A program made the position numbers and the translations under genes. From NCBI GenBank assembly GCA_028868995.1, contig JAGWTH010000007.1, positions 1-64,000 of the forward strand: DNA of 64,000 nt, in the 5' to 3' direction. The notes beneath the pieces were generated by a model that saw only the letters and a list, made by a program, of their open reading frames with translations, did no database searches and was not told the origin of the DNA. Positions within the stretch are counted from its first letter, which is position 1; every line of letters begins with the position of its first letter. Shown here piece after piece: positions 1-64,000 of the stretch. The DNA is from Burkholderiales bacterium (GTDB taxonomy: Bacteria; Pseudomonadota; Gammaproteobacteria; Burkholderiales; Burkholderiaceae_C).

Positions 1-81
1 GCCGGCGACAAGGTGCGCTTCCATGCCGAACAGCCCAATGGGGTGCTGACGGTCACGGCGATCGAGCCGGCGGCGCGCTGA
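1..81 (+). CDS. CusF-like periplasmic copper-binding protein, C-terminal end only
   Basis: Only the last 26 codons and the TGA stop are inside the window. The visible tail (GDKVRFHAEQPNGVLTV, then TAIEPAAR) has the GDKVRF...G.LTVTAIE pattern of the closing strands of the CusF/CopK-like small beta-barrel that hands copper or silver to an RND efflux pump in the periplasm. The metal-binding part is upstream of the window, so function rests on this tail and on the metal-efflux context downstream. Family assignment is moderately likely; it could be another small OB-fold periplasmic protein. Confidence 0.5.
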   Translation, partial: AGDKVRFHAEQPNGVLTVTAIEPAAR

Positions 82-203
82 AGGAGCGCGCCGCGCCGCT
101 TGTCGGCCGGCCTCCGGAAGGGCGCGGCCAGCCCGCCTATGGCGAGGCTAAGTCTGCGTGGCCACACTCCCGCCCGAGTCCTTCGACTCAGCAGGAGAAA
201 ACG

Positions 204-1034
204 ATGAACGAACCGCACCCGAGCCAGGCCGGCGGCTGGCTCAACAAGGTCCCGGAGGTCACGCTGACCTTCTGGATCATCAAGATCTTGTCCACGACCG
301 TCGGCGAAACGGGGGCCGACTTCCTGGCTGTCAACGCGGGGTGGGGCCAGGGATTGACCCGCACGGTCATGGCCGCCCTCTTGGCCGCGACCTTGTTCAT
401 GCAGTTGCGCACACGGCGCTACACCCCGTGGACTTACTGGCTGACGGTGGTCCTGGTCAGCGTGGTCGGCACCCAGATCACCGACCTGCTGACCGATGGA
501 CTGGGCGTCAGCCTCTTCATCAGCACCTCGGTGTTCACAGTGGCGCTCGCCGCGATCTTCTTCGTCTGGTACCGGGCGGAACGCACCCTGTCCATCCACG
601 AGATCGTCACACCCGGCCGGGAGCTGTTCTACTGGTCCGCCATCCTGTGCACCTTCGCCCTGGGGACCGCCGCCGGGGATCTCGCGACGGCGGCGCTGGG
701 CCTGGGTTTCGCCTGGGGCGCGGTCGCCTTCGGTGCGCTGATCGCGGCGACCTACGCGGTCTGGCGGATGGGAGGCAACGCCGTGCTGACCTTCTGGATC
801 GGCTATATCCTGACCCGCCCGTTCGGCGCCGCGCTGGGTGACCTGCTGACCCAGGGCAGGAACGACGGCGGTCTGGGACTGGGAGCCATGTGGACGAGCA
901 CCTTGTTCCTCTCGGTGATCGTGCTGCTGGTGGGGCTCGCGCAGTTCAGCCTGAATACGGACCGGTCCAGCCGGGCCGCCGGCAGCCTGGGGCGGGCTGC
1001 AAGGCAAAATCCGCAACAGCGGGCATGGCGCTGA
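204..1034 (+). CDS. DUF347 (COG4705-type) multipass membrane protein
   Basis: A 276-residue inner-membrane protein with about eight hydrophobic segments. Four internal repeats are visible, each pairing an aromatic helix start with a G-x-x-x-x-D signature: FWIIKIL..GETGAD near 22, YWLTVVL..GTQITD near 78, FYWSAIL..GTAAGD near 142 and TFWIGYI..GAALGD near 194. This is the pattern of the DUF347 repeat family (COG4705), whose function is not settled. The ATG at 204 follows AGGAGAAAACG, a good ribosome site. It lies 69 bases before a response-regulator/kinase pair on the same strand, so co-transcription and a role in envelope or metal stress are plausible inferences. Confidence 0.8.
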   Translation: MNEPHPSQAGGWLNKVPEVTLTFWIIKILSTTVGETGADFLAVNAGWGQGLTRTVMAALLAATLFMQLRTRRYTPWTYWLTVVLVSVVGTQITDLLTDGLGVSLFISTSVFTVALAAIFFVWYRAERTLSIHEIVTPGRELFYWSAILCTFALGTAAGDLATAALGLGFAWGAVAFGALIAATYAVWRMGGNAVLTFWIGYILTRPFGAALGDLLTQGRNDGGLGLGAMWTSTLFLSVIVLLVGLAQFSLNTDRSSRAAGSLGRAARQNPQQRAWR

Positions 1035-1103
1035 GCCGCCAGCCGGTTCTTCAGGCAGCGGTCTGCCTGGGCAGTGCATTGAAAAGTTCTGAGCGGAGGG
1101 GCC

Positions 1104-1769
1104 ATGCGCGTATTGCTGGTCGAGGACGACCCCATGATCGGCGCCGCGATCCAGGGCGCACTGAAGGATGCGTCCTATGCGGTGGACTGGCTGAAGGACG
1201 GGCGTGCGGCGCTCGCGACCCTGAATTCCCAGCATTACGACCTGGTCTTGCTCGACCTCGGCCTGCCCGGCAAGGACGGAATGGAAGTCCTCGCGGGCCT
1301 ACGCGCCAAGGACAATCCGGTTCCCCTGGTGGTCATCACGGCGCGCGATGGCCTGGATGACCGCCTGCGGGGCCTGGACGGCGGGGCCGACGACTACGTG
1401 CTCAAGCCCTTCGATCTCGCGGAGCTGCTCGCGCGGATGCGTGCCGTGCTGCGACGCAAGGGTGGCACGGCCGCGCCGGTTCTCGGCAACGGCATGGTAT
1501 CGCTCGATCCGGCCACCAGGGAGGCCAGCGTCCACGGCGGACCTCCGCTGCTGCTGTCCAACCGTGAGTTCTCGCTGCTTCAGGCCTTGCTCGTCCGGCC
1601 GGGGGCGATCCTCTCGCGCAGCGAGCTGGAAGATCGCATCTATGGATGGGGGGAAGAGGTCGAAAGCAATGCGGTCGAATACCTGATCCACGCCCTGCGA
1701 CGCAAGCTTGGCAGCGAGGTCATCAAGAACGTCAGGGGGGTCGGATGGATGGTCTCCAAAGGCGGCTGA
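1104..1769 (+). CDS. OmpR/PhoB-family response regulator (QseB/PmrA-like)
   Basis: 221 residues. The receiver domain (about 1-115) has the acidic pair E7-D8-D9, the phospho-acceptor D51 in LVLLDLGLP, and the conserved lysine in DDYVLKPFDL. The winged-helix DNA-binding domain (about 128-220) ends in VRGVGWMV and carries VESNAVEYLIHALRRKL in the recognition-helix region, the layout of QseB/PmrA/BasR regulators. It overlaps the start of the partner kinase by 25 bases, so the two are translationally coupled. The signal is unknown. The neighbourhood of metal-efflux genes suggests metal or cell-envelope stress, but that is inference. Confidence 0.88.
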   Translation: MRVLLVEDDPMIGAAIQGALKDASYAVDWLKDGRAALATLNSQHYDLVLLDLGLPGKDGMEVLAGLRAKDNPVPLVVITARDGLDDRLRGLDGGADDYVLKPFDLAELLARMRAVLRRKGGTAAPVLGNGMVSLDPATREASVHGGPPLLLSNREFSLLQALLVRPGAILSRSELEDRIYGWGEEVESNAVEYLIHALRRKLGSEVIKNVRGVGWMVSKGG

Positions 1770-3121
1770 ACGAATCCGTCCAGCTCAAGCTGTCGTTCAC
1801 CCTTTCGCTGGCCATTCTCGTGGTCGCGATCGTGGCGGGCATCTTTTCGTTCCTGTCCGCCTTCAACGAGGCGCACGAGCTGCAGGACGACGTCTTGCGC
1901 CAGGTGGCGCAGCTGGTGATCCGGCAGCGCCTGTCACCGGCGCATTCGGGGATCGACGTCCGCCCGAAGGATGCCGACGAGGAGTCGCGCGTGATCGTCC
2001 AGCGCCTGGGGGACGCCACGCCTGGCCAGGCGAACGTGGACGCGGGAGGGGCCCTGCCGCTGCCGGCCACGCTGTCCGACGGACTGCAGACCCTGGAGGT
2101 CGGCGGCGAGACATTCCGCGTGCTGGTCCGCACCACGGCGGCCGGCGAACGCTTCGCCGTGGCCCAGGAGGCCGGATTTCGCGACGAGATCGCCCGCGAT
2201 GCAGCGCTTCGTTCCGTGATGCCGTTCCTGATCCTCGTGCCGGTCCTCCTGCTGGTCGTCGCGGACCTGGTACGCAAGATGTTCAGGCCCATCGCTGCGC
2301 TTTCCAGGGAAATCGACCAGCGATCCGAGGAGGACCTGCATTCCATCGAAGTGCATGACCTTCCCGCCGAGGTGCGGCCGTTCGCGGTGGCGATCAACCG
2401 CCTGCTGGCCAAGGCCAGCAGCTCCATGGAGGCCCAACGCCGCTTCGTGGCGGATGCAGCACACGAGCTGCGCTCCCCGCTGACCGCCCTGTCGCTGCAG
2501 GCGGAGCGTCTGGCACAGACGGAAATGTCCGGCCTGGCACGAGAGCGGCTCACGGTACTGCGACAAGGCATCGAGCGCGGCCGCGGCCTGCTGGACCAGC
2601 TTCTGGCCCTGGCCAGGGCCCAGTCCGCCCCCGACCTGCCCGCATCCGCGGTATCCATCCAGGGCATCTACCGCCGTGTGCTGGAAGACATCATGCCCCT
2701 GGCCGCGGCCAGGCACATCGACATCGGCGTCGAAGGAGAGCAGGACGCGGAAGTGCTGGCGAGCGAGCTCGACATGATCGCCCTGGTGAAGAATCTGGTC
2801 GACAACGCCGTCCGCTACTCGCCTGTGGGCAGCCGGGTCGACCTTTCGGTGCGTACAGCGGATGGTCGCACCGAACTGCACATCAAGGACAACGGGCCGG
2901 GCATCCCCCTGGCCGAACGAGACCGGGTCTTCGACCCGTTCTACCGTGCCCTGGGCAGCGAGCAGGTCGGTTCGGGCCTGGGGTTGTCCATCGTCCAGAC
3001 CGTTGCCAGACGCATCGGTGCCGAGATCCTCCTCGACTTCTCCGACCAGGAAAACGAGACCGGCCTGGACGTAACCGTCGTCTTCCCTGCGTCCGTCGGG
3101 TCCGCAAGCGCGAAGCAGTAG
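1745..3121 (+). CDS. Membrane sensor histidine kinase, partner of the upstream regulator
   Basis: 458 residues using the ATG at 1745 inside the end of the regulator gene; the longer upstream extension is only read-through of the regulator in another frame. Order: transmembrane helix 1 (about 15-38), a periplasmic loop of about 130 residues, transmembrane helix 2 (VMPFLILVPVLLLVVADLV), HAMP linker, HisKA with H240 in DAAHELRSPLTAL, then HATPase_c with N-box NLVDNAVRY, G1 DNGPGIP and G2 GSGLGLSIV. It phosphorylates the regulator that ends at 1769. The periplasmic region has no obvious cysteine or histidine cluster to name a ligand. Confidence 0.88.
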   Translation: MDGLQRRLNESVQLKLSFTLSLAILVVAIVAGIFSFLSAFNEAHELQDDVLRQVAQLVIRQRLSPAHSGIDVRPKDADEESRVIVQRLGDATPGQANVDAGGALPLPATLSDGLQTLEVGGETFRVLVRTTAAGERFAVAQEAGFRDEIARDAALRSVMPFLILVPVLLLVVADLVRKMFRPIAALSREIDQRSEEDLHSIEVHDLPAEVRPFAVAINRLLAKASSSMEAQRRFVADAAHELRSPLTALSLQAERLAQTEMSGLARERLTVLRQGIERGRGLLDQLLALARAQSAPDLPASAVSIQGIYRRVLEDIMPLAAARHIDIGVEGEQDAEVLASELDMIALVKNLVDNAVRYSPVGSRVDLSVRTADGRTELHIKDNGPGIPLAERDRVFDPFYRALGSEQVGSGLGLSIVQTVARRIGAEILLDFSDQENETGLDVTVVFPASVGSASAKQ

Positions 3122-3173
3122 CGCTCGGCACAGCGACGCGCTTTCGCAGGCACGGGCCTGCGCGGCTGCGGCT

Positions 3174-3515
3174 TCAGTCCTGTCCGTCCTGGTCGTCGTC
3201 GTGGTCGGCCTTGTCTTCGGAGGTCGCGACGACGGTGCCCTTGTCGGCGTCCACCTTGACGTCGAACACCTTGCCCTGGCCGACCACTTCGACGTCGTAG
3301 ACCCAGCCCTGCCTGGAATGCTCGTACTCGGCCCGGGACGCGCGGCCCTGGATGTGCTGCTCGGCGACGGTCACGGCCTGGGCCAGCGGGATCCGGGCCT
3401 GGGTGATCGCCATGGCGTCGTTTTGCTCCTCTCCCTTGGCCGCGTAGGCCGCAGTGGCCGCCGCCGCCGTGGCGACGGCCAGGATGGATAGGGAAATTTT
3501 GGTGTAGCGGTACAT
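3174..3515 (-). CDS. PepSY-domain periplasmic protein
   Basis: 113 residues with a Sec-type signal peptide (about 1-25, ending AAYAA) followed by a single PepSY domain (about 37-95: ITQARIPLAQAVTVAEQ, then a GWVYDVEVV and FDVKVDADKGTVV pair). The tail after it is almost all acidic (DKADHDDDQDGQD), which could bind cations. Small PepSY proteins often lie beside OmpR-type two-component genes and are induced by them. Here the gene sits between two such systems, on the same strand as and downstream of the second kinase. Molecular function is unknown beyond the family. Confidence 0.8.
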   Translation of the reverse strand: MYRYTKISLSILAVATAAAATAAYAAKGEEQNDAMAITQARIPLAQAVTVAEQHIQGRASRAEYEHSRQGWVYDVEVVGQGKVFDVKVDADKGTVVATSEDKADHDDDQDGQD

Positions 3516-3571
3516 GATGTCTTTCGGAAAGCGCGCGGGATTCGCGCCAACGAAAGACTACGGACTCTCCC

Positions 3572-4924
3572 TTAGCCTTCACTGAGCCGCTTCGGCCCCG
3601 GCCGCGGCGCGGCCGCCAGCGTGACGCGCATGCCGGTACCGCGCCCGCCCAGACCCGCACCGATCTCGATCGCCGCTCCATGCTCCTGCGCGATCTGGCT
3701 GGCGATCGCGAGTCCCAGGCCGCTGCCGACCCCGCCGATCCCCGCGCCGCGCCGGAAGCGTTCGAACACGGTGGCACGTTCGTCTTCCGGGATGCCCGGA
3801 CCGTCGTCCCTCACCTCCACGATCGCGCGCCCATCGCCGTCGCGCTGGACGCACACGTCCACCCTGCCGCCCGGCGGGGTGTAGCGGATCGCGTTGTCGA
3901 CGAGGTTGCGCAGGAGCATCGCGAGGTGGTCCCGCACGCCCTGCACGGTCACGGCCTGCGGTGCGTCCAGGCCCAGGTCGATGCCCTTGCGTTCCGCCGC
4001 ATCCGCCTGGTCCAGGACCACTTCCCGCGCAAGCTCGGCCAGGTCCAGGTCCTGCCGCAGCGCCGGTGCGCTTGCCGGATCGAGCTGCGCCAGGTTCAGC
4101 AGCTGCTGCGTGAGGCGGGTCAGGCGCTGCGCCCCGGCGCGCAGCTCGCGCACGGCGTCACGGCGCTCCTGTTCGCTGGTCGCGGTGTCGGCCAGTTCGG
4201 CCTGCATGGCCAGCGCCATCACGGGCGTGCGCAGTTCGTGCGCGGCGTCGGCGACGAAGCGCCTCTGCGCCGCGAACGCGTGGTCGAGCCGGCGCAGCAT
4301 GTCGTTCAACGCCGTGAACAGCGGCTCCACCTCCGACGGGACGGACGCGACCGACACCGGCCGCAGGCGGTCGGCATCGCGATCCGCCAGTTCGGCGGCG
4401 AGCACGCGCACGGGTCGCAAGGCTTTGCCGATCCCGAACCACAAGGCGACCCCGGCGGCCGCCACGCAGGCGAACAGGGGCCACAGCAGCTGCAGCGCCA
4501 CGCGCATCAGGGCCTCCCAGCGCTCGTCCTGCGCCTGGCCGACCTGGATGATGCGGTCGCCGCGACGCAGCGCGAAGGTGTGCCACTTCTGTCCGCCCAC
4601 GACGACGTCGGCGAATCCGGTGCGCGCGGGTTCCGGCAGGTCGATCGATTCGTCGGTGTATTCCAGCTTTCCCGCGTACCAGACCTGCAGCACCACGGCA
4701 TCCATGCGGTCGTCGCGCAGCCGCTCGGCGTAGACGTTGGAGCGATCGATGCCGACCCGCCCGCCGTCCACGGTCACGTGGCTGGCGAGGTACTCGAGCT
4801 GGCCATCCAGCAGGCCGGCGAGTTCCTTGGCCGCGCCCCAGTAGGTGGCGGCGCTCGCCAGCGCGGCGGCGACGATGCAGGTAGGCAGCACCCAGGCGAG
4901 CAGGCGGCGGCGCAGGGAATGCAT
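3572..4924 (-). CDS. Membrane sensor histidine kinase (QseC/PmrB-like)
   Basis: 450 residues starting at the ATG whose first base is 4924, two bases after the stop of the regulator gene; the longer reading frame upstream is a shadow of that gene. Helix 1 is about 7-29, a periplasmic domain of about 120 residues follows, helix 2 is about 152-172, then HAMP, HisKA with H229 (DAAHELRTPVMAL), and a catalytic domain with NLVDNAIRYTPPGG, DDGPGIPEDE and GSGLGLAIA. All catalytic motifs are intact. It forms a regulator-kinase operon with the gene ending at 4927, probably followed by the PepSY gene. Confidence 0.88.
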   Translation of the reverse strand: MHSLRRRLLAWVLPTCIVAAALASAATYWGAAKELAGLLDGQLEYLASHVTVDGGRVGIDRSNVYAERLRDDRMDAVVLQVWYAGKLEYTDESIDLPEPARTGFADVVVGGQKWHTFALRRGDRIIQVGQAQDERWEALMRVALQLLWPLFACVAAAGVALWFGIGKALRPVRVLAAELADRDADRLRPVSVASVPSEVEPLFTALNDMLRRLDHAFAAQRRFVADAAHELRTPVMALAMQAELADTATSEQERRDAVRELRAGAQRLTRLTQQLLNLAQLDPASAPALRQDLDLAELAREVVLDQADAAERKGIDLGLDAPQAVTVQGVRDHLAMLLRNLVDNAIRYTPPGGRVDVCVQRDGDGRAIVEVRDDGPGIPEDERATVFERFRRGAGIGGVGSGLGLAIASQIAQEHGAAIEIGAGLGGRGTGMRVTLAAAPRPGPKRLSEG

Positions 4925-4926
4925 GT

Positions 4927-5586
4927 TCAGGCGCGCAAGCGGTAGCCCACGCCGCGCACGTTCTGCAGCACGCCGGCGCCCAGCTTGCGGCGCAGGTGGT
5001 GGATGTGCACTTCCACGGCGTTGCTCTCCACCTGCTCGTCCCAGCCGTAGAGCCGCTGCTCGATCTGCGGGCGCGACAGCGCGGCGCCACGCGCGCGCAC
5101 CAGGATCTCCAGGATGGAGAATTCGCGCGCCGACAGGTGGATCTCCACCTCCTCCACCCATGCGCGGCGGCTGCCCGGATCCAGGCGAACCGGGCCCGCG
5201 CCCAGCTGCTCGGGCACGAGCAGGTCGGCGCGCCGGCGCGCAACCGTGCGGATGCGCGCCAGCAGCTCCTCCACCGCGAACGGCTTGACCAGGTAATCGT
5301 CGGCGCCGGCATCGAGCCCGGCCAGCTTGTCCTGCAGCGCATCGCGCGCGGTGACGACGATGACGGGGGTGGTGTCGCCGCGCCGGCGCAGCTCGCGCAG
5401 GACCGCCAGGCCGTCGCCGCGCTGCAGGCCGAGGTCCAGCACCAGCATGTCGAAGGGTTCGGTGCGTGCGGCCGCCGCAGCGACCTGTGCGTCGGCGGTC
5501 CAGTCCACGGCATGCCCGGCGCGCCGCAGGGCCTCGCGCAAGCCCGCGGCAATCATGGGATCGTCCTCGACCAGGAGAAAGCGCAT
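4927..5586 (-). CDS. OmpR/PhoB-family response regulator (QseB/PmrA-like)
   Basis: 219 residues: receiver domain with E7-D8-D9, phospho-acceptor D51 in MLVLDLGLQRGDG and lysine in DDYLVKPFAVEELL, then a winged helix ending VRGVGYRLRA with VESNAVEVHIHHLRRKL. It resembles the regulator at 1104-1769 throughout, so the two systems are probably related by duplication. It is first in its operon and divergent from the efflux pump at 5728. The shared 141-base gap holds CTTAAG direct repeats of the kind PmrA-type regulators bind, so it likely controls itself and the pump. Confidence 0.88.
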   Translation of the reverse strand: MRFLLVEDDPMIAAGLREALRRAGHAVDWTADAQVAAAAARTEPFDMLVLDLGLQRGDGLAVLRELRRRGDTTPVIVVTARDALQDKLAGLDAGADDYLVKPFAVEELLARIRTVARRRADLLVPEQLGAGPVRLDPGSRRAWVEEVEIHLSAREFSILEILVRARGAALSRPQIEQRLYGWDEQVESNAVEVHIHHLRRKLGAGVLQNVRGVGYRLRA

Positions 5587-5636
5587 CGTCGCAACGGCAG
5601 TGGCCTCCGGATGCTAACCGGGTCCACGGCGGCCAC

Positions 5637-5668
5637 CTTAAGTCGCTCTTAAGTCCCGGGGCGTTAAG
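5637..5668. promoter_or_regulatory. PmrA/QseB-type direct-repeat operator between regulator and efflux pump
   Basis: CTTAAG at 5637-5642 and an identical CTTAAG at 5648-5653 are separated by five bases (TCGCT). This is the (C/T)TTAA(G/T)-N5-(C/T)TTAA(G/T) layout known for PmrA/BasR boxes. A third partial copy, GTTAAG, lies at 5663-5668. The site is in the divergent region between a QseB/PmrA-like regulator (start 5586) and a tripartite efflux operon (start 5728), where such a regulator would be expected to act. The repeats are seen directly; the assignment to this regulator is inference. Confidence 0.6.
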
Positions 5669-5727
5669 GTGCGCACAGCCCAGTCCGCAGGCCGCCGCGG
5701 ATCCCGCCTTTCCACTCCGAGACTCCG

Positions 5728-7107
5728 TTGAAACCCCCGTTCGTCGTGCTCGCAGCCATCGCCGCGGTCCTGGCGGGTTGCGCGCACTACGAGCCCCTGC
5801 CCCTGTCGACGGCCCGGGTCCAGCAGGACCTGGAGGCCCGCAGCCTGGACGACCCGGCGCTGCGCGACTATGTGCGGCAGCACCTGCACCGCGCCGCGCC
5901 GCCGTGGGACCTGGATGCGCTCACCGCCGCCGCCTGGTATGCGAGCCCCGGGATGGACCAGGCACGGGCGCAGCTCGCGGTCCGCTCCGCCGCCGTGATC
6001 ACGGCGGGCCAGCGGCCGCGGCCGACCCTGAACGTTCCCTTCGACTACAACACCACGGCGAAGCCCGGCGAGTCTCCCTACACCCTGGGCCTGGGCCTGG
6101 ACATCCCGATCGAGACCGCCGGCAAGCGCGGCTACCGGGTGGCGAATGCCAAAGCGCTCTCGCTGGCTGCCCGCTTCGACATCGGTGCGGTGGCATGGCG
6201 CATCCGGCAGCAGCTGCGCGCGCAACTGCTCGCGCTGTGGGATGCCGGCGTGCGCGTGCACCTGCTGCAGGAACAGGTCGCCCTGCGCGAGCGCCTGCTG
6301 CACTCGCTGGAACACCGGCTCGCGCTCGGCGAAGCCGCGCGTGCGGAGCTGGAGGTCGCGCGAGCCCTTTCCGAAGGCGACCGGTTGCGGCTGGCGCAGG
6401 CCCGGCAGGCGCGGGCCGAGGCGCTCGCTGCCGCCGCCGGCGTGATTGGCCTGCCCGCCTCCGCCCTAGCGGGGCAGGCGCTGGACCTGCAAGGCTTCGA
6501 CGAACCCGCCCGCGCGCCGCGGCGCGACGCCCTGCTCGATGCCGCCCTGCGCAACCACGCCGACGTGCAGGCGCAGCTCGCGCGCTACGAGGCGAGCCAG
6601 TCGGCCCTGCAGCTCGCCGTGGCCGCCCAGTACCCGGACCTGCACCTGGGGCCCGGCTTCACCTACGACGCCGGCGCCCACAAGCTCTCGCTGAGCCTGT
6701 CCGGCATCCCGATCCCCTTGCCCCACGACAACGAGGGACCGATCGCGGAAGCGACGGCGCGGCGGCGCCTCGAGGCCGCCCGGGTCCGCGCCACCGTGGC
6801 CTCCGCGCTCGCCGAGGTGGACCGGGCCTTCGCCGCCTGGCCTCCCGCGGCCGCGGCCCTGGACTCTGCCCGCGCGCGAGTGGCCACGCAGGATCGCCTG
6901 GTTCTCGCCGCGGCCGCGGCCCTGCGCGCGGGGGAAGGCGACCGGACGAGCCTGCTGCGGGCCGAGCTGGACGCGGGATCGGCGCGCCTCGACGCGCAGA
7001 AGGCCTTGCTCGAACTGCAGAAAGTCGCCGGGGCTATCGAGGACGCGGTGCAGCGGCCGGTGCTGGAATGGCCGGGCGCCGCGCCGGGACAGGAGAAAGG
7101 ATCGTGA
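5728..7107 (+). CDS. TolC-family outer-membrane efflux lipoprotein
   Basis: 459 residues from a TTG start at 5728, which puts a lipoprotein signal at the N-terminus: hydrophobic stretch then LAGC with C18 as the lipidated cysteine. The rest is alpha-helical, Ala/Leu/Arg rich, with the two repeated outer-membrane efflux protein (OEP) domains (about 60-240 and 260-445) that form the trimeric outer-membrane channel and periplasmic tunnel. It is the first gene of a three-gene export operon; its stop overlaps the start of the adaptor by one base. An adjacent HME-type RND pump suggests a CzcC/CusC-like role in metal cation export. Confidence 0.85.
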   Translation: MKPPFVVLAAIAAVLAGCAHYEPLPLSTARVQQDLEARSLDDPALRDYVRQHLHRAAPPWDLDALTAAAWYASPGMDQARAQLAVRSAAVITAGQRPRPTLNVPFDYNTTAKPGESPYTLGLGLDIPIETAGKRGYRVANAKALSLAARFDIGAVAWRIRQQLRAQLLALWDAGVRVHLLQEQVALRERLLHSLEHRLALGEAARAELEVARALSEGDRLRLAQARQARAEALAAAAGVIGLPASALAGQALDLQGFDEPARAPRRDALLDAALRNHADVQAQLARYEASQSALQLAVAAQYPDLHLGPGFTYDAGAHKLSLSLSGIPIPLPHDNEGPIAEATARRRLEAARVRATVASALAEVDRAFAAWPPAAAALDSARARVATQDRLVLAAAAALRAGEGDRTSLLRAELDAGSARLDAQKALLELQKVAGAIEDAVQRPVLEWPGAAPGQEKGS

Positions 7108-8150
7108 TGAGGCCTCGCACCGCCATCGGGTTCGGCTTGCTGCTGGCCGTGGCCCTGGGGCTGGCAGGAACGGCAGGGTGGGTCCTGGGCGGCGCGGGCG
7201 CGGCCGCACCGCCTCCGACGCCGCCGGCCGGCCCCGTTTCGGTCGTGGACGGCCTCGCCGTGGTGAACCTCCAGCCCTCGGTGCAGCGCGCCAGCGGCCT
7301 GCAGGAGCAGGCGGTGGGCCCGGCGGCGGCGGGCAGCACCGGCCCCGCGGTCTTCGGGGTCATCCTGGACCTCAGGCCCCTGGTGGACTGGCGCGGCAAG
7401 TACGAGGCCGCGCAGGCGCGGGAGCAGGCGGCACGCGCTCAGTGGGCGACAGCGACGGCCGAGCGCGATCGCCTGCGCGCCCTGCACGACGACGGCCAGG
7501 ACGCGTCGCTGAAGTCCGTGCAGGCGGCCCAGGCCGAGGCGGAACGCGCGCGGTCCTCCGCGCAGGAAGCGACGGCCTCGGTGCGCACGCTGCAGGCTGA
7601 CGCCTTGCAGCAGTTCGGGCCCGTGCTGGCCGCCTGGGCGCAGGCCCGGTCCGCGCCCCTGCAGCGGCTGCTGGCACACCGGTCGTCCCTGGTCGCCCTG
7701 GCACTGGGCAGCGACGCCCCACCCGCGACGCTCCCGGTCACCGCCGGCGATGGCACCCACCGCACTGCGACCTGGGTCGGCCCCTCCGTGCGCTCCGATC
7801 CGCGCCTGGGCGCGGGGCTGCAGGTCTACCTCGTGCCCGGCGCCCTGCCCGCCGACGCCAGCGTGACCGGCTGGCTGCCCGGGCCCGCGGCCGGCGCCGG
7901 CGTGTTCGTTCCGCGGTCCGCGGTGGTGTGGTACGCCGACCAGCCCTGGGCCTACGTGCGGCGCGATGCCTCGCATTTCGCCCGCGTGCCGCTGCTGCAG
8001 GCCACGGAGACCCCGGACGGCTACGTCGCCCGCGGCGGCATCGCCCCGGGTGCCTCGGTCGTCACGCAGGGCGCGGGCCTGCTGCTGTCGCAGGAGCAGA
8101 CGCCGCCGCCCAATGCCGCCCCGTGCAAGGACCCCGAATGCGACGACTGA
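7107..8150 (+). CDS. RND efflux periplasmic adaptor (membrane fusion) protein
   Basis: 347 residues from ATG 7107, which shares one base with the upstream stop (TGATG). An N-terminal membrane anchor or signal (about 6-30) is followed by a proline linker, a beta domain, a helical hairpin with heptad-like Ala/Glu/Arg pattern (about 96-165) and C-terminal beta-barrel segments. It would link the inner-membrane pump to the TolC-like channel. The hairpin is short for the family, and the C-terminus ends in the pair C-K-D-P-E-C, which could bind a metal ion. Similarity to CusB/CzcB is inferred mostly from context because adaptor sequences diverge strongly. Confidence 0.75.
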   Translation: MRPRTAIGFGLLLAVALGLAGTAGWVLGGAGAAAPPPTPPAGPVSVVDGLAVVNLQPSVQRASGLQEQAVGPAAAGSTGPAVFGVILDLRPLVDWRGKYEAAQAREQAARAQWATATAERDRLRALHDDGQDASLKSVQAAQAEAERARSSAQEATASVRTLQADALQQFGPVLAAWAQARSAPLQRLLAHRSSLVALALGSDAPPATLPVTAGDGTHRTATWVGPSVRSDPRLGAGLQVYLVPGALPADASVTGWLPGPAAGAGVFVPRSAVVWYADQPWAYVRRDASHFARVPLLQATETPDGYVARGGIAPGASVVTQGAGLLLSQEQTPPPNAAPCKDPECDD

Positions 8151-8157
8151 GGCCCGC

Positions 8158-11100
8158 GTGCTGAGCGCGATCGTCCGCGCGGCCATCCGATCGCGCGGCA
8201 TCGTCCTCGCCCTGGCCTGCGTCCTGCTCGCGTACGGAGCGCACACTCTCGGCAGCGCGAGGACGGATGTCTTTCCGGAGTTCGCGCCGCCGCTGGCGAT
8301 CGTGCAGGCGGCGGCGCCCGGACTGTCGGCCGAACAGGTGGAAGTCCTGGTCACGCAGCCGATCGAGAACGCGCTCGGCGGCCTGCAAGGCATCGCCACG
8401 CTCCGGTCGAAGTCGCTGCCCGGCCTCGCGATGGTGACGCTGACCTTCGATCCGGCGATGACGGTCCAGGCAGCGCGCCAGCAGGTGAGCGACCGGCTGG
8501 GAACCGTAGTCGGGCAGCTGCCCGCCGGCACCGGCCCCGCCACGCTGCTTCCGCTGACGTCCTCCACCAGCGTGGTGATGGTGGCGGCGCTCACCTCTGC
8601 CCAGCGTTCTCCGGCCGACCTTCACGACCTCGCGCAATGGACGCTGCGGCCTCAGCTGCAGGGCCTGCCGGGGGTGGCGGACGTGGTCGTGTTCGGGGGC
8701 GAGTCGCGCCAGCTGCAGGTGCAGCTGGACGCGGCGAAGCTGGCGGCCGCGGACCTCACCGCTGCGGACGTGGTCGCGGCCGCGCGCCGCTCCACCGGGC
8801 TGGAGGGCGCCGGCTTCATCGAGGGTGCCAACCAGCGCCTCGCGATCCGCACGGAGGGCCAGGCCCGCACGCCGCAGGACGTCGCGCAGACACCGGTCAC
8901 GGTGCGCAATGGCATCCCCTTGCGCATCGGGGACGTCGCCAGCGTCGCCTGGGCGCCCGGGCCGCCGGTGGGGGCGGCCAGCCTGGACGCCCGGCCGGCG
9001 GTCCTGCTGGTGATCGAGAGCCAGTACGGCGCCGACCCGCTGGCCGTCACGGCCACGCTCGATCGCGCCTTTTCCTCGCTCGCGCCCCTGCTCGACTCCG
9101 AACAGGTGCAGCTGGACACCTCCGTGTTCCGCCCGGCCCGCTTCATCGTGACGGCCCTGGCGCACCTGCGCACCGCGCTGCTGGCCGGCGGCGCGCTGGT
9201 GGTCGTGGTCCTGTTCCTGTTCCTGATGAACCTGCGCACGGCCGCGATCTCGGCCTGCGCGATCCCGCTGTCGCTGGTCGCCGCGGCGGTCGTCCTGCAG
9301 TGGCTGGGCGTGAGCCTCAACACCATGACCCTCGGCGGGCTGGCGATCGCGCTGGGGGAAGTGGTCGACGACGCGATCATCGACGTCGAGAACATCTTCC
9401 GGCGCCTGCGCGAGAACCGGGCGCGCCCCGACCCGCTGCCGGCCGCGACCGTGGTCTGGCAGGCCTCGCTGGAGGTGCGCGGCTCGGTCGTCTACGCCAC
9501 CTTCATCGTGGTGCTCGCCTTCCTGCCGGTGCTGCTGCTGCCCGGTGTCGCGGGGCAGCTGTTCGCGCCCCTGGCCAAGGCCTACATGCTGGCGGTGCTC
9601 GCCTCGCTGGCCGTGGCGCTCACGGTGACGCCCGCGCTGTCCGCCCTGCTGCTGCCGCAGGCCGGCGGCCACGCCGCGGAGCCGCGCTTCGTCCAGGCGC
9701 TGAAAACCGGCTACGGCCGCTGGCTGGGTGCCCTGGAGCGCCACACCGGCGCCACCATCGCGGCGGTGGCCCTCCTGTGCGCGGCGGCGCTGGCTTGCCT
9801 GCCCTTCTTCGGCGGCAGCTTCATCCCCGACCTGAAGGAGGGGCACTTCCTGGTGCACACGGCGCTCGCGCCGGGGACCTCGCTGGCGGAGACGATGCGC
9901 ATCGGCGACCGCGTCTCGCTGGCCCTGCGGGCGATCCCGGGCGTGCGCCTCGTGGCGCAGCGCGCCGGGCGGGCGCAGGAAGTGGTGGACCCGGTGGACG
10001 TGAACGTGAGCGAATTCGAGGTGGACCTGCAGCCCATGGGCGGGCGGGCGCAGGCGCGGACGCTCGACCGCATCCGCCAGGCCCTGGGACGATTCCCGGG
10101 GATGACCACGTCCGTGAACACCTTCCTGGCCGAGCGCATCGACGAGACGATCTCCGGCACCACGGCGCCGATGGCGATCGAGGTCCACGGCAAGGACCTG
10201 GACCTGATCGACGCGAAAGCGCGCGAGGTCATGCGCGTGCTGCAGCAGGTGCCGGGCGCCGTCGGCGTGCGCATGCAGGCGCCCCCGGGCACCCCGCAGC
10301 TGGTCGTGCGCCTGCGCCCGCCCCTGCTGGAGGCCGCGGGCCTGCGCGCCGCCGACGTCCTGGACACGGTGCAGACCGCCTTCCAGGGCACCCAGGTCGC
10401 CCAGGTCGTGGATGGCAACCGCGTGCGCGACGTCGTGGTGCGGTTGCGCCCGCAGGACCGGCGCACCCCGGCGCAGCTCGCGCAGCTGCGGCTGCCCACG
10501 CTGTTCGGCCATGCCGTCACGCTCGGGTCGGTGGCCGACATCCGCGAGACGGCCGGCCGCTCGCAGATCGCCCACAGCATGGGACAGCGGGTGCAGACGG
10601 TCACCTCCGGCGTGCGCGGCCGCTCGATCGCGGAGTTCTCCGCCGACGTGCGGCGGAAGATCCGCGCCCAGGTTCCCCTGCCCCGGGGCATGTACTTCGT
10701 GTTCGGCGGCGAGGCGCGCGAGCGGTCGCAGGCGCAGGGCCAGCTGCTCGCCGACGCCCTGCTTTCCCTCGCGGGCATCGTGCTGCTGCTTTCCCTGGCA
10801 CTGCGCCGTCGGCGCGCCCTGCTGCTGGTGCTCGCCAACCTGCCGTTCGCGCTGGTGGGCGGCGTCGTCGCGGTCCTGCTCACCGGGGCCACCCTGAGCC
10901 TGGGCTCGCTGGTCGGCTTCGTCACCCTGTTCGGCATCACCCTGCGCAACGCGATCATGCTCGTCTCGCACTACGAGCACCTGGTACGGGTCGAGGGCCT
11001 GCGCTGGGGCCCGGAAGCCGCCTTGCGCGGCGCCCGCGAGCGGCTCGTCCCCATCCTCATGACCGCCAGCGTGACCGCGCTGGCGCTGCTGCCGCTGGCC

Positions 11101-11295
11101 CTGCGCAGCAGCCAGCCGGGCAACGAGGTGGAAGGACCGATGGCCATCGTGATCCTCGGCGGCCTGGTGACCTCCACGCTGCTGAACCTGCTGGTGCTGC
11201 CGGCGCTCTCGCTGCGCTTCGGGGATTTCGGCGCCCGGAGCCCGGGTGACCCGCTGGCGAGCGACCGGCCGGAGCCCGGCGCGCAGCGCGCTTGA
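8158..11295 (+). CDS. Heavy-metal-efflux (HME) RND transporter, CzcA/CusA family
   Basis: 1,045 residues from the GTG at 8158, seven bases after the adaptor stop; an ATG at 8113 inside the adaptor is less likely. The protein has the RND plan: helix 1, a large periplasmic loop, helices 2-6, a second loop, and helices 8-12. The fourth-helix motif GEVVDDAIIDVENIFRRLREN has the paired aspartates of the proton relay, and ALGGLQGIATLRSKS near the start is typical of the HME branch. It would export divalent or monovalent metal cations with the two preceding products. The substrate cannot be fixed from sequence. Length matches CzcA/CusA. Confidence 0.88.
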   Translation: MLSAIVRAAIRSRGIVLALACVLLAYGAHTLGSARTDVFPEFAPPLAIVQAAAPGLSAEQVEVLVTQPIENALGGLQGIATLRSKSLPGLAMVTLTFDPAMTVQAARQQVSDRLGTVVGQLPAGTGPATLLPLTSSTSVVMVAALTSAQRSPADLHDLAQWTLRPQLQGLPGVADVVVFGGESRQLQVQLDAAKLAAADLTAADVVAAARRSTGLEGAGFIEGANQRLAIRTEGQARTPQDVAQTPVTVRNGIPLRIGDVASVAWAPGPPVGAASLDARPAVLLVIESQYGADPLAVTATLDRAFSSLAPLLDSEQVQLDTSVFRPARFIVTALAHLRTALLAGGALVVVVLFLFLMNLRTAAISACAIPLSLVAAAVVLQWLGVSLNTMTLGGLAIALGEVVDDAIIDVENIFRRLRENRARPDPLPAATVVWQASLEVRGSVVYATFIVVLAFLPVLLLPGVAGQLFAPLAKAYMLAVLASLAVALTVTPALSALLLPQAGGHAAEPRFVQALKTGYGRWLGALERHTGATIAAVALLCAAALACLPFFGGSFIPDLKEGHFLVHTALAPGTSLAETMRIGDRVSLALRAIPGVRLVAQRAGRAQEVVDPVDVNVSEFEVDLQPMGGRAQARTLDRIRQALGRFPGMTTSVNTFLAERIDETISGTTAPMAIEVHGKDLDLIDAKAREVMRVLQQVPGAVGVRMQAPPGTPQLVVRLRPPLLEAAGLRAADVLDTVQTAFQGTQVAQVVDGNRVRDVVVRLRPQDRRTPAQLAQLRLPTLFGHAVTLGSVADIRETAGRSQIAHSMGQRVQTVTSGVRGRSIAEFSADVRRKIRAQVPLPRGMYFVFGGEARERSQAQGQLLADALLSLAGIVLLLSLALRRRRALLLVLANLPFALVGGVVAVLLTGATLSLGSLVGFVTLFGITLRNAIMLVSHYEHLVRVEGLRWGPEAALRGARERLVPILMTASVTALALLPLALRSSQPGNEVEGPMAIVILGGLVTSTLLNLLVLPALSLRFGDFGARSPGDPLASDRPEPGAQRA

Positions 11296-11367
11296 CGCCT
11301 TCCTTTCGATCCAGGAATGGCGAGGTCCCGCCGGGACGTCGCCGCGCCGGACGCCCTCGAACGCCCT

Positions 11368-12591
11368 TCAGCCCAGGAACGCCCAGCCCGCCGCCGCGGC
11401 GAGCGCGACGACCGGCAGCGGAGATACGCGCGCGACCACCAGCAGCGCGAACGCCCCCAGGGCCGTCGCGAAATCGGCCCGGTTGCGGATGGCGCTGGTC
11501 CATACGGGGTCGTACAGCGCCGCCAGCAGCACGCCCACCACCGCGGCGTTGACCCCCGCCATGGCCGACTGGATGGCGTCGCGCTGGCGCAGCGTGTCCC
11601 AGAAAGGCAGCGCGGCGACCACGAGCAGGAAGGCCGGCACGAAGATCACCACCAGCATGGCCAGCCCGCCGACCCCTCCGGACAAGGGACCGTTCATCAC
11701 GGCGCCGAGATACGCCGCGAACGTGAACAGCGGCCCCGGCACGGCCTGCGCCGCGCCGTAACCGGCGAGGAACTGCTCGTTCGTCACCACCCCGGCCGGC
11801 ACCACCGTGGCCTGCAGCAGGGGCAGCACCACGTGGCCGCCGCCGAACACGAGGGCGCCGGCGCGATAGAAGCCCTCGACCAGCTTCCAGCCCAGCGAGC
11901 CCGTCGCCGCGGCCAGCAGCGGCAGCCCGAACAGCAGCGCGAGAAACAGCAGCAGGGCCACGATGCCGGCACGCCTTGACACGCCGTAGCGCTGGTGGAC
12001 GACCGCCTGCTGGTGCGGCACCTGCAGCGTGCGCCAGCCGATGACGCCCGCGAACAGGATCGCGCCGACCTGCGCCACGGTGCCGGGCAAGGCCAGTGCG
12101 AGCAGCGCCGCCGCGATGGCCAGGCCCGCGCGCGGGCGGTCCGGGCAGAGGTTCCTGGCCATGCCCCACACCGCCTGCGCGACGACGGCGACCGCCGCCA
12201 CCTTCAGGCCGTGCACGGCGCCGCTGCCGGCCAGGTGGCCCCAGTGCGCGATCCCGATGGCGAAGGCGATCAGAGCCACGGCCGACGGCAGCGTGAAGCC
12301 GACCCAGGCCGCCAGCGCCCCCAGCCAACCCGCGCGCGCCAGGCCCACCGCCATGCCGACCTGGCTGCTGGCCGGACCGGGCAGGAACTGGCACAGGGCC
12401 ACGAGGTCGGTGTAGCTGCGGTCGTCGAGCCAGCGCCTGCGATCGACGAACTCGGTGCGGAAGTAGCCCAGGTGGGCCACCGGCCCGCCGAAGGAGCTCA
12501 GGCCCAGCTTCAGGAAGGCACGGAGCACTTCGAGGACCGAGCCGGCCGGCGAACCGGCCTCGGAGCCGGCCGGGGACGGGGGAGACTGCAT
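11368..12591 (-). CDS. chrA: ChrA-type chromate transporter, two-domain form
   Basis: 407 residues, the usual size of long-chain ChrA. Two homologous CHR domains are visible: the first begins near 25 with LRAFLKLGLSSFGGPVAHLGYFR and contains CQFLPGPASSQVG; the second, near 235, has FYRAGALVFGGGHVVLPLL. About ten transmembrane segments are predicted. ChrA proteins export chromate by proton antiport and are driven by sulfate-like structure. The start is the ATG with first base 12591; the longer upstream reading frame has no membrane character. It converges on the RND operon and is transcribed from the gap shared with the gene at 12850. Confidence 0.88.
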   Translation of the reverse strand: MQSPPSPAGSEAGSPAGSVLEVLRAFLKLGLSSFGGPVAHLGYFRTEFVDRRRWLDDRSYTDLVALCQFLPGPASSQVGMAVGLARAGWLGALAAWVGFTLPSAVALIAFAIGIAHWGHLAGSGAVHGLKVAAVAVVAQAVWGMARNLCPDRPRAGLAIAAALLALALPGTVAQVGAILFAGVIGWRTLQVPHQQAVVHQRYGVSRRAGIVALLLFLALLFGLPLLAAATGSLGWKLVEGFYRAGALVFGGGHVVLPLLQATVVPAGVVTNEQFLAGYGAAQAVPGPLFTFAAYLGAVMNGPLSGGVGGLAMLVVIFVPAFLLVVAALPFWDTLRQRDAIQSAMAGVNAAVVGVLLAALYDPVWTSAIRNRADFATALGAFALLVVARVSPLPVVALAAAAGWAFLG

Positions 12592-12849
12592 GGGGTCGTT
12601 CCTTCCGGGGCGGGGGCATCGCGCGGGTGTGGCGCCTCCCCTGGGCGAGGCCGCCCATTTTGCCCCGCCGCCGGGCGCGGCACGAACCCATGGGGCTGCG
12701 CAAAAAGTCGTGGCCCGTCCGCCACATGGTCGCCTGCCGGCGACGAGCGTCGCCGTCCACGGCGCCGAGCCTTCCCATAATCGGCCCACACCGGCCCGGC
12801 AGCCGGTGGGGCGGACCCCTTACGCATCTTCGAACGACACAGGCCGCGC

Positions 12850-13437
12850 ATGCAAAAGATCATCAGCTGGGTCCGCGGATCGAGCGGCTGGGTACGCTCC
12901 CCCTACGGCGAGCTGCCCCGGCTGCGGGTCGACGACACGCAGGTGCACCAGACCTGGCTGATCTTCGCCGGCGGGCTCGCCCTGATCCTCTCGCGCGCCT
13001 CCCGCTCGGAAGTGGAGTCGCGCTTCTCCGCCGCCCGGCGCGTGTACGCGATCGCCCACGCCCGCCTGCGCAAGCGGCGGCTGCCCAAGCCCGAGCCGGC
13101 GCTGCTGCGCGACGCGCTCAAGGAGATCGCCCACCTGGCCGACCCGATGACCCGGGAGGCTGGCCGCGAATGCCTCTCGCGGGCCGTGGGCAAGGCCTCC
13201 GCGCCAGGCCGGGTGACGAGCACCGGCACCACCGCGTCCTCGCAGGCCACGTCGCACGCCGCCTCGCACGCCACCTCGCAGGCGACCCCGGCCGCCGCCG
13301 CCCCGCCCGATGCCTTCGAGGCCACCGAGCAGCACGAGGCGACGCAGCTGGACCTGGACCTGTGGTTCGAGCGCTCCAACAAGCTGCGCGGCGCGGTGGC
13401 GTGGGCGCGGTCGACGACCTTCGGGCCGGACAACTGA
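12850..13437 (+). CDS. Conserved hypothetical protein with Ala/Ser/Thr/His/Gln repeat tract
   Basis: 195 residues, function not recognised. Residues 1-110 are a compact region with a moderately hydrophobic helix (TWLIFAGGLALILSRA near 35-50) followed by many basic residues (RLRKRRLPKP). Residues 129-144 are four tetrapeptide repeats (ASSQ, ATSH, AASH, ATSQ) encoded by 12-base repeats. The C-terminus ends DLWFERSNKLRGAVAWARSTTFGPDN. It may be a small membrane-associated protein with one helix and a flexible linker. It stands alone, divergent from chrA and convergent with the NarL-type regulator. Confidence 0.6.
   Translation: MQKIISWVRGSSGWVRSPYGELPRLRVDDTQVHQTWLIFAGGLALILSRASRSEVESRFSAARRVYAIAHARLRKRRLPKPEPALLRDALKEIAHLADPMTREAGRECLSRAVGKASAPGRVTSTGTTASSQATSHAASHATSQATPAAAAPPDAFEATEQHEATQLDLDLWFERSNKLRGAVAWARSTTFGPDN
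13234..13281 (+). repeat. Four 12-base tandem repeats inside the hypothetical gene
   Basis: Units at 13234, 13246, 13258 and 13270, each 12 bases: GCGTCCTCGCAG, GCCACGTCGCAC, GCCGCCTCGCAC, GCCACCTCGCAG. They encode ASSQ-ATSH-AASH-ATSQ in frame, so the copy number could vary without breaking the gene. Confidence 0.75.
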
Positions 13438-13471
13438 GCCCGCCCGGAGGGGTCCGCCCCTGCGGTTCCCT

Positions 13472-14116
13472 CTAGCCCAGCGGGTCGGCCAGGCCGTGCT
13501 TGAGGGCGTAGCGCACCAGCTCCGTCTGGTTGGCCAGGCCCAGCTTCTGCATCAGGTTGGACTTGTGCGTGCTGACCGTCTTCACCGACAGGCTCAGCTT
13601 GGTCGCGATGTCCGACACCGCCTCGCCGGACACCAGCAGCCGGAACACCTCGAACTCCCGGTCCGACAGGCTTTCGTGCGGCAGGGCGTCGGCGCCGGGC
13701 ATGGCGCCCAGCGCGAGCTGCTCGGCCACCTCGGCGCTGATGTAGGCGCCGCCCGCGGCGATCTTGCGGATCGCCTGTTCCAGCTGCGCCGGGGCGCTCT
13801 CCTTGGTGAGGTAGCCGCTCGCGCCGGACTTGATGGCGCGCACGGCGTACTGCATCTCCTGGTGCATGCTCAGCACGAGGATGCGCAGCCGGGGCTTTTC
13901 CGCCTTCACCAGCTTGATCAGCTCCATGCCGCTGCGCCCGGGCATGGACAGGTCCAGCACCAGCACGTCGAAGTCGGTGGCGCGCACGATGCGCATGACC
14001 TCGGTGCCGTCGGCGGCCTCGCCGGCCACCTCGAAATCGGCCACGTCGCCGACCAGGCGCTTGAGCCCTTCGCGGACGATCGCATGGTCGTCCGCGAGCA
14101 CGATGCGGACGGTCAT
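13472..14116 (-). CDS. NarL/FixJ-family response regulator
   Basis: 214 residues from the ATG with first base 14116. The receiver domain has D9-D10, phospho-acceptor D55 in VLVLDLSMPGRSG and lysine in ASGYLTKESAP. The LuxR-type helix-turn-helix (about 148-205) reads LSDREFEVFRLLVSGEAVSDIA then LSVKTVSTHKSNLMQKL, typical of NarL-family activators. The start codon overlaps the stop of the kinase gene (ATGA), so the pair is translationally coupled. Its neighbours are cbb3 oxidase accessory genes, which points to a redox or respiratory signal. Confidence 0.88.
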   Translation of the reverse strand: MTVRIVLADDHAIVREGLKRLVGDVADFEVAGEAADGTEVMRIVRATDFDVLVLDLSMPGRSGMELIKLVKAEKPRLRILVLSMHQEMQYAVRAIKSGASGYLTKESAPAQLEQAIRKIAAGGAYISAEVAEQLALGAMPGADALPHESLSDREFEVFRLLVSGEAVSDIATKLSLSVKTVSTHKSNLMQKLGLANQTELVRYALKHGLADPLG

Positions 14117-15213
14117 GCGGGCGCCTCTTCGGCCGGCAGCGGGATGCGGGCCTCCACCCGGGTGCCGGCGCCGGGGTTGCTGTCCACCCGCACCTCGCCG
14201 CGCAGCAGCTGGGCGCGTTCGCGCAGGCCGACCAGGCCCAGGGACTGCGGCGGCCGCGGCGCCGAGGGCAGGAAGCCGACCCCGTCGTCCTGCACGCGCA
14301 GCAGCAGCAGGCCGCCCTGGGCGCGCAGCTCCACTTCCACCCTTCCGGCCCGGGCATGCTTGGCGACGTTGGCCAGCGACTCCTGCACGATGCGGAACAC
14401 CCCGGTGGCGAACGGCTCGCCGAGTTCCAGCGTCTCGTCCACCAGCAGGTCGCAGGGCACGCCGGTGCGCTGGGTGAAGGTCTGCGCCAGCCATTCAATG
14501 GCGGCCACCAGGCCCAGGTCGTCGAGCACCAGGGGCCGCAGGTCCGAGGCGATGCGGCGGATCCCGTTCACGCAGGCATCGAGCATCTGCAGCATGTGCG
14601 CGATCTTCGCCTGCGCATCGGCCGCGCCGCAGGGCGCCTGCTCGCTCAGCCAGATGGTGTCCATCTTCAGCGCCGTCAGCAGCTGCGCGAGCTCGTCGTG
14701 CAGCTCGCGGGCGATGCGCGACTTCTCCTGCTCGCGGATGCCCGAGGACTCGGCGGCGAAGGCAGCCAGTTCCTCGCGCGCGCGCACCCGGTCGGTGACG
14801 TCGCGCAGGATGACGGTGTAGAGCTTGCCCTCGGAGGTCTGCAGCTGCGAGATCGACGCCTCGATCGGGAATTCGGCGCCGCTTTTGTGGCGGGCATGCA
14901 GGATGGTGTTGTCGCCCATGCGCCGCGACGTCGTGCCGGTGGCGCCGAAGCGGCGCATCTGCTGGCTGTGGTTGCCGCGGTAGCGCTCGGGGATCAGCAG
15001 GTCCAGCGGGCGGCCGCGCGCCTCGTCGGCGGTCCAGCCGAACATCCTCTCGGCGGCACGGTTGTAGAGGACGATGCGCAGGCTGTCGTCGACGCTGATG
15101 ATTCCGTCCATCGCGGAATCGAGCAGCCCGGCCAGCTGTGCGCCGGCGCTATCAGCGGGAAGCGAGGTGAGGGACACTGCGAGGGAACCTTGTACTCTCA
15201 AATTAGAGCACAT
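14113..15213 (-). CDS. Cytoplasmic PAS-domain sensor histidine kinase (NarX/UhpB-type transmitter)
   Basis: 366 residues with no transmembrane segment. A PAS domain (about 24-140) begins LLDSAMDGIISVDDSLRIV and includes the PAS core E-R-M-F-G-W. Then comes a HisKA_3 dimerisation domain with H172 in RIARELHDELAQLLTALK, and an HATPase_c domain with ESLANVAKHA, DDGVGF and GLVGLRERA. It should phosphorylate the coupled NarL-type regulator. A soluble PAS kinase could sense oxygen, redox state or a small ligand; no heme- or flavin-defining residue can be named. The first codons before SLTSLPADS are uncertain and a downstream start is possible. Confidence 0.85.
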   Translation of the reverse strand: MCSNLRVQGSLAVSLTSLPADSAGAQLAGLLDSAMDGIISVDDSLRIVLYNRAAERMFGWTADEARGRPLDLLIPERYRGNHSQQMRRFGATGTTSRRMGDNTILHARHKSGAEFPIEASISQLQTSEGKLYTVILRDVTDRVRAREELAAFAAESSGIREQEKSRIARELHDELAQLLTALKMDTIWLSEQAPCGAADAQAKIAHMLQMLDACVNGIRRIASDLRPLVLDDLGLVAAIEWLAQTFTQRTGVPCDLLVDETLELGEPFATGVFRIVQESLANVAKHARAGRVEVELRAQGGLLLLRVQDDGVGFLPSAPRPPQSLGLVGLRERAQLLRGEVRVDSNPGAGTRVEARIPLPAEEAPA

Positions 15214-15297
15214 CCGCAGGCAGGCTCGCCCCGGCCTTGTCGCACGACAGGCCGGCGCACAGGGGGTCCCGCGGCTCGCCGCAGGAGGCTCAGGCGC

Positions 15298-15591
15298 CTA
15301 GGGAGCCACGCGACCCGCCCCCGGGCAGCCGCTGGGCCGCTGGCTGGGGTCGAACGGGCATTCGTTGACTTCGGAGGGCGACATGCGCAGCAGCGTGCTG
15401 AGCGCGCAGGCGACCATGCACACCGCCCAGAAGGCGAAGAAGCTGGCCGTGTAGACCGCCTGCCGCGACAGGCCCACGACCCGCCCCGACCACTGCAGAT
15501 CCATCGGGTCCACGAAGGCGAACACCATCAGTTCCAGGGCGCAGGCGGCCAGGAAGGCCGGCCAGGCGATCCACAGCAGGCGGTTGATCAT
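15298..15591 (-). CDS. Small two-helix membrane protein next to fixH/ccoG
   Basis: 97 residues from the ATG with first base 15591. Two hydrophobic helices (about 5-27, LLWIAWPAFLAACALELMV, and about 46-70, AVYTASFFAFWAVCMVACAL) are followed by a hydrophilic tail with a C-P-F-D and a G-C-P-G motif. Function is not recognised. It lies 37 bases after fixH on the same strand at the end of the ccoG-fixH run, so a role in cbb3 oxidase assembly or membrane physiology is a reasonable guess, not more. Confidence 0.65.
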   Translation of the reverse strand: MINRLLWIAWPAFLAACALELMVFAFVDPMDLQWSGRVVGLSRQAVYTASFFAFWAVCMVACALSTLLRMSPSEVNECPFDPSQRPSGCPGAGRVAP

Positions 15592-15628
15592 TCCGTCGTC
15601 TCCTTTGTCGTCGACCGATGGTAGCCGC

Positions 15629-15892
15629 TCAGGGCTCCGCCGGCGTCGCCGCATGGTTGCGGCCCTGCAACGCCGGCATGGCGGCCTTCTCGCTGGCCTG
15701 CTCCAGCGTCTTGTTGATCTCGAGGCCGTGGCGGTAGTAATCGGTGTCGATGACCGGGTCGGCATAGCGCACCGCGATCCAGGCGGTGAACAGGGCCGCC
15801 ACCACCACCACCGCCGGGCCGGAGATCACCATCCACACGTGCCCGTACTTCCACCAGGGGCCCGAATCCTCGGGACTTGCGCTCTTTCTCAT
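15629..15892 (-). CDS. fixH: FixH-like cbb3 oxidase assembly protein, short form
   Basis: 87 residues: a soluble N-terminus, WWKYGHVWMVISGPAVVVV leading into one transmembrane helix (about 20-42), then D-P-V-I-D-T-D-Y-Y-R-H-G-L-E-I-N-K, the signature of FixH/CcoH after its helix. The usual periplasmic domain of about 100 residues is missing, so this is the truncated betaproteobacterial form. CcoH/FixH proteins take part in maturation of the cbb3 complex. The gene starts 11 bases after the ccoG stop and is presumably in the same transcript. Confidence 0.75.
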   Translation of the reverse strand: MRKSASPEDSGPWWKYGHVWMVISGPAVVVVAALFTAWIAVRYADPVIDTDYYRHGLEINKTLEQASEKAAMPALQGRNHAATPAEP

Positions 15893-15903
15893 GCGTGACT
15901 TCC

Positions 15904-17334
15904 TCAACGGGGGACCAGGAACACGGACTTCTCCCGCACGTGGTCGGCGCCGCCGACCACCCGCACGTCGAAGTGGATGGGATGCGAGCCCGGGGGCGCG
16001 CTGCCGTAGGGGATCTGCACGCGCACCGCCACCCAGCGCGACTCGGCCGGCCCGACATCCACCTCGGACTCGGAGTCCGCCGACAGCGCCAGGCCGTCCA
16101 GGCCGTCGGCGGTGATGCGGTAGCGCTGCGTGCGCTCGGTGGCGTTCATCACCTGCAGCGTGTAGACGTTCTCCAGCTTGCCGCCGGCCACGATCCGCGA
16201 CAAGGCGGCGCGGTCGCGCACGACGTCCACGCGCAGGGGCGTGCGCAGGGCCAGGCTGGTCATCATGGCGACGGTGAGCGCCAGCAGGATGGTGCCGTAG
16301 ACCAGCACGCGCGGGCGCAGCACCCGCTTGAGGATGAAATCCCGCCCGGCGCTGGCGCCCGTGCCCAGCGCATGCTGCGTCGTGAACCGGATCAGGCCGC
16401 GCGGATAGTTCATCTTGTCCATCACGGTGTCGCACACGTCCACGCAGCCGGCGCAGCCGATGCACTCGTACTGCAGGCCCTTGCGGATGTCGATGCCCGT
16501 GGGACAAACCTGCACGCACAGGTCGCAGTCGATGCAGGCGCCCAGGCCCTTGGCCTTGAAGTCGTCCTTGCGGCCGCGGGTGCCGCGCGGCTCGCCGCGC
16601 TCGGCGTCGTAGCTGACGATCAGCGTGTCCTTGTCGAACATCGCGCTCTGGAACCGAGCGTAGGGGCACATGTACTTGCACACCTGCTCGCGCATGAAGC
16701 CGGCGTTGCCGTAGGTCGCGAAGGCGTAGAAGAAGGTCCAGAAGACCTCCCAGGAGCCCATCTGCGTGCGCAGGAACTCCATGCCCAGCACCTGGATGGG
16801 CGTGAAGTAGCCGACGAAGGTGAAGCCGGTCCACATCGCCACCAGCAGCCACAGGAAGTGCTTGAAGGTCTTCTTGACCAGCTTTTCCAGGGAGAACTCG
16901 GCCTTGTCCAGCTTGATGCGCTGCGGGCGGTCGCCCTCCACCTTGCGCTCGATCCACAGGAAGATCTCGGTGTAGACCGTCTGCGGGCAGGCGAAGCCGC
17001 ACCACAGCCGCCCCGCCACCGCCGTGAACAGGAACAGCGACAGAGCGCTGATCACCAGCAGGCCGGTGAGGTAGATGAAGTCCTGCGGGTACAGGACGAA
17101 GCCGAAGATGTAGAAGCGCCGCGCCGCCAGGTCGAACAGCACCGCCTGGCGGTCGTTCCACTGCAGCCAGGGCAGGCCGTAGAAGACGATCTGGGTGAGC
17201 CAGACGAAGCCCCAGCGCCAACGGGCGAAGAGGCCCGTGACGGCGCGCGGATAGATCTTCTTTTCCGACGCGTAGAGACCCTGGCCATCGCCTTCTTCGG
17301 TTGCGGGCGCCGGGGCAATCGGGATGACTTTCAT
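15904..17334 (-). CDS. ccoG: CcoG/RdxA polyferredoxin, copper-reducing cbb3 oxidase assembly protein
   Basis: 476 residues. Several transmembrane helices (about 38-60, 82-110, 160-210, 340-360) surround cysteine motifs: CGFACPQTVYTE near 115 and two ferredoxin clusters near 260-300 (CIDCDLCVQVCP and CIGCAGCVDVC). A C-terminal Ig-like FixG domain faces the periplasm. CcoG is known to reduce copper(II) to copper(I) for insertion into the binuclear centre of CcoN. All cluster cysteines are present. It is followed by fixH and preceded by an FNR-type box and the terminator of the oxidase operon. Confidence 0.92.
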   Translation of the reverse strand: MKVIPIAPAPATEEGDGQGLYASEKKIYPRAVTGLFARWRWGFVWLTQIVFYGLPWLQWNDRQAVLFDLAARRFYIFGFVLYPQDFIYLTGLLVISALSLFLFTAVAGRLWCGFACPQTVYTEIFLWIERKVEGDRPQRIKLDKAEFSLEKLVKKTFKHFLWLLVAMWTGFTFVGYFTPIQVLGMEFLRTQMGSWEVFWTFFYAFATYGNAGFMREQVCKYMCPYARFQSAMFDKDTLIVSYDAERGEPRGTRGRKDDFKAKGLGACIDCDLCVQVCPTGIDIRKGLQYECIGCAGCVDVCDTVMDKMNYPRGLIRFTTQHALGTGASAGRDFILKRVLRPRVLVYGTILLALTVAMMTSLALRTPLRVDVVRDRAALSRIVAGGKLENVYTLQVMNATERTQRYRITADGLDGLALSADSESEVDVGPAESRWVAVRVQIPYGSAPPGSHPIHFDVRVVGGADHVREKSVFLVPR

Positions 17335-17370
17335 GTCTGGGGATGTTGCGCCGGCCGGACCCGGGCACGC

Positions 17371-17390
17371 TTGACCTTGATCAGTCGCAA
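17371..17390 (-). promoter_or_regulatory. FNR/Anr-type site upstream of ccoG
   Basis: Two overlapping registers fit. Read on the minus strand, 17390-17377 is TTGCG-ACTG-ATCAA, and 17384-17371 is CTGAT-CAAG-GTCAA. Both resemble the FNR consensus TTGAT-N4-ATCAA with one or two mismatches per site. The site lies 36-56 bases before the ccoG start, closer than in the other FNR-type promoters of this window, so the transcript leader would be very short. Confidence 0.5.
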
Positions 17391-17392
17391 GG

Positions 17393-17415
17393 AAAAAGGG
17401 CCCCTCGCGGGGCCT
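17393..17415 (-). terminator. Rho-independent terminator after ccoP
   Basis: On the minus strand a GGCCCC stem (17414-17409), a GCGA loop and a GGGGCC arm (17404-17399) are followed by CTTTTT (down to 17393). It lies about 50 bases after the ccoP stop and directly before the ccoG FNR-type site, so it separates the two units. A second, longer GC-rich inverted repeat sits between it and ccoP at about 17420-17452. Confidence 0.75.
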
Positions 17416-17464
17416 GGAAGCCCGCCGGCCGCGAAGGGCGGCCGCCGGGCGGGGGAAGACGGTG

Positions 17465-18385
17465 CTAGGGCTTGGCGACCTGCGCCTTGTTGTGCGAAAG
17501 GCCCCACACGTAGGCGGTCAGCACGTGGATCTGCGCGGGCGTCAGCTTGTTCTCCTGGGCCGGCATCTGGTTGGTCTTGCCGTTGTTGATCATGTTGATC
17601 ACGGCCTGCTCGCCCCAGCCGTGCAGCCAGACGTTGTCGGTCAGGTTGGGCGCGCCGATCATCTGGTTGCCCTTGCCGTCGGCGCCGTGGCAGGCCGCGC
17701 AGACCACGAACTTGCTCTTGCCCAGCTGGGCCCGCACGGAGTCGTGCGGGCTGTTCGACAACGACAGCACGTAGTTGGCGACGTTCTTGACGTCGTCGGC
17801 CGAGCCGACGGCCGCCGCCATCGAGGGCATCTGGCCGATGCGACCCTTGGTGATGGTCTCCGTGATCCGGTCCGGCGTGCCGCCGTACAGCCAGTCGTCG
17901 TCGGTCAGGTTGGGGAAGCCCTTGCTGCCGCGCGCGTCGGAGCCGTGGCACTGCGAGCAGTTGTTCATGAACAGGCGCTCGCCCACCGCCATCGCGGCGG
18001 GGTCCTTGGAGAGCTGCTCCGGGGCCTGGGCCGTGAACTTCGCGTACAGCGGCTCGAGCTCCTTGTTGGCCAGCTTCACCTCGTCGTCGTACTGGCCGTG
18101 GGAGCTCCACTTCAGTTCGCCGGCGTTGGAGCCCAGGCCGGGGTAGGCCACCAGGTAGCCCACCGAGAAGATGATGGTCAGGATGAACAGGCCCACCCAC
18201 CACAGGGGCAGCGGGTTGTTCATCTCGGTCAGGTCCTCGTCCCAGACGTGGCCCGTGGTGTTGTCGGCGCGGGCGGCCACCTTCTTGCGGGAGGTGACCC
18301 ACAGCAGGATCAGGCAGCCGGCGATGCCGGCGATGGTGATGGCGGCGACGTAGTTCGACCAGAAGCCGCTGACGAAATCGCTCAT
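17465..18385 (-). CDS. ccoP: cbb3-type cytochrome c oxidase subunit III (diheme cytochrome c)
   Basis: 306 residues. Two N-terminal helices (about 11-33 and 56-80) anchor a periplasmic part carrying two c-type cytochrome domains with CSQCH near 147 and CAACH near 231. CcoP receives electrons from the bc1 complex or soluble cytochromes and passes them to CcoO. The two-helix anchor matches betaproteobacterial CcoP, which often carries an extra helix. Last structural gene of ccoNOQP; 12 bases separate it from ccoQ. Confidence 0.95.
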   Translation of the reverse strand: MSDFVSGFWSNYVAAITIAGIAGCLILLWVTSRKKVAARADNTTGHVWDEDLTEMNNPLPLWWVGLFILTIIFSVGYLVAYPGLGSNAGELKWSSHGQYDDEVKLANKELEPLYAKFTAQAPEQLSKDPAAMAVGERLFMNNCSQCHGSDARGSKGFPNLTDDDWLYGGTPDRITETITKGRIGQMPSMAAAVGSADDVKNVANYVLSLSNSPHDSVRAQLGKSKFVVCAACHGADGKGNQMIGAPNLTDNVWLHGWGEQAVINMINNGKTNQMPAQENKLTPAQIHVLTAYVWGLSHNKAQVAKP

Positions 18386-18397
18386 GTGCGTGTTCCT

Positions 18398-18532
18398 TCA
18401 GTCCTGTTCGAACGGGATGAGGGCGGCCTGCTCGAAGCTCTCGCGGCGCTTGCGGGACCAGGCCCAGCCCCAGATGCCGACGAAGGTGACGAACGAGGCG
18501 ACGGTGGCGATCTCGCGCAGGATGATGATCAT
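18398..18532 (-). CDS. ccoQ: CcoQ, small cbb3 oxidase subunit IV
   Basis: 44 residues: one transmembrane helix (about 5-26, REIATVASFVTFVGIWGWAW) then a basic-acidic tail (SRKRRESFEQAALIPFEQD). Size, the helix, the FEQA-L-PFEQD tail and the position between ccoO and ccoP identify CcoQ/FixQ, which stabilises the association of CcoP with CcoNO. The ATG has first base 18532, preceded by GAGGAACCG. Confidence 0.88.
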   Translation of the reverse strand: MIIILREIATVASFVTFVGIWGWAWSRKRRESFEQAALIPFEQD

Positions 18533-18555
18533 GGTCGGTTCCTCCTCACTTGTTC

Positions 18556-19185
18556 TTACTTGAGCGCGCGGCCCAGGGATTGCAGGTAGGCGATCAGCGC
18601 GTCCTGCTCGGTCTTGCCCTTGAGCTCGTCGGGCGCCTTGGCGATCTCGTCGTCGGTGTAGGGCACGCCGACGATGCGCAGGGCCTTCATGTGGGCCTGG
18701 ATGGTGGAGGCATCCGCCGGGTTCTTCTCCAGCCAGGGATAGGCCGGCATGTTGGACTCGGGCACCACGTCGCGCGGGTTGTTCAGGTGGATGCGGTGCC
18801 ACTCGTCGCTGTAGCGGCCGCCCACGCGGGCCAGGTCCGGGCCGGTGCGCTTGGAGCCCCACTGGAACGGATGGTCGTAGACGAACTCGCCGGCCACCGA
18901 GTAGTGGCCGTAGCGCAGGGTCTCGGCGCGGAACGGCCGGATCATCTGCGAGTGGCAGTTGTAGCAGCCCTCGCGCTGGTAGATGTCGCGGCCGGCCAGC
19001 TGCAGCGCCGTGTAGGGCTTCAGGCCGTCGATCGGCTCGGTGGTGGACTTCTGGAAGAACAGCGGGACGATCTCCACCAGGCCGCCGATGGCGACGACCA
19101 GCAGGATCAGCACGATCATCAGGAAGTTGCTCGTCTCGACCCGCTCGTGGGAGAAGGTGGGCACCGGATTGGCGTTGTCGCTCAT
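18556..19185 (-). CDS. ccoO: cbb3-type cytochrome c oxidase subunit II (monoheme)
   Basis: 209 residues: N-terminal membrane anchor (about 20-45, [20 protein letters not shown]) and a periplasmic monoheme domain with [13 protein letters not shown] near 74. CcoO relays electrons from CcoP hemes to the low-spin heme of CcoN. Length and the [13 protein letters not shown] motif match the family closely. The gene is 19 bases after ccoN. Confidence 0.95.
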
Positions 19186-19204
19186 GGTCGTTCTTCTTTC
19201 GGGT

Positions 19205-20644
19205 TCAGGCGTGGGCCGGCGCGACGGCGGGGACGGGCACGCGCACGGCGCGGCCGCCGGCCACCGTCATCCACGTGTTCCAGGCCATGACCAGCATGCC
19301 GCTCAGGTACAGCAGCCCCCCCAGCAGGCGGATCACGTAGAAGGGATAGGTCGCCTTCACGCCTTCCACGAAGGTGTAGGTGAGCGTGCCGTCGGGGTTG
19401 ATGGCGCGCCACATCAGGCCCTGCATCACGCCGGCGATCCACATCGAGGCGATGTACAGCACGATGCCGATGGTGGAGATCCAGAAGTGCACCTCGATCG
19501 CCTTGACCGAGTACATCTTCTTCTGGCCGAACAGGCGCGGCACCAGGTAGTACAGCGAGCCCATGGAGATCAGGCCCACCCAGCCGAGCGCGCCGGAGTG
19601 CACGTGGCCGATGGTCCAGTCGGTGTAGTGGGACAGCGCGTTGACCGTCTTGATGGACATCATCGGGCCCTCGAACGTGCTCATGCCGTAGAAGGACAGG
19701 GACACGATCAGGAAGCGCAGCACCGGGTCGTCACGCAGCTTGTGCCAGGCGCCCGACAGGGTCATGATGCCGTTGATCATGCCGCCCCAGCTGGGCGCCA
19801 GCAGGATCAGCGAGAAGACCATGCCCAGGGACTGCGTCCAGTCCGGCAGCGCGGTGTAGTGCAGGTGGTGGGGGCCCGCCCACATGTAGGTGAAGATCAG
19901 GGCCCAGAAGTGCACGATGGACAGGCGGTAGCTGTACACCGGGCGGCCCGCCTGCTTGGGGATGAAGTAGTACATCATCCCCAGGAAGCCCGCGGTCAGG
20001 AAGAAGCCCACCGCGTTGTGGCCGTACCACCACTGCACCATCGCGTCCTGCACCCCGGCGTAGACCGAGTAGGACTTCATCCAGCCGGCGGGGATGCTCA
20101 TGCCGTTGACGATGTGCAGCAGCGCCACGGCGATGATGAAGGCGCCGTAGAACCAGTTGGCCACGTAGATGTGCCGGACCTTGCGCTTGCCGATCGTGCC
20201 GAAGAACACGATCGCGTAGGCGACCCAGACCACGGCGATCAGCAGCGCGATCGGCCATTCGAGCTCGGCGTACTCCTTGGAGCGGGTGTAGCCGAGCGGC
20301 AGGCTGATGGCCGCCGCGACGATCACCGCCTGCCAGCCCCAGAAGGTGAAGGCGGCCAGCTTCGGCGCGAACAGCTGCACCTGGCAGGTGCGCTGCACGA
20401 CGTAGTAGCTGGTGGCGAACAGCGCGCAGCCCCCGAAGGCGAAGATCACCGCGTTGGTGTGCAGCGGGCGCAGGCGCCCGTAACTGAGCCAGGGGATGCC
20501 GAAATTGAGCTCGGGCCACGTCAATTGGGCCGCGATGATCACGCCCACGAGCATGCCCACCACGCCCCACACCACGGCCATCAGCGAGAACTGCCTGACG
20601 ACCGTGTCGTTGTAGGTGGCAGGGGTGACGGAATTTTCGTTCAT
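19205..20644 (-). CDS. ccoN: cbb3-type cytochrome c oxidase catalytic subunit I
   Basis: 479 residues with about 12 transmembrane helices. Conserved ligand regions are visible: [11 protein letters not shown] (low-spin heme histidine), [11 protein letters not shown] (copper-B region), [13 protein letters not shown] (copper-B histidine pair) and [17 protein letters not shown] (heme ligands). It reduces oxygen to water at a heme b3-CuB centre, works at very low oxygen and pumps protons. It is the first gene of ccoNOQP. An FNR-type box lies 60 bases upstream, consistent with induction when oxygen falls. Confidence 0.96.
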
Positions 20645-20697
20645 GAATCACCTTTTTTGGGATGGCCGCAGTGTCCCTGCGGTGGGAAGGGTCGCCC

Positions 20698-20711
20698 TTG
20701 ATGAAGGTCAA
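20698..20711 (-). promoter_or_regulatory. FNR/Anr box of the ccoN promoter
   Basis: TTGAT-GAAG-GTCAA at 20698-20711 (minus strand TTGAC-CTTC-ATCAA). The centre is 60.5 bases before the ccoN start, which places it near -41.5 for a leader of about 20 bases (class II FNR layout). A weak -10 (GACACT on the minus strand) lies 22 bases downstream. The ccoS stop codon (20708-20710) is inside the box. Confidence 0.68.
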
Positions 20712-20845
20712 TCCTCATCCAGAATCCGCTCCGCTTCGGCGTCGAGGCCCTCGAACTGGCCGCGCCAGACGGCCCAGCCGAGCGCCACGAGGATCGCCAG
20801 CGCAAGGCCGACGGACAGGGGGATGAGGAGGAAGAGGATGTCCAT
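20708..20845 (-). CDS. ccoS: CcoS cbb3 oxidase maturation protein
   Basis: 45 residues: one helix (about 3-25) followed by WAVWRGQFEGLDAEAERILDED, the CcoS signature (G-Q-F-[DE]-x-L-[DE] then an acidic R-I-L tail). CcoS is needed for insertion of heme and copper into cbb3 oxidase. The ATG (first base 20845) shares one base with the ccoI stop. It ends inside the FNR box of the next operon, so the ccoIS and ccoN units are packed without spacer. Confidence 0.88.
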   Translation of the reverse strand: MDILFLLIPLSVGLALAILVALGWAVWRGQFEGLDAEAERILDED

Positions 20846-23151
20846 CAGGAGGAAGCCCGGGGCAGGCGCGCGAGGCGCGCCGCGTTGAGGACGACGAGAA
20901 GCGAGCTGGCGGCCATGCCCAGGCCCGCGAGCCAGGGCGGCATCATGCCGGCGACCGCCAGCGGCACGGCGACCACGTTGTAGGCGGCGGCCCAGAGCAG
21001 GTTCTGCCGCACCACGCGGTGCGTGCGGCGCGCCTGCGCCAGCACGGCGGCCACGCCGTCGAGCCGGCCGCCCTGGATGATGAAGTCGGAGCGCGCCTGC
21101 GCCACCGGCACGGACTCGCCCAGCGCGATCGACACGTCCGCGCGCGCCAGCACCGGGCCGTCGTTCATGCCGTCGCCCACCATGGCCACGCGCCGGCCCT
21201 CGGCCTGCAGCGCCGCGACCCGGTCCAGCTTGTCCTGCGGCGTCTGCCGGCCCTGCGCCTCGGCGATGCCGGCCCGCTCGGCCAGGCGCCGCACCGGACC
21301 GGCCTGGTCGCCGGAGAGGACCTGCAGCCGCACGCCCAGGCGGCGCAGCACCGCCACCGCGTCGAGCGCGCCGGGGCGCATCGTCTCCTCCAGGTCGAAG
21401 CTCGCGATCCAGCCCTGTTCGTCGGCGAGGTGCACCTGCGCCGTGGCGGCCTCCGGCTGGCCGTCCAGCCCGCAGAACGCGGCGGAACCCAGGCGCAGGC
21501 GCCGCGGCGCCGGCCCGGCCAGCGTCGCCTCGACGCCCTGCCCCGGATGTTCGCGCACGTCCTGCACGGACGCCAGGTCCTCGCCCGCCGCCGCCGCGAT
21601 CGTCCGCGAGGCCGGATGCAGCGACCGGCGCGCCAGGGCGCCGGCGAGCGCCAGCGCCTGCGCCCCGGAAGTGCCGGCGCGGGTGCGCACCGCGCGCAGC
21701 GCCATGCGGTCGGTGGTGAGCGTGCCGGTCTTGTCGAACACCACGGTGTCCACCGAAGCCGCCGCCTCCAGCGCCTCCAGCCGCTGCACCAGGATGCCGC
21801 GGCGGGCCAGCGCGCCGGCGGCGGCCAGCGCCGCGGCCGGCGTGGCGAGCGACAGCGCGCAGGGACAGGTCACGATCAGCACGGCCACCGCCACTCCCAG
21901 CGCCTGGCCCGCGCCCTGCGGCCACCACCACCAGGCCGCGCCCGCGGCGGCCACGATCACGGCCAGCAGGAAGGGCGTGGCGATGCGGTCGGCCACCCGC
22001 GCGGCCGGCGGCTTCTCGTGCGAGGCGCGCTCCATCAGGGCGACGATCTGGCCGAAGCGGGTGTCGGCGCCGAGGCGGTCCACGCGCACCAGCACCACGC
22101 CGTCGAGGTTGGCGCTGCCGGCGATCACCGCCTCGCCCGCGCGGCGCGCGAGCGGCGTGGATTCGCCGGTGAGCAGCGCCTCGTCGACCTGCGTCTGGCC
22201 GGCGAGGATCTCGCCGTCGGCCGGGAAGACCTCGCCGGGGTGCAGCCGGATGCGGTCGCCCGCCGCCAGCCGGCGCACGGGCACGCGCTCGCCCTGCCCG
22301 TCGGCCGCCACCCGCTCCACCGTCGGCGGCAGCCGGCGCACCAGCGCCTCCAGCGCGCCCGCGGTGCGGTTGCGCAGCCGCTGCTCCAGCAGGCGCCCGG
22401 ACAGCAGGAAGAACACGAACATGGTGAGCGAGTCGAACCAGACCTCGCCGCCCAGCGGCCCGGCGGGGTCGAGGGTCACGGCGGTGCTGGCGCCGAAGGC
22501 GATCAGGATGCCCAGGCTCACCGGCACGTCCATGCCGATGCGGCCGCGGCGCAGGTCGCGCCAGGCGGAGGTGAAGAAGGGCCCGCAGGAGAACAGCAGC
22601 ACCGGCAGCGTCAGCAGCCAGGCCGCCCAGCGCAGCAGGGCCGCCACGTCGGGCGTCATGTCACCGGGCTCGGCCACGTACGACGGCACCGCGTACATCA
22701 TCACCTGCATCATGCAGAAGCCCGCGACCAGCCACCGCCACAGCAGCACCCGCTGCGCCCGCCGGCGCGGCAGCGCCTGTAGCTGGTCGCCCGCCGGCAG
22801 GCCGCGGTAGCCGGCGCGCTCGAGCGCGCGCAGCCACTGCGAGGGCCGGCCCTGGGCCGGGTCCCAGACGATGCGCGCGGTCGCGGTGGCGCCGTTGACC
22901 TCGATCTCGCGCACGCCGGGCAGGCCGGCCAGCGCCTGCTCGATGGTCAGCGAGCAGCCGGCGCAGTAGATGCCCTCGATCGCGAGGTAGGACTCCCAGC
23001 AGCCCGGGCGGGCCGGCGCCGGGCGGCTGAAGTCCTCCCACTCGGCACGGTCGTCGATCGCCTCGCCCTGTACGCGCAACTGCGGATTCGGGGCCGCCGG
23101 CTTCGCGTTACCCTGCGAGGGCACGACGGGGGGAAGGACGGCAGCTTGCAT
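20845..23151 (-). CDS. ccoI: CcoI-type copper-transporting P1B ATPase
   Basis: 768 residues. An N-terminal heavy-metal domain holds YCAGCSLTIEQAL (CxxC, about 69-81). Eight transmembrane helices follow, with the ion-binding CPC in TCPCALSLATP. Catalytic parts are intact: actuator TGES, phosphorylation site DKTGTLTTD, the HP dipeptide in RRSLHPASR and hinge GDGMNDGPVLA. CcoI exports copper(I) for assembly of cbb3 oxidase rather than for detoxification. It overlaps ccoS by one base and is separated from the divergent usp gene by a symmetrical FNR-type palindrome. Confidence 0.93.
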   Translation of the reverse strand: MQAAVLPPVVPSQGNAKPAAPNPQLRVQGEAIDDRAEWEDFSRPAPARPGCWESYLAIEGIYCAGCSLTIEQALAGLPGVREIEVNGATATARIVWDPAQGRPSQWLRALERAGYRGLPAGDQLQALPRRRAQRVLLWRWLVAGFCMMQVMMYAVPSYVAEPGDMTPDVAALLRWAAWLLTLPVLLFSCGPFFTSAWRDLRRGRIGMDVPVSLGILIAFGASTAVTLDPAGPLGGEVWFDSLTMFVFFLLSGRLLEQRLRNRTAGALEALVRRLPPTVERVAADGQGERVPVRRLAAGDRIRLHPGEVFPADGEILAGQTQVDEALLTGESTPLARRAGEAVIAGSANLDGVVLVRVDRLGADTRFGQIVALMERASHEKPPAARVADRIATPFLLAVIVAAAGAAWWWWPQGAGQALGVAVAVLIVTCPCALSLATPAAALAAAGALARRGILVQRLEALEAAASVDTVVFDKTGTLTTDRMALRAVRTRAGTSGAQALALAGALARRSLHPASRTIAAAAGEDLASVQDVREHPGQGVEATLAGPAPRRLRLGSAAFCGLDGQPEAATAQVHLADEQGWIASFDLEETMRPGALDAVAVLRRLGVRLQVLSGDQAGPVRRLAERAGIAEAQGRQTPQDKLDRVAALQAEGRRVAMVGDGMNDGPVLARADVSIALGESVPVAQARSDFIIQGGRLDGVAAVLAQARRTHRVVRQNLLWAAAYNVVAVPLAVAGMMPPWLAGLGMAASSLLVVLNAARLARLPRASS

Positions 23152-23186
23152 GGGGCCAAGCCTAGGCGGGCGCCGCCCACCCCCGG

Positions 23187-23227
23187 TTGACCTACGTCAA
23201 CCGGGCGTTCGCGCTCCTCCCTAAGCT
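23187..23227 (+). promoter_or_regulatory. FNR-type class II promoter of the first usp gene
   Basis: TTGAC-CTAC-GTCAA at 23187-23200, then 21 bases, then a -10-like TAAGCT at 23222-23227. The box is the core of a longer perfect inverted repeat (23182-23205, ten-base arms, four-base spacer), so it could serve both the usp gene and the divergent ccoI, whose start is 36 bases away on the other side. Box centre to usp ATG is 61.5 bases, identical to the narX promoter. Confidence 0.7.
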
Positions 23228-23254
23228 GTGCCCACCCACTGGAGACCCACCACC

Positions 23255-23698
23255 ATGTACAAGAAGATCCTCGTTCCCACCGACGGCTCCGCCCTGTCCC
23301 GGAAGGCCGTCCGCGGCGCCGTCGAACTCGCCGCCGCCGTCGGCGCCGAAGTGCTCGCGGTGCACGTCGTGCCGCGCTACCCCATGTCCTACTTCGAGGG
23401 CGGCATCACGGTGTCGGCCAGCGAGATCGCGCGGGTGGAGAAGCAGTGGGCCGAACACGGCCAGGCGCTGGCCGAGGAGGTCAGCAAGGCCGCCGAGAAG
23501 GCCGGCGTCAAGGCCCGCGCCACCACCGTACGCTCCGACCTGGTCGCCGACGCCCTGCTGGCGGCGGCGCGCAAGAACAAGTGCGACCTGATCGTCATGG
23601 CGTCGCACGGCCGCAAGGGCATCAAGCGCCTGCTCCTGGGCAGCGAGACGCAGCACGTGCTCACGCACGGCACCATCCCCGTGCTGGTCCTGCGCTGA
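23255..23698 (+). CDS. Universal stress protein, ATP-binding type
   Basis: 147 residues, one UspA domain. It begins YKKILVPTDGSALSRKAV and ends with the nucleotide-binding motif SHGRKGIKRLLLGSETQHVL (G-2x-G-9x-G-S/T) followed by PVLVLR. In Pseudomonas and Burkholderiales, FNR/Anr-controlled Usp proteins support survival under oxygen starvation; the FNR-type promoter directly upstream fits. ATG 23255 is chosen because the nine codons before it are not Usp-like and it gives a 20-base leader from the predicted promoter. Confidence 0.88.
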   Translation: MYKKILVPTDGSALSRKAVRGAVELAAAVGAEVLAVHVVPRYPMSYFEGGITVSASEIARVEKQWAEHGQALAEEVSKAAEKAGVKARATTVRSDLVADALLAAARKNKCDLIVMASHGRKGIKRLLLGSETQHVLTHGTIPVLVLR

Positions 23699-23728
23699 CC
23701 GGCCGCCAGCACCCGCAAGGAAGCAAGC

Positions 23729-24151
23729 ATGAAAATCCTCCTGGCTGCCGACGGCAGCAGCTACACGAAGAAGGCGCTCGCCTTCCTGGTGACCCACGAG
23801 GCCCTGGCGGGCGGGGACGGCCACGTCGTGGTCCTCAACGTCCAGCCCGCCGTGCCGCCGCGCGTGCGCAGCATGGTCGGCGCGGCCGCCGTGAACGACT
23901 ACCACCGCGACGAGGCGGAGAAGGTGCTCAGGCCGATCGAGAAATTCCTCAAGCGCCACGACCTGTCCTACTCGACCCGCTGGCTGGTGGGCCCGCCCGG
24001 CGTGGAGATCGTGAAGGCCGCGAAGAAGGAGAAGGCGCACCTGATCGTCATGGGCACCCACGGCCACGGCCTGCTGGGCCGCGCCCTGCTGGGCAGCGTC
24101 GCGCAGAACGTGCTCACGCAGTGCGACATCCCGGTGCTGCTGGTGAAGTGA
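23729..24151 (+). CDS. Universal stress protein, second copy
   Basis: 140 residues with one UspA domain: KILLAADGSSYTKKALAFLVTH at the start and the ATP motif GTHGHGLLGRALLGSVAQNVL near the end, closing with DIPVLLVK. It follows the first usp by 30 bases with AAGGAAG before the ATG, so the two are probably one transcript. It is clearly diverged from its neighbour, so the pair is not a recent duplication. Confidence 0.88.
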   Translation: MKILLAADGSSYTKKALAFLVTHEALAGGDGHVVVLNVQPAVPPRVRSMVGAAAVNDYHRDEAEKVLRPIEKFLKRHDLSYSTRWLVGPPGVEIVKAAKKEKAHLIVMGTHGHGLLGRALLGSVAQNVLTQCDIPVLLVK

Positions 24152-24194
24152 CGCCCCGGGGGCGCCGGCGGGCGGGCCTGCCCGTTCCCGCCGC

Positions 24195-24235
24195 TTGACG
24201 TTCATCAAGTCGGCGCCCGGGCGGCTCCTTAAGCT
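24195..24235 (+). promoter_or_regulatory. FNR-type class II promoter of narX
   Basis: TTGAC-GTTC-ATCAA at 24195-24208, a 21-base gap, and TAAGCT at 24230-24235 as -10. Geometry and -10 sequence are the same as at the usp promoter about 1 kb upstream. The box centre is 61.5 bases before the TTG start at 24263, which supports that start. Confidence 0.72.
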
Positions 24236-24262
24236 GGGGGCTCCAACGCCCGAGCCCACCCC

Positions 24263-26164
24263 TTGAGACCGCCTCCCACCCTGTCCGCCAAGCTGGTGCT
24301 GACCGGCACCGCGCTGCTGCTGCTGGCGCTGGCGTCCATCGGCCTGACGCTGTGGGTCACCTGGAACCTGCAAGGCGGCGCCGCGGCCGTGAACGAGGCC
24401 GGGCGCATGCGCATGCAGACCTACCGCATGGCGCTGGACATCGCCTCCGGCGCGCCCGCCCCGGAGGTCGCCACGGCCATCCGCGGATTCGATGACAGCC
24501 TGAACCTGCTCGCGCAGGGCGACCCCTCGCGGCCCCTGTTCGTGCCCTGGTCCGCGGAATCGCGCGAGCGCTTCCAGGACGTGCGGCAGCACTGGCAGGC
24601 GCTGCGCGAGCGCTGGGCCTCGCCGGTGCCGCCGGAGGAACTGCGTCCCCAGGCCGACGCCTTCGTGGCGCGGGTGGACGGATTCGTCGTCGCCATCGAG
24701 ACGCAGATCGCGCGCTGGACCGCCGTGCTCCACGCGTTCCAGCTGGTGCTGGTGGGTCTGGCGATCGCCAGCGCGGTCGTGATGTTCTATGCCGGCTACC
24801 TGTTCGTGCTCAACCCGCTCGCGCGGCTGAAGCGGGGCCTGGCGGCGCTGCAGGCGGGAGAGCTGGGCACCCGCATCGAGGTCGGCTCGCGCGACGAATT
24901 CGGCGAACTGGCGGCCGGCTTCAACGAGATGGCCCAGACCCTGCAGTCGCTGTACACCGGCCTGGAGGAGAAGGTGCGCGCCAAGACCCTGGACCTGGAG
25001 CGCGAGCGCCAGCGCCTGGCCGACCTGTACCAGGTGAGCGCCTTCGTCGCCAAGGCGCCCTCGCTCGAAGCGCTGGCCCAGGGCTTCGTCCGCCGGGTCC
25101 GGCGCATCGCCCACGCCGACGCGGCCGCGGTGCGCTGGAGCGACGAGGGCCGCCAGTGCTACCTGCTGCTGGCGCAGGACCGGCTGCCCGAGGAACTGGC
25201 CCGGTCGGAGTCCTGCGTGGAGACCGGCTCCTGCCTGTGCGGGGCCGCGGCCCCCGACGCCCGGACCCGGGTGGTTCCCATCGCCGTCGCCGGCAGCGGC
25301 GCGCCCGCGCTGAAGTGCCGGCGCGCCGGCTTCGCCACCGTCGCCTGCGTGCCCGTGCGCCTGCACGGCAAGGTGCTGGCCGAGGTGGACCTGTTCTACC
25401 GCGAGCCGGTGGCGCTCGGCGAGGAGGAGCGCGGGCTGCTCGACGCCCTGGCCAGCCACCTCGCCGGCGCCATGGAGGCCCTGCGCGCCGGCGCCATGGA
25501 GCGCGAGGCCGCCGTGGCGCAGGAGCGCGGCCTGCTCGCCCGCGAGCTGCACGACTCCATCGCGCAGTCGCTCGCCTTCCTGAAGATCCAGGTGCAGCTG
25601 CTGCGCCAGGCCGCGCAGCGGCGCGACGCGCAGGGGCTGGAGCGCATCGCGGCGGAGCTCGATGCCGGCGTGCGCGAGAGCCAAGCCGACGTGCGCGAGC
25701 TGCTGCTGCACTTCCGTACGCGCGCGAGCGAGGAGGACATCGAGCCGGCGCTGCGCACCACGCTGCAGAAGTTCGAACACCAGACCGGGCTGGCCGCCCA
25801 GCTGCGCATCGAGGGGCGGGGCCTGCCGCCGCTGCCGCAGGACGTGCAGGTGCAGGTGCTGCACATCGTGCAGGAAGCGCTGTCGAACGTGCGCAAGCAT
25901 GCCGGCGCGCGCCACGTGGAGCTGCGCGTCAGCCCGGCGCCGCACTGGCGCTTCGAGATCCGCGACGACGGGGCCGGCTTCGAGCCGGACGACCCGCGCG
26001 GCCAGACCCATGTCGGCCTGGACATCATGCGCGAGCGCGCCGAACGCATCGGCGCGCGCGTGCAGGTGCGCTCGGCACCCGGCGAGGGTTGCACCGTGCT
26101 GCTGGAATTGACCACGGCGGGGCCGGGCGGCGCGCACGCCGAGCCGGCCGAGGCCGCCGCCTGA
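24263..26164 (+). CDS. narX: NarX-type nitrate/nitrite sensor histidine kinase
   Basis: 633 residues from a TTG start. Helix 1 (about 9-32) is followed by a periplasmic sensor with a P-box near 35-55: LQGGAAAVNEAGRMRMQTYR, matching the nitrate-binding pattern of NarX/NarQ including the arginines. Helix 2 (about 155-178), HAMP, and a GAF-like region with a cysteine cluster (ESCVETGSCLCG, near 314) lead to HisKA_3 with LARELHDSIAQSLAFLK and HATPase_c with EALSNVRKHA and DDGAGF. It should sense nitrate and phosphorylate the NarL product two bases downstream, controlling the narKGHJI operon. Confidence 0.9.
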   Translation: MRPPPTLSAKLVLTGTALLLLALASIGLTLWVTWNLQGGAAAVNEAGRMRMQTYRMALDIASGAPAPEVATAIRGFDDSLNLLAQGDPSRPLFVPWSAESRERFQDVRQHWQALRERWASPVPPEELRPQADAFVARVDGFVVAIETQIARWTAVLHAFQLVLVGLAIASAVVMFYAGYLFVLNPLARLKRGLAALQAGELGTRIEVGSRDEFGELAAGFNEMAQTLQSLYTGLEEKVRAKTLDLERERQRLADLYQVSAFVAKAPSLEALAQGFVRRVRRIAHADAAAVRWSDEGRQCYLLLAQDRLPEELARSESCVETGSCLCGAAAPDARTRVVPIAVAGSGAPALKCRRAGFATVACVPVRLHGKVLAEVDLFYREPVALGEEERGLLDALASHLAGAMEALRAGAMEREAAVAQERGLLARELHDSIAQSLAFLKIQVQLLRQAAQRRDAQGLERIAAELDAGVRESQADVRELLLHFRTRASEEDIEPALRTTLQKFEHQTGLAAQLRIEGRGLPPLPQDVQVQVLHIVQEALSNVRKHAGARHVELRVSPAPHWRFEIRDDGAGFEPDDPRGQTHVGLDIMRERAERIGARVQVRSAPGEGCTVLLELTTAGPGGAHAEPAEAAA

Positions 26165-26166
26165 AG

Positions 26167-26847
26167 ATGGAGAATGCCGTGACGATGCCCGTGCGCCTGC
26201 TGGTCGTGGACGACCACACCCTGTTCCGCCGCGGACTGGTCGCCCTGCTGGCGGCCGAGCCCGGACTGCAGGTGGTCGGCGAGGCCGGCGACGCGGCCGA
26301 GGCCGTGCGCAAGGCGCAGGCCCTGCGGCCCGACCTGGTGCTGCTGGACAACCACCTGCCGGGCGCCACCGGCATCCAGGCGCTGGCGGAGCTGAAGGAG
26401 GCCTCGCCGGGAACCAAGATCGTGCTGCTGACGGTGAGCGAGGACGAGCACGACCTGCAGGCCGCGCTGCGCGCGGGCGCCAACGGCTACCTGCTCAAGA
26501 CCATCGAGGGCGATGCGCTCGCCCCGGCCATCCAGCGCGTGATGCGCGGGGAGCCCGTGATCAGCCCCGAGCTGCTGGGCAAGCTGGTCGCGGCGCTGCA
26601 GGCGCCGGGAGCGTCCGCGCCGCCGCCCGCGGCGCCGGCGCTGCCCGGCGGCCCGGCCCTGTCGCCGCGCGAGCAGGAAGTGCTGCGCCAGATCGCCCGC
26701 GGCGCCAGCAACAAGGAGATCGCGCGCTCGCTGGACATCGCCGAGACCACGGTGAAGATCCATGTCCAGCACATCCTGCGCAAGCTGGGCGTGAGCTCGC
26801 GCGTGCAGGCCGCGGTCGCCGTGAGCAGCGGCGAGATCCGCGTCTAG
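26167..26847 (+). CDS. narL: NarL-type nitrate response regulator
   Basis: 226 residues. Receiver: D15-D16, phospho-acceptor D61 in LVLLDNHLPGATG (NarL has D-N-M-P-G), lysine in NGYLLKTIEG. An Ala/Pro linker precedes the LuxR-type helix-turn-helix LSPREQEVLRQIARGASNKEIA then ETTVKIHVQHILRKLGVSSR. The partner is the NarX-like kinase that ends two bases upstream. Expected targets are the narK promoter region and cbb3/NO-stress genes nearby, together with FNR. ATG 26167 is used; an internal ATG six codons later is also possible. Confidence 0.9.
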   Translation: MENAVTMPVRLLVVDDHTLFRRGLVALLAAEPGLQVVGEAGDAAEAVRKAQALRPDLVLLDNHLPGATGIQALAELKEASPGTKIVLLTVSEDEHDLQAALRAGANGYLLKTIEGDALAPAIQRVMRGEPVISPELLGKLVAALQAPGASAPPPAAPALPGGPALSPREQEVLRQIARGASNKEIARSLDIAETTVKIHVQHILRKLGVSSRVQAAVAVSSGEIRV

Positions 26848-26894
26848 CCGCTCCCCGGGAAGGTTCTCCGGCCCGGCCGCCCCCACCCGGCGGA

Positions 26895-26908
26895 TTGACC
26901 CGCATCAA
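26895..26908 (+). promoter_or_regulatory. FNR-type box upstream of nsrR
   Basis: TTGAC-CCGC-ATCAA, a near-consensus FNR/Anr site with both inner half-sites intact. It lies 67 bases before the nsrR ATG and 28 bases before an NsrR-like palindrome, so FNR activation with NsrR repression downstream is the simplest reading. Confidence 0.68.
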
Positions 26909-26936
26909 GTCCCTGCCGCTGGGTTTCCGCGCAATT

Positions 26937-26957
26937 AGGTGTATTCTTGATGCACCT
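26937..26957. promoter_or_regulatory. Likely NsrR autoregulatory operator
   Basis: AGGTGTAT-TCTTG-ATGCACCT: an inverted repeat with 7 of 8 arm positions matching (AGGTGTAT against AGGTGCAT). It resembles the NsrR consensus in which AAG(A/G)TGCAT arms face each other. It is 18 bases before the nsrR start, in the only AT-rich part of the gap, where repression by the gene's own product would act. Confidence 0.6.
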
Positions 26958-26975
26958 TATCAACCGCAGGTGCGC

Positions 26976-27458
26976 ATGAAACTCACCGCCTTCACCGACT
27001 ACGCCCTGCGGGTGCTGATCTACCTGGCCAGCGAGCCGCCGGAGCGCGCCACCATCGCGCAGATCGCCGCCGCCTACGACATCTCGGAGCACCACCTCGT
27101 GAAGGTGGTGCACTTCCTGGGCCGGCAGGGCTGGCTGGACAACGTGCGCGGCAAGGGCGGCGGCCTCGAACTGGCGCTGCCGCCCGGGCGCATCGGCCTG
27201 GGCCAGGTCGTGCGCGACGCCGAGGGCGAGTCCGTGGTGGCCGAATGCTTCAGCGCGGACGGCGGCGACTGCTGCATCTCGCCCAACTGCCGCCTGCGCG
27301 GCGTGCTGCGCGAGGCGGTGGCGGCCTTCGAGGCGGTGCTGGACCGCTACACCCTCGCCGACCTGGTGGCCAACCGCAAGCAGCTGGCGCAGATCCTGTT
27401 CTTCGACCGGGCCGTCGCCAGCCAGCGCCGGCCGGCGAAGGCGAAGGCGGCGCCATGA
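26976..27458 (+). CDS. nsrR: NsrR, nitric-oxide-sensing Rrf2-family repressor
   Basis: 160 residues. The Rrf2 winged helix begins MKLTAFTDYALRVLIYLAS and includes ISEHHLVKVVHFLGRQGWL. The iron-sulfur ligand region is CFSADGGDCCISPNCRLRGVL, with the C-x-I-x-P-x-C-R-L core of Escherichia coli NsrR, and the C-terminus has RYTLADLV like NsrR. NO destroys the cluster and relieves repression. The gene starts a four-gene run with DUF59, a membrane protein and NnrS, and carries an operator-like palindrome before its own start. ATG 26976 is chosen because the upstream codons overlap that operator. Confidence 0.88.
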   Translation: MKLTAFTDYALRVLIYLASEPPERATIAQIAAAYDISEHHLVKVVHFLGRQGWLDNVRGKGGGLELALPPGRIGLGQVVRDAEGESVVAECFSADGGDCCISPNCRLRGVLREAVAAFEAVLDRYTLADLVANRKQLAQILFFDRAVASQRRPAKAKAAP

Positions 27459-27787
27459 GCGAAGACCGGTTCCCCTACGAAGGCCCGGCGGAGCTGCTGC
27501 CGCTCATCACCCGCGCCCTGGAGGGCGTGGTGGACCCGGAGGTGGCGCTCAACATCGTCGACGTGGGCCTCGTGTACGGCGTGCGCGTCGCCGGCGACCG
27601 CGTCGACGTGAACATGACCATGACCTCCGCCGCCTGTCCGGTGACGGACGTCATCGTCGACGACGTGGAGCAGGCCCTCGACCGGGCCCTGCCCCCGCAG
27701 GTGAAGATCCACGTCGAACTGGTGTGGGAACCGCCATGGACGCCGCAACGCCTGAGCCCGCGCGCCCGCGCCTTCATGGGCTGGTGA
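27455..27787 (+). CDS. DUF59 (MIP18/SufT-like) iron-sulfur cluster assembly protein
   Basis: 110 residues, start overlapping the nsrR stop (ATGA). The MIP18/DUF59 domain spans about 12-95: ALEGVVDPEVALNIVDVGLVYGV, then NMTMTSAACPVTDVIVDDVE with the conserved T-x-x-x-C-P and the cysteine, and closing VELVWEPPWTPQRLSPRAR. Members (PaaD, SufT, YitW) help assemble or load Fe-S clusters. Its coupling to nsrR suggests repair or loading of clusters damaged by NO, either in NsrR itself or in nitrate-respiration enzymes. That role is inference. Confidence 0.82.
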   Translation: MSEDRFPYEGPAELLPLITRALEGVVDPEVALNIVDVGLVYGVRVAGDRVDVNMTMTSAACPVTDVIVDDVEQALDRALPPQVKIHVELVWEPPWTPQRLSPRARAFMGW

Positions 27788-28893
27788 GCGCGCGCCGCGC
27801 CGCCACCGCGCTGCTGCTGGCGGGCGTGGCCGCCTCGCTGCTGGCGGGGATCCTCGGCGGGCTGTTCCGCCTCGGCATCGCCCTCCCCGCCCTGGCGCAG
27901 GCGCCCTGGCTCGGACGGGCCGCGCTGGACCACGCCGCCCTGATGATCGGCGGCTTCCTGGGCACCGTGATCGGCATCGAACGGGCCGTCGCGGCGAAGC
28001 AGCGGCCCGCATGGAGCGCGCCGCTCGCCTCGGCCGCCGCGGGGCTGTGCCTGCTGGCCGGCGCGCCGGCGGCCGCGGCGGTGCTGCTGGTGCTCGCGAG
28101 CGCCGCCTTTGTCGCCGTCAACCTGCTGCTGCTGCGCCGCCAGCCGGCGCCGCACACCGCCCTGCTGCTCGCGGGCGCGGGCGCCTGGTGCACGGGCAAC
28201 CTGCTCCATGCCGCCGGGTCTGGCAGCACCTCCGTGCTGCCCTGGTGGTTCGCCTTCCTGGTGGTGACGATCGCGGCGGAACGCCTGGAGATGACGCGGC
28301 TGATGCGCCGCCGCCCCGCGGCGCAGCCGGCGCTGGTGGCGCTGCTCGCCGTGCTGCTGGCGGGCGCCGCCGCCTCGGGTCCGTGGCCGCGAGCGGGCGG
28401 CGTGCTGTACGGGCTGGCCCTGCTCGGCCTGGCCCTGTGGCTGTTCACGTTCGACATCGCGCGGCGCACGGTGCGCGCCCAGGGGCTGTCGCGCTACATG
28501 GCCACCTGCCTGCTGGCCGGCTACTCCTGGCTCGCGGTCGCGGGCCTCGCCTGGGCCGCCACGGCGCTTGGCGGGCCGGCGCGCGACCTGGCGCTGCATG
28601 CGCTGGCCCTGGGTTTCGTCTTCGGCATGATCCTCGGCCACGCGCCGGTGATCCTGCCCGCCGTGGCCCGCGTCAAGCTGGCCTTCGGCGGCTTCTTCTA
28701 CCTCCCGCTGGCGGCACTGCACCTGACCCTGCTGCTGCGCCTGGCCGCCGGCTTCGCCGACTTTCCCGCGCGCCGGGCCGGTGCCCTGGGCAACGCGCTG
28801 GCGATCGCGCTGTTCGCCCTGACCGTCGCCGCCGCGGTCGGGGCCTGGCGGCGGCGCCACGGCGGCCGACCCGCCGCACCGGAGCTTCCATGA
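27736..28893 (+). CDS. Polytopic membrane protein of the nsrR-nnrS operon
   Basis: 385 residues from ATG 27736 (with GGGAA upstream); a GTG at 27784 overlapping the previous stop is the alternative and gives 369 residues. It has about 11-12 hydrophobic helices. A histidine is conserved-looking in ALDHAALMIGGFLGTVIGIERA (near 70) and another in LALGFVFGMILGHAPVILPAVARV (near 300), a pattern reminiscent of NnrS and of heme-copper membrane subunits. I do not recognise a named family. Genes like this are found beside nnrS in nitrate-respiring betaproteobacteria. It overlaps nnrS by four bases. Confidence 0.65.
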   Translation: MDAATPEPARPRLHGLVSARRAATALLLAGVAASLLAGILGGLFRLGIALPALAQAPWLGRAALDHAALMIGGFLGTVIGIERAVAAKQRPAWSAPLASAAAGLCLLAGAPAAAAVLLVLASAAFVAVNLLLLRRQPAPHTALLLAGAGAWCTGNLLHAAGSGSTSVLPWWFAFLVVTIAAERLEMTRLMRRRPAAQPALVALLAVLLAGAAASGPWPRAGGVLYGLALLGLALWLFTFDIARRTVRAQGLSRYMATCLLAGYSWLAVAGLAWAATALGGPARDLALHALALGFVFGMILGHAPVILPAVARVKLAFGGFFYLPLAALHLTLLLRLAAGFADFPARRAGALGNALAIALFALTVAAAVGAWRRRHGGRPAAPELP

Positions 28894-30080
28894 CGACCTT
28901 CCTGCACACCGAGGAGCCGCCGGCCGTGCCGCGGCCCGGATTCGCCCTGTGGCAACTGGGCTTCCGGCCCTTCTACCTGCTCGCCAGCGTGTTCGCCTCC
29001 GTGTCCATCCTGCTGTGGGCGCTGCAGTCCACCGGCCGCCTGGCCGCGCCCTACCTGCCCGGCGCGCTGTGGCACGCGCACGAGATGCTGTTCGGCTTCG
29101 CGCTGGCCGTGATCGTGGGCTTCCTGTTCACGGCCGGACACAACTGGACCGGCCTGCCCACCCCCACCGGCGGGCCGCTGGCGGCGCTGGCCGCGCTGTG
29201 GCTCACGGCCCGGGTCCTGGTCCTGACGCCCTGGGGCTGGGCCTCCGCCGTGGCCAACACCGCCTTCCCGCTGGCGGCCGCGATCGCACTGGCGATCCCC
29301 TTCGTGCGTGCCGGCAATCGCCGCAACTACTTCTTCGTGGGCCTGCTGGTCCTGCTCGCCGCCGCCACCCTGGCCGTCCACCTGAACGCCCTGGGCGTGC
29401 TGGCGCTGCCGGCCTGGGCCGGCATCCAGCTCGCGCTGGACGTCGTGCTGTTCATCGTGTGCGTCATGGGCGGGCGGGTGATCCCCATGTTCACCAACAA
29501 TGCATTGCCCGGCGCCGGGGCCGGCCGGCGGCCGTGGCTGGAACAGGCCGCGCTCGGCGGCGTGCTGGCGCTGCTCGCGGCCGACGCGTTGCAGGCGCCT
29601 GCCTGGCTGCTTGCCGCGCTCGCGGCGCTCGCGGCGGCGGCCCACCTCGCGCGCTGGCTGCTGTGGCATCCCTGGACCACGCTGCGCACGCCGTTGGTGT
29701 GGGTGCTGCACCTGGCGTATGGCTGGATTCCCCTGCACCTGGCCCTGCGCGCGCTGGCGGCGCCGGGCTGGCTGCCTCCTTCCGCGGCGACGCACGCGCT
29801 CACCGTCGGCGCGATCGGCGGGCTGGTGATCGGGATGATGACGCGCACCGCGCGCGGCCACACGGCGCGCCCCCTGCGGGCGGACCGCTGGGACACGGCG
29901 GCCTACCTGCTGGTGGCCGCTGCGGCCTTCGTGCGCGTGCTGGGGCCCCTGGCCCTGCCCGCGCGCATGCCCGATGCGATCCTGCTGTCGGGCCTGCTGT
30001 GGTCCGCCGGGTTCGGCGTCTACGCCGTGCGCTATTTCGGCGTGCTCACGCGGGCGCGCCTGGACGGCAAACCCGGCTGA
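28890..30080 (+). CDS. nnrS: NnrS family membrane protein (first copy)
   Basis: 396 residues, about 12 transmembrane helices. Family motifs: FALWQLGFRPFYLLAS at the start, LWHAHEMLFGFALAVIVGFLFTAGHNWTG (histidines proposed as heme/copper ligands), GGRVIPMFTNNALPG and IGGLVIGMMTRTARGHTAR. NnrS is a heme- and copper-containing membrane protein that relieves nitrosative stress and is regulated by NO-responsive factors. It is the last gene of the nsrR operon; a second, more divergent copy is at 45537-46793. Confidence 0.9.
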   Translation: MTTFLHTEEPPAVPRPGFALWQLGFRPFYLLASVFASVSILLWALQSTGRLAAPYLPGALWHAHEMLFGFALAVIVGFLFTAGHNWTGLPTPTGGPLAALAALWLTARVLVLTPWGWASAVANTAFPLAAAIALAIPFVRAGNRRNYFFVGLLVLLAAATLAVHLNALGVLALPAWAGIQLALDVVLFIVCVMGGRVIPMFTNNALPGAGAGRRPWLEQAALGGVLALLAADALQAPAWLLAALAALAAAAHLARWLLWHPWTTLRTPLVWVLHLAYGWIPLHLALRALAAPGWLPPSAATHALTVGAIGGLVIGMMTRTARGHTARPLRADRWDTAAYLLVAAAAFVRVLGPLALPARMPDAILLSGLLWSAGFGVYAVRYFGVLTRARLDGKPG

Positions 30081-30130
30081 ATCCGCCGGGCAAAGGCCCG
30101 CCAGCCTAAGCCCGCCGGCGTCGCCGGCAC

Positions 30131-30144
30131 TTGCGCGAGATCAA
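30131..30144 (+). promoter_or_regulatory. FNR-type box upstream of narK1
   Basis: TTGCG-CGAG-ATCAA, with one perfect half-site (ATCAA) and one variant. It is 140 bases before the narK1 start, leaving room for NarL sites or a long leader, as in other narK promoters. No convincing -10 lies 20-22 bases downstream, so the exact promoter is uncertain. Confidence 0.58.
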
Positions 30145-30284
30145 GCGCGGCGACCGGCTAGTTCCACGGAACGACGGGCCATCGTTCTTCCCGCCCGCGC
30201 CGGCCGTGCCACCGGCGGATGTTCGCGGCGCCCGCCCGGGGCCACAGTGGGGACCAGAGCAACAAGCAAGAAACGGAGCCCCCC

Positions 30285-31583
30285 GTGCCCAGCGCAACCC
30301 CTCCTTCCGGCCCGGCCCAGGCCAGCCGCCAGGCCTGGTCGGTGCTGGCGGTCAGCACCCTGTCCTTCACCGTGTGCTTCATGGTGTGGATGATGTTCGG
30401 CGTGATCGGCATCCCGATCCGCAAGCAGCTGAACCTCAACGCCACCGAGTTCGGCCTGCTCACCGCGATGCCGGTGCTCACCGGCTCGCTGGTGCGGGTG
30501 CCCCTGGGCATCTGGACCGACCGCTACGGCGGCCGCATCGTGCTGGCGCTGCTGATGGCCGCCACCGTCCCGGCGATCTGGCTGATGGCCTACGCCACCC
30601 AGTACTGGCACTTCCTGGCGATCGGCCTGTTCGTGGGCCTGGCCGGCGGCTCCTTCTCGGTGGGCACGCCCTACGTCGCGCGCTGGTTCCCCAAGCAGCG
30701 CCAGGGCCTGGCGATGGGCGTGTTCGGCGCGGGCAATTCCGGCGCGGCGGTCAACAAGTTCGTGGCCCCGGCCCTCCTGGTGGCCTTCGGCTGGCAGATG
30801 GTGCCGCAGGTGTACGCCGCGGTGATGCTGGGCACGGTGGTGCTGTTCTGGTTCTTCAGCTACAGCGACCCGGCGCACCGGGTGCCCGGCTCGGTCACCT
30901 TCGGCCAGCAGCTCCAGGCGCTGAAGGACCCGAAGGTGCTGCGCTACTGCCAGTACTACAGCATCGTGTTCGGCGGCTACGTCGCCCTGTCGCTGTGGAT
31001 GGTGCAGTACTACGTGGGCGAATACGGCCTCGACATCCGCGTGGCCGCCCTGCTGGCCGCCTGCTTCTCGCTGCCCGGCGGCGTGCTGCGCGCCATCGGC
31101 GGCTGGCTGTCCGACCGGTACGGCGCCCACAGCATGACCTGGTGGGTCATGTGGGTGAGCTGGATCTGCCTGTTCCTGCTGTCGTACCCGCAGACCGACT
31201 TCACCATCGTCACGGTGAACGGCGCGCGGACCTTCCACCTCGGCCTGAACGTCTACGCCTTCACCGGGCTGATGTTCCTGCTGGGGATCGCCTGGGCCTT
31301 CGGCAAGGCCAGCGTCTTCAAGTACATCAGCGACGACTACCCGCACAACATCGGTGCCATCTCCGGCATCGTGGGGCTGGCGGGCGGCATGGGCGGCTTC
31401 CTGCTGCCGATCCTGTTCGGCGCGCTGATGGACCTCACGGGCATCCGCTCCAGCGCCTTCATGCTCATGTACGGCGTGGTCTGGGTGTCGCTGATCTGGA
31501 TGTACTTCACCGAGGTGCGCAAGACCGAGGTCATGGGCGAGCACGCGCCGCCGGCCCCGCACCTGCCCCATTTTTCCCACTGA
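30285..31583 (+). CDS. narK1: NarK1-type nitrate/nitrite transporter (MFS)
   Basis: 432 residues from a GTG at 30285 with ACGGAG upstream; the reading frame further upstream is Pro/Gly-rich and not membrane-like. Twelve transmembrane helices with nitrate-porter signatures: LTGSLVRVPLGIWTDRYGGR, the glycine-rich GLAGGSFSVGTPYVARWFP on helix 5, and the second GIVGLAGGMGGFLLP on helix 11. NarK1-type proteins bring nitrate in, probably with protons. First gene of narK1K2GHJI; 18 bases before narK2. Confidence 0.9.
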   Translation: MPSATPPSGPAQASRQAWSVLAVSTLSFTVCFMVWMMFGVIGIPIRKQLNLNATEFGLLTAMPVLTGSLVRVPLGIWTDRYGGRIVLALLMAATVPAIWLMAYATQYWHFLAIGLFVGLAGGSFSVGTPYVARWFPKQRQGLAMGVFGAGNSGAAVNKFVAPALLVAFGWQMVPQVYAAVMLGTVVLFWFFSYSDPAHRVPGSVTFGQQLQALKDPKVLRYCQYYSIVFGGYVALSLWMVQYYVGEYGLDIRVAALLAACFSLPGGVLRAIGGWLSDRYGAHSMTWWVMWVSWICLFLLSYPQTDFTIVTVNGARTFHLGLNVYAFTGLMFLLGIAWAFGKASVFKYISDDYPHNIGAISGIVGLAGGMGGFLLPILFGALMDLTGIRSSAFMLMYGVVWVSLIWMYFTEVRKTEVMGEHAPPAPHLPHFSH

Positions 31584-31601
31584 CCCCGCCAGGAGAACAC
31601 C

Positions 31602-33020
31602 ATGGCACTCAGCACCACCCAAGCCCCGCAGGGACGGCAAGGCCGCACCCTGACGATCTGGACGCCGGAAGACAAGGCGTTCTGGGAGCAGCAAGGCGAG
31701 GCCATCGCCAAGATCAACCTCTGGATCAGCGTGCCCGCCCTGTTCCTCGCCTTCGCCGTCTGGCAGGTCTGGAGCGTGGTGGCGGTGCAGCTGCCCTCGC
31801 TGGGCTTCAAGTACTCCACCAACCAGCTGTTCTGGCTGGCGGCGGCGCCGGCGCTGTCGGGCGCGACGCTGCGCATCTTCTATTCCTTCATCGTGCCGCT
31901 GGTGGGCGGGCGGCGCTGGACGGCGATCTCCACCGCCTCGCTGCTGATCCCCGCGATCGGCATCGGCTTCGCGGTCCAGGACAACACCACGGGCTATCCG
32001 ACCATGCTGGTGCTGGCCCTGCTGTGCGGGCTGGGCGGGGGCAACTTCAGCTCCAGCATGGCCAACATCAGCTTCTTCTTCCCGAAGGAGCGCAAGGGCT
32101 CGGCGCTGGGCGTCAACGCCGGCCTGGGCAACCTGGGCGTGTCGGTCGTGCAGTTCCTCAGCCCCCTGGTGGTGACGGCCGGCATCTTCGGCATCTTCGG
32201 CGGCGACCCGCAGATGGTCACCCGGGGCGCGGCGTCAGAACCGGTGTGGACGCAGAACGCAGCCTTCATCTGGGTGCCCTGGATCGCGCTGGCCTCGGTG
32301 GCCGCCTGGTTCGGCATGAACGACATCGCCGACGCCAAGGCCTCGTTCGCCACCCAGGCCACCATCTTCGGGCGCAAGCACACCTGGCTGATGAGCCTGC
32401 TGTACCTCGGGACCTTCGGCTCCTTCATCGGCTACGCGGCCGGCTTCCCCCTGCTGATCAAGAGCCAGTTCCCGGGCGTGAACCCGCTCGCCTACGCCTG
32501 GCTCGGCCCGCTGGTGGGCGCCGTGGTGCGCCCCTTCGGCGGCTGGCTGTCGGACAAGCTGGGCGGCGCGCAGGTGACCTTCTGGAACTTCGTCGTCATG
32601 GCCGCGGCGGTGGTCGGCGTCCTCTCTTTCCTGCCCACCGGTGGCCAGGGCGGCAACTTCACCGGCTTCTTCCTGATGTTCCTGGTGCTGTTCCTCACCA
32701 CCGGCATCGGCAACGGCTCCACCTTCCGCATGATCCCGGTGATCTTCCTGACCCAGGCCCTACGCGGCGTGAACCCGGACGACAAGGAGGCCGTGGCCCG
32801 CGCCACCAAGGACGGCAACACCGAAGGCGCGGCCACGCTCGGCTTCACCGCGGCGCTGGCGGCCTACGGCGGCTTCTTCATCCCCAAGAGCTACGGCACG
32901 TCCATCTCGATGACCGGCGGCCCGGAGGCGGCGCTGTACGTGTTCGTCGCCTTCTACCTCGTCTGCATCGCCGCGACCTACTGGTTCTACGCGCGCCGCA
33001 ACGCGGAGATGCCCTGCTAG
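31602..33020 (+). CDS. narK2: NarK2-type nitrate/nitrite antiporter (MFS)
   Basis: 472 residues with an N-terminal cytoplasmic extension (WTPEDKAFWEQQGEAIAKINLWIS) typical of NarK2-like proteins. Nitrate-signature motifs are ALLCGLGGGNFSSSMANISFFFP on helix 5 and TLGFTAALAAYGGFFIPKSYG on helix 11. It should exchange nitrate for nitrite during respiration, complementing NarK1. In many betaproteobacteria the two are adjacent or fused. Here they are separate genes 18 bases apart with a ribosome site CAGGAGAAC before the second. Confidence 0.9.
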   Translation: MALSTTQAPQGRQGRTLTIWTPEDKAFWEQQGEAIAKINLWISVPALFLAFAVWQVWSVVAVQLPSLGFKYSTNQLFWLAAAPALSGATLRIFYSFIVPLVGGRRWTAISTASLLIPAIGIGFAVQDNTTGYPTMLVLALLCGLGGGNFSSSMANISFFFPKERKGSALGVNAGLGNLGVSVVQFLSPLVVTAGIFGIFGGDPQMVTRGAASEPVWTQNAAFIWVPWIALASVAAWFGMNDIADAKASFATQATIFGRKHTWLMSLLYLGTFGSFIGYAAGFPLLIKSQFPGVNPLAYAWLGPLVGAVVRPFGGWLSDKLGGAQVTFWNFVVMAAAVVGVLSFLPTGGQGGNFTGFFLMFLVLFLTTGIGNGSTFRMIPVIFLTQALRGVNPDDKEAVARATKDGNTEGAATLGFTAALAAYGGFFIPKSYGTSISMTGGPEAALYVFVAFYLVCIAATYWFYARRNAEMPC

Positions 33021-33034
33021 TGCCCCCACCCCCA

Positions 33035-33055
33035 CCCGCCCCCGGAGGGGGAGGG
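33035..33055. repeat. GC hairpin between narK2 and narG
   Basis: Left arm CCC-G-CCCCC (33035-33043), loop GGA, right arm GGGGG-A-GGG (33047-33055), one mismatch. The right arm is also the purine-rich ribosome-site region of narG (ATG 33070). It may be an intergenic palindromic repeat or a translation-control hairpin. Confidence 0.5.
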
Positions 33056-33069
33056 AGAAAGACAAGAAC

Positions 33070-36000
33070 ATGAGCCACTTCCTCGACCGCCTCACCTGGT
33101 TCCGCCAGCCGCGCGAGTCCTTCGCCGGCGGCCACGGCCAGCTGACGAACGAAGACCGCACCTGGGAACAGGCCTACCGCGACCGCTGGGCGCACGACAA
33201 GATCGTGCGCTCCACCCATGGCGTGAACTGCACGGGCTCCTGCTCGTGGAAGATCTACGTCAAGGGCGGCATCGTCACCTGGGAGACCCAGCAGACCGAC
33301 TATCCGCGCACCCGCTGGGACATGCCCAACCACGAGCCGCGCGGCTGCGCCCGCGGCGCCAGCTACAGCTGGTACCTCTATTCCGCCAACCGCGTGAAGT
33401 ACCCGCTGGTGCGCGGCCGCCTGCTGAAGCTGTGGCGCGAGGCCCGCCTGACGCTGCCGCCGGTGGAAGCCTGGTCGAGGATCGTCGGCGACGCGGCCAG
33501 GCGCCGCAGCTGGCAAGAGGTGCGCGGCCTGGGCGGCTTCGCCCGCGCAAGCTGGGACGAGGTCAACGAGATCGTGGCGGCCGCCAACATCCACACCATC
33601 CGCCAGTACGGGCCGGACCGCGTGATCGGCTTCTCGCCCATCCCGGCCATGTCCATGGTGAGCTACGCCGCCGGCTCGCGCTACCTGTCGCTGCTGGGCG
33701 GCGTGTGCATGTCCTTCTACGACTGGTACTGCGACCTGCCGCCGGCCTCGCCCCAGGTGTGGGGCGAGCAGACCGACGTGCCGGAATCGGCCGACTGGTA
33801 CAACAGCGGCTACATCATCGCCTGGGGCTCCAACGTCCCGCAGACCCGCACCCCCGACGCTCACTTCTTCACCGAAGTCCGCTACAAGGGCACCAAGACG
33901 GTGGCGATCACGCCCGACTACGCCGAGGTCTCCAAGCTGGCGGACCTGTGGATCCACCCCAAGCAGGGCACCGACGCGGCGCTGGCGATGGCCATGGGCC
34001 ACGTGGTGCTCAAGGAGTTCTACTTCGACTACGAAGGGCGACGGGCCGCCCCTAGCCCTGAGACCCCCCCTGGGGGGGCGGACGCCGCCAGGCGGCCTGG
34101 GGGGCGAAGCACCTCGCCCTACTTCGACGACTACGCGCGCCGCTTCACCGACCTGCCGATGCTGGTGCTGCTCAAGGAGCAGGTGCTGCCCTCGGGCGAG
34201 AAGGCGCTGGTGCCGGACCGCTACCTGCGCGCCTCGGACTTCAACGGCAGGCTGGGCCAGGCCAACAACCCGGAATGGAAGACGGTCGCCTTCGGCCAGG
34301 ACGGCAAGGTGGTCGTCCCGCAGGGGGCGGTCGGCTTCCGCTGGGGCCCCGACGGCCGGGCCGACGCCGGCCAGTGGAACCTGGAGGCGAAGGAGGCGCG
34401 CCACGGCGCCGAGGTGACGCTCAAGCTATCGAGCCTGGAGGGCGACGGTGCGACGGTGCGCCACGAGAAGGTGGCCTTCCCCTACTTCGGCGGCATCGCG
34501 CACGAGCACTTCCCGTCCAGCGAGCACGGCGACGTGCTGCTGCGCACCGTGCCCGTGCAGGACATCCGCCTGGGCAAGGAGGGCGAGGAGCGCCACGCGC
34601 TGGTGGCCACGGTGTTCGACCTGCAGGCCGCGCAGTACGGCGTGGCGCGCGGCCTGCCCGGCGAGTACGCCGCCGCCAACTACGACGAGGACACCCCCTA
34701 CACGCCGGCCTGGCAGGAGAAGATCACCGGCGTGCCGCGCCAGCAGGTGATCACGGTGGCGCGCCAGTTCGCCGACAACGCCGACCGCACCCAGGGCCGC
34801 TCGATGGTGATCATCGGCGCGGCCATGAACCACTGGTACCACTGCGACATGAACTACCGCGGCGTCATCAACCTGCTGATGCTGTGCGGCTGCATCGGCC
34901 AGTCGGGCGGCGGCTGGGCGCACTACGTGGGCCAGGAGAAGCTGCGCCCGCAGACCGGCTGGACGGCGCTGGCCTTCGCGCTGGACTGGATCCGCCCGCC
35001 GCGGCAGATGAACTCCACCTCCTTCTTCTACGCCCACACCGACCAGTGGCGCTACGAGAAGCTGGGCGTGGACGAGGTGCTGTCGCCCCTGGCCGACCCG
35101 AAGCAGTACGGCGGCAGCCTGATCGACTACAACGTGCGCGCCGAGCGCATGGGCTGGCTGCCCTCCGCCCCGCAGCTGCAGACCAACCCGATCCAGGTGG
35201 TGCGCGACGCCGCCGGCGGCGACGTCAAGGACCACGTGGTGAAGTCGCTGAAGGACGGCTCGCTGAAGATGTCCTGCGAGGACCCGGACCACCCGGCCAA
35301 CTGGCCGCGCAACATGTTCGTCTGGCGCTCCAACATCCTGGGCTCCTCGGGCAAGGGCCACGAATACTTCCTCAAGCACCTGCTGGGGACCTCGCACGGC
35401 GTGCAGGGCAAGGACCTGGGCCGCGACGAAGCCCGGCCCACGGAAGTGGTCTGGCACGACCAGGCTCCCGAAGGCAAGCTGGACCTGGTGGTGACGCTGG
35501 ACTTCCGCATGTCCACCACCTGCCTGTACTCGGACATCGTGCTGCCCACGGCCACCTGGTACGAGAAGAACGACCTCAACACCAGCGACATGCACCCGTT
35601 CATCCACCCGCTGTCCACGGCGGTGGACCCGGCCTGGGAGTCGCGCAGCGACTGGGAGATCTACAAGGGCTTCGCGCAGAAGCTGAGCGAGCTGGCGCCC
35701 GGCCACCTGGGCGTGGAGAAGGAGGTGGTGCTCTCGCCGCTGATGCACGACACCCCCGCCGAACTCGCGCAGCCCTTCGGCGTGGCCGACTGGAAGCGCG
35801 GCGAGTGCGAGCTGATTCCCGGCAAGACCGCGCCCAACATCGCCGTGATCGAGCGCGACTACCCGAACCTGTACAAGCGCTACACGGCGCTGGGCCCGCT
35901 GATGGGCAAGGTAGGCAACGGCGGCAAGGGCATCAGCTGGAACACGCAGATGGAGGTGCTGCAGCTGGCGGAGCTGAACGGCACCGTGCGCGAGCCGGGC

Positions 36001-36927
36001 GCCACCGAGGGCATGCCCCGCATCCAGACGGACATCGACGCCTGCGAAGTGATCCTCCAGCTGGCGCCCGAGACCAACGGCCATGTCGCCGTCAAGGCCT
36101 GGGAGGCGCTGTCCAAGGCCACCGGACGCGATCACGCCCACCTGGCGCTGCACCGCGAGGACGAGAAGATCCGCTTCCGCGACATCCAGGCGCAGCCGCG
36201 CAAGATCATCAGCTCGCCCACCTGGAGCGGCCTGGAGAGCGAGAAGGTCTCGTACAACGCGGGCTACACCAACGTCCACGAGCTGATCCCGTGGCGCACC
36301 CTCACCGGGCGGCAGCAGTTCTTCCTGGACCACCCGTGGATGAACGCCTTCGGCGAGCAGTTCTCCAGCTACCGGCCGCCGGTGGACCTGAAGACCACGG
36401 GCGCGATCGCGGGCATCAAGCCCAACGGCAACCCCGAGATCCAGCTGAACTTCATCACCCCGCACCAGAAGTGGGGGATCCACTCGACCTACACCGACAA
36501 CCTGATCATGCTGACGCTCAACCGCGGCGGCCCGGTGATCTGGCTGTCGGAGGCCGACGCGAAGAAGGCGGGCATCGTCGACAACGACTGGGTGGAGCTG
36601 TTCAACGTCAACGGCGCCATCGCGGCGCGGGCGGTGGTGAGCCAGCGCATCAACCCGGGCATGGTGCTGATGTACCACGCGCAGGAAAAGATCATCAACA
36701 CCCCCGGCTCGGAGATCACCGGTGCCCGCGGCGGCATCCACAACTCCGTCACGCGCATCGTGGTGAAGCCCACGCACATGATCGGCGGCTACGCGCAGTT
36801 CAGCTACGGCTTCAACTACTACGGGACCATCGGCACCAACCGCGACGAGTTCGTGGTGGTGCGCAAGATGAACAAGGTCGACTGGATGGATGACGAGGTC
36901 GCGCAAGAACAAGGAGAACAGGCATGA
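33070..36927 (+). CDS. narG: Respiratory nitrate reductase alpha subunit
   Basis: 1,285 residues. The N-terminal FS0 iron-sulfur site is H-x3-C-x3-C (HGVNCTGSC near 46) with a distal cysteine in EPRGCARG. The molybdenum ligand is D242 in EQTDVPESADWYNS (D222 of Escherichia coli NarG). It reduces nitrate to nitrite with molybdo-bis(MGD) on the cytoplasmic side of the membrane. Residues about 324-348 are a Pro/Gly/Arg-rich insertion absent from other NarG proteins, encoded by a palindromic DNA segment, between YFDYEG and SPYFDDYARRFTDLP. The frame is kept throughout, so the gene looks functional. It overlaps narH by four bases (ATGA). Confidence 0.95.
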   Translation: MSHFLDRLTWFRQPRESFAGGHGQLTNEDRTWEQAYRDRWAHDKIVRSTHGVNCTGSCSWKIYVKGGIVTWETQQTDYPRTRWDMPNHEPRGCARGASYSWYLYSANRVKYPLVRGRLLKLWREARLTLPPVEAWSRIVGDAARRRSWQEVRGLGGFARASWDEVNEIVAAANIHTIRQYGPDRVIGFSPIPAMSMVSYAAGSRYLSLLGGVCMSFYDWYCDLPPASPQVWGEQTDVPESADWYNSGYIIAWGSNVPQTRTPDAHFFTEVRYKGTKTVAITPDYAEVSKLADLWIHPKQGTDAALAMAMGHVVLKEFYFDYEGRRAAPSPETPPGGADAARRPGGRSTSPYFDDYARRFTDLPMLVLLKEQVLPSGEKALVPDRYLRASDFNGRLGQANNPEWKTVAFGQDGKVVVPQGAVGFRWGPDGRADAGQWNLEAKEARHGAEVTLKLSSLEGDGATVRHEKVAFPYFGGIAHEHFPSSEHGDVLLRTVPVQDIRLGKEGEERHALVATVFDLQAAQYGVARGLPGEYAAANYDEDTPYTPAWQEKITGVPRQQVITVARQFADNADRTQGRSMVIIGAAMNHWYHCDMNYRGVINLLMLCGCIGQSGGGWAHYVGQEKLRPQTGWTALAFALDWIRPPRQMNSTSFFYAHTDQWRYEKLGVDEVLSPLADPKQYGGSLIDYNVRAERMGWLPSAPQLQTNPIQVVRDAAGGDVKDHVVKSLKDGSLKMSCEDPDHPANWPRNMFVWRSNILGSSGKGHEYFLKHLLGTSHGVQGKDLGRDEARPTEVVWHDQAPEGKLDLVVTLDFRMSTTCLYSDIVLPTATWYEKNDLNTSDMHPFIHPLSTAVDPAWESRSDWEIYKGFAQKLSELAPGHLGVEKEVVLSPLMHDTPAELAQPFGVADWKRGECELIPGKTAPNIAVIERDYPNLYKRYTALGPLMGKVGNGGKGISWNTQMEVLQLAELNGTVREPGATEGMPRIQTDIDACEVILQLAPETNGHVAVKAWEALSKATGRDHAHLALHREDEKIRFRDIQAQPRKIISSPTWSGLESEKVSYNAGYTNVHELIPWRTLTGRQQFFLDHPWMNAFGEQFSSYRPPVDLKTTGAIAGIKPNGNPEIQLNFITPHQKWGIHSTYTDNLIMLTLNRGGPVIWLSEADAKKAGIVDNDWVELFNVNGAIAARAVVSQRINPGMVLMYHAQEKIINTPGSEITGARGGIHNSVTRIVVKPTHMIGGYAQFSYGFNYYGTIGTNRDEFVVVRKMNKVDWMDDEVAQEQGEQA
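34036..34116. repeat. Palindromic GC-rich element inserted in frame in narG
   Basis: Contains C7-T-G7 (34064-34078), GCCGCC-A-GGCGGC directly after it, and CCAGG-CGG-CCTGG overlapping that. Three nested or adjacent hairpins in about 80 bases are unlike the surrounding codon-biased DNA. The encoded Arg/Pro/Gly peptide has no counterpart in NarG. The inferred length is a multiple of three because the frame continues into conserved sequence. Exact ends are estimated from where NarG similarity stops and resumes. Confidence 0.65.
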
Positions 36928-38459
36928 AAGTCCGCGCACAGATCGGCATGGTCCTGAACCTGGACAAGTGCATCGGCTGCCATACCTGCAGCGTGACCTG
37001 CAAGAACGTGTGGACCAGCCGGCCGGGCGTGGAGTACGCCTGGTTCAACAACGTCGAGACCAAGCCCGGCATCGGCTATCCCAAGGAATGGGAGAACCAG
37101 GGCAAGTGGAACGGCGGCTGGGTCCGCAACGCCGACGGCTCCATCGAGCCGCGCCAGGGCGGCAAGTGGAAGCTGCTGATGCGCATCTTCGCCAACCCGA
37201 ACCTGCCGCAGATCGACGACTACTACGAGCCCTTCACCTACGACTACCAGCACCTGCAGACCGCGCCCGAGGCTAAGGCAATGCCCACGGCCCGCCCGCG
37301 CAGCCTGATCACCGGCCAGCGCATGGAGAAGATCGAGTGGGGCCCGAACTGGGAGGAGATCCTGGGCGGCGAGTTCGCCAAGCGCAGCCGGGACGCCAAC
37401 TTCGCCGGCTTCGAGCAGGTGCAGAAGGAGATGGTGGGCCAGTTCGAGAACACCTTCATGATGTACCTGCCGCGCCTGTGCGAGCACTGCCTCAACCCGG
37501 CGTGCGCGGCCTCCTGCCCCTCCGGCTCGATCTACAAGCGCGAGGAGGACGGCATCGTCCTGATCGACCAGGACAAGTGCCGCGGCTGGCGCATGTGCGT
37601 CTCGGGCTGCCCCTACAAGAAGATCTACTACAACTGGCAGACCGGCAAGGCCGAGAAGTGCATCTTCTGCTACCCGCGCATCGAGGCCGGCCAGCCGACC
37701 GTCTGCTCGGAAACCTGCGTGGGCCGCATCCGCTACCTGGGCGTGGTGCTGTACGACGCCGACCGCATCGAGGAGGCCGCCAGCGTCGCCGACGAGCAGG
37801 ACCTGTACGAGGCGCAGCTGGGCCTGTTCCTGGACCCCCACGACCCGGCCGTAATCGAGCAGGCCCGCAGGGACGGCATCCCCGAAGCCTGGCTCGAGGG
37901 CGCGCGCAACTCCCCGGTGTGGAAGATGGCGATGGACTGGAAGGTCGCCCTGCCCCTGCACCCCGAGTACCGCACGCTGCCCATGGTCTGGTACGTGCCG
38001 CCGCTGTCGCCCATCACCTCCGCCGCCAACGCCGGCTGGCTGGGCACCAACGGCCAGCTGCCCGACGTGGCCGACATGCGCATCCCCGTGCAGTACCTGG
38101 CCAACCTGCTGACCGCCGGGCGCACCGGCCCGGTGATCCGCGCGCTGGAGCGCATGCTGGCCATGCGCGCCTACCAGCGCGGCCGGCACGTGGACGGCGA
38201 GGAGAACCTCGACGTGCTGAAGCAGGTCGGCCTCACCCAGGCCCAGGTGGAGGACATGTACCGCATCATGGCCATCGCCAACTACGAGGACCGCTTCGTC
38301 ATCCCCAGCACGCACCGCGAGTACGCGGAGAACGCCTTCGACGTGCGCGGCGGCTGCGGCTTCAGCTTCGGCAACGGCTGCTCCGACGGCACCAGCGAGG
38401 CGAGCCTGTTCGGCGGCACGAAGAAGCGGACCATCCCCATCGCCGTGGAGAAGGTGTGA
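36924..38459 (+). CDS. narH: Respiratory nitrate reductase beta (iron-sulfur) subunit
   Basis: 511 residues. Four cysteine clusters carry three [4Fe-4S] and one [3Fe-4S] centres: CIGCHTCSVTC (near 13), CEHCLNPACAASCP (near 185), CRGWRMCVSGCP (near 219, with the tryptophan that makes the [3Fe-4S] site) and CIFCYPRI...CSETCVGR (near 245-265). It passes electrons from the NarI hemes to NarG. Length and motifs match Escherichia coli NarH closely. It starts inside the narG stop and ends two bases before narJ. Confidence 0.96.
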   Translation: MKVRAQIGMVLNLDKCIGCHTCSVTCKNVWTSRPGVEYAWFNNVETKPGIGYPKEWENQGKWNGGWVRNADGSIEPRQGGKWKLLMRIFANPNLPQIDDYYEPFTYDYQHLQTAPEAKAMPTARPRSLITGQRMEKIEWGPNWEEILGGEFAKRSRDANFAGFEQVQKEMVGQFENTFMMYLPRLCEHCLNPACAASCPSGSIYKREEDGIVLIDQDKCRGWRMCVSGCPYKKIYYNWQTGKAEKCIFCYPRIEAGQPTVCSETCVGRIRYLGVVLYDADRIEEAASVADEQDLYEAQLGLFLDPHDPAVIEQARRDGIPEAWLEGARNSPVWKMAMDWKVALPLHPEYRTLPMVWYVPPLSPITSAANAGWLGTNGQLPDVADMRIPVQYLANLLTAGRTGPVIRALERMLAMRAYQRGRHVDGEENLDVLKQVGLTQAQVEDMYRIMAIANYEDRFVIPSTHREYAENAFDVRGGCGFSFGNGCSDGTSEASLFGGTKKRTIPIAVEKV

Positions 38460-38461
38460 GC

Positions 38462-39136
38462 ATGAAGAACACCAAGTACACCCTGCGGGCGCTGTCCCTG
38501 CTGCTCGGCTACCCCAACGCGCGGCTGCGCTCCCTGCTGCCCGACCTGGTCGGCGCCGTCAACGACGAAGCCGCCCTGCCCACCGCGCGCCGCGCCGAAA
38601 TCCAGGCGCTGGCGGCCGACCTGCTGCGCAGCGACCCCATCGAGGTCGAGGCGCGCTACGTGGAGCTGTTCGACCGCGGCCGCAGCACTTCGCTGCACCT
38701 GTTCGAGCACGTGCATGGCGACTCGCGCGACCGCGGTCCGGCCATGATCGACCTGGTCCGCCACTACGAGCAGGCCGGCCTGCTGCTGGGCGACGGGGAG
38801 CTGCCCGACCACCTGTGCGTGGTGCTGGAGTTCGCCTCCACCCAGCCGCCGGCGGCCGCGCGCGAGTTCCTGGGCGAGATGGCCCACATCCTGCGGGCGA
38901 TCTTCAGCGCCTTGCGCCAGCGCGAGAGCGGCTACGCCACGCTGCTGGCCGCCGTGCTCGAACTGGCCGGCCAGAAGGTCGAGGCCGTGCCGGTGGCGCC
39001 CGACGAGCCGCTCGACGCCAGCTGGGACGAGCCGCCGGTGTTCGACGGCTGCAGCACCCGCGGCCAGGCCGCTCCCGGCCAGCCGCAACCCGTGCGGATC
39101 GTGCGGCGCGACGCCGCGCAGGGAGAACGCGCATGA
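38462..39136 (+). CDS. narJ: Nitrate reductase molybdenum cofactor assembly chaperone
   Basis: 224 residues, all-helical TorD/NarJ fold. Signatures: LRALSLLLGYPNARLRSLLPDL at the start, then YVELFDRGRSTSLHLFEHVHGDSRDRGPAMIDL, the NarJ core motif. NarJ binds the NarG N-terminus and helps cofactor and Fe-S insertion; it is not part of the final enzyme. The ATG at 38462 is two bases after the narH stop, and its own stop overlaps narI by four bases. Confidence 0.93.
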   Translation: MKNTKYTLRALSLLLGYPNARLRSLLPDLVGAVNDEAALPTARRAEIQALAADLLRSDPIEVEARYVELFDRGRSTSLHLFEHVHGDSRDRGPAMIDLVRHYEQAGLLLGDGELPDHLCVVLEFASTQPPAAAREFLGEMAHILRAIFSALRQRESGYATLLAAVLELAGQKVEAVPVAPDEPLDASWDEPPVFDGCSTRGQAAPGQPQPVRIVRRDAAQGERA

Positions 39137-39852
39137 ACGACGTGAACCAGTTCCTCTTCGGCATCTACCCCTACGTCTGCCTGGCGGTGTTCCTCCTCGG
39201 CAGCCTGATCCGCTTCGACCGGGAGCAGTACACGTGGAAGAGCGATTCCTCGCAGCTGCTGCGCGCCGGCCAGTTGCGCTGGGGCAGCAACCTGTTCCAC
39301 GTCGGCGTGCTGTTCCTGTTCTTCGGCCACACGGTGGGCATGCTGACCCCGCACTTCGTCTACGAGCCCTTCATCTCGGCGGGCCACAAGCAGGTGCTGG
39401 CCATGGTGAGCGGCGGCATCGCCGGCGTGCTGGGCTTCGCCGGCGTGAGCATCCTGCTGCACCGGCGCCTCACGGACCCGCGCATCCGCCGCACCTCGCG
39501 CGCCTCGGACATCTTCCTGCTGGTGCTGCTGTGGGTGCAGCTGGCCCTGGGCCTCGCGACCATCCCGCTGTCGGGGCAGCACCTGGACGGAAGCATGATG
39601 ATGCTGCTGGCCGAATGGGCGCAGCGCATCGTCACCTTCCGCCCGGGCGCGGTGGAACTGCTGGATCCCGCGAGCTGGGTCTTCAAGCTGCACATGTTCC
39701 TGGGCATGACGGTGTTCCTGGTCTTCCCCTTCACCCGCCTGGTGCACGTGTGGAGCGGCTTCGGCACGCTGGCCTATGTCGTGCGGCCCTACCAGGTCGT
39801 GCGCACGAAGCGGCAACTCGGCGCGCAAGGCGTCGCGAGGAGGCAAGCATGA
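39133..39852 (+). CDS. narI: Respiratory nitrate reductase gamma (cytochrome b) subunit
   Basis: 239 residues with five transmembrane helices. Four heme-ligand histidines are recognisable: the pair in NLFHVGVLFLFFGHTVG (helix II), one in FKLHMFLGMTVFLVF and one in TRLVHVWS (helix V). It takes electrons from quinol on the periplasmic side and passes them to NarH. A longer upstream reading frame belongs to narJ; ATG 39133 overlaps the narJ stop (ATGA). Confidence 0.95.
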   Translation: MNDVNQFLFGIYPYVCLAVFLLGSLIRFDREQYTWKSDSSQLLRAGQLRWGSNLFHVGVLFLFFGHTVGMLTPHFVYEPFISAGHKQVLAMVSGGIAGVLGFAGVSILLHRRLTDPRIRRTSRASDIFLLVLLWVQLALGLATIPLSGQHLDGSMMMLLAEWAQRIVTFRPGAVELLDPASWVFKLHMFLGMTVFLVFPFTRLVHVWSGFGTLAYVVRPYQVVRTKRQLGAQGVARRQA

Positions 39853-40679
39853 GCGGCTGTGGTGGCGGAACCTGCACCTGTGGCGGCGGCGGCGGGACGG
39901 TCCAGGCCGAGGCGCCGGCAGCCGTGGCGATGGTCAACGGCATCGCCTTGCACGAGCCGGGCGAGCGCCTGGCGCCCGAGGACCTGCGCGAGCGCGCCTG
40001 GGCCGAACTGCTGCGCCAGGAGGCGGTGCGCCAGGGCCGCCTGCCGCGGCACCCGGGCCTGGAGGCCCCGGGCATCAGCCTCGGCGACGAGGCCGCGATC
40101 CAGTCCATGCTGGACGAGGCCGTTCCGATGCGCCAGCCCTCGCCCGAGGAATGCGAGCGCTTCTACGCGGCGCGCCGGCAGCAGTACAGCCAGGGCCGCG
40201 CCGCGCGCGTGCGCCACATCCTGTTCGCCGTCACCGGCGGCGTCGACGTGAACGCGCTGGCGAAGCGGGCCGAGCAGGCGCTGCTGGAACTGCTGCACCG
40301 CGACGCGCCCGCCGCGCGCTTCGCCGAACTGGCACGCGAGCTGTCCAACTGCCCCAGCGCTGCCGAGGACGGCGAGCTGGGCTGGCTGCGGCCCGAGGAG
40401 TGCGCACCGGAGCTGGTGGCCACCTTCTTCGACGAACAGGCGGCCATCGGGCTGCATCCGCGCCTGGTGCACAGCCGCTACGGCTTGCACATCGTCGACG
40501 TGCAGGAGCGCCGGGCCGGCACGCCCGTGGACTTCGCACAGGTGCGCGATCGCATCGCGATGGAGCTGGCGCAGCGCTCGCGCGCGACCGCCCTGCACCA
40601 GTACATCCGCCTGCTGGCCGGCCAGGCCCGGGTGGAAGGCGTGGAGCTGGACGCAGCGCAGACGCCGCTGGTGCAATGA
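39849..40679 (+). CDS. Parvulin-type peptidyl-prolyl isomerase with Cys/Gly-rich N-terminus
   Basis: 276 residues, start overlapping the narI stop (ATGA), so it is the last gene of the nar operon. A PpiC/parvulin domain spans about 115-215: RVRHILFAVTGG, FAELARELSNCPSAAEDGELGW and YGLHIVDVQER. It has no signal peptide. Instead it begins MSGCGGGTCTCGGGGG, three cysteines in a glycine tract that might bind metal. A parvulin is often found at this place (NifM-like or NarI-linked); it may fold or mature a nitrate reductase subunit in the cytoplasm. The link to Nar is by position only. Confidence 0.82.
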   Translation: MSGCGGGTCTCGGGGGTVQAEAPAAVAMVNGIALHEPGERLAPEDLRERAWAELLRQEAVRQGRLPRHPGLEAPGISLGDEAAIQSMLDEAVPMRQPSPEECERFYAARRQQYSQGRAARVRHILFAVTGGVDVNALAKRAEQALLELLHRDAPAARFAELARELSNCPSAAEDGELGWLRPEECAPELVATFFDEQAAIGLHPRLVHSRYGLHIVDVQERRAGTPVDFAQVRDRIAMELAQRSRATALHQYIRLLAGQARVEGVELDAAQTPLVQ

Positions 40680-40705
40680 ATCCCGCCGGCTCGGCGAGCC
40701 CGACA

Positions 40706-40747
40706 TTGACCCCCGACAAAGAGATTCCCGGTCGGCAGGACTAGGCT
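40706..40747 (+). promoter_or_regulatory. Degenerate FNR-like promoter before the nitronate monooxygenase gene
   Basis: TTGAC-CCCC-GACAA at 40706-40719 and TAGGCT at 40742-40747, a 22-base gap. The right half-site has two mismatches to ATCAA, so this is weaker than the other sites. Spacing and the TA-G-CT -10 resemble the usp and narX promoters. It lies in the only real gap (110 bases) between the nar operon and the nrdJ operon. Confidence 0.35.
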
Positions 40748-40789
40748 CCACTCCCGATGCCGGCTTCCGCCGGCCGGACGAGGAACACG

Positions 40790-42001
40790 ATGGACAGATC
40801 CACTCCGATCGGGCAGGCGCGCGCCGCGGGCCTGCAGCCCTGGACCTTTCACGGACGCACACTCGTCCCCATCGTGCAGGGCGGCATGGGTGTGGGCGTT
40901 TCCGCAGGGCGCCTCGCCGGCACCGTCGCCTCCTTCGACGCGCTGGGCACGATCTCCTCGGTCGACCTGCGCCGCCTGCATCCCGACCTGATGGAGCGCA
41001 CCGGCCACCTGGAAGGCCCCGAGGCCAAGGCGAGGATCGACGCGGCCAACCGCGAGGCGCTGGCGCGCGAGATCGCCCGCGCCCGCGCGCTCGCCGGCGG
41101 CCGCGGCCTCATCGCGGTGAACGTGATGAAGGCGCTGGACCAGTACGAGACCTACGTGCGGCAGGCGCTGGCAAGCGGCGCCGACGCGCTGGTGGTCGGT
41201 GCCGGCCTGCCGCTGGACCTGCCGGACCTGGCGCGGGACTTCCCCGGGGTCGCGCTGGTGCCGATCCTCTCCGACGCCCGCGGCGTACAGCTGCTGGTGC
41301 GCAAGTGGGAGAAGAAGGGCCGGCTGCCCGACGCGATCGTGATCGAGCATCCGCGGCTGGCGGGCGGGCACCTCGGCGCGGCCAAGGTGGCCGACCTGCA
41401 GGACCGCCGCTTCTACTTCGACGTGGTCCTGCCGGAGGTGCAGGCCTTCTTCCGCCAGGCAGGGCTGGAGGGGCGCATCCCCCTCATCGCCGCCGGCGGC
41501 ATCTCCACCGGCGAGGACATCCGGCGCCTGCAGGGCCTGGGCGCCGCGGCCGCCCAGCTGGGCACCGCCTTCGCAGTCACCTGCGAGGGCGACGCCAGCC
41601 AGGCCTTCAAGGAAGTGCTGGCGGGCGCGCGGCCCGAGGACATCGTGGAGTTCACCAGCGTCGCCGGCCTGCCGGCGCGCGCCGTGCGCACGCCCTGGCT
41701 CGCGAAGTACCTGCGCCTGCAGGAGCGCATGCAGGCCCACGCCCACGTCAAGGCCCATTGCACCCTGTGGTTCGACTGCCTGGCCCACTGCGGGTTGCGC
41801 GACGGCAACGCTTCCTGGGGCCAGTTCTGCATCGACAAGGTTCTTGGGCACGCCCTCGCCGGGGACGTAGCCAAAGGGCTATTCTTCCGGGGTGCGGGCC
41901 GCCTGCCCTTCGGCGACCAGATCCGCCCCGTGCGCGACCTGTTCGCCTGGCTGTTCGGCAGCCAGCCCGCATCCACCAACGCGGAGGTCCAGGCGGCATG
42001 A
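40790..42001 (+). CDS. Nitronate monooxygenase (2-nitropropane dioxygenase family)
   Basis: 403 residues. FMN-dependent TIM-barrel enzyme: PIVQGGMGVGVSAGRLAG near the start (phosphate/flavin region), DALVVGAGLPLDLPDL, IVIEHPRLAGGHLG with the catalytic-region histidines, and IPLIAAGGISTGEDI plus GAAAAQLGTAFAVTCE as the phosphate-binding C-terminal half. It oxidises toxic alkyl nitronates, or in some members reduces other nitro compounds. It overlaps nrdJ by four bases (ATGA), so it is transcribed with that gene. ATG 40790 is chosen over an ATG 33 bases upstream because it begins the conserved part and follows GAGGAACACG. Confidence 0.85.
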   Translation: MDRSTPIGQARAAGLQPWTFHGRTLVPIVQGGMGVGVSAGRLAGTVASFDALGTISSVDLRRLHPDLMERTGHLEGPEAKARIDAANREALAREIARARALAGGRGLIAVNVMKALDQYETYVRQALASGADALVVGAGLPLDLPDLARDFPGVALVPILSDARGVQLLVRKWEKKGRLPDAIVIEHPRLAGGHLGAAKVADLQDRRFYFDVVLPEVQAFFRQAGLEGRIPLIAAGGISTGEDIRRLQGLGAAAAQLGTAFAVTCEGDASQAFKEVLAGARPEDIVEFTSVAGLPARAVRTPWLAKYLRLQERMQAHAHVKAHCTLWFDCLAHCGLRDGNASWGQFCIDKVLGHALAGDVAKGLFFRGAGRLPFGDQIRPVRDLFAWLFGSQPASTNAEVQAA

Positions 42002-45000
42002 AGCGCGATCCTTCCCCGAACACCGTCCCCGCCCTCGCGCCGCAGGCGATCAGCCTCGACGTGCTGCGCGAGAAGTACCTCAAGGACGGCGAAGCCTCCG
42101 AGGCCGACCTGCTGCGCCGCGTGGCGCGGGCGCTCGCCTCGGTCGAGGCCGAGCCGCTGCGTGCCGACTGGGAGCGGCGCTTCTTCGACAACCTGCAGGC
42201 CGGGGCCATCGGCGCCGGCCGCATCATGAGCGCCGCCGGCACGCCGCTGCAGGCCACCCTCATCAACTGCTTCGTCCAGCCGGTGGGCGACTCGATCCAG
42301 GGCCGCGACGACGAAGGCTACCCGGGCATCTACGAGGCCCTGCGCGAAGCCGCCGAGACGATGCGTCGCGGCGGCGGCGTGGGCTACGACTTCTCGCGCA
42401 TCCGCCCGCGCGGCGCCGAGGTGCGCGCCACCGCCTCGCTCGCCTCGGGTCCGTGCAGCTACATGGACGTGTTCGACCATTCCTGCGCGACGGTCGAGAG
42501 CGCCGGCGCCCGCCGCGGCGCCCAGATGGGCGTGCTGCGCATCGACCATCCCGACGTCATGGAGTTCATCACCGCCAAGCGCACGCCGGGCCGGTGGAAC
42601 AACTTCAACGTCTCGGTCGCGGTGACCGACGAGTTCATCCGCACCCTGCAGGCCGGCGGCGACTGGTCGCTCGTGCACAAGGCCAGGCCCGGCCCGGGCC
42701 TCGTCGCCCAGGGCGCGCACCAGCGCCAGGACGGCCTGTGGGTCTACCGCACCCTGCCCGCGCAGCAGCTGTGGGACACGATCATGCGCTCGACCTACGA
42801 CTTCGCGGAGCCGGGCATCCTGTTCGTCGACACCATGAACCGCGACAACAACCTGCACTACGCGGAGCGGCTGGCGGCGACCAATCCTTGCGTCACGGCC
42901 GACACCTGGGTGATGACCACCGACGGCCCCGCACAGGTGGGCGACCTCGTCGGCCACCCCTTCACGGCGGTGGTCGACGGCAAGGCCTTCCCGGTTCTGA
43001 GCCGGGGCTTCTTCCCCACCGGCCGCAAGCCTGTGGTGAGGCTGGAGACCCGCGAAGGGCACCAGCTGCGCCTCACGCCCGACCATCGCGTGCGCCGGGT
43101 TGCCCGCAAGACGCGCTACGTCATGGAGATGGAGTGGGTCGAGGCGGGCCGGCTCGAGCCGGGCGACGAGGTGGTGCTGCACGACCACCATGCGATCGCG
43201 GGCTGGGAGGGGCGCGGCACGCAGGCCGAGGGCTACCTTCTGGGACTGCTGATCGGTGACGGCCGGCTGGGCGAGAGCAAGGCGGTCCTGTCGGTGTGGG
43301 CTCCCGAGCTGAAGGTGGTCGGAGGCGACGCGCCGGCGCTCGCGGCGACCGGCGCGGCCGGCATCGTGGCTGCCGTCGAGGCCGCCATCGCGACGCTGCC
43401 GCACCGGGCCGATTTCCGCAGCTTCCAGAAATCCCTGCCCCACGGGGAGGCCCGGCTCGCCTCCGCCGCGCTGCGGGACCTCGCCTTCTCCTTCGGCCTG
43501 CGCCCGGGCGCCAAGACCGTGACCCCGGCCGTCGAACGCGGCTCGGCCCGGTTCACGGCCGGCGTCCTGCGGGGACTGTTCGACGCCGACGGCGCGGTGC
43601 AGGGCAGCCAGGACAAGGGCGTGAGCGTGCGCCTGGGCCAGGCCGACCTGCGCCTGCTGCAGGCGGCGCAGCGCATGCTGCTTCGGCTGGGCATCGCCAG
43701 CACCATCTACCAGCAGCGCCGCGGGCCCTCCGAGCGCCCGCTTCCCGACGGGCGCGGCGGCCAGCGGCTCTATCCGTGCCAGGCCATGCACGAGCTCGTG
43801 GTCAGCGGCGAGAACCTGCGCATCTTCGCCGACCACGTGGACTTCTCCGGCACGGCCAAGGCTGCCCGCCTGCGCCAGGCTCTGGACAGCTACCGGCGCG
43901 CCTGCAACCGCGAAAGCTTCACCGCGAGGGTCCTGGACGTGGTTCCGGACGGCGAGGAGGAGGTCTACGACGTTACCGTCGCGGACGTGCACGCGTTCGA
44001 CGCCAACGGCCTGTACGTCCACAACTGCGGCGAGCAGCCCCTGCCCCCCTACGGTTGCTGCGACCTCGGCCCGGTGATCCTCACCCGCTTCGTGAAGAAC
44101 GCCTTCGGCTTCGGCGGCACGCCGGAGTTCGAGTTCGACCGCTTCGCGCAGGCGGTGGCGGTGCAGGTGCGAGCGCTGGACAACGTGCTGGACCTCACCT
44201 GGTGGCCGCTGACCCAGCAGCAGAAGGAATCGGCATCCAAGCGCCGCATCGGCGTGGGCTTCACCGGCCTGGGCAACGCGCTGGCCATGCTGCGGCTGCG
44301 CTACGACGCGCCCGAGGGCCGCGAGATGGCCACGCGCATCGCCCGCGCCATGCGCGACGCCGCCTATGGCGCCTCGGTGGAACTGGCCAAGGAGAAAGGC
44401 GCCTTCCCCCTGTTCGACGCCGGCAAGTACCTGGAAGCCGGCACCTTCGCCAGCCGCCTGGACGAGCCGCTGAAGCAGGCGATCCGCAAGCACGGCATCC
44501 GCAACAGCCACCTGCTGTCGATCGCGCCCACGGGCACCGTGAGCCTGGCCTTCGCCGACAACGCGTCCAACGGCATCGAGCCGGCCTTCTCCTGGACCTA
44601 CCGGCGCAAGAAGCGCGAGGCCGACGGCACGACCAGCGAGTACACGGTGGAGGACCACGCATGGCGCCTGTACCGGGCGCTCGGCGGCGACACGTCCCAG
44701 CTGCCGCCGTACTTCATCTCGGCACTGGAGATGCCCGCGGCGGACCACCTGGCCATGATGCAGGCGGTGCAGCCCTTCGTCGACACCGCCATCTCCAAGA
44801 CGGTCAACGTCCCCGCGGACTACCCCTACGCGGACTTCCAGGGCCTGTACCTCGAAGCCTGGCGCGCGGGCCTCAAGGGCCTGGCCACCTACCGGCCCAA
44901 CGAGATCCTGGGCTCGGTGCTGTCCACCGCGCCGGAGCCGGAAGCCCCCGCGCAGCTGCAGGAGCGCCAGGCCGACCCGATGCGCGCCATGATCGAGAGC

Positions 45001-45540
45001 CGCCCCAAGGGCCAGCTGCCCGCGGTGGTGGAGAAGATCGAGTACTGGACCCACCAGGGACGGCAGACGCTCTACATCGTGGTCTCCTTCCTGCCGGTGG
45101 CGGACGGCCGCGAGCGCGCGATCGAGTTCTTCATGCCCGTGGGCCAGAGCGGCGAGTCGCAGCAGTGGATCAGCTCCAGCATGCGCCTGCTGTCGCTGGC
45201 CGCGCGCGGCGGCTTCCTGGAGCGCGCCCTGGCCGACATGCGCAAGGTGACCTGGGACCGCGGCCCGGTGCGCCTGGGCACCTACGCCAAGGCCGACGGC
45301 ACCGCCGTACCGATGTGGCACGACTCCGAGGTCGCGGCCATCGCCTACGCCGTCCAGAACATCATCGCCCGCCGCCGGGGCGACCCGGTCGCCGCGCTGG
45401 CCACGCCGCCGGCCGCCACCGGGGCGACGCCGCCGACCATGGCCGGCGCGAAGTGCCCCGAATGCGGCGCGCACGCGATGATCCGCAAGGACGGCTGCGA
45501 TTTCTGCACGCAATGCGGCCACGTGGGAGCCTGCGGGTGA
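41998..45540 (+). CDS. nrdJ: Class II (B12-dependent) ribonucleotide reductase precursor with intein
   Basis: 1,180-residue precursor; 801 residues after removal of the 379-residue intein (residues 298-676). It reduces ribonucleotides to deoxyribonucleotides using adenosylcobalamin and needs no oxygen. Conserved residues: C91 in LINCFVQPVGDSI (redox pair), N296-P297 then, after the intein, C677-G-E679, equivalent to N437/C439/E441 of Escherichia coli NrdA where C439 carries the thiyl radical, and CC at 687-688 (partner of C91). The C-terminus has a zinc-ribbon-like CPECG...CTQCG swinging-arm motif. It overlaps the nitronate monooxygenase and nnrS genes by four bases on each side. Confidence 0.93.
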   Translation: MKRDPSPNTVPALAPQAISLDVLREKYLKDGEASEADLLRRVARALASVEAEPLRADWERRFFDNLQAGAIGAGRIMSAAGTPLQATLINCFVQPVGDSIQGRDDEGYPGIYEALREAAETMRRGGGVGYDFSRIRPRGAEVRATASLASGPCSYMDVFDHSCATVESAGARRGAQMGVLRIDHPDVMEFITAKRTPGRWNNFNVSVAVTDEFIRTLQAGGDWSLVHKARPGPGLVAQGAHQRQDGLWVYRTLPAQQLWDTIMRSTYDFAEPGILFVDTMNRDNNLHYAERLAATNPCVTADTWVMTTDGPAQVGDLVGHPFTAVVDGKAFPVLSRGFFPTGRKPVVRLETREGHQLRLTPDHRVRRVARKTRYVMEMEWVEAGRLEPGDEVVLHDHHAIAGWEGRGTQAEGYLLGLLIGDGRLGESKAVLSVWAPELKVVGGDAPALAATGAAGIVAAVEAAIATLPHRADFRSFQKSLPHGEARLASAALRDLAFSFGLRPGAKTVTPAVERGSARFTAGVLRGLFDADGAVQGSQDKGVSVRLGQADLRLLQAAQRMLLRLGIASTIYQQRRGPSERPLPDGRGGQRLYPCQAMHELVVSGENLRIFADHVDFSGTAKAARLRQALDSYRRACNRESFTARVLDVVPDGEEEVYDVTVADVHAFDANGLYVHNCGEQPLPPYGCCDLGPVILTRFVKNAFGFGGTPEFEFDRFAQAVAVQVRALDNVLDLTWWPLTQQQKESASKRRIGVGFTGLGNALAMLRLRYDAPEGREMATRIARAMRDAAYGASVELAKEKGAFPLFDAGKYLEAGTFASRLDEPLKQAIRKHGIRNSHLLSIAPTGTVSLAFADNASNGIEPAFSWTYRRKKREADGTTSEYTVEDHAWRLYRALGGDTSQLPPYFISALEMPAADHLAMMQAVQPFVDTAISKTVNVPADYPYADFQGLYLEAWRAGLKGLATYRPNEILGSVLSTAPEPEAPAQLQERQADPMRAMIESRPKGQLPAVVEKIEYWTHQGRQTLYIVVSFLPVADGRERAIEFFMPVGQSGESQQWISSSMRLLSLAARGGFLERALADMRKVTWDRGPVRLGTYAKADGTAVPMWHDSEVAAIAYAVQNIIARRRGDPVAALATPPAATGATPPTMAGAKCPECGAHAMIRKDGCDFCTQCGHVGACG
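42889..44025 (+). mobile_element. Intein with LAGLIDADG endonuclease, inserted before the catalytic Cys of NrdJ
   Basis: 379 residues in frame, from C298 (CVTADTWVMTTDG, splicing block A) to H675-N676 (block G, ANGLYVHN), followed by the extein cysteine C677. Block B is RLTPDHRV with H363. Two LAGLIDADG-type motifs are intact: YLLGLLIGDG (block C, D421) and VLRGLFDADG (block E, D531). Block F is EEVYDVTVADVHAF. Every residue needed for Cys1/Asn/Cys+1 splicing is present. GC content and codon use resemble the host gene, so acquisition is not very recent. Confidence 0.93.
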
Positions 45541-46793
45541 CCACCGGCGCGGGCGAGCCGCCGGCCCGGCCACGCTGGCGCTGGCGGCACGTCCTCGATT
45601 CGCCGCACCGCCTCGGCTTCCTGCTCGGCATGGCGGTGCTGGGCGCGAGCAGCACCTGGTGGGCGCTGGTGCAGCTGGATCGCTCGGGCCTCGGTCCGCC
45701 GCTGCCTTACGCCCGCTCGCCTTCGATCACGCATGGGGCGGTGATGGTGTTCGGCTTCATGCCCCTGTTCTTCGCCGGCTTCCTGTTCACCGCCGGACCG
45801 CGCTGGCTGGCGCTGCCGCCGGAGCCGGCCGCGCCGCTGGTGGCGCCCTGGGTCGCGCAGGCCGCGGGCTGGTTGCTGTGGCTCGCGGGCGCCCATGCCG
45901 GCACGGGGCTCGCGGCCGGCGGCCTGCTCGCGGAGCTGGCCGGCCTGGCGACCGTCACTTGGCGCTTCGCCCGGCGCGTGCGCGCGAGCCGCGCGCCGGA
46001 CCGCCTGCACCCGCGTGCCATCGATTACGCGCATGCGGTCGGTGTCGCCTGCCTCCTGGGCCTGCTGGCCGCCACGCTGGCCGGCGCCGACGGCGTGGCC
46101 CTGGCCTGCGTGCTCGCGGGGCTGTGGTGGTTCGTGGTCCCGGTCTTCCTCACGGCAGCTGATCGCCTGATCCCTTTCTTCTCGGCGGAGGCGCTGCCTT
46201 CGGCGCGCTGGCCGCTCGCCCAACACAGCCTGTCGCTGCTGCTCGCGCTGTCCGCCCTGGAAGGCGCGGGCGCCTGGCTGGACCTGTTCGCGGGCCGCGG
46301 CGGCTGGCTGTTCGCGCTGGGCGCGGCGGAGGCGCTGGCGGCCATCGCCCTGCTGGCGCTGGCCTTCGCCTGGGGCCGGGTGAAGCGCCTGTCCAGCCGC
46401 CTGCTGGCGATGTTCCATGCCGGCCTGCTGTGGCTGGGACTGTCGTTCGCGCTGGCGGCCGCCGGCCACCTGCTGCCTCCCGCCGACGGCGCCCCGGTGC
46501 TGCCGCTGGCGGGCCTGCACGCGCTGACCATGGGCTGCCTCGGCTCGCTGATGCTGGGCATGGTGAGCCGCATCTCCGCCGGCCACGGCGGCCGCCCCCA
46601 GGTCACGGACGACTGGCTGTGGGTCCTGTTCTGGCTGCTGCAGGCTGCGACGCTGCTGCGGCTGGCCGCCACCGTGCAACCCGTGCAGGCGCTGCTCACC
46701 GCGGCGGCGCTGCTGTGGGCTGGCACCATGCTGGCCTGGGGACTGAGACATGCGAATTGGTATGGACATCCACGCTACGAGCGCCGCCGCTGA
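45537..46793 (+). CDS. NnrS family membrane protein (second copy)
   Basis: 418 residues from a GTG that overlaps the nrdJ stop (GTGA). About 12 transmembrane helices. NnrS motifs are recognisable though diverged: SPHRLGFLLGMAVLG, ITHGAVMVFGFMPLFFAGFLFTAG (histidine and GFLFTAG as in NnrS), VPVFLTAADRLIPFFSAEAL and LTMGCLGSLMLGMVSRISAGHGGR. It probably performs the same NO-stress role as the copy at 28890 but has a different operon setting. An upstream portion of the same reading frame is a shadow of nrdJ. Confidence 0.85.
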   Translation: MTTGAGEPPARPRWRWRHVLDSPHRLGFLLGMAVLGASSTWWALVQLDRSGLGPPLPYARSPSITHGAVMVFGFMPLFFAGFLFTAGPRWLALPPEPAAPLVAPWVAQAAGWLLWLAGAHAGTGLAAGGLLAELAGLATVTWRFARRVRASRAPDRLHPRAIDYAHAVGVACLLGLLAATLAGADGVALACVLAGLWWFVVPVFLTAADRLIPFFSAEALPSARWPLAQHSLSLLLALSALEGAGAWLDLFAGRGGWLFALGAAEALAAIALLALAFAWGRVKRLSSRLLAMFHAGLLWLGLSFALAAAGHLLPPADGAPVLPLAGLHALTMGCLGSLMLGMVSRISAGHGGRPQVTDDWLWVLFWLLQAATLLRLAATVQPVQALLTAAALLWAGTMLAWGLRHANWYGHPRYERRR

Positions 46794-47394
46794 AGCGCCG
46801 GACACCGCCCTGTCCGGCGAGTGGGCCGCCGCGCTGATCCACGGCCGGCGCACGGTGCTGCCCAAGCGGCTGGCCGACCCGGGACCCGACCCGATGCAGC
46901 TGCAGCGCATCCTGGGCGCGGCCGCTGCGGCGCCGGACCATGGCGAGCGCCTGCCCTGGCGCTTCGTGATCGTGCCGCCGCCGGCGCGCGCCGCCCTGGG
47001 CGAGGCCTTCGCCGCCGCGCTGCGCGACCGCGACCCGCAGGCCACGCCGGAGCAGCTCGCGCAGGCGCGCGAAAAGGCTTTCCGCGCGCCGCTGCTGCTG
47101 CTGGCCGTGGCCGACCTCGGCGCCCCGGGCGACGAGATCCCGGCCGCCGAGCGGCTGGTCTCGGCCGGCTGCGCCATCCAGAACCTGCTGCTCATGGCCA
47201 CGGCCCTGGGCTTCGGCTCGGCGCTCACCAGCGGCAAGGCCATGGACTCCTCCGCCCTGCGCGGCCTGTTCGGCCTGCGAGAGCCGGAGCAGGCCCTGTG
47301 CTTCGTGAGCATCGGCACCATCGCCGGCGCGAAACGCGGCCGCAACCGGCCGCCCGTGGAAAGCTACGTGAGCGTGCTGCGGGAGGAACCATGA
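46750..47394 (+). CDS. Nitroreductase family protein, YdjA-like
   Basis: 214 residues. The FMN-dependent nitroreductase fold is shown by LQRILGAAAAAPDHGERLPWRFVIV (flavin phosphate region, as in YdjA APDH...PW.F), KAFRAPLLLLAVAD and SAGCAIQNLLLMATALGFGS, ending FVSIGTIAG. It reduces nitro or other electrophilic substrates with NAD(P)H. The start overlaps the upstream nnrS-like gene by 44 bases (an in-frame ATG at 46762 would reduce this to 32), and its end overlaps the hemerythrin gene by four bases. Confidence 0.85.
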   Translation: MRIGMDIHATSAAAEAPDTALSGEWAAALIHGRRTVLPKRLADPGPDPMQLQRILGAAAAAPDHGERLPWRFVIVPPPARAALGEAFAAALRDRDPQATPEQLAQAREKAFRAPLLLLAVADLGAPGDEIPAAERLVSAGCAIQNLLLMATALGFGSALTSGKAMDSSALRGLFGLREPEQALCFVSIGTIAGAKRGRNRPPVESYVSVLREEP

Positions 47395-47939
47395 CGCAGC
47401 CGATCCGCCTCGCCTCGCTGGTCTCCGGCCCCGCCGCCGGCTTCGAGGAACCCTTCGAGATGCTGGAAGCCTGCCACCAGCGGGTGCATCGCATGCTCGC
47501 GCTGCTGGCGCGGCTGCGCGAGCACATGAAGGCGCACGGCGCGGACACGCAGGCGCAGCAGGCCGCGCGCGACGTGATGCGCTACTTCGACCAGGCCGCG
47601 CCGCAGCACCACCAGGACGAGGAGCTGCACGTGTTCCCGCCGCTGCTGGCGCGGGGCGACCCCGCCGTCGCGGACGTGGTGCGCCGGCTGCAGCAGGACC
47701 ACCTGCGGATGGAATCGGCCTGGGCCGCGGCGCGGCCGGTGCTGTCGCTCGTCTGCGAGGGCCGCATCGACCGGCTGGCGCCGGACGACGACGCGCGGCT
47801 GGACGCCTTCGCGGGGCTGTACGACGCGCACATCCGCGCCGAGGAGGAGATCGCCTATCCGGCGGCGCAGGGAATGCTCGGCGAAGCCGCGCGTGCCGCG
47901 ATGGGCGAGGACATGATGCGCCGGCGCGGCGTGAAGTGA
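47391..47939 (+). CDS. Hemerythrin-like HHE-domain protein
   Basis: 182 residues, four-helix bundle. The di-iron ligand pattern is visible: H in ACHQRVHRML (near 29-33), HHQDEELHVFPPLL (H and E, near 66-73), QDHLRMES, and a final YDAHIRAEEEIAYP (H-x3-E). HHE proteins of this kind bind oxygen or NO, or (YtfE/DnrN type) repair iron-sulfur clusters after nitrosative damage. Last gene of the nmo-nrdJ-nnrS-nitroreductase run; the next gene converges one base after its stop. Confidence 0.85.
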   Translation: MTQPIRLASLVSGPAAGFEEPFEMLEACHQRVHRMLALLARLREHMKAHGADTQAQQAARDVMRYFDQAAPQHHQDEELHVFPPLLARGDPAVADVVRRLQQDHLRMESAWAAARPVLSLVCEGRIDRLAPDDDARLDAFAGLYDAHIRAEEEIAYPAAQGMLGEAARAAMGEDMMRRRGVK

Positions 47940-47940
47940 C

Positions 47941-49215
47941 TCAGCGGATCCGCGGCGGCGCCGCCATCTGTTCCGGCGTGGTGAAGTAGTCCGTCCAGCG
48001 CCCGCGCTGGTCGCCGGCGCGGCGCAGTTCGCCGCGGGCCACGGTGCGCAGGTGCACCTCGTCCGGGCCGTCCATGATGCGCAGCGCCCGGCCCCAGGTC
48101 CACAGGGCCGCCAGCGGCGTGTCGGGGGACAGGCCCATCGCACCGAACACCTGCATGGCCCGGTCGGCCACGCGCACCTGCAGGCGCGCCGCCACCACCT
48201 TGATGGCCGCGATCTGCTCGCGCAGGTCGGCGGGCGGCTGGGGCTGGTCCAGCGACCAGGCGGTGCGCAGCACCAGCAGCCGCGCCTGGTCGATCTCGAT
48301 GCGCGAGTCGGCCAGCCACTCCTGCACGTTGGCCTGCTGCGCCAGCGGCTTGCCGAAGGCGCGGCGCTCCAGGGCGCGATCGCAGGCCAGCGCCAGGGCC
48401 AGCTCGCACTGGCCGATGGTGCGCATGCAGTGGTGCACGCGCCCCGGGCCCAGGCGCGCCTGCGCCAGCGCGAAGCCCTGGCCCCAGTCGCCCAGCAGCG
48501 CGTCGGCGGGCACCCGCACGTTGCGCAAGGTGATCTCGCAATGGCCCTCGGGAGCGGCGTGGTGCACCACGGGGATGTTGCGCACGACCTGCACGCCCGG
48601 CGCGTCGGCCGGCACCAGCACGATGCTGTGGGCCGCGTGCGTGTCGGCGCCGGCATCGGCATCGCGTGCCACCACCAGCAGCAGCCGGCAGTCGGGATGC
48701 GCCGCACCGGTGATGAACCACTTGCGGCCGTTGAGCACCAGCGCATCGCCCTCGCGCCGCACCTCGGTCTGCAGGTTGGTCGGGTCGGAGGAGGCCACGT
48801 CGGGCTCCGACATCGCGAAGGCCGAGCGTATCTCGCCGGCCAGCAAGGGCGCCAGCCAGCGTTCGCGCTGCGCCGCGGTGCCCGCGCGCAGCAGCAGCTC
48901 CATGTTGCCGCTGTCGGGCGCCTGGCAGTTGAACACCTCGGCCGCCCAGGGCAGCCGGCCCATGGCCTCGGCCAGCGGCGCGTAGTCGAGGTGGGACATG
49001 GGCGTGCCCGGCGCGCCTTCGGGCAGCGAACCCAGGAAGAGATTCCACAGCCCTTCCTCGCGCGCCAGGATGCGCAGTTCGGCCACGAACTCCGGCGGGG
49101 TGCCGGATGCGGCCGCCGCGTGCCAGGCCGCGTTGTAGGGCAGCAGGTAGCGCTCGAGGAAGGATTCCAGCCGGCCCAGCCATTCGTCGGCGCGCGGCGA
49201 GCGGTCGAAGTTCAT
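47941..49215 (-). CDS. Acyl-CoA dehydrogenase (ACAD10/11-like)
   Basis: 424 residues from the ATG with first base 49215 (a TTG five codons earlier is less likely). The full ACAD fold is present: helical N-domain, a beta domain with SDPTNLQTEV and KWFITGAAHPDCRLLLVVA, and a C-domain with QVFGAMGLSPDTPLAALW and RIMDGPDEVH, the motif of the ACAD10/11 branch. It oxidises acyl-CoA using FAD and passes electrons to ETF. It converges on the hemerythrin gene with one base between stops. An FNR-like promoter lies upstream. Confidence 0.88.
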   Translation of the reverse strand: MNFDRSPRADEWLGRLESFLERYLLPYNAAWHAAAASGTPPEFVAELRILAREEGLWNLFLGSLPEGAPGTPMSHLDYAPLAEAMGRLPWAAEVFNCQAPDSGNMELLLRAGTAAQRERWLAPLLAGEIRSAFAMSEPDVASSDPTNLQTEVRREGDALVLNGRKWFITGAAHPDCRLLLVVARDADAGADTHAAHSIVLVPADAPGVQVVRNIPVVHHAAPEGHCEITLRNVRVPADALLGDWGQGFALAQARLGPGRVHHCMRTIGQCELALALACDRALERRAFGKPLAQQANVQEWLADSRIEIDQARLLVLRTAWSLDQPQPPADLREQIAAIKVVAARLQVRVADRAMQVFGAMGLSPDTPLAALWTWGRALRIMDGPDEVHLRTVARGELRRAGDQRGRWTDYFTTPEQMAAPPRIR

Positions 49216-49241
49216 GGCGGGCACGGGCAAGTCATGCGTCC

Positions 49242-49282
49242 ACCATACGCCCGCGCCCGCTTCGGGTGCTGACGTGCATCAA
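49242..49282 (-). promoter_or_regulatory. FNR-like class II promoter of the acyl-CoA dehydrogenase gene
   Basis: Box 49269-49282 reads CTGAC-GTGC-ATCAA on the plus strand (TTGAT-GCAC-GTCAG on the minus). A -10-like TATGGT on the minus strand (49247-49242) is exactly 21 bases away, and the box centre is 60.5 bases from the ATG, the same geometry as ccoN and within one base of usp and narX. Confidence 0.5.
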
Positions 49283-49428
49283 GCCGGCCGCGGCCGCGCT
49301 GTCGCGTACCGGTCATCGCGCCGCCCCGGCCGCCCGGCGCGGCTGGCCCGGACGTCCGGGCGCGAACGGGGCAGAAAGCGGACAATCCGCGCAGTCCCAG
49401 CCGCGCCCCTCCCGTGGGCTGTCCCGCC

Positions 49429-49989
49429 GTGCCTGATCTCGACCGCTTCGACGACCTCCTCGTCCCGCTGGCCTGGGCCGCGGGCGGGATCGCCGTCGTG
49501 GTCGCGCTCTGGCGACTGCGCTTGCACCTGGCGCGCCAGGCGGCCCGCCGGCGCTCGGCGGGCCACCGGTTGATCGACTCCCTCAAGGCCTACAGCGCCT
49601 GGATCGACTGGCACCGGTCCGAGCCGCTGCAGCACCGCGACCCGGAAAGCCTGACCATCCCGGCGGCACTCGCCCACGTCGTCCAGATCAAGGACGCGCA
49701 CTTCCCCGGACTCTCGTCCCTGGTCGTCGAGCTGCTGCAGACGCACCGCGCGCTGATGCAGTACCTGTGGGAAGCGAACATCCTGCGCATGAGCCAGGCG
49801 GGCGAGCAGCGGCCCTACTACGCCGACCCGCGCTACCACCAGCTGCGCGACGCCCAGGACAAGGTGCTGGACGACCTGTTCCTGCGCTGCCGCGAGTTGA
49901 TCGGCGAGGGCCCCGACCAGTGGCACCACACCCGCAGCGACTTCGGCTTCTCCTCCAGCGGGATGGAGACCTCGACGCCCGCCGCCTGA
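49429..49989 (+). CDS. Conserved hypothetical protein, one N-terminal membrane helix
   Basis: 186 residues from the GTG at 49429 (an in-frame GTG at 49414 would add five). A hydrophobic helix (about 10-30, LVPLAWAAGGIAVVVALW) anchors a cytoplasmic helical domain rich in charged residues (HLARQAARRRSAGHRLIDSLKAYSAWIDWHR, then HVVQIKDAHFPGL and YLWEANILRMSQAGEQRPYYAD). No family is recognised. It is alone between divergent and convergent neighbours and ends 10 bases before the cysteine synthase stop. Confidence 0.6.
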   Translation: MPDLDRFDDLLVPLAWAAGGIAVVVALWRLRLHLARQAARRRSAGHRLIDSLKAYSAWIDWHRSEPLQHRDPESLTIPAALAHVVQIKDAHFPGLSSLVVELLQTHRALMQYLWEANILRMSQAGEQRPYYADPRYHQLRDAQDKVLDDLFLRCRELIGEGPDQWHHTRSDFGFSSSGMETSTPAA

Positions 49990-49999
49990 AAGTGCGCGC

Positions 50000-50920
50000 T
50001 CAGGCCTGCGGCAGGAAGCCTTCCACCGACAGGTAGCGCTCGCCGGTGTCGTAGTTGAAGCCCAGCACCGTGGCACCGGCGGGGATGTCCTTGAGCTTCT
50101 GCTGGATGGCCGCCAGGGTCGCTCCCGAGGAGATGCCCACCAGGATGCCTTCCTCGCGCGCCGCGCGCCGCGCCATCTCGCGCGCCGGCTCGGCGTCGAC
50201 CTGGATGACGCCATCCAGGAGCTTCGTGTCCATCACCGCCGGGATGAAGCCCGCGCCGATGCCCTGGATGGGGTGCGGCGACGGCTGGCCGCCGGACAGC
50301 ACCGGCGAGGCGACCGGCTCCACCGCGAACACCTTGAGCTTGGGCCACTTCTGCTTCAGCACCCTGGCGCAGCCGGTGATGTGGCCGCCGGTGCCCACCC
50401 CCGTGATCAGGTAGTCGACACCCGCCGGGAAGTCCTCCAGGATCTCCAGCGCCGTGGTGCGCTCGTGCACGGCCACGTTGGCCGGGTTCTCGAACTGCTG
50501 CGGGATCCAGGAGCCGGGGATCTGGGCCGCAAGCTCCTGCGCCCGGGCGATCGAGCCCTTCATGCCCTTCTCGCGCGGCGTCAGGTCGAAACTGGCGCCG
50601 TAGGCCAGCATGAGGCGGCGCCGCTCCACCGACATGCTGTCCGGCATCACCAGGATCAGCTTGTAGCCCTTCACCGCCGCTACCACGGCCAGGCCGATGC
50701 CCGTGTTGCCCGAGGTGGGCTCGATGATCGTCCCGCCCGGCTTGAGCTTGCCGCTGCGCTCGGCGTCCTCGACCATCGCCAGCGCGATGCGGTCCTTGAT
50801 GGAGCCGCCCGGGTTGGACCGCTCGGACTTGATCCAGACCTGGTGCTGGTCGCCGAACAGGCGGTTGATGCGGATGTGCGGCGTGCGGCCGATCGTCTCG
50901 AGGATGTTGTTCGCCTTCAT
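50000..50920 (-). CDS. cysK: Cysteine synthase (O-acetylserine sulfhydrylase)
   Basis: 306 residues, PLP-dependent fold type II. The lysine K42 in [11 protein letters not shown] forms the Schiff base, PTSGNTGIG binds the substrate carboxylate, and [10 protein letters not shown] holds the cofactor phosphate. It makes cysteine from O-acetylserine and sulfide. The sequence fits CysK or CysM about equally well (residues PGS around MPDSMSVER lean to the CysM-like branch), so the symbol is tentative. The ATG has first base 50920, preceded by AAGGAGACC. Confidence 0.88.
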
Positions 50921-50992
50921 GGGGTCTCCTTCGCCGGTGAGGAGCGCATTGTGGCGCGAGTCGGCGCGGGCTGCAGGGGTGCCCCTGCCGGC

Positions 50993-51322
50993 TCAGGTGC
51001 CGCTGGCGCCCACCACGCCGAACTCCACCGGCGTCTTCACGTAGAACAGGTTGGCCTTCTCCCGCTCCAGCTGCGCCAGCAGCGCCGTGCACTGGTCCGG
51101 CGAAACGGCCATCAGCACGGTGAGCGGCTGGTCGGCCAGCTCGAAGAAATGGGCGGAATGGACCTTGCCGCCGCGGCCGATGCCCTCGGCGCCGGCCAGC
51201 ACGGTGGCGCCCTGGATGCCCAGGCCGCGGGCGACCTGCAGCAGCCAGTCGACCACCGGCTTGCCGCCGTGGTGGCGGCCCTGGGCGGTGAAGAACGCGA
51301 GCTGGTATCCCTGCATGATCAT
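50993..51322 (-). CDS. DUF190 protein, partner of CrcB
   Basis: 109 residues, a ferredoxin-like DUF190 domain: [57 protein letters not shown] is characteristic (G.G..G and the HS.H.FEL strand), as is [11 protein letters not shown]. The family resembles PII-like signalling proteins and is repeatedly found next to or fused to CrcB. The start overlaps the crcB stop by four bases, so it is translated with the exporter. A regulatory role on fluoride export is inferred from this linkage. Confidence 0.83.
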
Positions 51323-51714
51323 GCTCCTGCGATGCGGGTGCGAAGAAGGGCGACCGTGCCGATGCCCAGCAGGGTCATGCCCACGCTGCCGGCGACGTGC
51401 ACTGCCACCGCGCCCAGCGCCCAGCCGACGCGGCCTTCCATCAGCTGCGTCACGACCTCGGCCGAGAAGGTGGAGAAGGTGGTGAGGCCGCCCAGGAAGC
51501 CGGTGATGACCAGCAGGCGCCACTGCGGCGGCAGGGCAGGATGGCTGGCGAAGAAGGCGACCGCCACGCCGATCAGGTAGCCACCCAGCAGGTTGGCCGC
51601 CAGCGTGCCCGGCGGCAGGAAGGGAAAGAGCGCGTTGAGCTGGTTGCCCAGCACCCAGCGCAGCAGCGCGCCGGCCGCGGCGCCGATGCTGATGGCGAGA
51701 ACGGAAAGAATCAC
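51319..51714 (-). CDS. crcB: CrcB/Fluc fluoride channel
   Basis: 131 residues, four transmembrane helices (about 5-25, 37-58, 70-92, 103-124). The family motif [15 protein letters not shown] is in helix 3 (phenylalanine box and threonines of the fluoride pore) and [12 protein letters not shown] is in helix 1. It forms a dual-topology dimer that lets fluoride out of the cell. Only 28 bases separate it from the matB stop upstream, too few for a fluoride riboswitch, so expression probably comes from the upstream operon. Confidence 0.9.
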
Positions 51715-51742
51715 GCTGGTCCTTTCGCCGTGCGACGGCCGC

Positions 51743-53260
51743 TCAGGCGAACAAGCCCTTGTGCTGCTCCCGCAGCAGGTTCTTCTGCACCTTGCCCATG
51801 GTGTTGCGCGGCAGCGCGTCGACCACGAAGCATTTCTTGGGGATCTTGAAGTTGGCGAGCTGGCCCTTGAGCGTCGTGATCAGCGCCTCGGGCTGCAGTT
51901 TGGAGCCGGGCTTGGCGATCACCACGGCCACACCCACCTCGCCGAAGTCGGGGTGCGGCACGCCCACCACCGCGCTCTCGGCGACGCCGGGCATGTCGTT
52001 GATGTAGCCCTCGATCTCCGCCGGGTACACGTTGTAGCCGCCGCTGATGATCAGGTCCTTGCTGCGCCCGACGATGGTGACGTAGCCGCGCGCGTCCACC
52101 TTGCCCACGTCGCCGGTCTTGAACCAGCCGTCGACGGTGAACTCTTCCTTCGTCTTCTCCGGCATGCGCCAGTAGCCCTTGAAGACGCCCGGGCCCTTCA
52201 CCTGGATGCCGCCGATCTCGCCCGTGGGCACGTCCTGGCCCTGGTCGTCTCGCACGCGCAGGCCCACGCCCGGCAGCGGGAAGCCCACGGTGCCGCCGCG
52301 GCGCTCGCCCTCGTAGGGGTTGGAGGTCAGCATGACGGTCTCGCTCATGCCGTAACGCTCCAGGATGGTGTGGCCGGTGCGCTCCTGCCATTCGTTGAAG
52401 GTCTCCAGCAGCAGCGGGGCCGAGCCGGAGATGAACAGGCGCATGTGGCGGCAGGCTTCCCTGGTGAGCGCCGGCTCGGCCAGCATGCGCACGTACAGCG
52501 TGGGCACGCCCATGAACACGGTCGCCTCGGGCAGGCGCGCGATCACCTTCTTCGGGTCGAACTTGCCCAGCCAGAACATCTTGCTGCCATTGAGCAGCGC
52601 GCCGTGGATCGCCACGAACAGGCCGTGCACGTGGAAGATGGGCAGCGCGTGGATCAGGACATCGCCTTCGCGCCAACCCCAGTAGGACTTGAGCACCTCC
52701 GCGTTGGAGCGCAGGTTGCCGTGCGTGAGCATGGCGCCCTTGCTGCGGCCGGTGGTGCCGCTGGTGTAGAGGATGGCGGCCAGGTCGTCGTCGCCCATGA
52801 CCGCGGGAGTGTGGCGGTCGGAATGGCGCGCGGCGCGCTCCAGCAGCGAGCCGGTGCGGTCGTCGCCCAGGGTGAACACGTGCCGGGTGCCGGCCTGGAA
52901 GGCGATCTTGCTGACCCAGCCGAAGTTGGCCGGGGTGCACACCACCACGGCCGGTTCGGCATTGCCGACGAAGTACTCGATCTCCGCCTTCTGGTAGGCC
53001 GTGTTGAGCGGCAGGAACACGTAGCCGGCGCGCAGCGTGGCCAGGTACAGCATCATGGCCTCGACCGACTTCTCCACCTGCACGGCGATGCGCGCGCCCG
53101 CCTCCAGGCCCAGCGAGGCCAGCAGGTTGGCGAGCATGGCGGTGCCGCGCTCCAGGTCGCGCCAGCTGTAGGCGAGGCCGTCGTCGGTCTCGACGGCGAT
53201 GCCGTCCAGGTCTTGCGGGAAGGCGGCGCGCAGCGCCGCGAACAGGTTGCGGTTGTCCAT
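51743..53260 (-). CDS. matB: Malonyl-CoA synthetase (AMP-forming)
   Basis: 505 residues, ANL superfamily. Core motifs: [20 protein letters not shown] (P-loop-like A3, near 166), [15 protein letters not shown] (A5) and [36 protein letters not shown] (A7-A8), with the catalytic lysine in MGKVQKN near the end. The A5 sequence [19 protein letters not shown] is typical of MatB. It ligates malonate to CoA. It lies downstream of the hydratase and malonyl-CoA decarboxylase in one operon; the two together convert malonate to acetyl-CoA. Confidence 0.9.
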
Positions 53261-53271
53261 GTCGTGATCGC

Positions 53272-54051
53272 TCAGAAGCGGGGGATTCTCTTGTCCAGGA
53301 AAGCGGCGATACCTTCACGGTGCTCGGCGCTGTCGGCGTAATCGTAGGCGCTCGCCAGCAGGTCGGCCGGCGGCGGCGCATCGGGGGCCCCGCCGGCGAC
53401 GCGGCGCAGGGTGCGCTTGCTCAGGCGGGCAGCCTGCGGCGCGAGGCGGGTGATGCGTTCCACGGTGGCCTGCACCTCCTGCGCGAGCTGCGCATCGGGC
53501 ACCACGCGCTGCAGGAAGCCGCGCGCCTTCATCTCGGGCGCATCGAGCTGCGCCGCCTCCAGCAGCATCTCGCGCAGGGTGGCCTCGCCGGCGACAGCGG
53601 CGACCAGCTGCGCCTCGCGTGGCGCCATGGGGAATCCCAGGCGGGCGATCGGCGCGCCGAAGCGCGCGGAAGACGCGGCGATGCGGAGGTCGCAGCAGCA
53701 GGCGATCTCCACGCCCGCGCCCATGCAAGCGCCGCCGATCGCGGCGACGACGGGCACCTCGCAGGCGAGCATCGCCGCCAGGCCGCCCCACACGTCGTCC
53801 TCGTGGAAGGCGCGCAGCGAAGCGGGGTCGAAACGGAACTCGGGGTATTCGGCGATGTCGCCGCCGGCGCAGAAGGCGCCCTCCTCGCCGGCGACCACGG
53901 CGCAGCGCAGGCGCGCGTCGACCTGGATCGCGAGGAAGGCCTCGCGCAGCTCGCGCCACATCGCGCGCGACATGGCGCCCAGCCGGCCCGGGTGCGACAG
54001 CGTCACGCGGGCCACCGGCCCGTGCAGGGAAAGGCGCACCTGTCCGGCCAT
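53272..54051 (-). CDS. Enoyl-CoA hydratase/isomerase family protein
   Basis: 259 residues from the ATG with first base 54051; the 31 codons upstream are not conserved. Crotonase fold: CAVVAGEEGAFCAGGDIAEYPEF (first oxyanion-hole segment) and VVAAIGGACMGAGVEIACCCDLRIAA (second). The position of the second catalytic glutamate is hard to call, so it may be a hydratase, isomerase or a related crotonase. It is between the malonyl-CoA decarboxylase and matB genes, 11 bases before the latter, so it probably acts on an acyl-CoA made from malonate or is a recruited extra step. Confidence 0.82.
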   Translation of the reverse strand: MAGQVRLSLHGPVARVTLSHPGRLGAMSRAMWRELREAFLAIQVDARLRCAVVAGEEGAFCAGGDIAEYPEFRFDPASLRAFHEDDVWGGLAAMLACEVPVVAAIGGACMGAGVEIACCCDLRIAASSARFGAPIARLGFPMAPREAQLVAAVAGEATLREMLLEAAQLDAPEMKARGFLQRVVPDAQLAQEVQATVERITRLAPQAARLSKRTLRRVAGGAPDAPPPADLLASAYDYADSAEHREGIAAFLDKRIPRF

Positions 54052-54100
54052 CGGGATTCCTGTCTCCTCTCGGTGTTCGAATTCTGCGGCTGAAGCGCGG

Positions 54101-55492
54101 CTACCGGTAAAGCTCGGAAATGGCCGACGCCACCGGGATCTCACCTTGCGCCAGCTGCGCGCGGTTCTTGTCCAGCCGCTTCGGATCGTACAGGTAGTTC
54201 ACCATCAGCCCGAAGGACTGCTTGAGGCCCTTGGCCGAGGGGTCGGCCGCCCAGTTCAGGCGCTCCACGCGCGCGCCGTTGCCCAGGTGGAAGCGCGCCA
54301 CCGGGTCGACCGGCTTGCCGTCGCGGAGCTCCTTGCCCAGGTAGCGCGCGGCCCAGGCCAGCAGCTCGCGGCGCTCGGGGGCCTTCGGGCCCAGCTCCAG
54401 CGGCTGGTCCCAGGCCGCGAGCTTCTCCGCGGGCACCTGCTTGCCCAGCCAGCCGCGCAGGCCCGGGATCGGCGACAGCGTCGCGAAAGTCTTGAGTCGG
54501 GGGAATTCCTCCTTCAAGGTCTCCACCACCCGCTTGATCAGCGCATCGCCGAAGCTCACGCCGCGCAGGCCCGGCTGGCAGTTGCTGATGGAGTAGAAGA
54601 TCGCGGTGGTGGCCTTGCGCAGGTCCGCGGCGGCGGCCGTCTCGTCCAGCAGCGGCGTGATGCTGTCGGAGATGGCATCGGTGAGCGCCACCTCCACGAA
54701 GATCAGCGGCTCGCCCTCCAGCTTCGGGTGGAAGAAGCCGTAGCAGCGCCGGTCGCTGTCCAGGCGGTTCTTCAGGTCGGCCCAGCTGCGGATGTCGTGC
54801 ACCGCCTCGTACTTGATCAGCTTTTCGATCAGCGAGGCCGGCGAATCCCAGGACAGGCGCCGCAGCTCCAGGAAGGCGACGTCGAACCAGGTGGAGAACA
54901 GCGTCTCCAGCTCGCCGTCCAGCGCCAGCAGGCGCTTGTCGCCCTTGAGGTGGGGCAGCAGCTCGGCGCGCAGGTCCACCAAGAAGCGCATGCCCTCCGG
55001 GAAGGCGGCGAAGCGCTGCAGCAGGCGCGTGCGCGGCGACGCGAGCGCTCGGCGCAGGCGGATCTCGGCCGCGCCCTCCTCGGCGGAGCCCTGCGCCGCC
55101 TCGAATTGCTCGCGCGCGGCCTGGATCTTCTTGGGGTCCGGGCCGAACTGCTCGCTCATGAGCAGCCAGGCGTCGCGCCGCTCCTCGGCGCCGGCCTGGG
55201 CATAGTGCAGCGCGAAGGCCTTGGCCCGGCGGGCGCCCTCGACCTCGCTCGCGCGCGGGTCGACGATGGCCTGCAGCTGGGTCAGGGTGCGGCGCAGCAC
55301 GCGCGGCGACAGCGCCTCCTCGCCGCGGCGCCAGGTGGCCTGCAGGCGCTCGCGCGTGCTGCGGGACGCCGGTGCCTCGGCGGCGGCCGCTGGCGAGGGC
55401 CGGGGCTCGGCGCCCTTGCCGCTGGACGTTTTCGCGTCGAGGCCGGGGCGCCACAGGGACGCGCCGCGGGAGATCCATTGGGCCGGGCTCAT
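54101..55492 (-). CDS. Malonyl-CoA decarboxylase
   Basis: 463 residues. Family motifs: RRALASPRTRLLQRFAAFPEGMRFLVDLR (N-terminal helical domain), then the GNAT-like catalytic domain with YGFFHPKLEGEPLIFVEVALT, FYSISNCQPGLRGVSFGDALIKRVV (serine and S-N-C-Q-x-G-L), LKTFATLSPIPGLRGWL and FHLGNGARVERLNWAADPS. It converts malonyl-CoA to acetyl-CoA and CO2. It is first after the GntR regulator (37 bases) in the malonate operon. Length matches the bacterial MatA type. Confidence 0.92.
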   Translation of the reverse strand: MSPAQWISRGASLWRPGLDAKTSSGKGAEPRPSPAAAAEAPASRSTRERLQATWRRGEEALSPRVLRRTLTQLQAIVDPRASEVEGARRAKAFALHYAQAGAEERRDAWLLMSEQFGPDPKKIQAAREQFEAAQGSAEEGAAEIRLRRALASPRTRLLQRFAAFPEGMRFLVDLRAELLPHLKGDKRLLALDGELETLFSTWFDVAFLELRRLSWDSPASLIEKLIKYEAVHDIRSWADLKNRLDSDRRCYGFFHPKLEGEPLIFVEVALTDAISDSITPLLDETAAAADLRKATTAIFYSISNCQPGLRGVSFGDALIKRVVETLKEEFPRLKTFATLSPIPGLRGWLGKQVPAEKLAAWDQPLELGPKAPERRELLAWAARYLGKELRDGKPVDPVARFHLGNGARVERLNWAADPSAKGLKQSFGLMVNYLYDPKRLDKNRAQLAQGEIPVASAISELYR

Positions 55493-55529
55493 GAGGGACT
55501 GCCTTGTCGGAGGTGGGGGAACCGGGGGC

Positions 55530-56195
55530 TCATGCGAGCCTCGATCGATGGGCTCGCGAGAGCTCGCGCAGCGCCTCGCGCTGGCGCGTCAGGTGGGTGC
55601 GCATGGCCGCCTCGGCGCCCTCGGGGTCGCGCGCCTTCAGCGCCGCGAACACCGCCAGGTGCTCCGACAGGCTCTGCTCCAGGCGGCCGGGTGCGTGCAG
55701 CTGCTGCTGGCGCGCGAGCTTCAGGATCTTGCGCAGGTCGCCGATCACCCCGGCCAGCCAGCGGTTGCCGGCCAGCGCGATGATGGCCTCGTGGATCGCG
55801 TAGTTGGCCTCGTAATAGGCGTTGATCCGCCTGGCCTTCGCGTGGCGAGCGAGCTTGTCGTGCAGGTCCTCCAGCACGGCCAGGTCGGCGTCGGTGGCGT
55901 TCTGCGCGGCCTCGAAGGCGCAGCGGCCTTCCAGCAGGGCGATCACCGGGAAGATCTCGTCCAGGTCCTGCTCGGTCACCTCGGCGACGAAGCAGCCTCG
56001 GCGCGGCTCGTGACGCACCAGGCCTTCCGCGGTCAGCACCTTCAGCGCCTCTCGCAGCGGCGTGCGCGAGATCTCCAGCTGCTCTGCCAGCTTCACCTCG
56101 TCGAGGAAGCTGCCCGGAGGCAGCTCGCCGGCGAAGATGCGCTCGCGCAGCCGCGCCGCGACTTCGTCGTGCAGGGAATTGGGGACCAGGCGCAT
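55530..56195 (-). CDS. GntR/FCD-family regulator, likely repressor of the malonate genes
   Basis: 221 residues. The winged helix spans about 5-68 (LHDEVAARLRERIFAGELPPGSFLDEVKLAEQLEISRTPLREALKVL). The FCD effector domain follows, with H and D/E positions in AIHEAIIALAGNRWL and EHLAVFAALKARDPEGAEAAM, which bind a metal and a small carboxylate ligand. A MatR-type role (malonate as ligand) is inferred from the operon. Two overlapping palindromic sites lie 26 bases upstream of its start, as expected for autoregulation. Confidence 0.86.
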   Translation of the reverse strand: MRLVPNSLHDEVAARLRERIFAGELPPGSFLDEVKLAEQLEISRTPLREALKVLTAEGLVRHEPRRGCFVAEVTEQDLDEIFPVIALLEGRCAFEAAQNATDADLAVLEDLHDKLARHAKARRINAYYEANYAIHEAIIALAGNRWLAGVIGDLRKILKLARQQQLHAPGRLEQSLSEHLAVFAALKARDPEGAEAAMRTHLTRQREALRELSRAHRSRLA

Positions 56196-56220
56196 GGGCG
56201 GGGGACTGGGGCGGTCGGTG

Positions 56221-56244
56221 ATTACGTGTAATTACGCGTAATTA
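56221..56244. promoter_or_regulatory. Overlapping palindromic operators of the GntR regulator
   Basis: TAATTACGCGTAATTA at 56229-56244 is a perfect 16-base palindrome. A second, near-perfect one (ATTAC-GT-GTAAT) occupies 56221-56232, sharing four bases. Two dimers could bind side by side. This is the AT-richest spot in the region and 26 bases before the regulator start. Confidence 0.65.
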
Positions 56245-56295
56245 TGGCAGGAAGCAGGTTGGCGTGGTGCGCGTTCGTCGGAATGGCCCGGCGCC

Positions 56296-56335
56296 TCGGC
56301 GGGCTTCGGCGGGCTTCGGCGAGCCTCAGCGGGCC
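56296..56335. repeat. Four 10-base tandem repeats overlapping the lgt stop
   Basis: Units TCGGCGGGCT, TCGGCGGGCT, TCGGCGAGCC and TCAGCGGGCC at 56296, 56306, 56316 and 56326. The lgt stop codon (56326-56328) is in the last unit, so changes in copy number would alter only the 3 prime flank. Confidence 0.7.
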
Positions 56336-57144
56336 GGCGCGGGGCGCGCCTGCGCCCAAAGCCACAGCGCCACGCCCGCCACGATCATCGGCAGGCTCAG
56401 CCACTGGCCCATGCTCATGTGCAGGGCCAGGATGCCCAGGAAGTCGTCGGGCTCGCGGAAGTATTCCGCCGTGAAGCGCGCCAGGCCGTAGCCGACGAGG
56501 AAGACCGCCGAGACCTGCGCCGGCTTGCGCTCCTTGCGCGCGTACAGCCACATGACGATGAACAGCAGCACGCCCTCGAGCAGCAGTTCGTAGATCTGCG
56601 AGGGGTGGCGCGGGATGTTGCTGCCGCTTTCGGGAAAGATCATCGCCCAGGGCAGGCCCGGGTCGGCCGGGCGGCCCCACAGCTCGCCGTTGATGAAGTT
56701 GCCGACGCGACCGGCACCGAGACCGGGCGGCACGCAGGGCGCCACCAGGTCCATCACCTGCCAGAAGGGCTTGCGCCGGCTGTGCGCGAACCAGACCTGC
56801 GACAGGATCACCCCGAGCAGGCCGCCGTGGAAGCTCATGCCGCCCTGCCACACGAACAGGATCTGCAGCGGATTCGCCAGGTAGAAGCCCGGCTTGTAGA
56901 AGATGCAGTAGCCCAGGCGCCCGCCCAGCACCACCCCCAGCACCCCGAGGAACAGCATGTCCTCGATGTCCCGGCTGCTCCAGGCGCCCGGCCCCTGGAC
57001 CGAGCGGAAGGGCTCGTGCTTCAGGCGCTGGTGGGCCAGCAGCATGAACAGGCCGAAACCCACGAGGTAGGCGATGCCGTACCAGTGGATGGCGACGGGC
57101 CCCAGGTGCACCGCGACCGGGTCGAATTTCGGGTGGATCAGCAT
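56326..57144 (-). CDS. lgt: Prolipoprotein diacylglyceryl transferase
   Basis: 272 residues, seven transmembrane helices. Lgt signatures: [10 protein letters not shown] and [10 protein letters not shown] (H-G-G-L), plus the [14 protein letters not shown] signature near 145. It moves the diacylglyceryl group to the lipobox cysteine of prolipoproteins, the first step of lipoprotein maturation. An alternative start cannot be excluded but [23 protein letters not shown] is the conserved beginning. It is a stand-alone gene next to lysR on the same strand. Confidence 0.94.
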
Positions 57145-57178
57145 GGGCGGCTATTGTGGCCCAGGTGCGTGGCCGATT

Positions 57179-58075
57179 TCAGCCGACCACTTCCATGAAG
57201 CGCTCCAGCACCGGCGACATCCGCTCCCACACCAGGGTGGTCTCGCAGTCCGGGACGCTCGCGGCCTGCCGGCCCCCGGGCTGGCGGTAGACGACGCCGC
57301 CGCGCTGGAACTGGCGCACGCTCTCGGGCACCCAGGCCAGGCCCAGGCCGGCGGCGACCAGGTTGACGATGGTCTGCATCTGGATCGCTTCCTGGACGAC
57401 CCGGGGTTCGCGCCCGGCGGCGTGGTACATGCCCAGCACGGCGTCGTGCAGCGATGGCACGATGCGGCGCGGGAAGATCACCAGCGGCTCGGCCAGCACC
57501 TGCGCCAGCGGCAGGCGCGCCGACGCGGCCAGCGGATGCGCCTCGGGCAGCGCCAGCACCAGCGGTTCGCGGGCCACCGTGCGGTGCTGCAGGCCGCGCG
57601 GGGCGAAGCCGGGCGAGTGCAGCATGAAGCCGGCGTCGATCTCGCCGCGGGCGAAGGCCTCCAGCTGCACGTCGCCGGTGGCCTCGATCAGCTCCATCTG
57701 CACCTGCGGATGGCGGGCGCGGAAGGCGCGCAGCCACTGCGGCAGCAGGGCGAAGCCCACCGTGGAGACGAAGGCGATGCGCAGCCGCCCGAGCTCCCCG
57801 CCCGCGGCCGCGCGCGCCTGCGCCGGCAGCTCGCGGGCGCGCGCCAGCAGCTCGCGCACCTGCGGCAGCAGCGCCTCGCCGGCGGCGGTGAGCCGCACGC
57901 TGCGCTTGGTGCGCTCGAACAGGCGCACGCCCAGCAGGCGCTCCAGCTGGGCGATCGCCTGGGTGAGCGGCGGCTGGGTCATGTGCAGGCTGCGCGCGGC
58001 GCGGCCGAAGTGCAGCTCCCCGGCGACGGCGGCGAACTGGCGCCACAGGCGCAGCTCGATGGCGGGCTCGTTCAT
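57179..58075 (-). CDS. LysR-family transcriptional regulator
   Basis: 298 residues. The helix-turn-helix (about 1-62) reads [58 protein letters not shown] periplasmic-binding-like effector domain (about 90-290) follows. It is divergent from ilvD and its start codon is inside a 15-base palindrome, so it probably controls itself and perhaps ilvD. The effector is not predictable; the HTH variant MTQPPLTQ is that of the large ilvY/benzoate-regulator side of the family. Confidence 0.88.
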
Positions 58076-58088
58076 ATGCCATGCATAT
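58074..58088. promoter_or_regulatory. Palindrome covering the lysR start, likely LysR operator
   Basis: ATATGC-CAT-GCATAT: perfect six-base arms around three bases, containing a T-N11-A core. Its left edge overlaps the lysR start codon (58073-58075), so binding would block translation start or transcription of the regulator, and it is 60 bases before ilvD. Confidence 0.5.
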
Positions 58089-58147
58089 TAATCCGCATCC
58101 GGAAACGGATTGGAAAGAATCACCGCGGCGGCGTATCCTCCGCCCCC

Positions 58148-59845
58148 ATGGACAAGAAGACCATCCCCATCCGGCCGCTGCGCTCCGCCAACATCACCGA
58201 GGGCAAGTCGCGCGCTCCCAACCGCTCCATGTACTACGGCATGGGCTACAAGGAGACCGACTTCGGCAAGCCGATGGTGGGCGTCGCCAACGGCCACAGC
58301 ACCATCACCCCCTGCAACAGCGGCCTGCAGAAGCTGGCCGACGCCGCGGTCCGAGGCATCGAGGAGGCCGGCGGCAACCCGCAGATCTTCGGCACGCCGA
58401 CCATCTCCGACGGCATGGCCATGGGCACCGAGGGCATGAAGTACTCGCTGGTCAGCCGCGAGGTCATCGCCGACTGCATCGAGACCTGCGTGCAGGGCCA
58501 GTGGATGGACGGCGTGGTGGTCGTGGGCGGCTGCGACAAGAACATGCCCGGCGGCATGATGGGCATGCTGCGCGCCAACGTGCCGGCGATCTACGTCTAC
58601 GGCGGCACCATCCTGCCGGGCAAGTGGAAGGGCCAGGACCTCAACATCGTCAGCGTGTTCGAGGCCGTGGGCCAGAACGCCGCGGGCAAGATCAGCGACC
58701 AGGAGCTCAAGGACATCGAGCAGCACGCCATCCCCGGCACCGGCTCCTGCGGCGGCATGTACACCGCCAACACCATGTCCTCGGCCTTCGAGGCGCTGGG
58801 CCTGTCCCTGCCCTACTCCTCCACCATGGCCAACCCGCACGACGAGAAGCAGAACTCGGCGAAGGAGTCGGCCAAGGTGCTGATGGAGGCCATCCGGATG
58901 GACCTGAAGCCGCGCGACATCGTGACGAAGAAGGCCATCGAGAACGCGGTCGCGGTGATCATGGCCACCGGCGGCTCCACCAATGCGGTGCTGCACTTCC
59001 TGGCGATCGCCCATGCGGCGGGCGTCGAATGGTCCATCGACGACTTCGAGCGCATCCGCAAGCGCACCCCGGTGATCTGCGACCTCAAGCCCTCGGGCAA
59101 GTATCTGGCCGTGGACCTGCACGAGGCCGGCGGCATCCCGCAGGTGATGAAGATCCTGCTGAACGCCGGCCTGCTGCACGGCGACTGCATCACCATCACC
59201 GGCAAGACCGTCGCAGAGACGCTCAAGGACATCCCCGACCAGCCGCGCGCCGACCAGGACGTGATCCGCCCGATCGGCAACCCGATGTACAAGGAAGGCC
59301 ACCTGGCCATCCTCAAGGGCAACCTGTCGCCCGAGGGCGCGGTCGCCAAGATCACCGGCCTGAAGAACCCGGTGATCACCGGCCCGGCACGCGTGTTCGA
59401 CGACGAGCAGTCGGCCCTGCAGGCCATCCTGGACGGCAGGATCAAGGCGGGCGACGTGATGGTGCTGCGCTACCTGGGCCCCAAGGGCGGCCCGGGCATG
59501 CCGGAGATGCTGGCGCCCACGGGCGCGCTGATCGGCGCGGGCCTGGGCGAGAGCGTGGGGCTGATCACCGACGGCCGCTTCTCCGGCGGCACCTGGGGCA
59601 TGGTGGTGGGCCACGTCGCGCCGGAAGCGGCCGCGGGCGGCAACATCGCCCTGGTGAACGAAGGCGACTCGATCACCATCGACGCGCACCAGCTCAAGCT
59701 GCAGCTGAACGTGCCGGACGCGGAAATCGCGCAACGCCGCGCCGCCTGGAAGGCCCCGGCGCCGCGCTACACCCGCGGGGTCCAGGCGAAGTTCGCCTTC
59801 AACGCCTCCAGCGCCAGCAAGGGCGCGGTGCTGGACAACTTCTGA
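58148..59845 (+). CDS. ilvD: Dihydroxy-acid dehydratase
   Basis: 565 residues. Cluster-binding cysteines are in [10 protein letters not shown] (first), [10 protein letters not shown] (second) and [15 protein letters not shown] (third), and the C-terminal half has [20 protein letters not shown]. It dehydrates dihydroxy acids in valine, leucine and isoleucine synthesis, using an Fe-S cluster. The long reading frame upstream is a shadow; ATG 58148 begins the conserved [19 protein letters not shown]. It is divergent from lysR. Confidence 0.95.
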
Positions 59846-59890
59846 GGCGGGTGACCGCCCCGGCCCGCGCCCGCGGGCCCGGGGGCGGGC

Positions 59891-60139
59891 TCAGCGCTTG
59901 CCGGAATTCTTGGAGCCCAGCCCCAACTGCTCGCGCTGCTTGTCGATGCGGGCCTGCTTGCGGGCGTCCTCGCGCGCCATGGCCTTGCGCTTGCTGTAGC
60001 CGGAGAAGTCCGCCCAGGTCCACCAGGCGGCGGTCAGTCCGAAGGGGGTCAGGATCACCCACCAGGGCCACATTGCCGGCGGGCCGATCTCCAGGTACTT
60101 CATGACCAGCAGGATGATGCCCAGACCGAGCAGATACAT
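59891..60139 (-). CDS. Small Trp-rich membrane protein (TIGR04438 type)
   Basis: 82 residues: MYLLGLGIILLVMKYLEIGPPAMWPWWVILTPFGL, one or two helices rich in tryptophan (MWPWW, AAWWTWADFSGYSKRKA), then a basic, Lys/Arg/Gln-rich tail (AREDARKQARIDKQREQLGLG). This is the pattern of a short betaproteobacterial family of unknown function often called small Trp-rich protein. It converges on ilvD and is divergent from the cytochrome c gene. Confidence 0.8.
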   Translation of the reverse strand: MYLLGLGIILLVMKYLEIGPPAMWPWWVILTPFGLTAAWWTWADFSGYSKRKAMAREDARKQARIDKQREQLGLGSKNSGKR

Positions 60140-60191
60140 GCGCCCTCCAACTCCTTGAATCCTTCATGGCCGGCAGGTCAACGCCGGTCCC

Positions 60192-60197
60192 TACAAT
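60192..60197 (+). promoter_or_regulatory. Possible -10 element of the cytochrome c gene
   Basis: TACAAT, five of six matches to TATAAT, 40 bases before the ATG. No clear -35 is 17 bases upstream, so this is weak. Confidence 0.3.
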
Positions 60198-60236
60198 AGC
60201 GTTGAAGCACTGTAACCCAACCAGCGAGGATCCCCC

Positions 60237-60548
60237 ATGAAACGTGCCCTGTTGGCCCTGGCCGCCCTGTCCGTCTTGTCCGTGCCCGCCCTGGCGGCCA
60301 ATGAAATGGCCCTGGCCCAGTCCAAGAACTGCCTGGCCTGCCACGCGGTCGACAAGAAGCTGGTCGGCCCCGCCTACAAGGACGTGGCCGCCAAGTACGC
60401 CGGCCAGAAGGACGCCGTGGACAAGCTGGCCAGCAAGATCATGAAGGGCGGCTCCGGCGTCTGGGGCCCGGTCCCCATGCCCGCCAACGCCCAGGTGAAC
60501 GAAGCCGAGGCGAAGCGCCTGGCGGCCTGGGTGCTGTCGCTGAAGTAA
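60237..60548 (+). CDS. Periplasmic class I cytochrome c (c551/c552 type)
   Basis: 103 residues: signal peptide (about 1-20, ending ALAA), heme site CLACH near 33, the Gly-Pro-Ala-Tyr motif [13 protein letters not shown] and the methionine sixth ligand in GPVPMPAN near 82, ending [13 protein letters not shown] small electron carrier that could serve cbb3 oxidase or nitrite/NO reductases. It ends at a bidirectional terminator shared with acs. Confidence 0.92.
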
Positions 60549-60563
60549 GCCCGCGGCTCGCAT

Positions 60564-60593
60564 GCAAAAGGCCCGCTCGCGCGGGCCTTTTGC
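60564..60593. terminator. Bidirectional rho-independent terminator
   Basis: Perfect 13-base stem GCAAAAGGCCCGC, four-base loop TCGC, and its complement. T-rich on both sides of the stem (A4 on the left arm, T4 on the right), so it can stop the cytochrome gene and acs. Confidence 0.85.
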
Positions 60594-60626
60594 GTTTCCG
60601 GCCAGCCGCTGCGCGGCCGCCCCCGG

Positions 60627-62612
60627 TCAGTTGTTCTGCGCCAACTGGTCCAGGATCGCCGGGTTCTCCAGCGTCGTCGTGTCCTGGGTGATCTGTTCGC
60701 CCTTGGCGATGCTGCGCAGCAGGCGGCGCATGATCTTGCCGCTGCGGGTCTTGGGCAGGTTGTCGCCGAAGCGGATGTCCTTGGGCTTGGCGATCGGGCC
60801 GATCTCCTTGGCCACCCAGTTGCGCAGCTCGTTGGCGATCTGCTTCGCCTCCTCGCCCGTGGGGCGCGGGCGCTTGAGCACCACGAAGGCGCAAACGGCC
60901 TCGCCGGTCAGGTCGTCCGGACGTCCCACCACCGCGGCCTCGGCCACCAGGTCGGTCTTGGAGACCAGCGCCGACTCGATCTCCATGGTGCCCAGGCGGT
61001 GGCCGGAGACGTTCAGCACGTCGTCGATGCGGCCGGTGATGCGGAAGTAGCCAGTCTTCGCGTCGCGCACCGCGCCGTCGCCGGCCAGGTACAGCCGGCC
61101 CCCCATCTCCTCGGGGAAATAGCTCTTCTTGAAGCGCTCCGGGTCGCCCCAGATGGTGCGGATCATGGACGGCCAGGGCCGCTTGATCACCAGCATGCCG
61201 CCGGAGCCGTTGGGGATGTCCTTGCCGGTCTCGTCGACGATGGCGGCCATGATGCCCGGCAGCGGCAGGGTGCAGGAGCCCGGCACCAGCGGCGTGGCGC
61301 CCGGCAGCGGCGTGATCACGTGGCCGCCGGTCTCGGTCTGCCAGAAGGTGTCCACGATCGGGCAGCGCTCGCCGCCCACGTTCCGGTGGTACCACATCCA
61401 GGCCTCGGGGTTGATCGGCTCGCCCACCGTGCCCAGGATGCGCAGCGAGCCGAGGTCCCAGTTCCTCGGGTGCACTTTCTCGTCGGTCTCGGCCGCCTTG
61501 ATCAGCGAGCGGATCGCCGTGGGCGCCGTGTAGAACACCGTCACCTTGTGCTGGGCGATCATCTGCCAGAAGCGGCCCGCGTGCGGGAAGGTCGGGATGC
61601 CCTCGAAGATCAGCTGGGTCGCGCCGGCGGCCAGCGGGCCGTAGGCGACATAGGTGTGGCCGGTGATCCAGCCGATGTCGGCGGTGCACCAGAACAGGTC
61701 CTCGGGCCGGATGTCGAAGGTCCAGTCCATGGTGAGCTTGGCCCACAGCAGGTAGCCGCCGGTGGAGTGCTGCACGCCCTTGGGCTTGCCGGTGGAGCCC
61801 GAGGTGTAGAGGATGAACAGCGGGTGCTCCGCGTTGACCGGCTCCGGCTTGCACTCGGTGGGCTGGCCCCGGAGCGCCTCGTCGAAGGTCTTGTCGCGGC
61901 CCGCGACCATGTTGCAGGCGGTGGGCGTTCGCATGTACACCAGCACCGACTTCACCGACTCGCAGCCGCCCATGGCGAGCGCCTCGTCGACGATGGACTT
62001 CAGGCCCATCTCCTTGCCGCCGCGCATCTGGTAGTTGGCGGTGATGATCGCCACGGCGCCGGCGTCGATGACGCGCTCGTGGATGGACTTGGCGGAGAAG
62101 CCGCCGAACACCACGCTGTGCGTCGCGCCGATGCGCGCGCAGGCCTGCATGGCCACCACGCCCTCCACGCCCATGGGCATGTAGATGACGACCCGGTCGC
62201 CCTTGCGGATGCCCTGGGCCTTGAGCGCATTGGCGAACTGGCCCACGCGGGCGAGCAGCTCCTTGTAGGTGATCCGGCTGACCTGGCCGTCATCGGACTC
62301 GAAGACGATGGCGGTCTTGTTCTCCACCGGCGTGCCGATGTGCCGGTCCAGGCAGTTGGCGCTGGCGTTGAGCTCGCCGTCCGCGAACCACTTGTAGAAC
62401 GGGGCGTTCGACTCGTCCAGCACCTGGGTGAAGGGCCGGGTCCACCGCACGTTCTCTCGGGCCTGGCGCGCCCAGAAGCCCTCGAAGTCGCGCTCGGCCT
62501 CCTGGCACAGCGCCTGGTAGGCGGCCATGCCGGAGATGCGCGCGGCCTTGACGGTGGCCTCGCTCGGGGGGAACACGCGGTTTTCGACCAGGACGGACTC
62601 GATGGCGCTCAT
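60627..62612 (-). CDS. acs: Acetyl-CoA synthetase
   Basis: 661 residues, ANL superfamily. Motifs: [23 protein letters not shown] (nucleotide loop), [27 protein letters not shown]-like segment [18 protein letters not shown] and the lysine of [14 protein letters not shown] (the acetylation-regulated catalytic lysine). It activates acetate to acetyl-CoA. Length and motifs match Escherichia coli Acs. Together with matB and the malonyl-CoA decarboxylase this gives two routes to acetyl-CoA within 10 kb. Confidence 0.95.
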
Positions 62613-62756
62613 GCTTGTCTCCGAAGGGGATGGAATTTCGCGCTACTGTCGGACGAGGCACTTACAGGCCACTGACGGGGCGCTTCAGGGCCGAATCTAC
62701 CCTGCCAGGCGCGGAATTTACAATCTTCCTCCACCCGACCCGCACCCGCCCGACCG

Positions 62757-63374
62757 ATGCAGAAAGACCCTGGACCGAGCCGCTCCTCGCCGCTGCGCCC
62801 GCTGCCCAGCCTGATCTTCGCCAGCCGGTGGCTGCAGCTGCCCCTGTACCTGGGGCTGATCGCCGCCCAGGCCGTGTACGTGGTCCATTTCCTGGTGGAA
62901 CTGTGGCACCTCGTCTCGGCCGCCGCGGGCAGCCAGGCGGCCCTGCAGCAGCTGGTGTCCAGCATCGGCTACAAGGCGCCGGCCGGGGAACTGCCGGCGT
63001 TCAACGAAACCATCATCATGCTGGTGGTGCTGGCGCTGATCGACGTGGTGATGATCTCCAACCTGCTGATCATGGTGATCGTCGGCGGCTACGAGACCTT
63101 CGTCAGCCGCATGAACCTGGAGGGCCACCCGGACCAGCCCGAATGGCTCAGCCACGTGAACGCCTCGGTGCTCAAGGTGAAGCTGGGGACCGCCATCATC
63201 GGCATCTCCTCGATCCACCTGCTCAAGACCTTCATCAACGCCGATGCCTACAGCGAGAAGGTGCTGATCGCGCAGACCGCCATCCACATCACCTTCCTGC
63301 TTTCCGCGTTGGCCATCGCCCTCACCGACCGGGTCATGGCGCCCGCGCCGCACGGCAACCGCGAAGAGCTCTGA
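62757..63374 (+). CDS. UPF0114/YqhA-family membrane protein
   Basis: 205 residues with about four transmembrane helices: LIFASRWLQLPLYLGLIAAQAVYVVHFLVELWHL at the start, IIMLVVLALIDVVMISNLLIMVIVGGYETFVSR (conserved family core) and LKVKLGTAIIGISSIHLLKTFINA. This is the TIGR00645/YqhA pattern; function unknown. ATG 62757 is favoured because it begins a clean N-terminus. Confidence 0.85.
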   Translation: MQKDPGPSRSSPLRPLPSLIFASRWLQLPLYLGLIAAQAVYVVHFLVELWHLVSAAAGSQAALQQLVSSIGYKAPAGELPAFNETIIMLVVLALIDVVMISNLLIMVIVGGYETFVSRMNLEGHPDQPEWLSHVNASVLKVKLGTAIIGISSIHLLKTFINADAYSEKVLIAQTAIHITFLLSALAIALTDRVMAPAPHGNREEL

Positions 63375-63396
63375 GCGCCGCGGCGGCGCCCGCGCC

Positions 63397-64000
63397 CTAG
63401 GGGCCGGTCATGCGCTCCGGCCGCACCCACCGGTCGAACTGCTCGCCGGTCACGAAGCCGGAGGCGACCGCCGCCTCGCGCAGGCTGGTGCCCTCCCGGT
63501 GCGCCTTCTTGGCGATGGCCGCCGCCTTGTCGTAGCCGATGTGGGGGTTGAGCGCGGTCACCAGCATCAGCGAGCGTCCGACCAGTTCGGCGATGCGCGC
63601 GCGGTCGGGCTCGATGCCCACGGCGCAATGGTCGTTGAAGCTGCGCATCCCGTCGGCCAGCAGGCGCACGCTCTGCAGGAAGTTGTGGGCGATCATGGGC
63701 CGGAACACGTTCAGCTCGAAATTGCCCGAGGCGCCGCCGAAGTTGATGGCGACGTCGTTGCCGAACACCTGGCAGCACAGCATGGTCACCGCCTCGCTCT
63801 GGGTCGGGTTGACCTTGCCCGGCATGATCGACGAGCCCGGCTCGTTCTCGGGGATCGTGATCTCGCCGATGCCGCTGCGCGGGCCGCTGGCCAGCCAGCG
63901 CACGTCGTTGGCGATCTTCATCAGGCTGGCCGCGAGTGTCTTGAGCGCGCCGTGCGCATGCACCAGCGCGTCGGCCGCGGCCATCACCTCGAACTTGCTG
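63397..64000 (-). CDS. fumC: Fumarase class II, C-terminal part (5 prime end outside window)
   Basis: At least 201 residues are inside the window; the frame continues past the edge (SKFEVM before [14 protein letters not shown]). The signature [16 protein letters not shown] and the catalytic region after it identify fumarate hydratase class II or a close relative (aspartase, argininosuccinate lyase superfamily). The C-terminal domain has [24 protein letters not shown]. The iron-independent class II fumarase converts fumarate to malate in the TCA cycle. Confidence 0.93.

Follow-up and report, generated by a model that had tools for sequence, protein, structure and literature searches.

An intein of the RIR1-b family directly before the predicted radical-cysteine codon of a Ramlibacter class II ribonucleotide reductase

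The window, by which we mean the whole stretch of 64,000 nucleotides that was analysed, carries an nrdJ gene at 41998..45540 (stop included) that encodes the precursor of a class II ribonucleotide reductase with an intein inside it. This gene and all of the features described below lie on the forward strand. The frame opens with an ATG at 41998, closes with a stop codon at 45538-45540 and runs uninterrupted through 41998-45537, giving a precursor of 1180 amino acids. The protein matches Ribonuc_red_lgC and NrdJ_Z above their cut-offs, with the NCBIfam model NrdJ_Z (TIGR02504) scoring 544 bits against a cut-off of 400, and its family suggests that the enzyme is adenosylcobalamin-dependent. The subfamily model NF005401 reached 709 against a cut-off of 906 when the precursor was scored with the intein still in place.

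From its frame, the precursor divides into three parts. An N-extein of residues 1-297 (41998..42888) ends in AATNP, a junction found in identical form in relatives, and is followed by an intein of 379 amino acids running from Cys1 to a terminal His-Asn (42889..44025). The C-extein, residues 677-1180 (44026..45537), starts with CGEQPLPPYGCC. The intein is thus placed between Asn296-Pro297 and Cys677-Gly-Glu, exactly to the base as the original prediction had described it, with NP before a Cys1-to-HN intein and C-G-E after it. The genome is a draft in 81 contigs, which leaves room for an artefact of assembly or contamination. Against this, the gene is a single uninterrupted frame, the GC content of the insert matches that of its flanks, and the like arrangement occurs in isolates, for example Ramlibacter albus GTP1 (L074), so that we give an artefact a negligible probability.

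The insert contains each element found in class 1 inteins: Cys1, the TxxH of block B, the Asp of block F, the C-terminal His-Asn and a Cys, Ser or Thr at +1. Cys1, the N-terminal splicing nucleophile (42889..42891), is invariant in 109 aligned inteins, 93 of them distinct; the counts of 109, 110 and 111 rows used here include repeats because the named loci and the genome sets overlap. Block B reads LTPDH (intein residues 62-66, 43072..43086), and its T63 and H66 are at least 95% conserved. Blocks F and G, DVHAFDANGLYVHN, occupy intein residues 366-379 (43984..44025) and end in Asn676 of the precursor, encoded by codon 44023-44025. Between the splicing blocks lie two LAGLIDADG motifs, GYLLGLLIGDG at intein residues 115-125 (43231..43263) and LRGLFDADG at residues 227-235 (43567..43593), the second within a Pfam LAGLIDADG_3 match at residues 223-317. 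No second LAGLIDADG_3 match was found elsewhere in the genome.

Profile scores and structure prediction agree with these motifs. In Pfam, the insert matches Intein_splicing with 40.4 bits (cut-off 35.8) and LAGLIDADG_3 with 82.8 (cut-off 22.5), and in NCBIfam it matches intein_Nterm with 30.3 (cut-off 24.5) at residues 1-69 and intein_Cterm with 22.5 (cut-off 15.6) at residues 358-379. The predicted structure of the insert, made from 39 sequences, has a mean pLDDT of 89.8, and the 16 PDB entries that match it best are all inteins or intein endonucleases, PI-SceI, TliVMA and PI-PfuI among them. A chance resemblance can be excluded. Two motifs together with a matching fold are what is seen in intein-encoded LAGLIDADG homing endonucleases, and the window intein is a full-length class 1 intein with both a splicing and an endonuclease part, its splicing activity being predicted from conservation. 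The model of the full precursor is weak (mean pLDDT 68.8, pTM 0.52). At this low confidence, its intein scores mostly 70-93 in blocks of 10 residues, with 51 and 52 as the lowest, and the loops 83-92, 290-297, 677-690 and 842-859 fall below 50. These loops might be read as an unassembled NrdJ active site, a fit that is too weak to use.

The residue directly after the intein, Cys677 (44026..44028), becomes residue 298 once the protein is spliced. In an alignment with E. coli NrdA, the NrdA of the same genome, four intein-free NrdJ and two NrdE, mature residue 298 falls on Cys439 of E. coli NrdA. A phmmer alignment to T. maritima NrdJ (1xje) places Cys91 (42268..42270), Cys677 and Cys688 (44059..44061) on residues 134, 322 and 333, respectively; Cys91 and Cys688 are invariant in 34 precursors. 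We take residue 322 of the T. maritima enzyme to be the radical carrier and residues 134 and 333 to be the reducible active-site pair. Because Cys677 aligns with Cys439, the radical cysteine doubles as the +1 splicing nucleophile, which bears out the original prediction that one cysteine would serve first in splicing and then in catalysis. It follows from this anatomy that the unspliced precursor would be unable to reduce ribonucleotides. We found no statement in the literature that the +1 cysteine of RIR1-b inteins is the radical cysteine, a weak negative since the search did not cover the 1998 SPbeta papers.

The site and the intein family were catalogued by 2014, and the window intein is not new in kind. 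The accessible part of a 2014 survey (PMC4071816) assigns the inteins of Acidovorax sp. CF316 and NO-1, of Delftia and of Polaromonas JS666 to rir1-b, along with those of Methylococcus capsulatus, Thermococcus kodakarensis and numerous others. Both Acidovorax inteins were recovered in our scan (CF316 as L096, NO-1 as L102), with 68% and 64% identity, respectively, over 379 residues. They share the host protein family and the identical junction, and it is on these two that the placement of the listed rir1-b alleles at the NP/Cys junction rests. Since both are listed as rir1-b and were recovered here, the window intein is a further member of the catalogued allele. It differs from the alleles in that part of the survey by its host genus and species, and no distinguishing feature was found relative to them.

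The scan covered a collection of 84,980 species and returned at least 430 relatives; the best 80 of these were retained as named loci. Among these best 80 of at least 430, the intein lies between NP and C(G/A)E in every case (80/80), and it ends in HN in 79 and in SN in one. The SN intein (L060, genome G111) has an otherwise intact junction. By title, the hosts of the same best 80 are Betaproteobacteria, including Polaromonas, Acidovorax, Hydrogenophaga, Rhodoferax, Delftia and Roseateles; the exceptions are a few labelled merely Proteobacteria or Pseudomonadota and one MAG labelled as Chitinophaga (L095). The latter, titled Chitinophaga pinensis, carries a betaproteobacterial nrdJ, and since its extein groups with Malikia it is probably mis-binned.

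Other inteins sit at or near the same codon. The inteins of SPbeta phage bnrdE and of the NrdE of a Miltoncostaea oceani plasmid also lie directly before the equivalent cysteine column (NL|CSE) and are related to the window intein at 26-32% identity, but their hosts are class Ib NrdE proteins, their -1 residue is Leu and they end in VTGN rather than VHN. The Bacillus prophage site goes by the name RIR1-i in the accessible text of PMC1635734. A second NrdJ intein lineage, found in the genus (L009, genome G004) and in the family (L155, L159 and L160), shares the NP|C junction but is only ~30% identical to the window intein and ends in VTGQ. It is nearer to the SPbeta and Miltoncostaea NrdE inteins, at 34-39% identity. 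Inteins that end in Gln can splice.

Two class I NrdA inteins from the same bacterial family (L157 in G067 and L158 in G097) are likewise related, endonuclease-bearing and located in the same active-site strand. In contrast to the window intein, they follow the catalytic cysteine instead of preceding it (SSNLC|C...N|TEI), a shift of one residue, and their +1 residue is Thr. The NrdJ-1 split intein from a marine metagenome has, by its name, a class II reductase host, and its native exteins are given as NPC and SEI in the accessible part of PMC13123727; according to the same text it differs in being split, in lying one residue later, after the NPC cysteine, in having Ser at +1 and in not tolerating Pro at -1. 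The intein of the Aquifex aeolicus R2 protein (NrdB) also separates catalytic residues of a reductase, the iron ligands Glu228 and His231, but it resides in the small subunit and is reported to raise iron loading, as described in the available portion of PMC8772380. Inteins of several lineages, in more than one class of the enzyme, have thus entered at the peptide bonds on either side of the catalytic cysteine.

The viral contig, phage and plasmid collections yielded no close donor. The viral contig scan with the intein gave two loci, and neither could be recognised as a gene for a reductase. In the phage collection there were 18 matching records at 29-31% identity; all come from phages of Bacillus or Staphylococcus, and most are annotated as reductase. 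Two records in the plasmid collection match the intein.

Within the genus, seven of 60 genomes have an intein match, six at 58% identity or more (the window's own included) and L009 at 32%. In the family the figure is 36 of 299 genomes at E<=1e-20, with 34 of the matches in NrdJ at NP|C and two in NrdA. The 34 NrdJ inteins include three of the second lineage, one that is reduced (L156) and one that is without a readable C-terminal junction (L069). The reduced intein, from genome G197, has 277 residues, is found at NP|C and ends in Lys-Asn; its LAGLIDADG motifs are unrecognisable by eye. Two inteins, L071 (G279) and L069 (G348), contain a similar extra segment (ACRTLGV...HSQP), which resembles a dispersed repeat that has inserted into the intein. 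The frame of L071 stays open, for an intein of 438 amino acids, while that of L069 stops soon after the segment. Additionally, L072 (G191) has GHG in place of GDG in its first LAGLIDADG motif along with a deletion, and its endonuclease is apparently in decay.

NrdJ is present in 38 of the 60 genus genomes by table count. The genes of 34 were read, leaving out G028, G032, G034 and G045; seven contain an intein and 27 do not. On the NrdJ tree of these 34 rows, the seven intein rows require seven changes, the maximum, compared with a mean of 6.5 for shuffled rows, and the starred branches force six. The intein is therefore not clustered by descent, in a scatter that cannot separate gain from loss. 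A direct comparison comes from L006, which has an intein, and L026, which has none: their flanks are ~92% identical over 600 bases on each side, and L026 shows a clean, exact empty site.

Trees of inteins and exteins were built from 51 rows, comprising 45 of the 75 usable named loci plus six; L074 repeats L004 in this set, and L119 and L008 have long branches. The intein of L006 groups with those of Polaromonas and Rhodoferax, and its extein groups with Ramlibacter (support 94, not starred). Five of the seven Ramlibacter rows in the intein tree (four distinct) form one clade, with L006 and L008 outside it, and because of this single clade much of the inheritance within the genus may have been vertical and accompanied by losses. 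Genome G046, the source of L006, has 9% contamination, yet a single frame joins its intein to its extein. A rise in identity near the site, which co-conversion would leave, was not seen in 50-base bins across six intein/empty and five intein/intein pairs. Among 12 close pairs that do not overlap, dN/dS ranged from 0.055 to 0.267 in the splicing part, from 0.059 to 0.482 in the endonuclease and from 0.055 to 0.16 in the extein. Both halves of the intein are under constraint, with purifying selection in the relatives.

The residue at -1 is Pro in 111 of 111 junction rows. The accessible text of PMC13123727 states that Pro at this position blocks or harms splicing of NrdJ-1 and describes it as generally incompatible. 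Since Pro is invariant here, the RIR1-b-type family must tolerate it, and the window intein family is either adapted to a -1 Pro or splices slowly. The Mth RIR1 intein presumably has a native Pro at -1 as well. An unfavourable -1 residue could also be taken to mean that the window intein is decaying or does not splice at all, thereby inactivating nrdJ, and the genome does encode a class I NrdAB (NrdA and NrdB on contig 36) that could carry the cell. We regard this as very unlikely: the intein has intact, conserved splicing blocks, the -1 Pro is common to all the rows, and the exteins are open and retain Cys91, Cys677 and Cys688.

Upstream of nrdJ are narH, narJ, narI and a gene for a PPIC-type prolyl isomerase (36924..40679), followed by a nitronate monooxygenase-like gene (40757..42001) whose stop codon overlaps the nrdJ start (ATGA). 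Directly after nrdJ lies an NnrS-family gene (45540..46793, start codon provisional). The region 36924-47939 forms a nitrate/NO cluster around nrdJ in which a nitroreductase and a hemerythrin are also present. A search of the genome for the class III reductase NrdD gave no match, and the same search found NrdD in six of 14 genomes as a control. Because NrdD was not found, NrdJ is the only oxygen-independent reductase recognised in this genome.

The original prediction also held that the insertion point could be a control step, with redox conditions that block the splicing cysteines limiting dNTP synthesis. Stated for this denitrifying host, splicing would pause when Cys1 or Cys677 is oxidised or nitrosated, and this would gate NrdJ and with it the dNTP supply. 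A precedent exists in the DnaBi1 intein of M. smegmatis, which is inhibited by oxidative and nitrosative stress according to the accessible text of PMC6195587, and both the missing NrdD and the position of nrdJ between nar genes and nnrS are in keeping with the proposal. However, a redox-gated intein is expected to have a conserved internal cysteine to trap the splicing cysteine, and besides Cys1 none was found; the next best position has Cys in 26 of 109 rows (21 of 93 distinct). No N-extein cysteine occurs at -1 to -8 in 111 rows. One is present at -9 in 97 of the 111, a position that is Ala in the window protein. On the other side of the junction, cysteines at +12 (110/110) and +11 (109/110) are conserved in the extein and near in sequence, and could be possible partners for the splicing cysteine. 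In addition, the 27 of 34 intein-free NrdJ genes in the genus show that host function does not need the intein, and class I NrdAB can cover aerobic, oxidising conditions. An anaerobic bottleneck at NrdJ maturation is conceivable, but the proposed control step is unsupported by these observations, and we consider conditional splicing improbable. Marginally less probable still is the specific form in which the intein gates the anaerobic dNTP supply, with NO or oxidation blocking two maturation cysteines and so delaying DNA synthesis until NO has been cleared.

Taken together, the best account of the locus, to which we assign a probability of about 0.93, is a selfish element of the RIR1-b family that splices and homes, residing at an essential codon of Ramlibacter NrdJ. 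In this element, Cys1 would attack at Pro297, the chain would pass to Cys677 and Asn676 would cyclise, restoring NP-CGE, and NrdJ would accordingly become active only after splicing. The endonuclease would home into nrdJ alleles that lack the intein. As a target the catalytic codon has two advantages, since potential recipients share it and an imprecise loss of the intein destroys the enzyme. Persistence of such an element would require no benefit to the host.

As a discovery the locus is modest, since the position and the intein family were already on record by 2014. Tolerance of Pro at -1 is a better biochemical question than redox control. The locus offers a textbook-clean case in which the +1 nucleophile is the radical cysteine of the host enzyme and closely related intein-free alleles exist within the genus, and the pair of genes with and without the intein is a convenient natural test of what the intein costs or gains its host.
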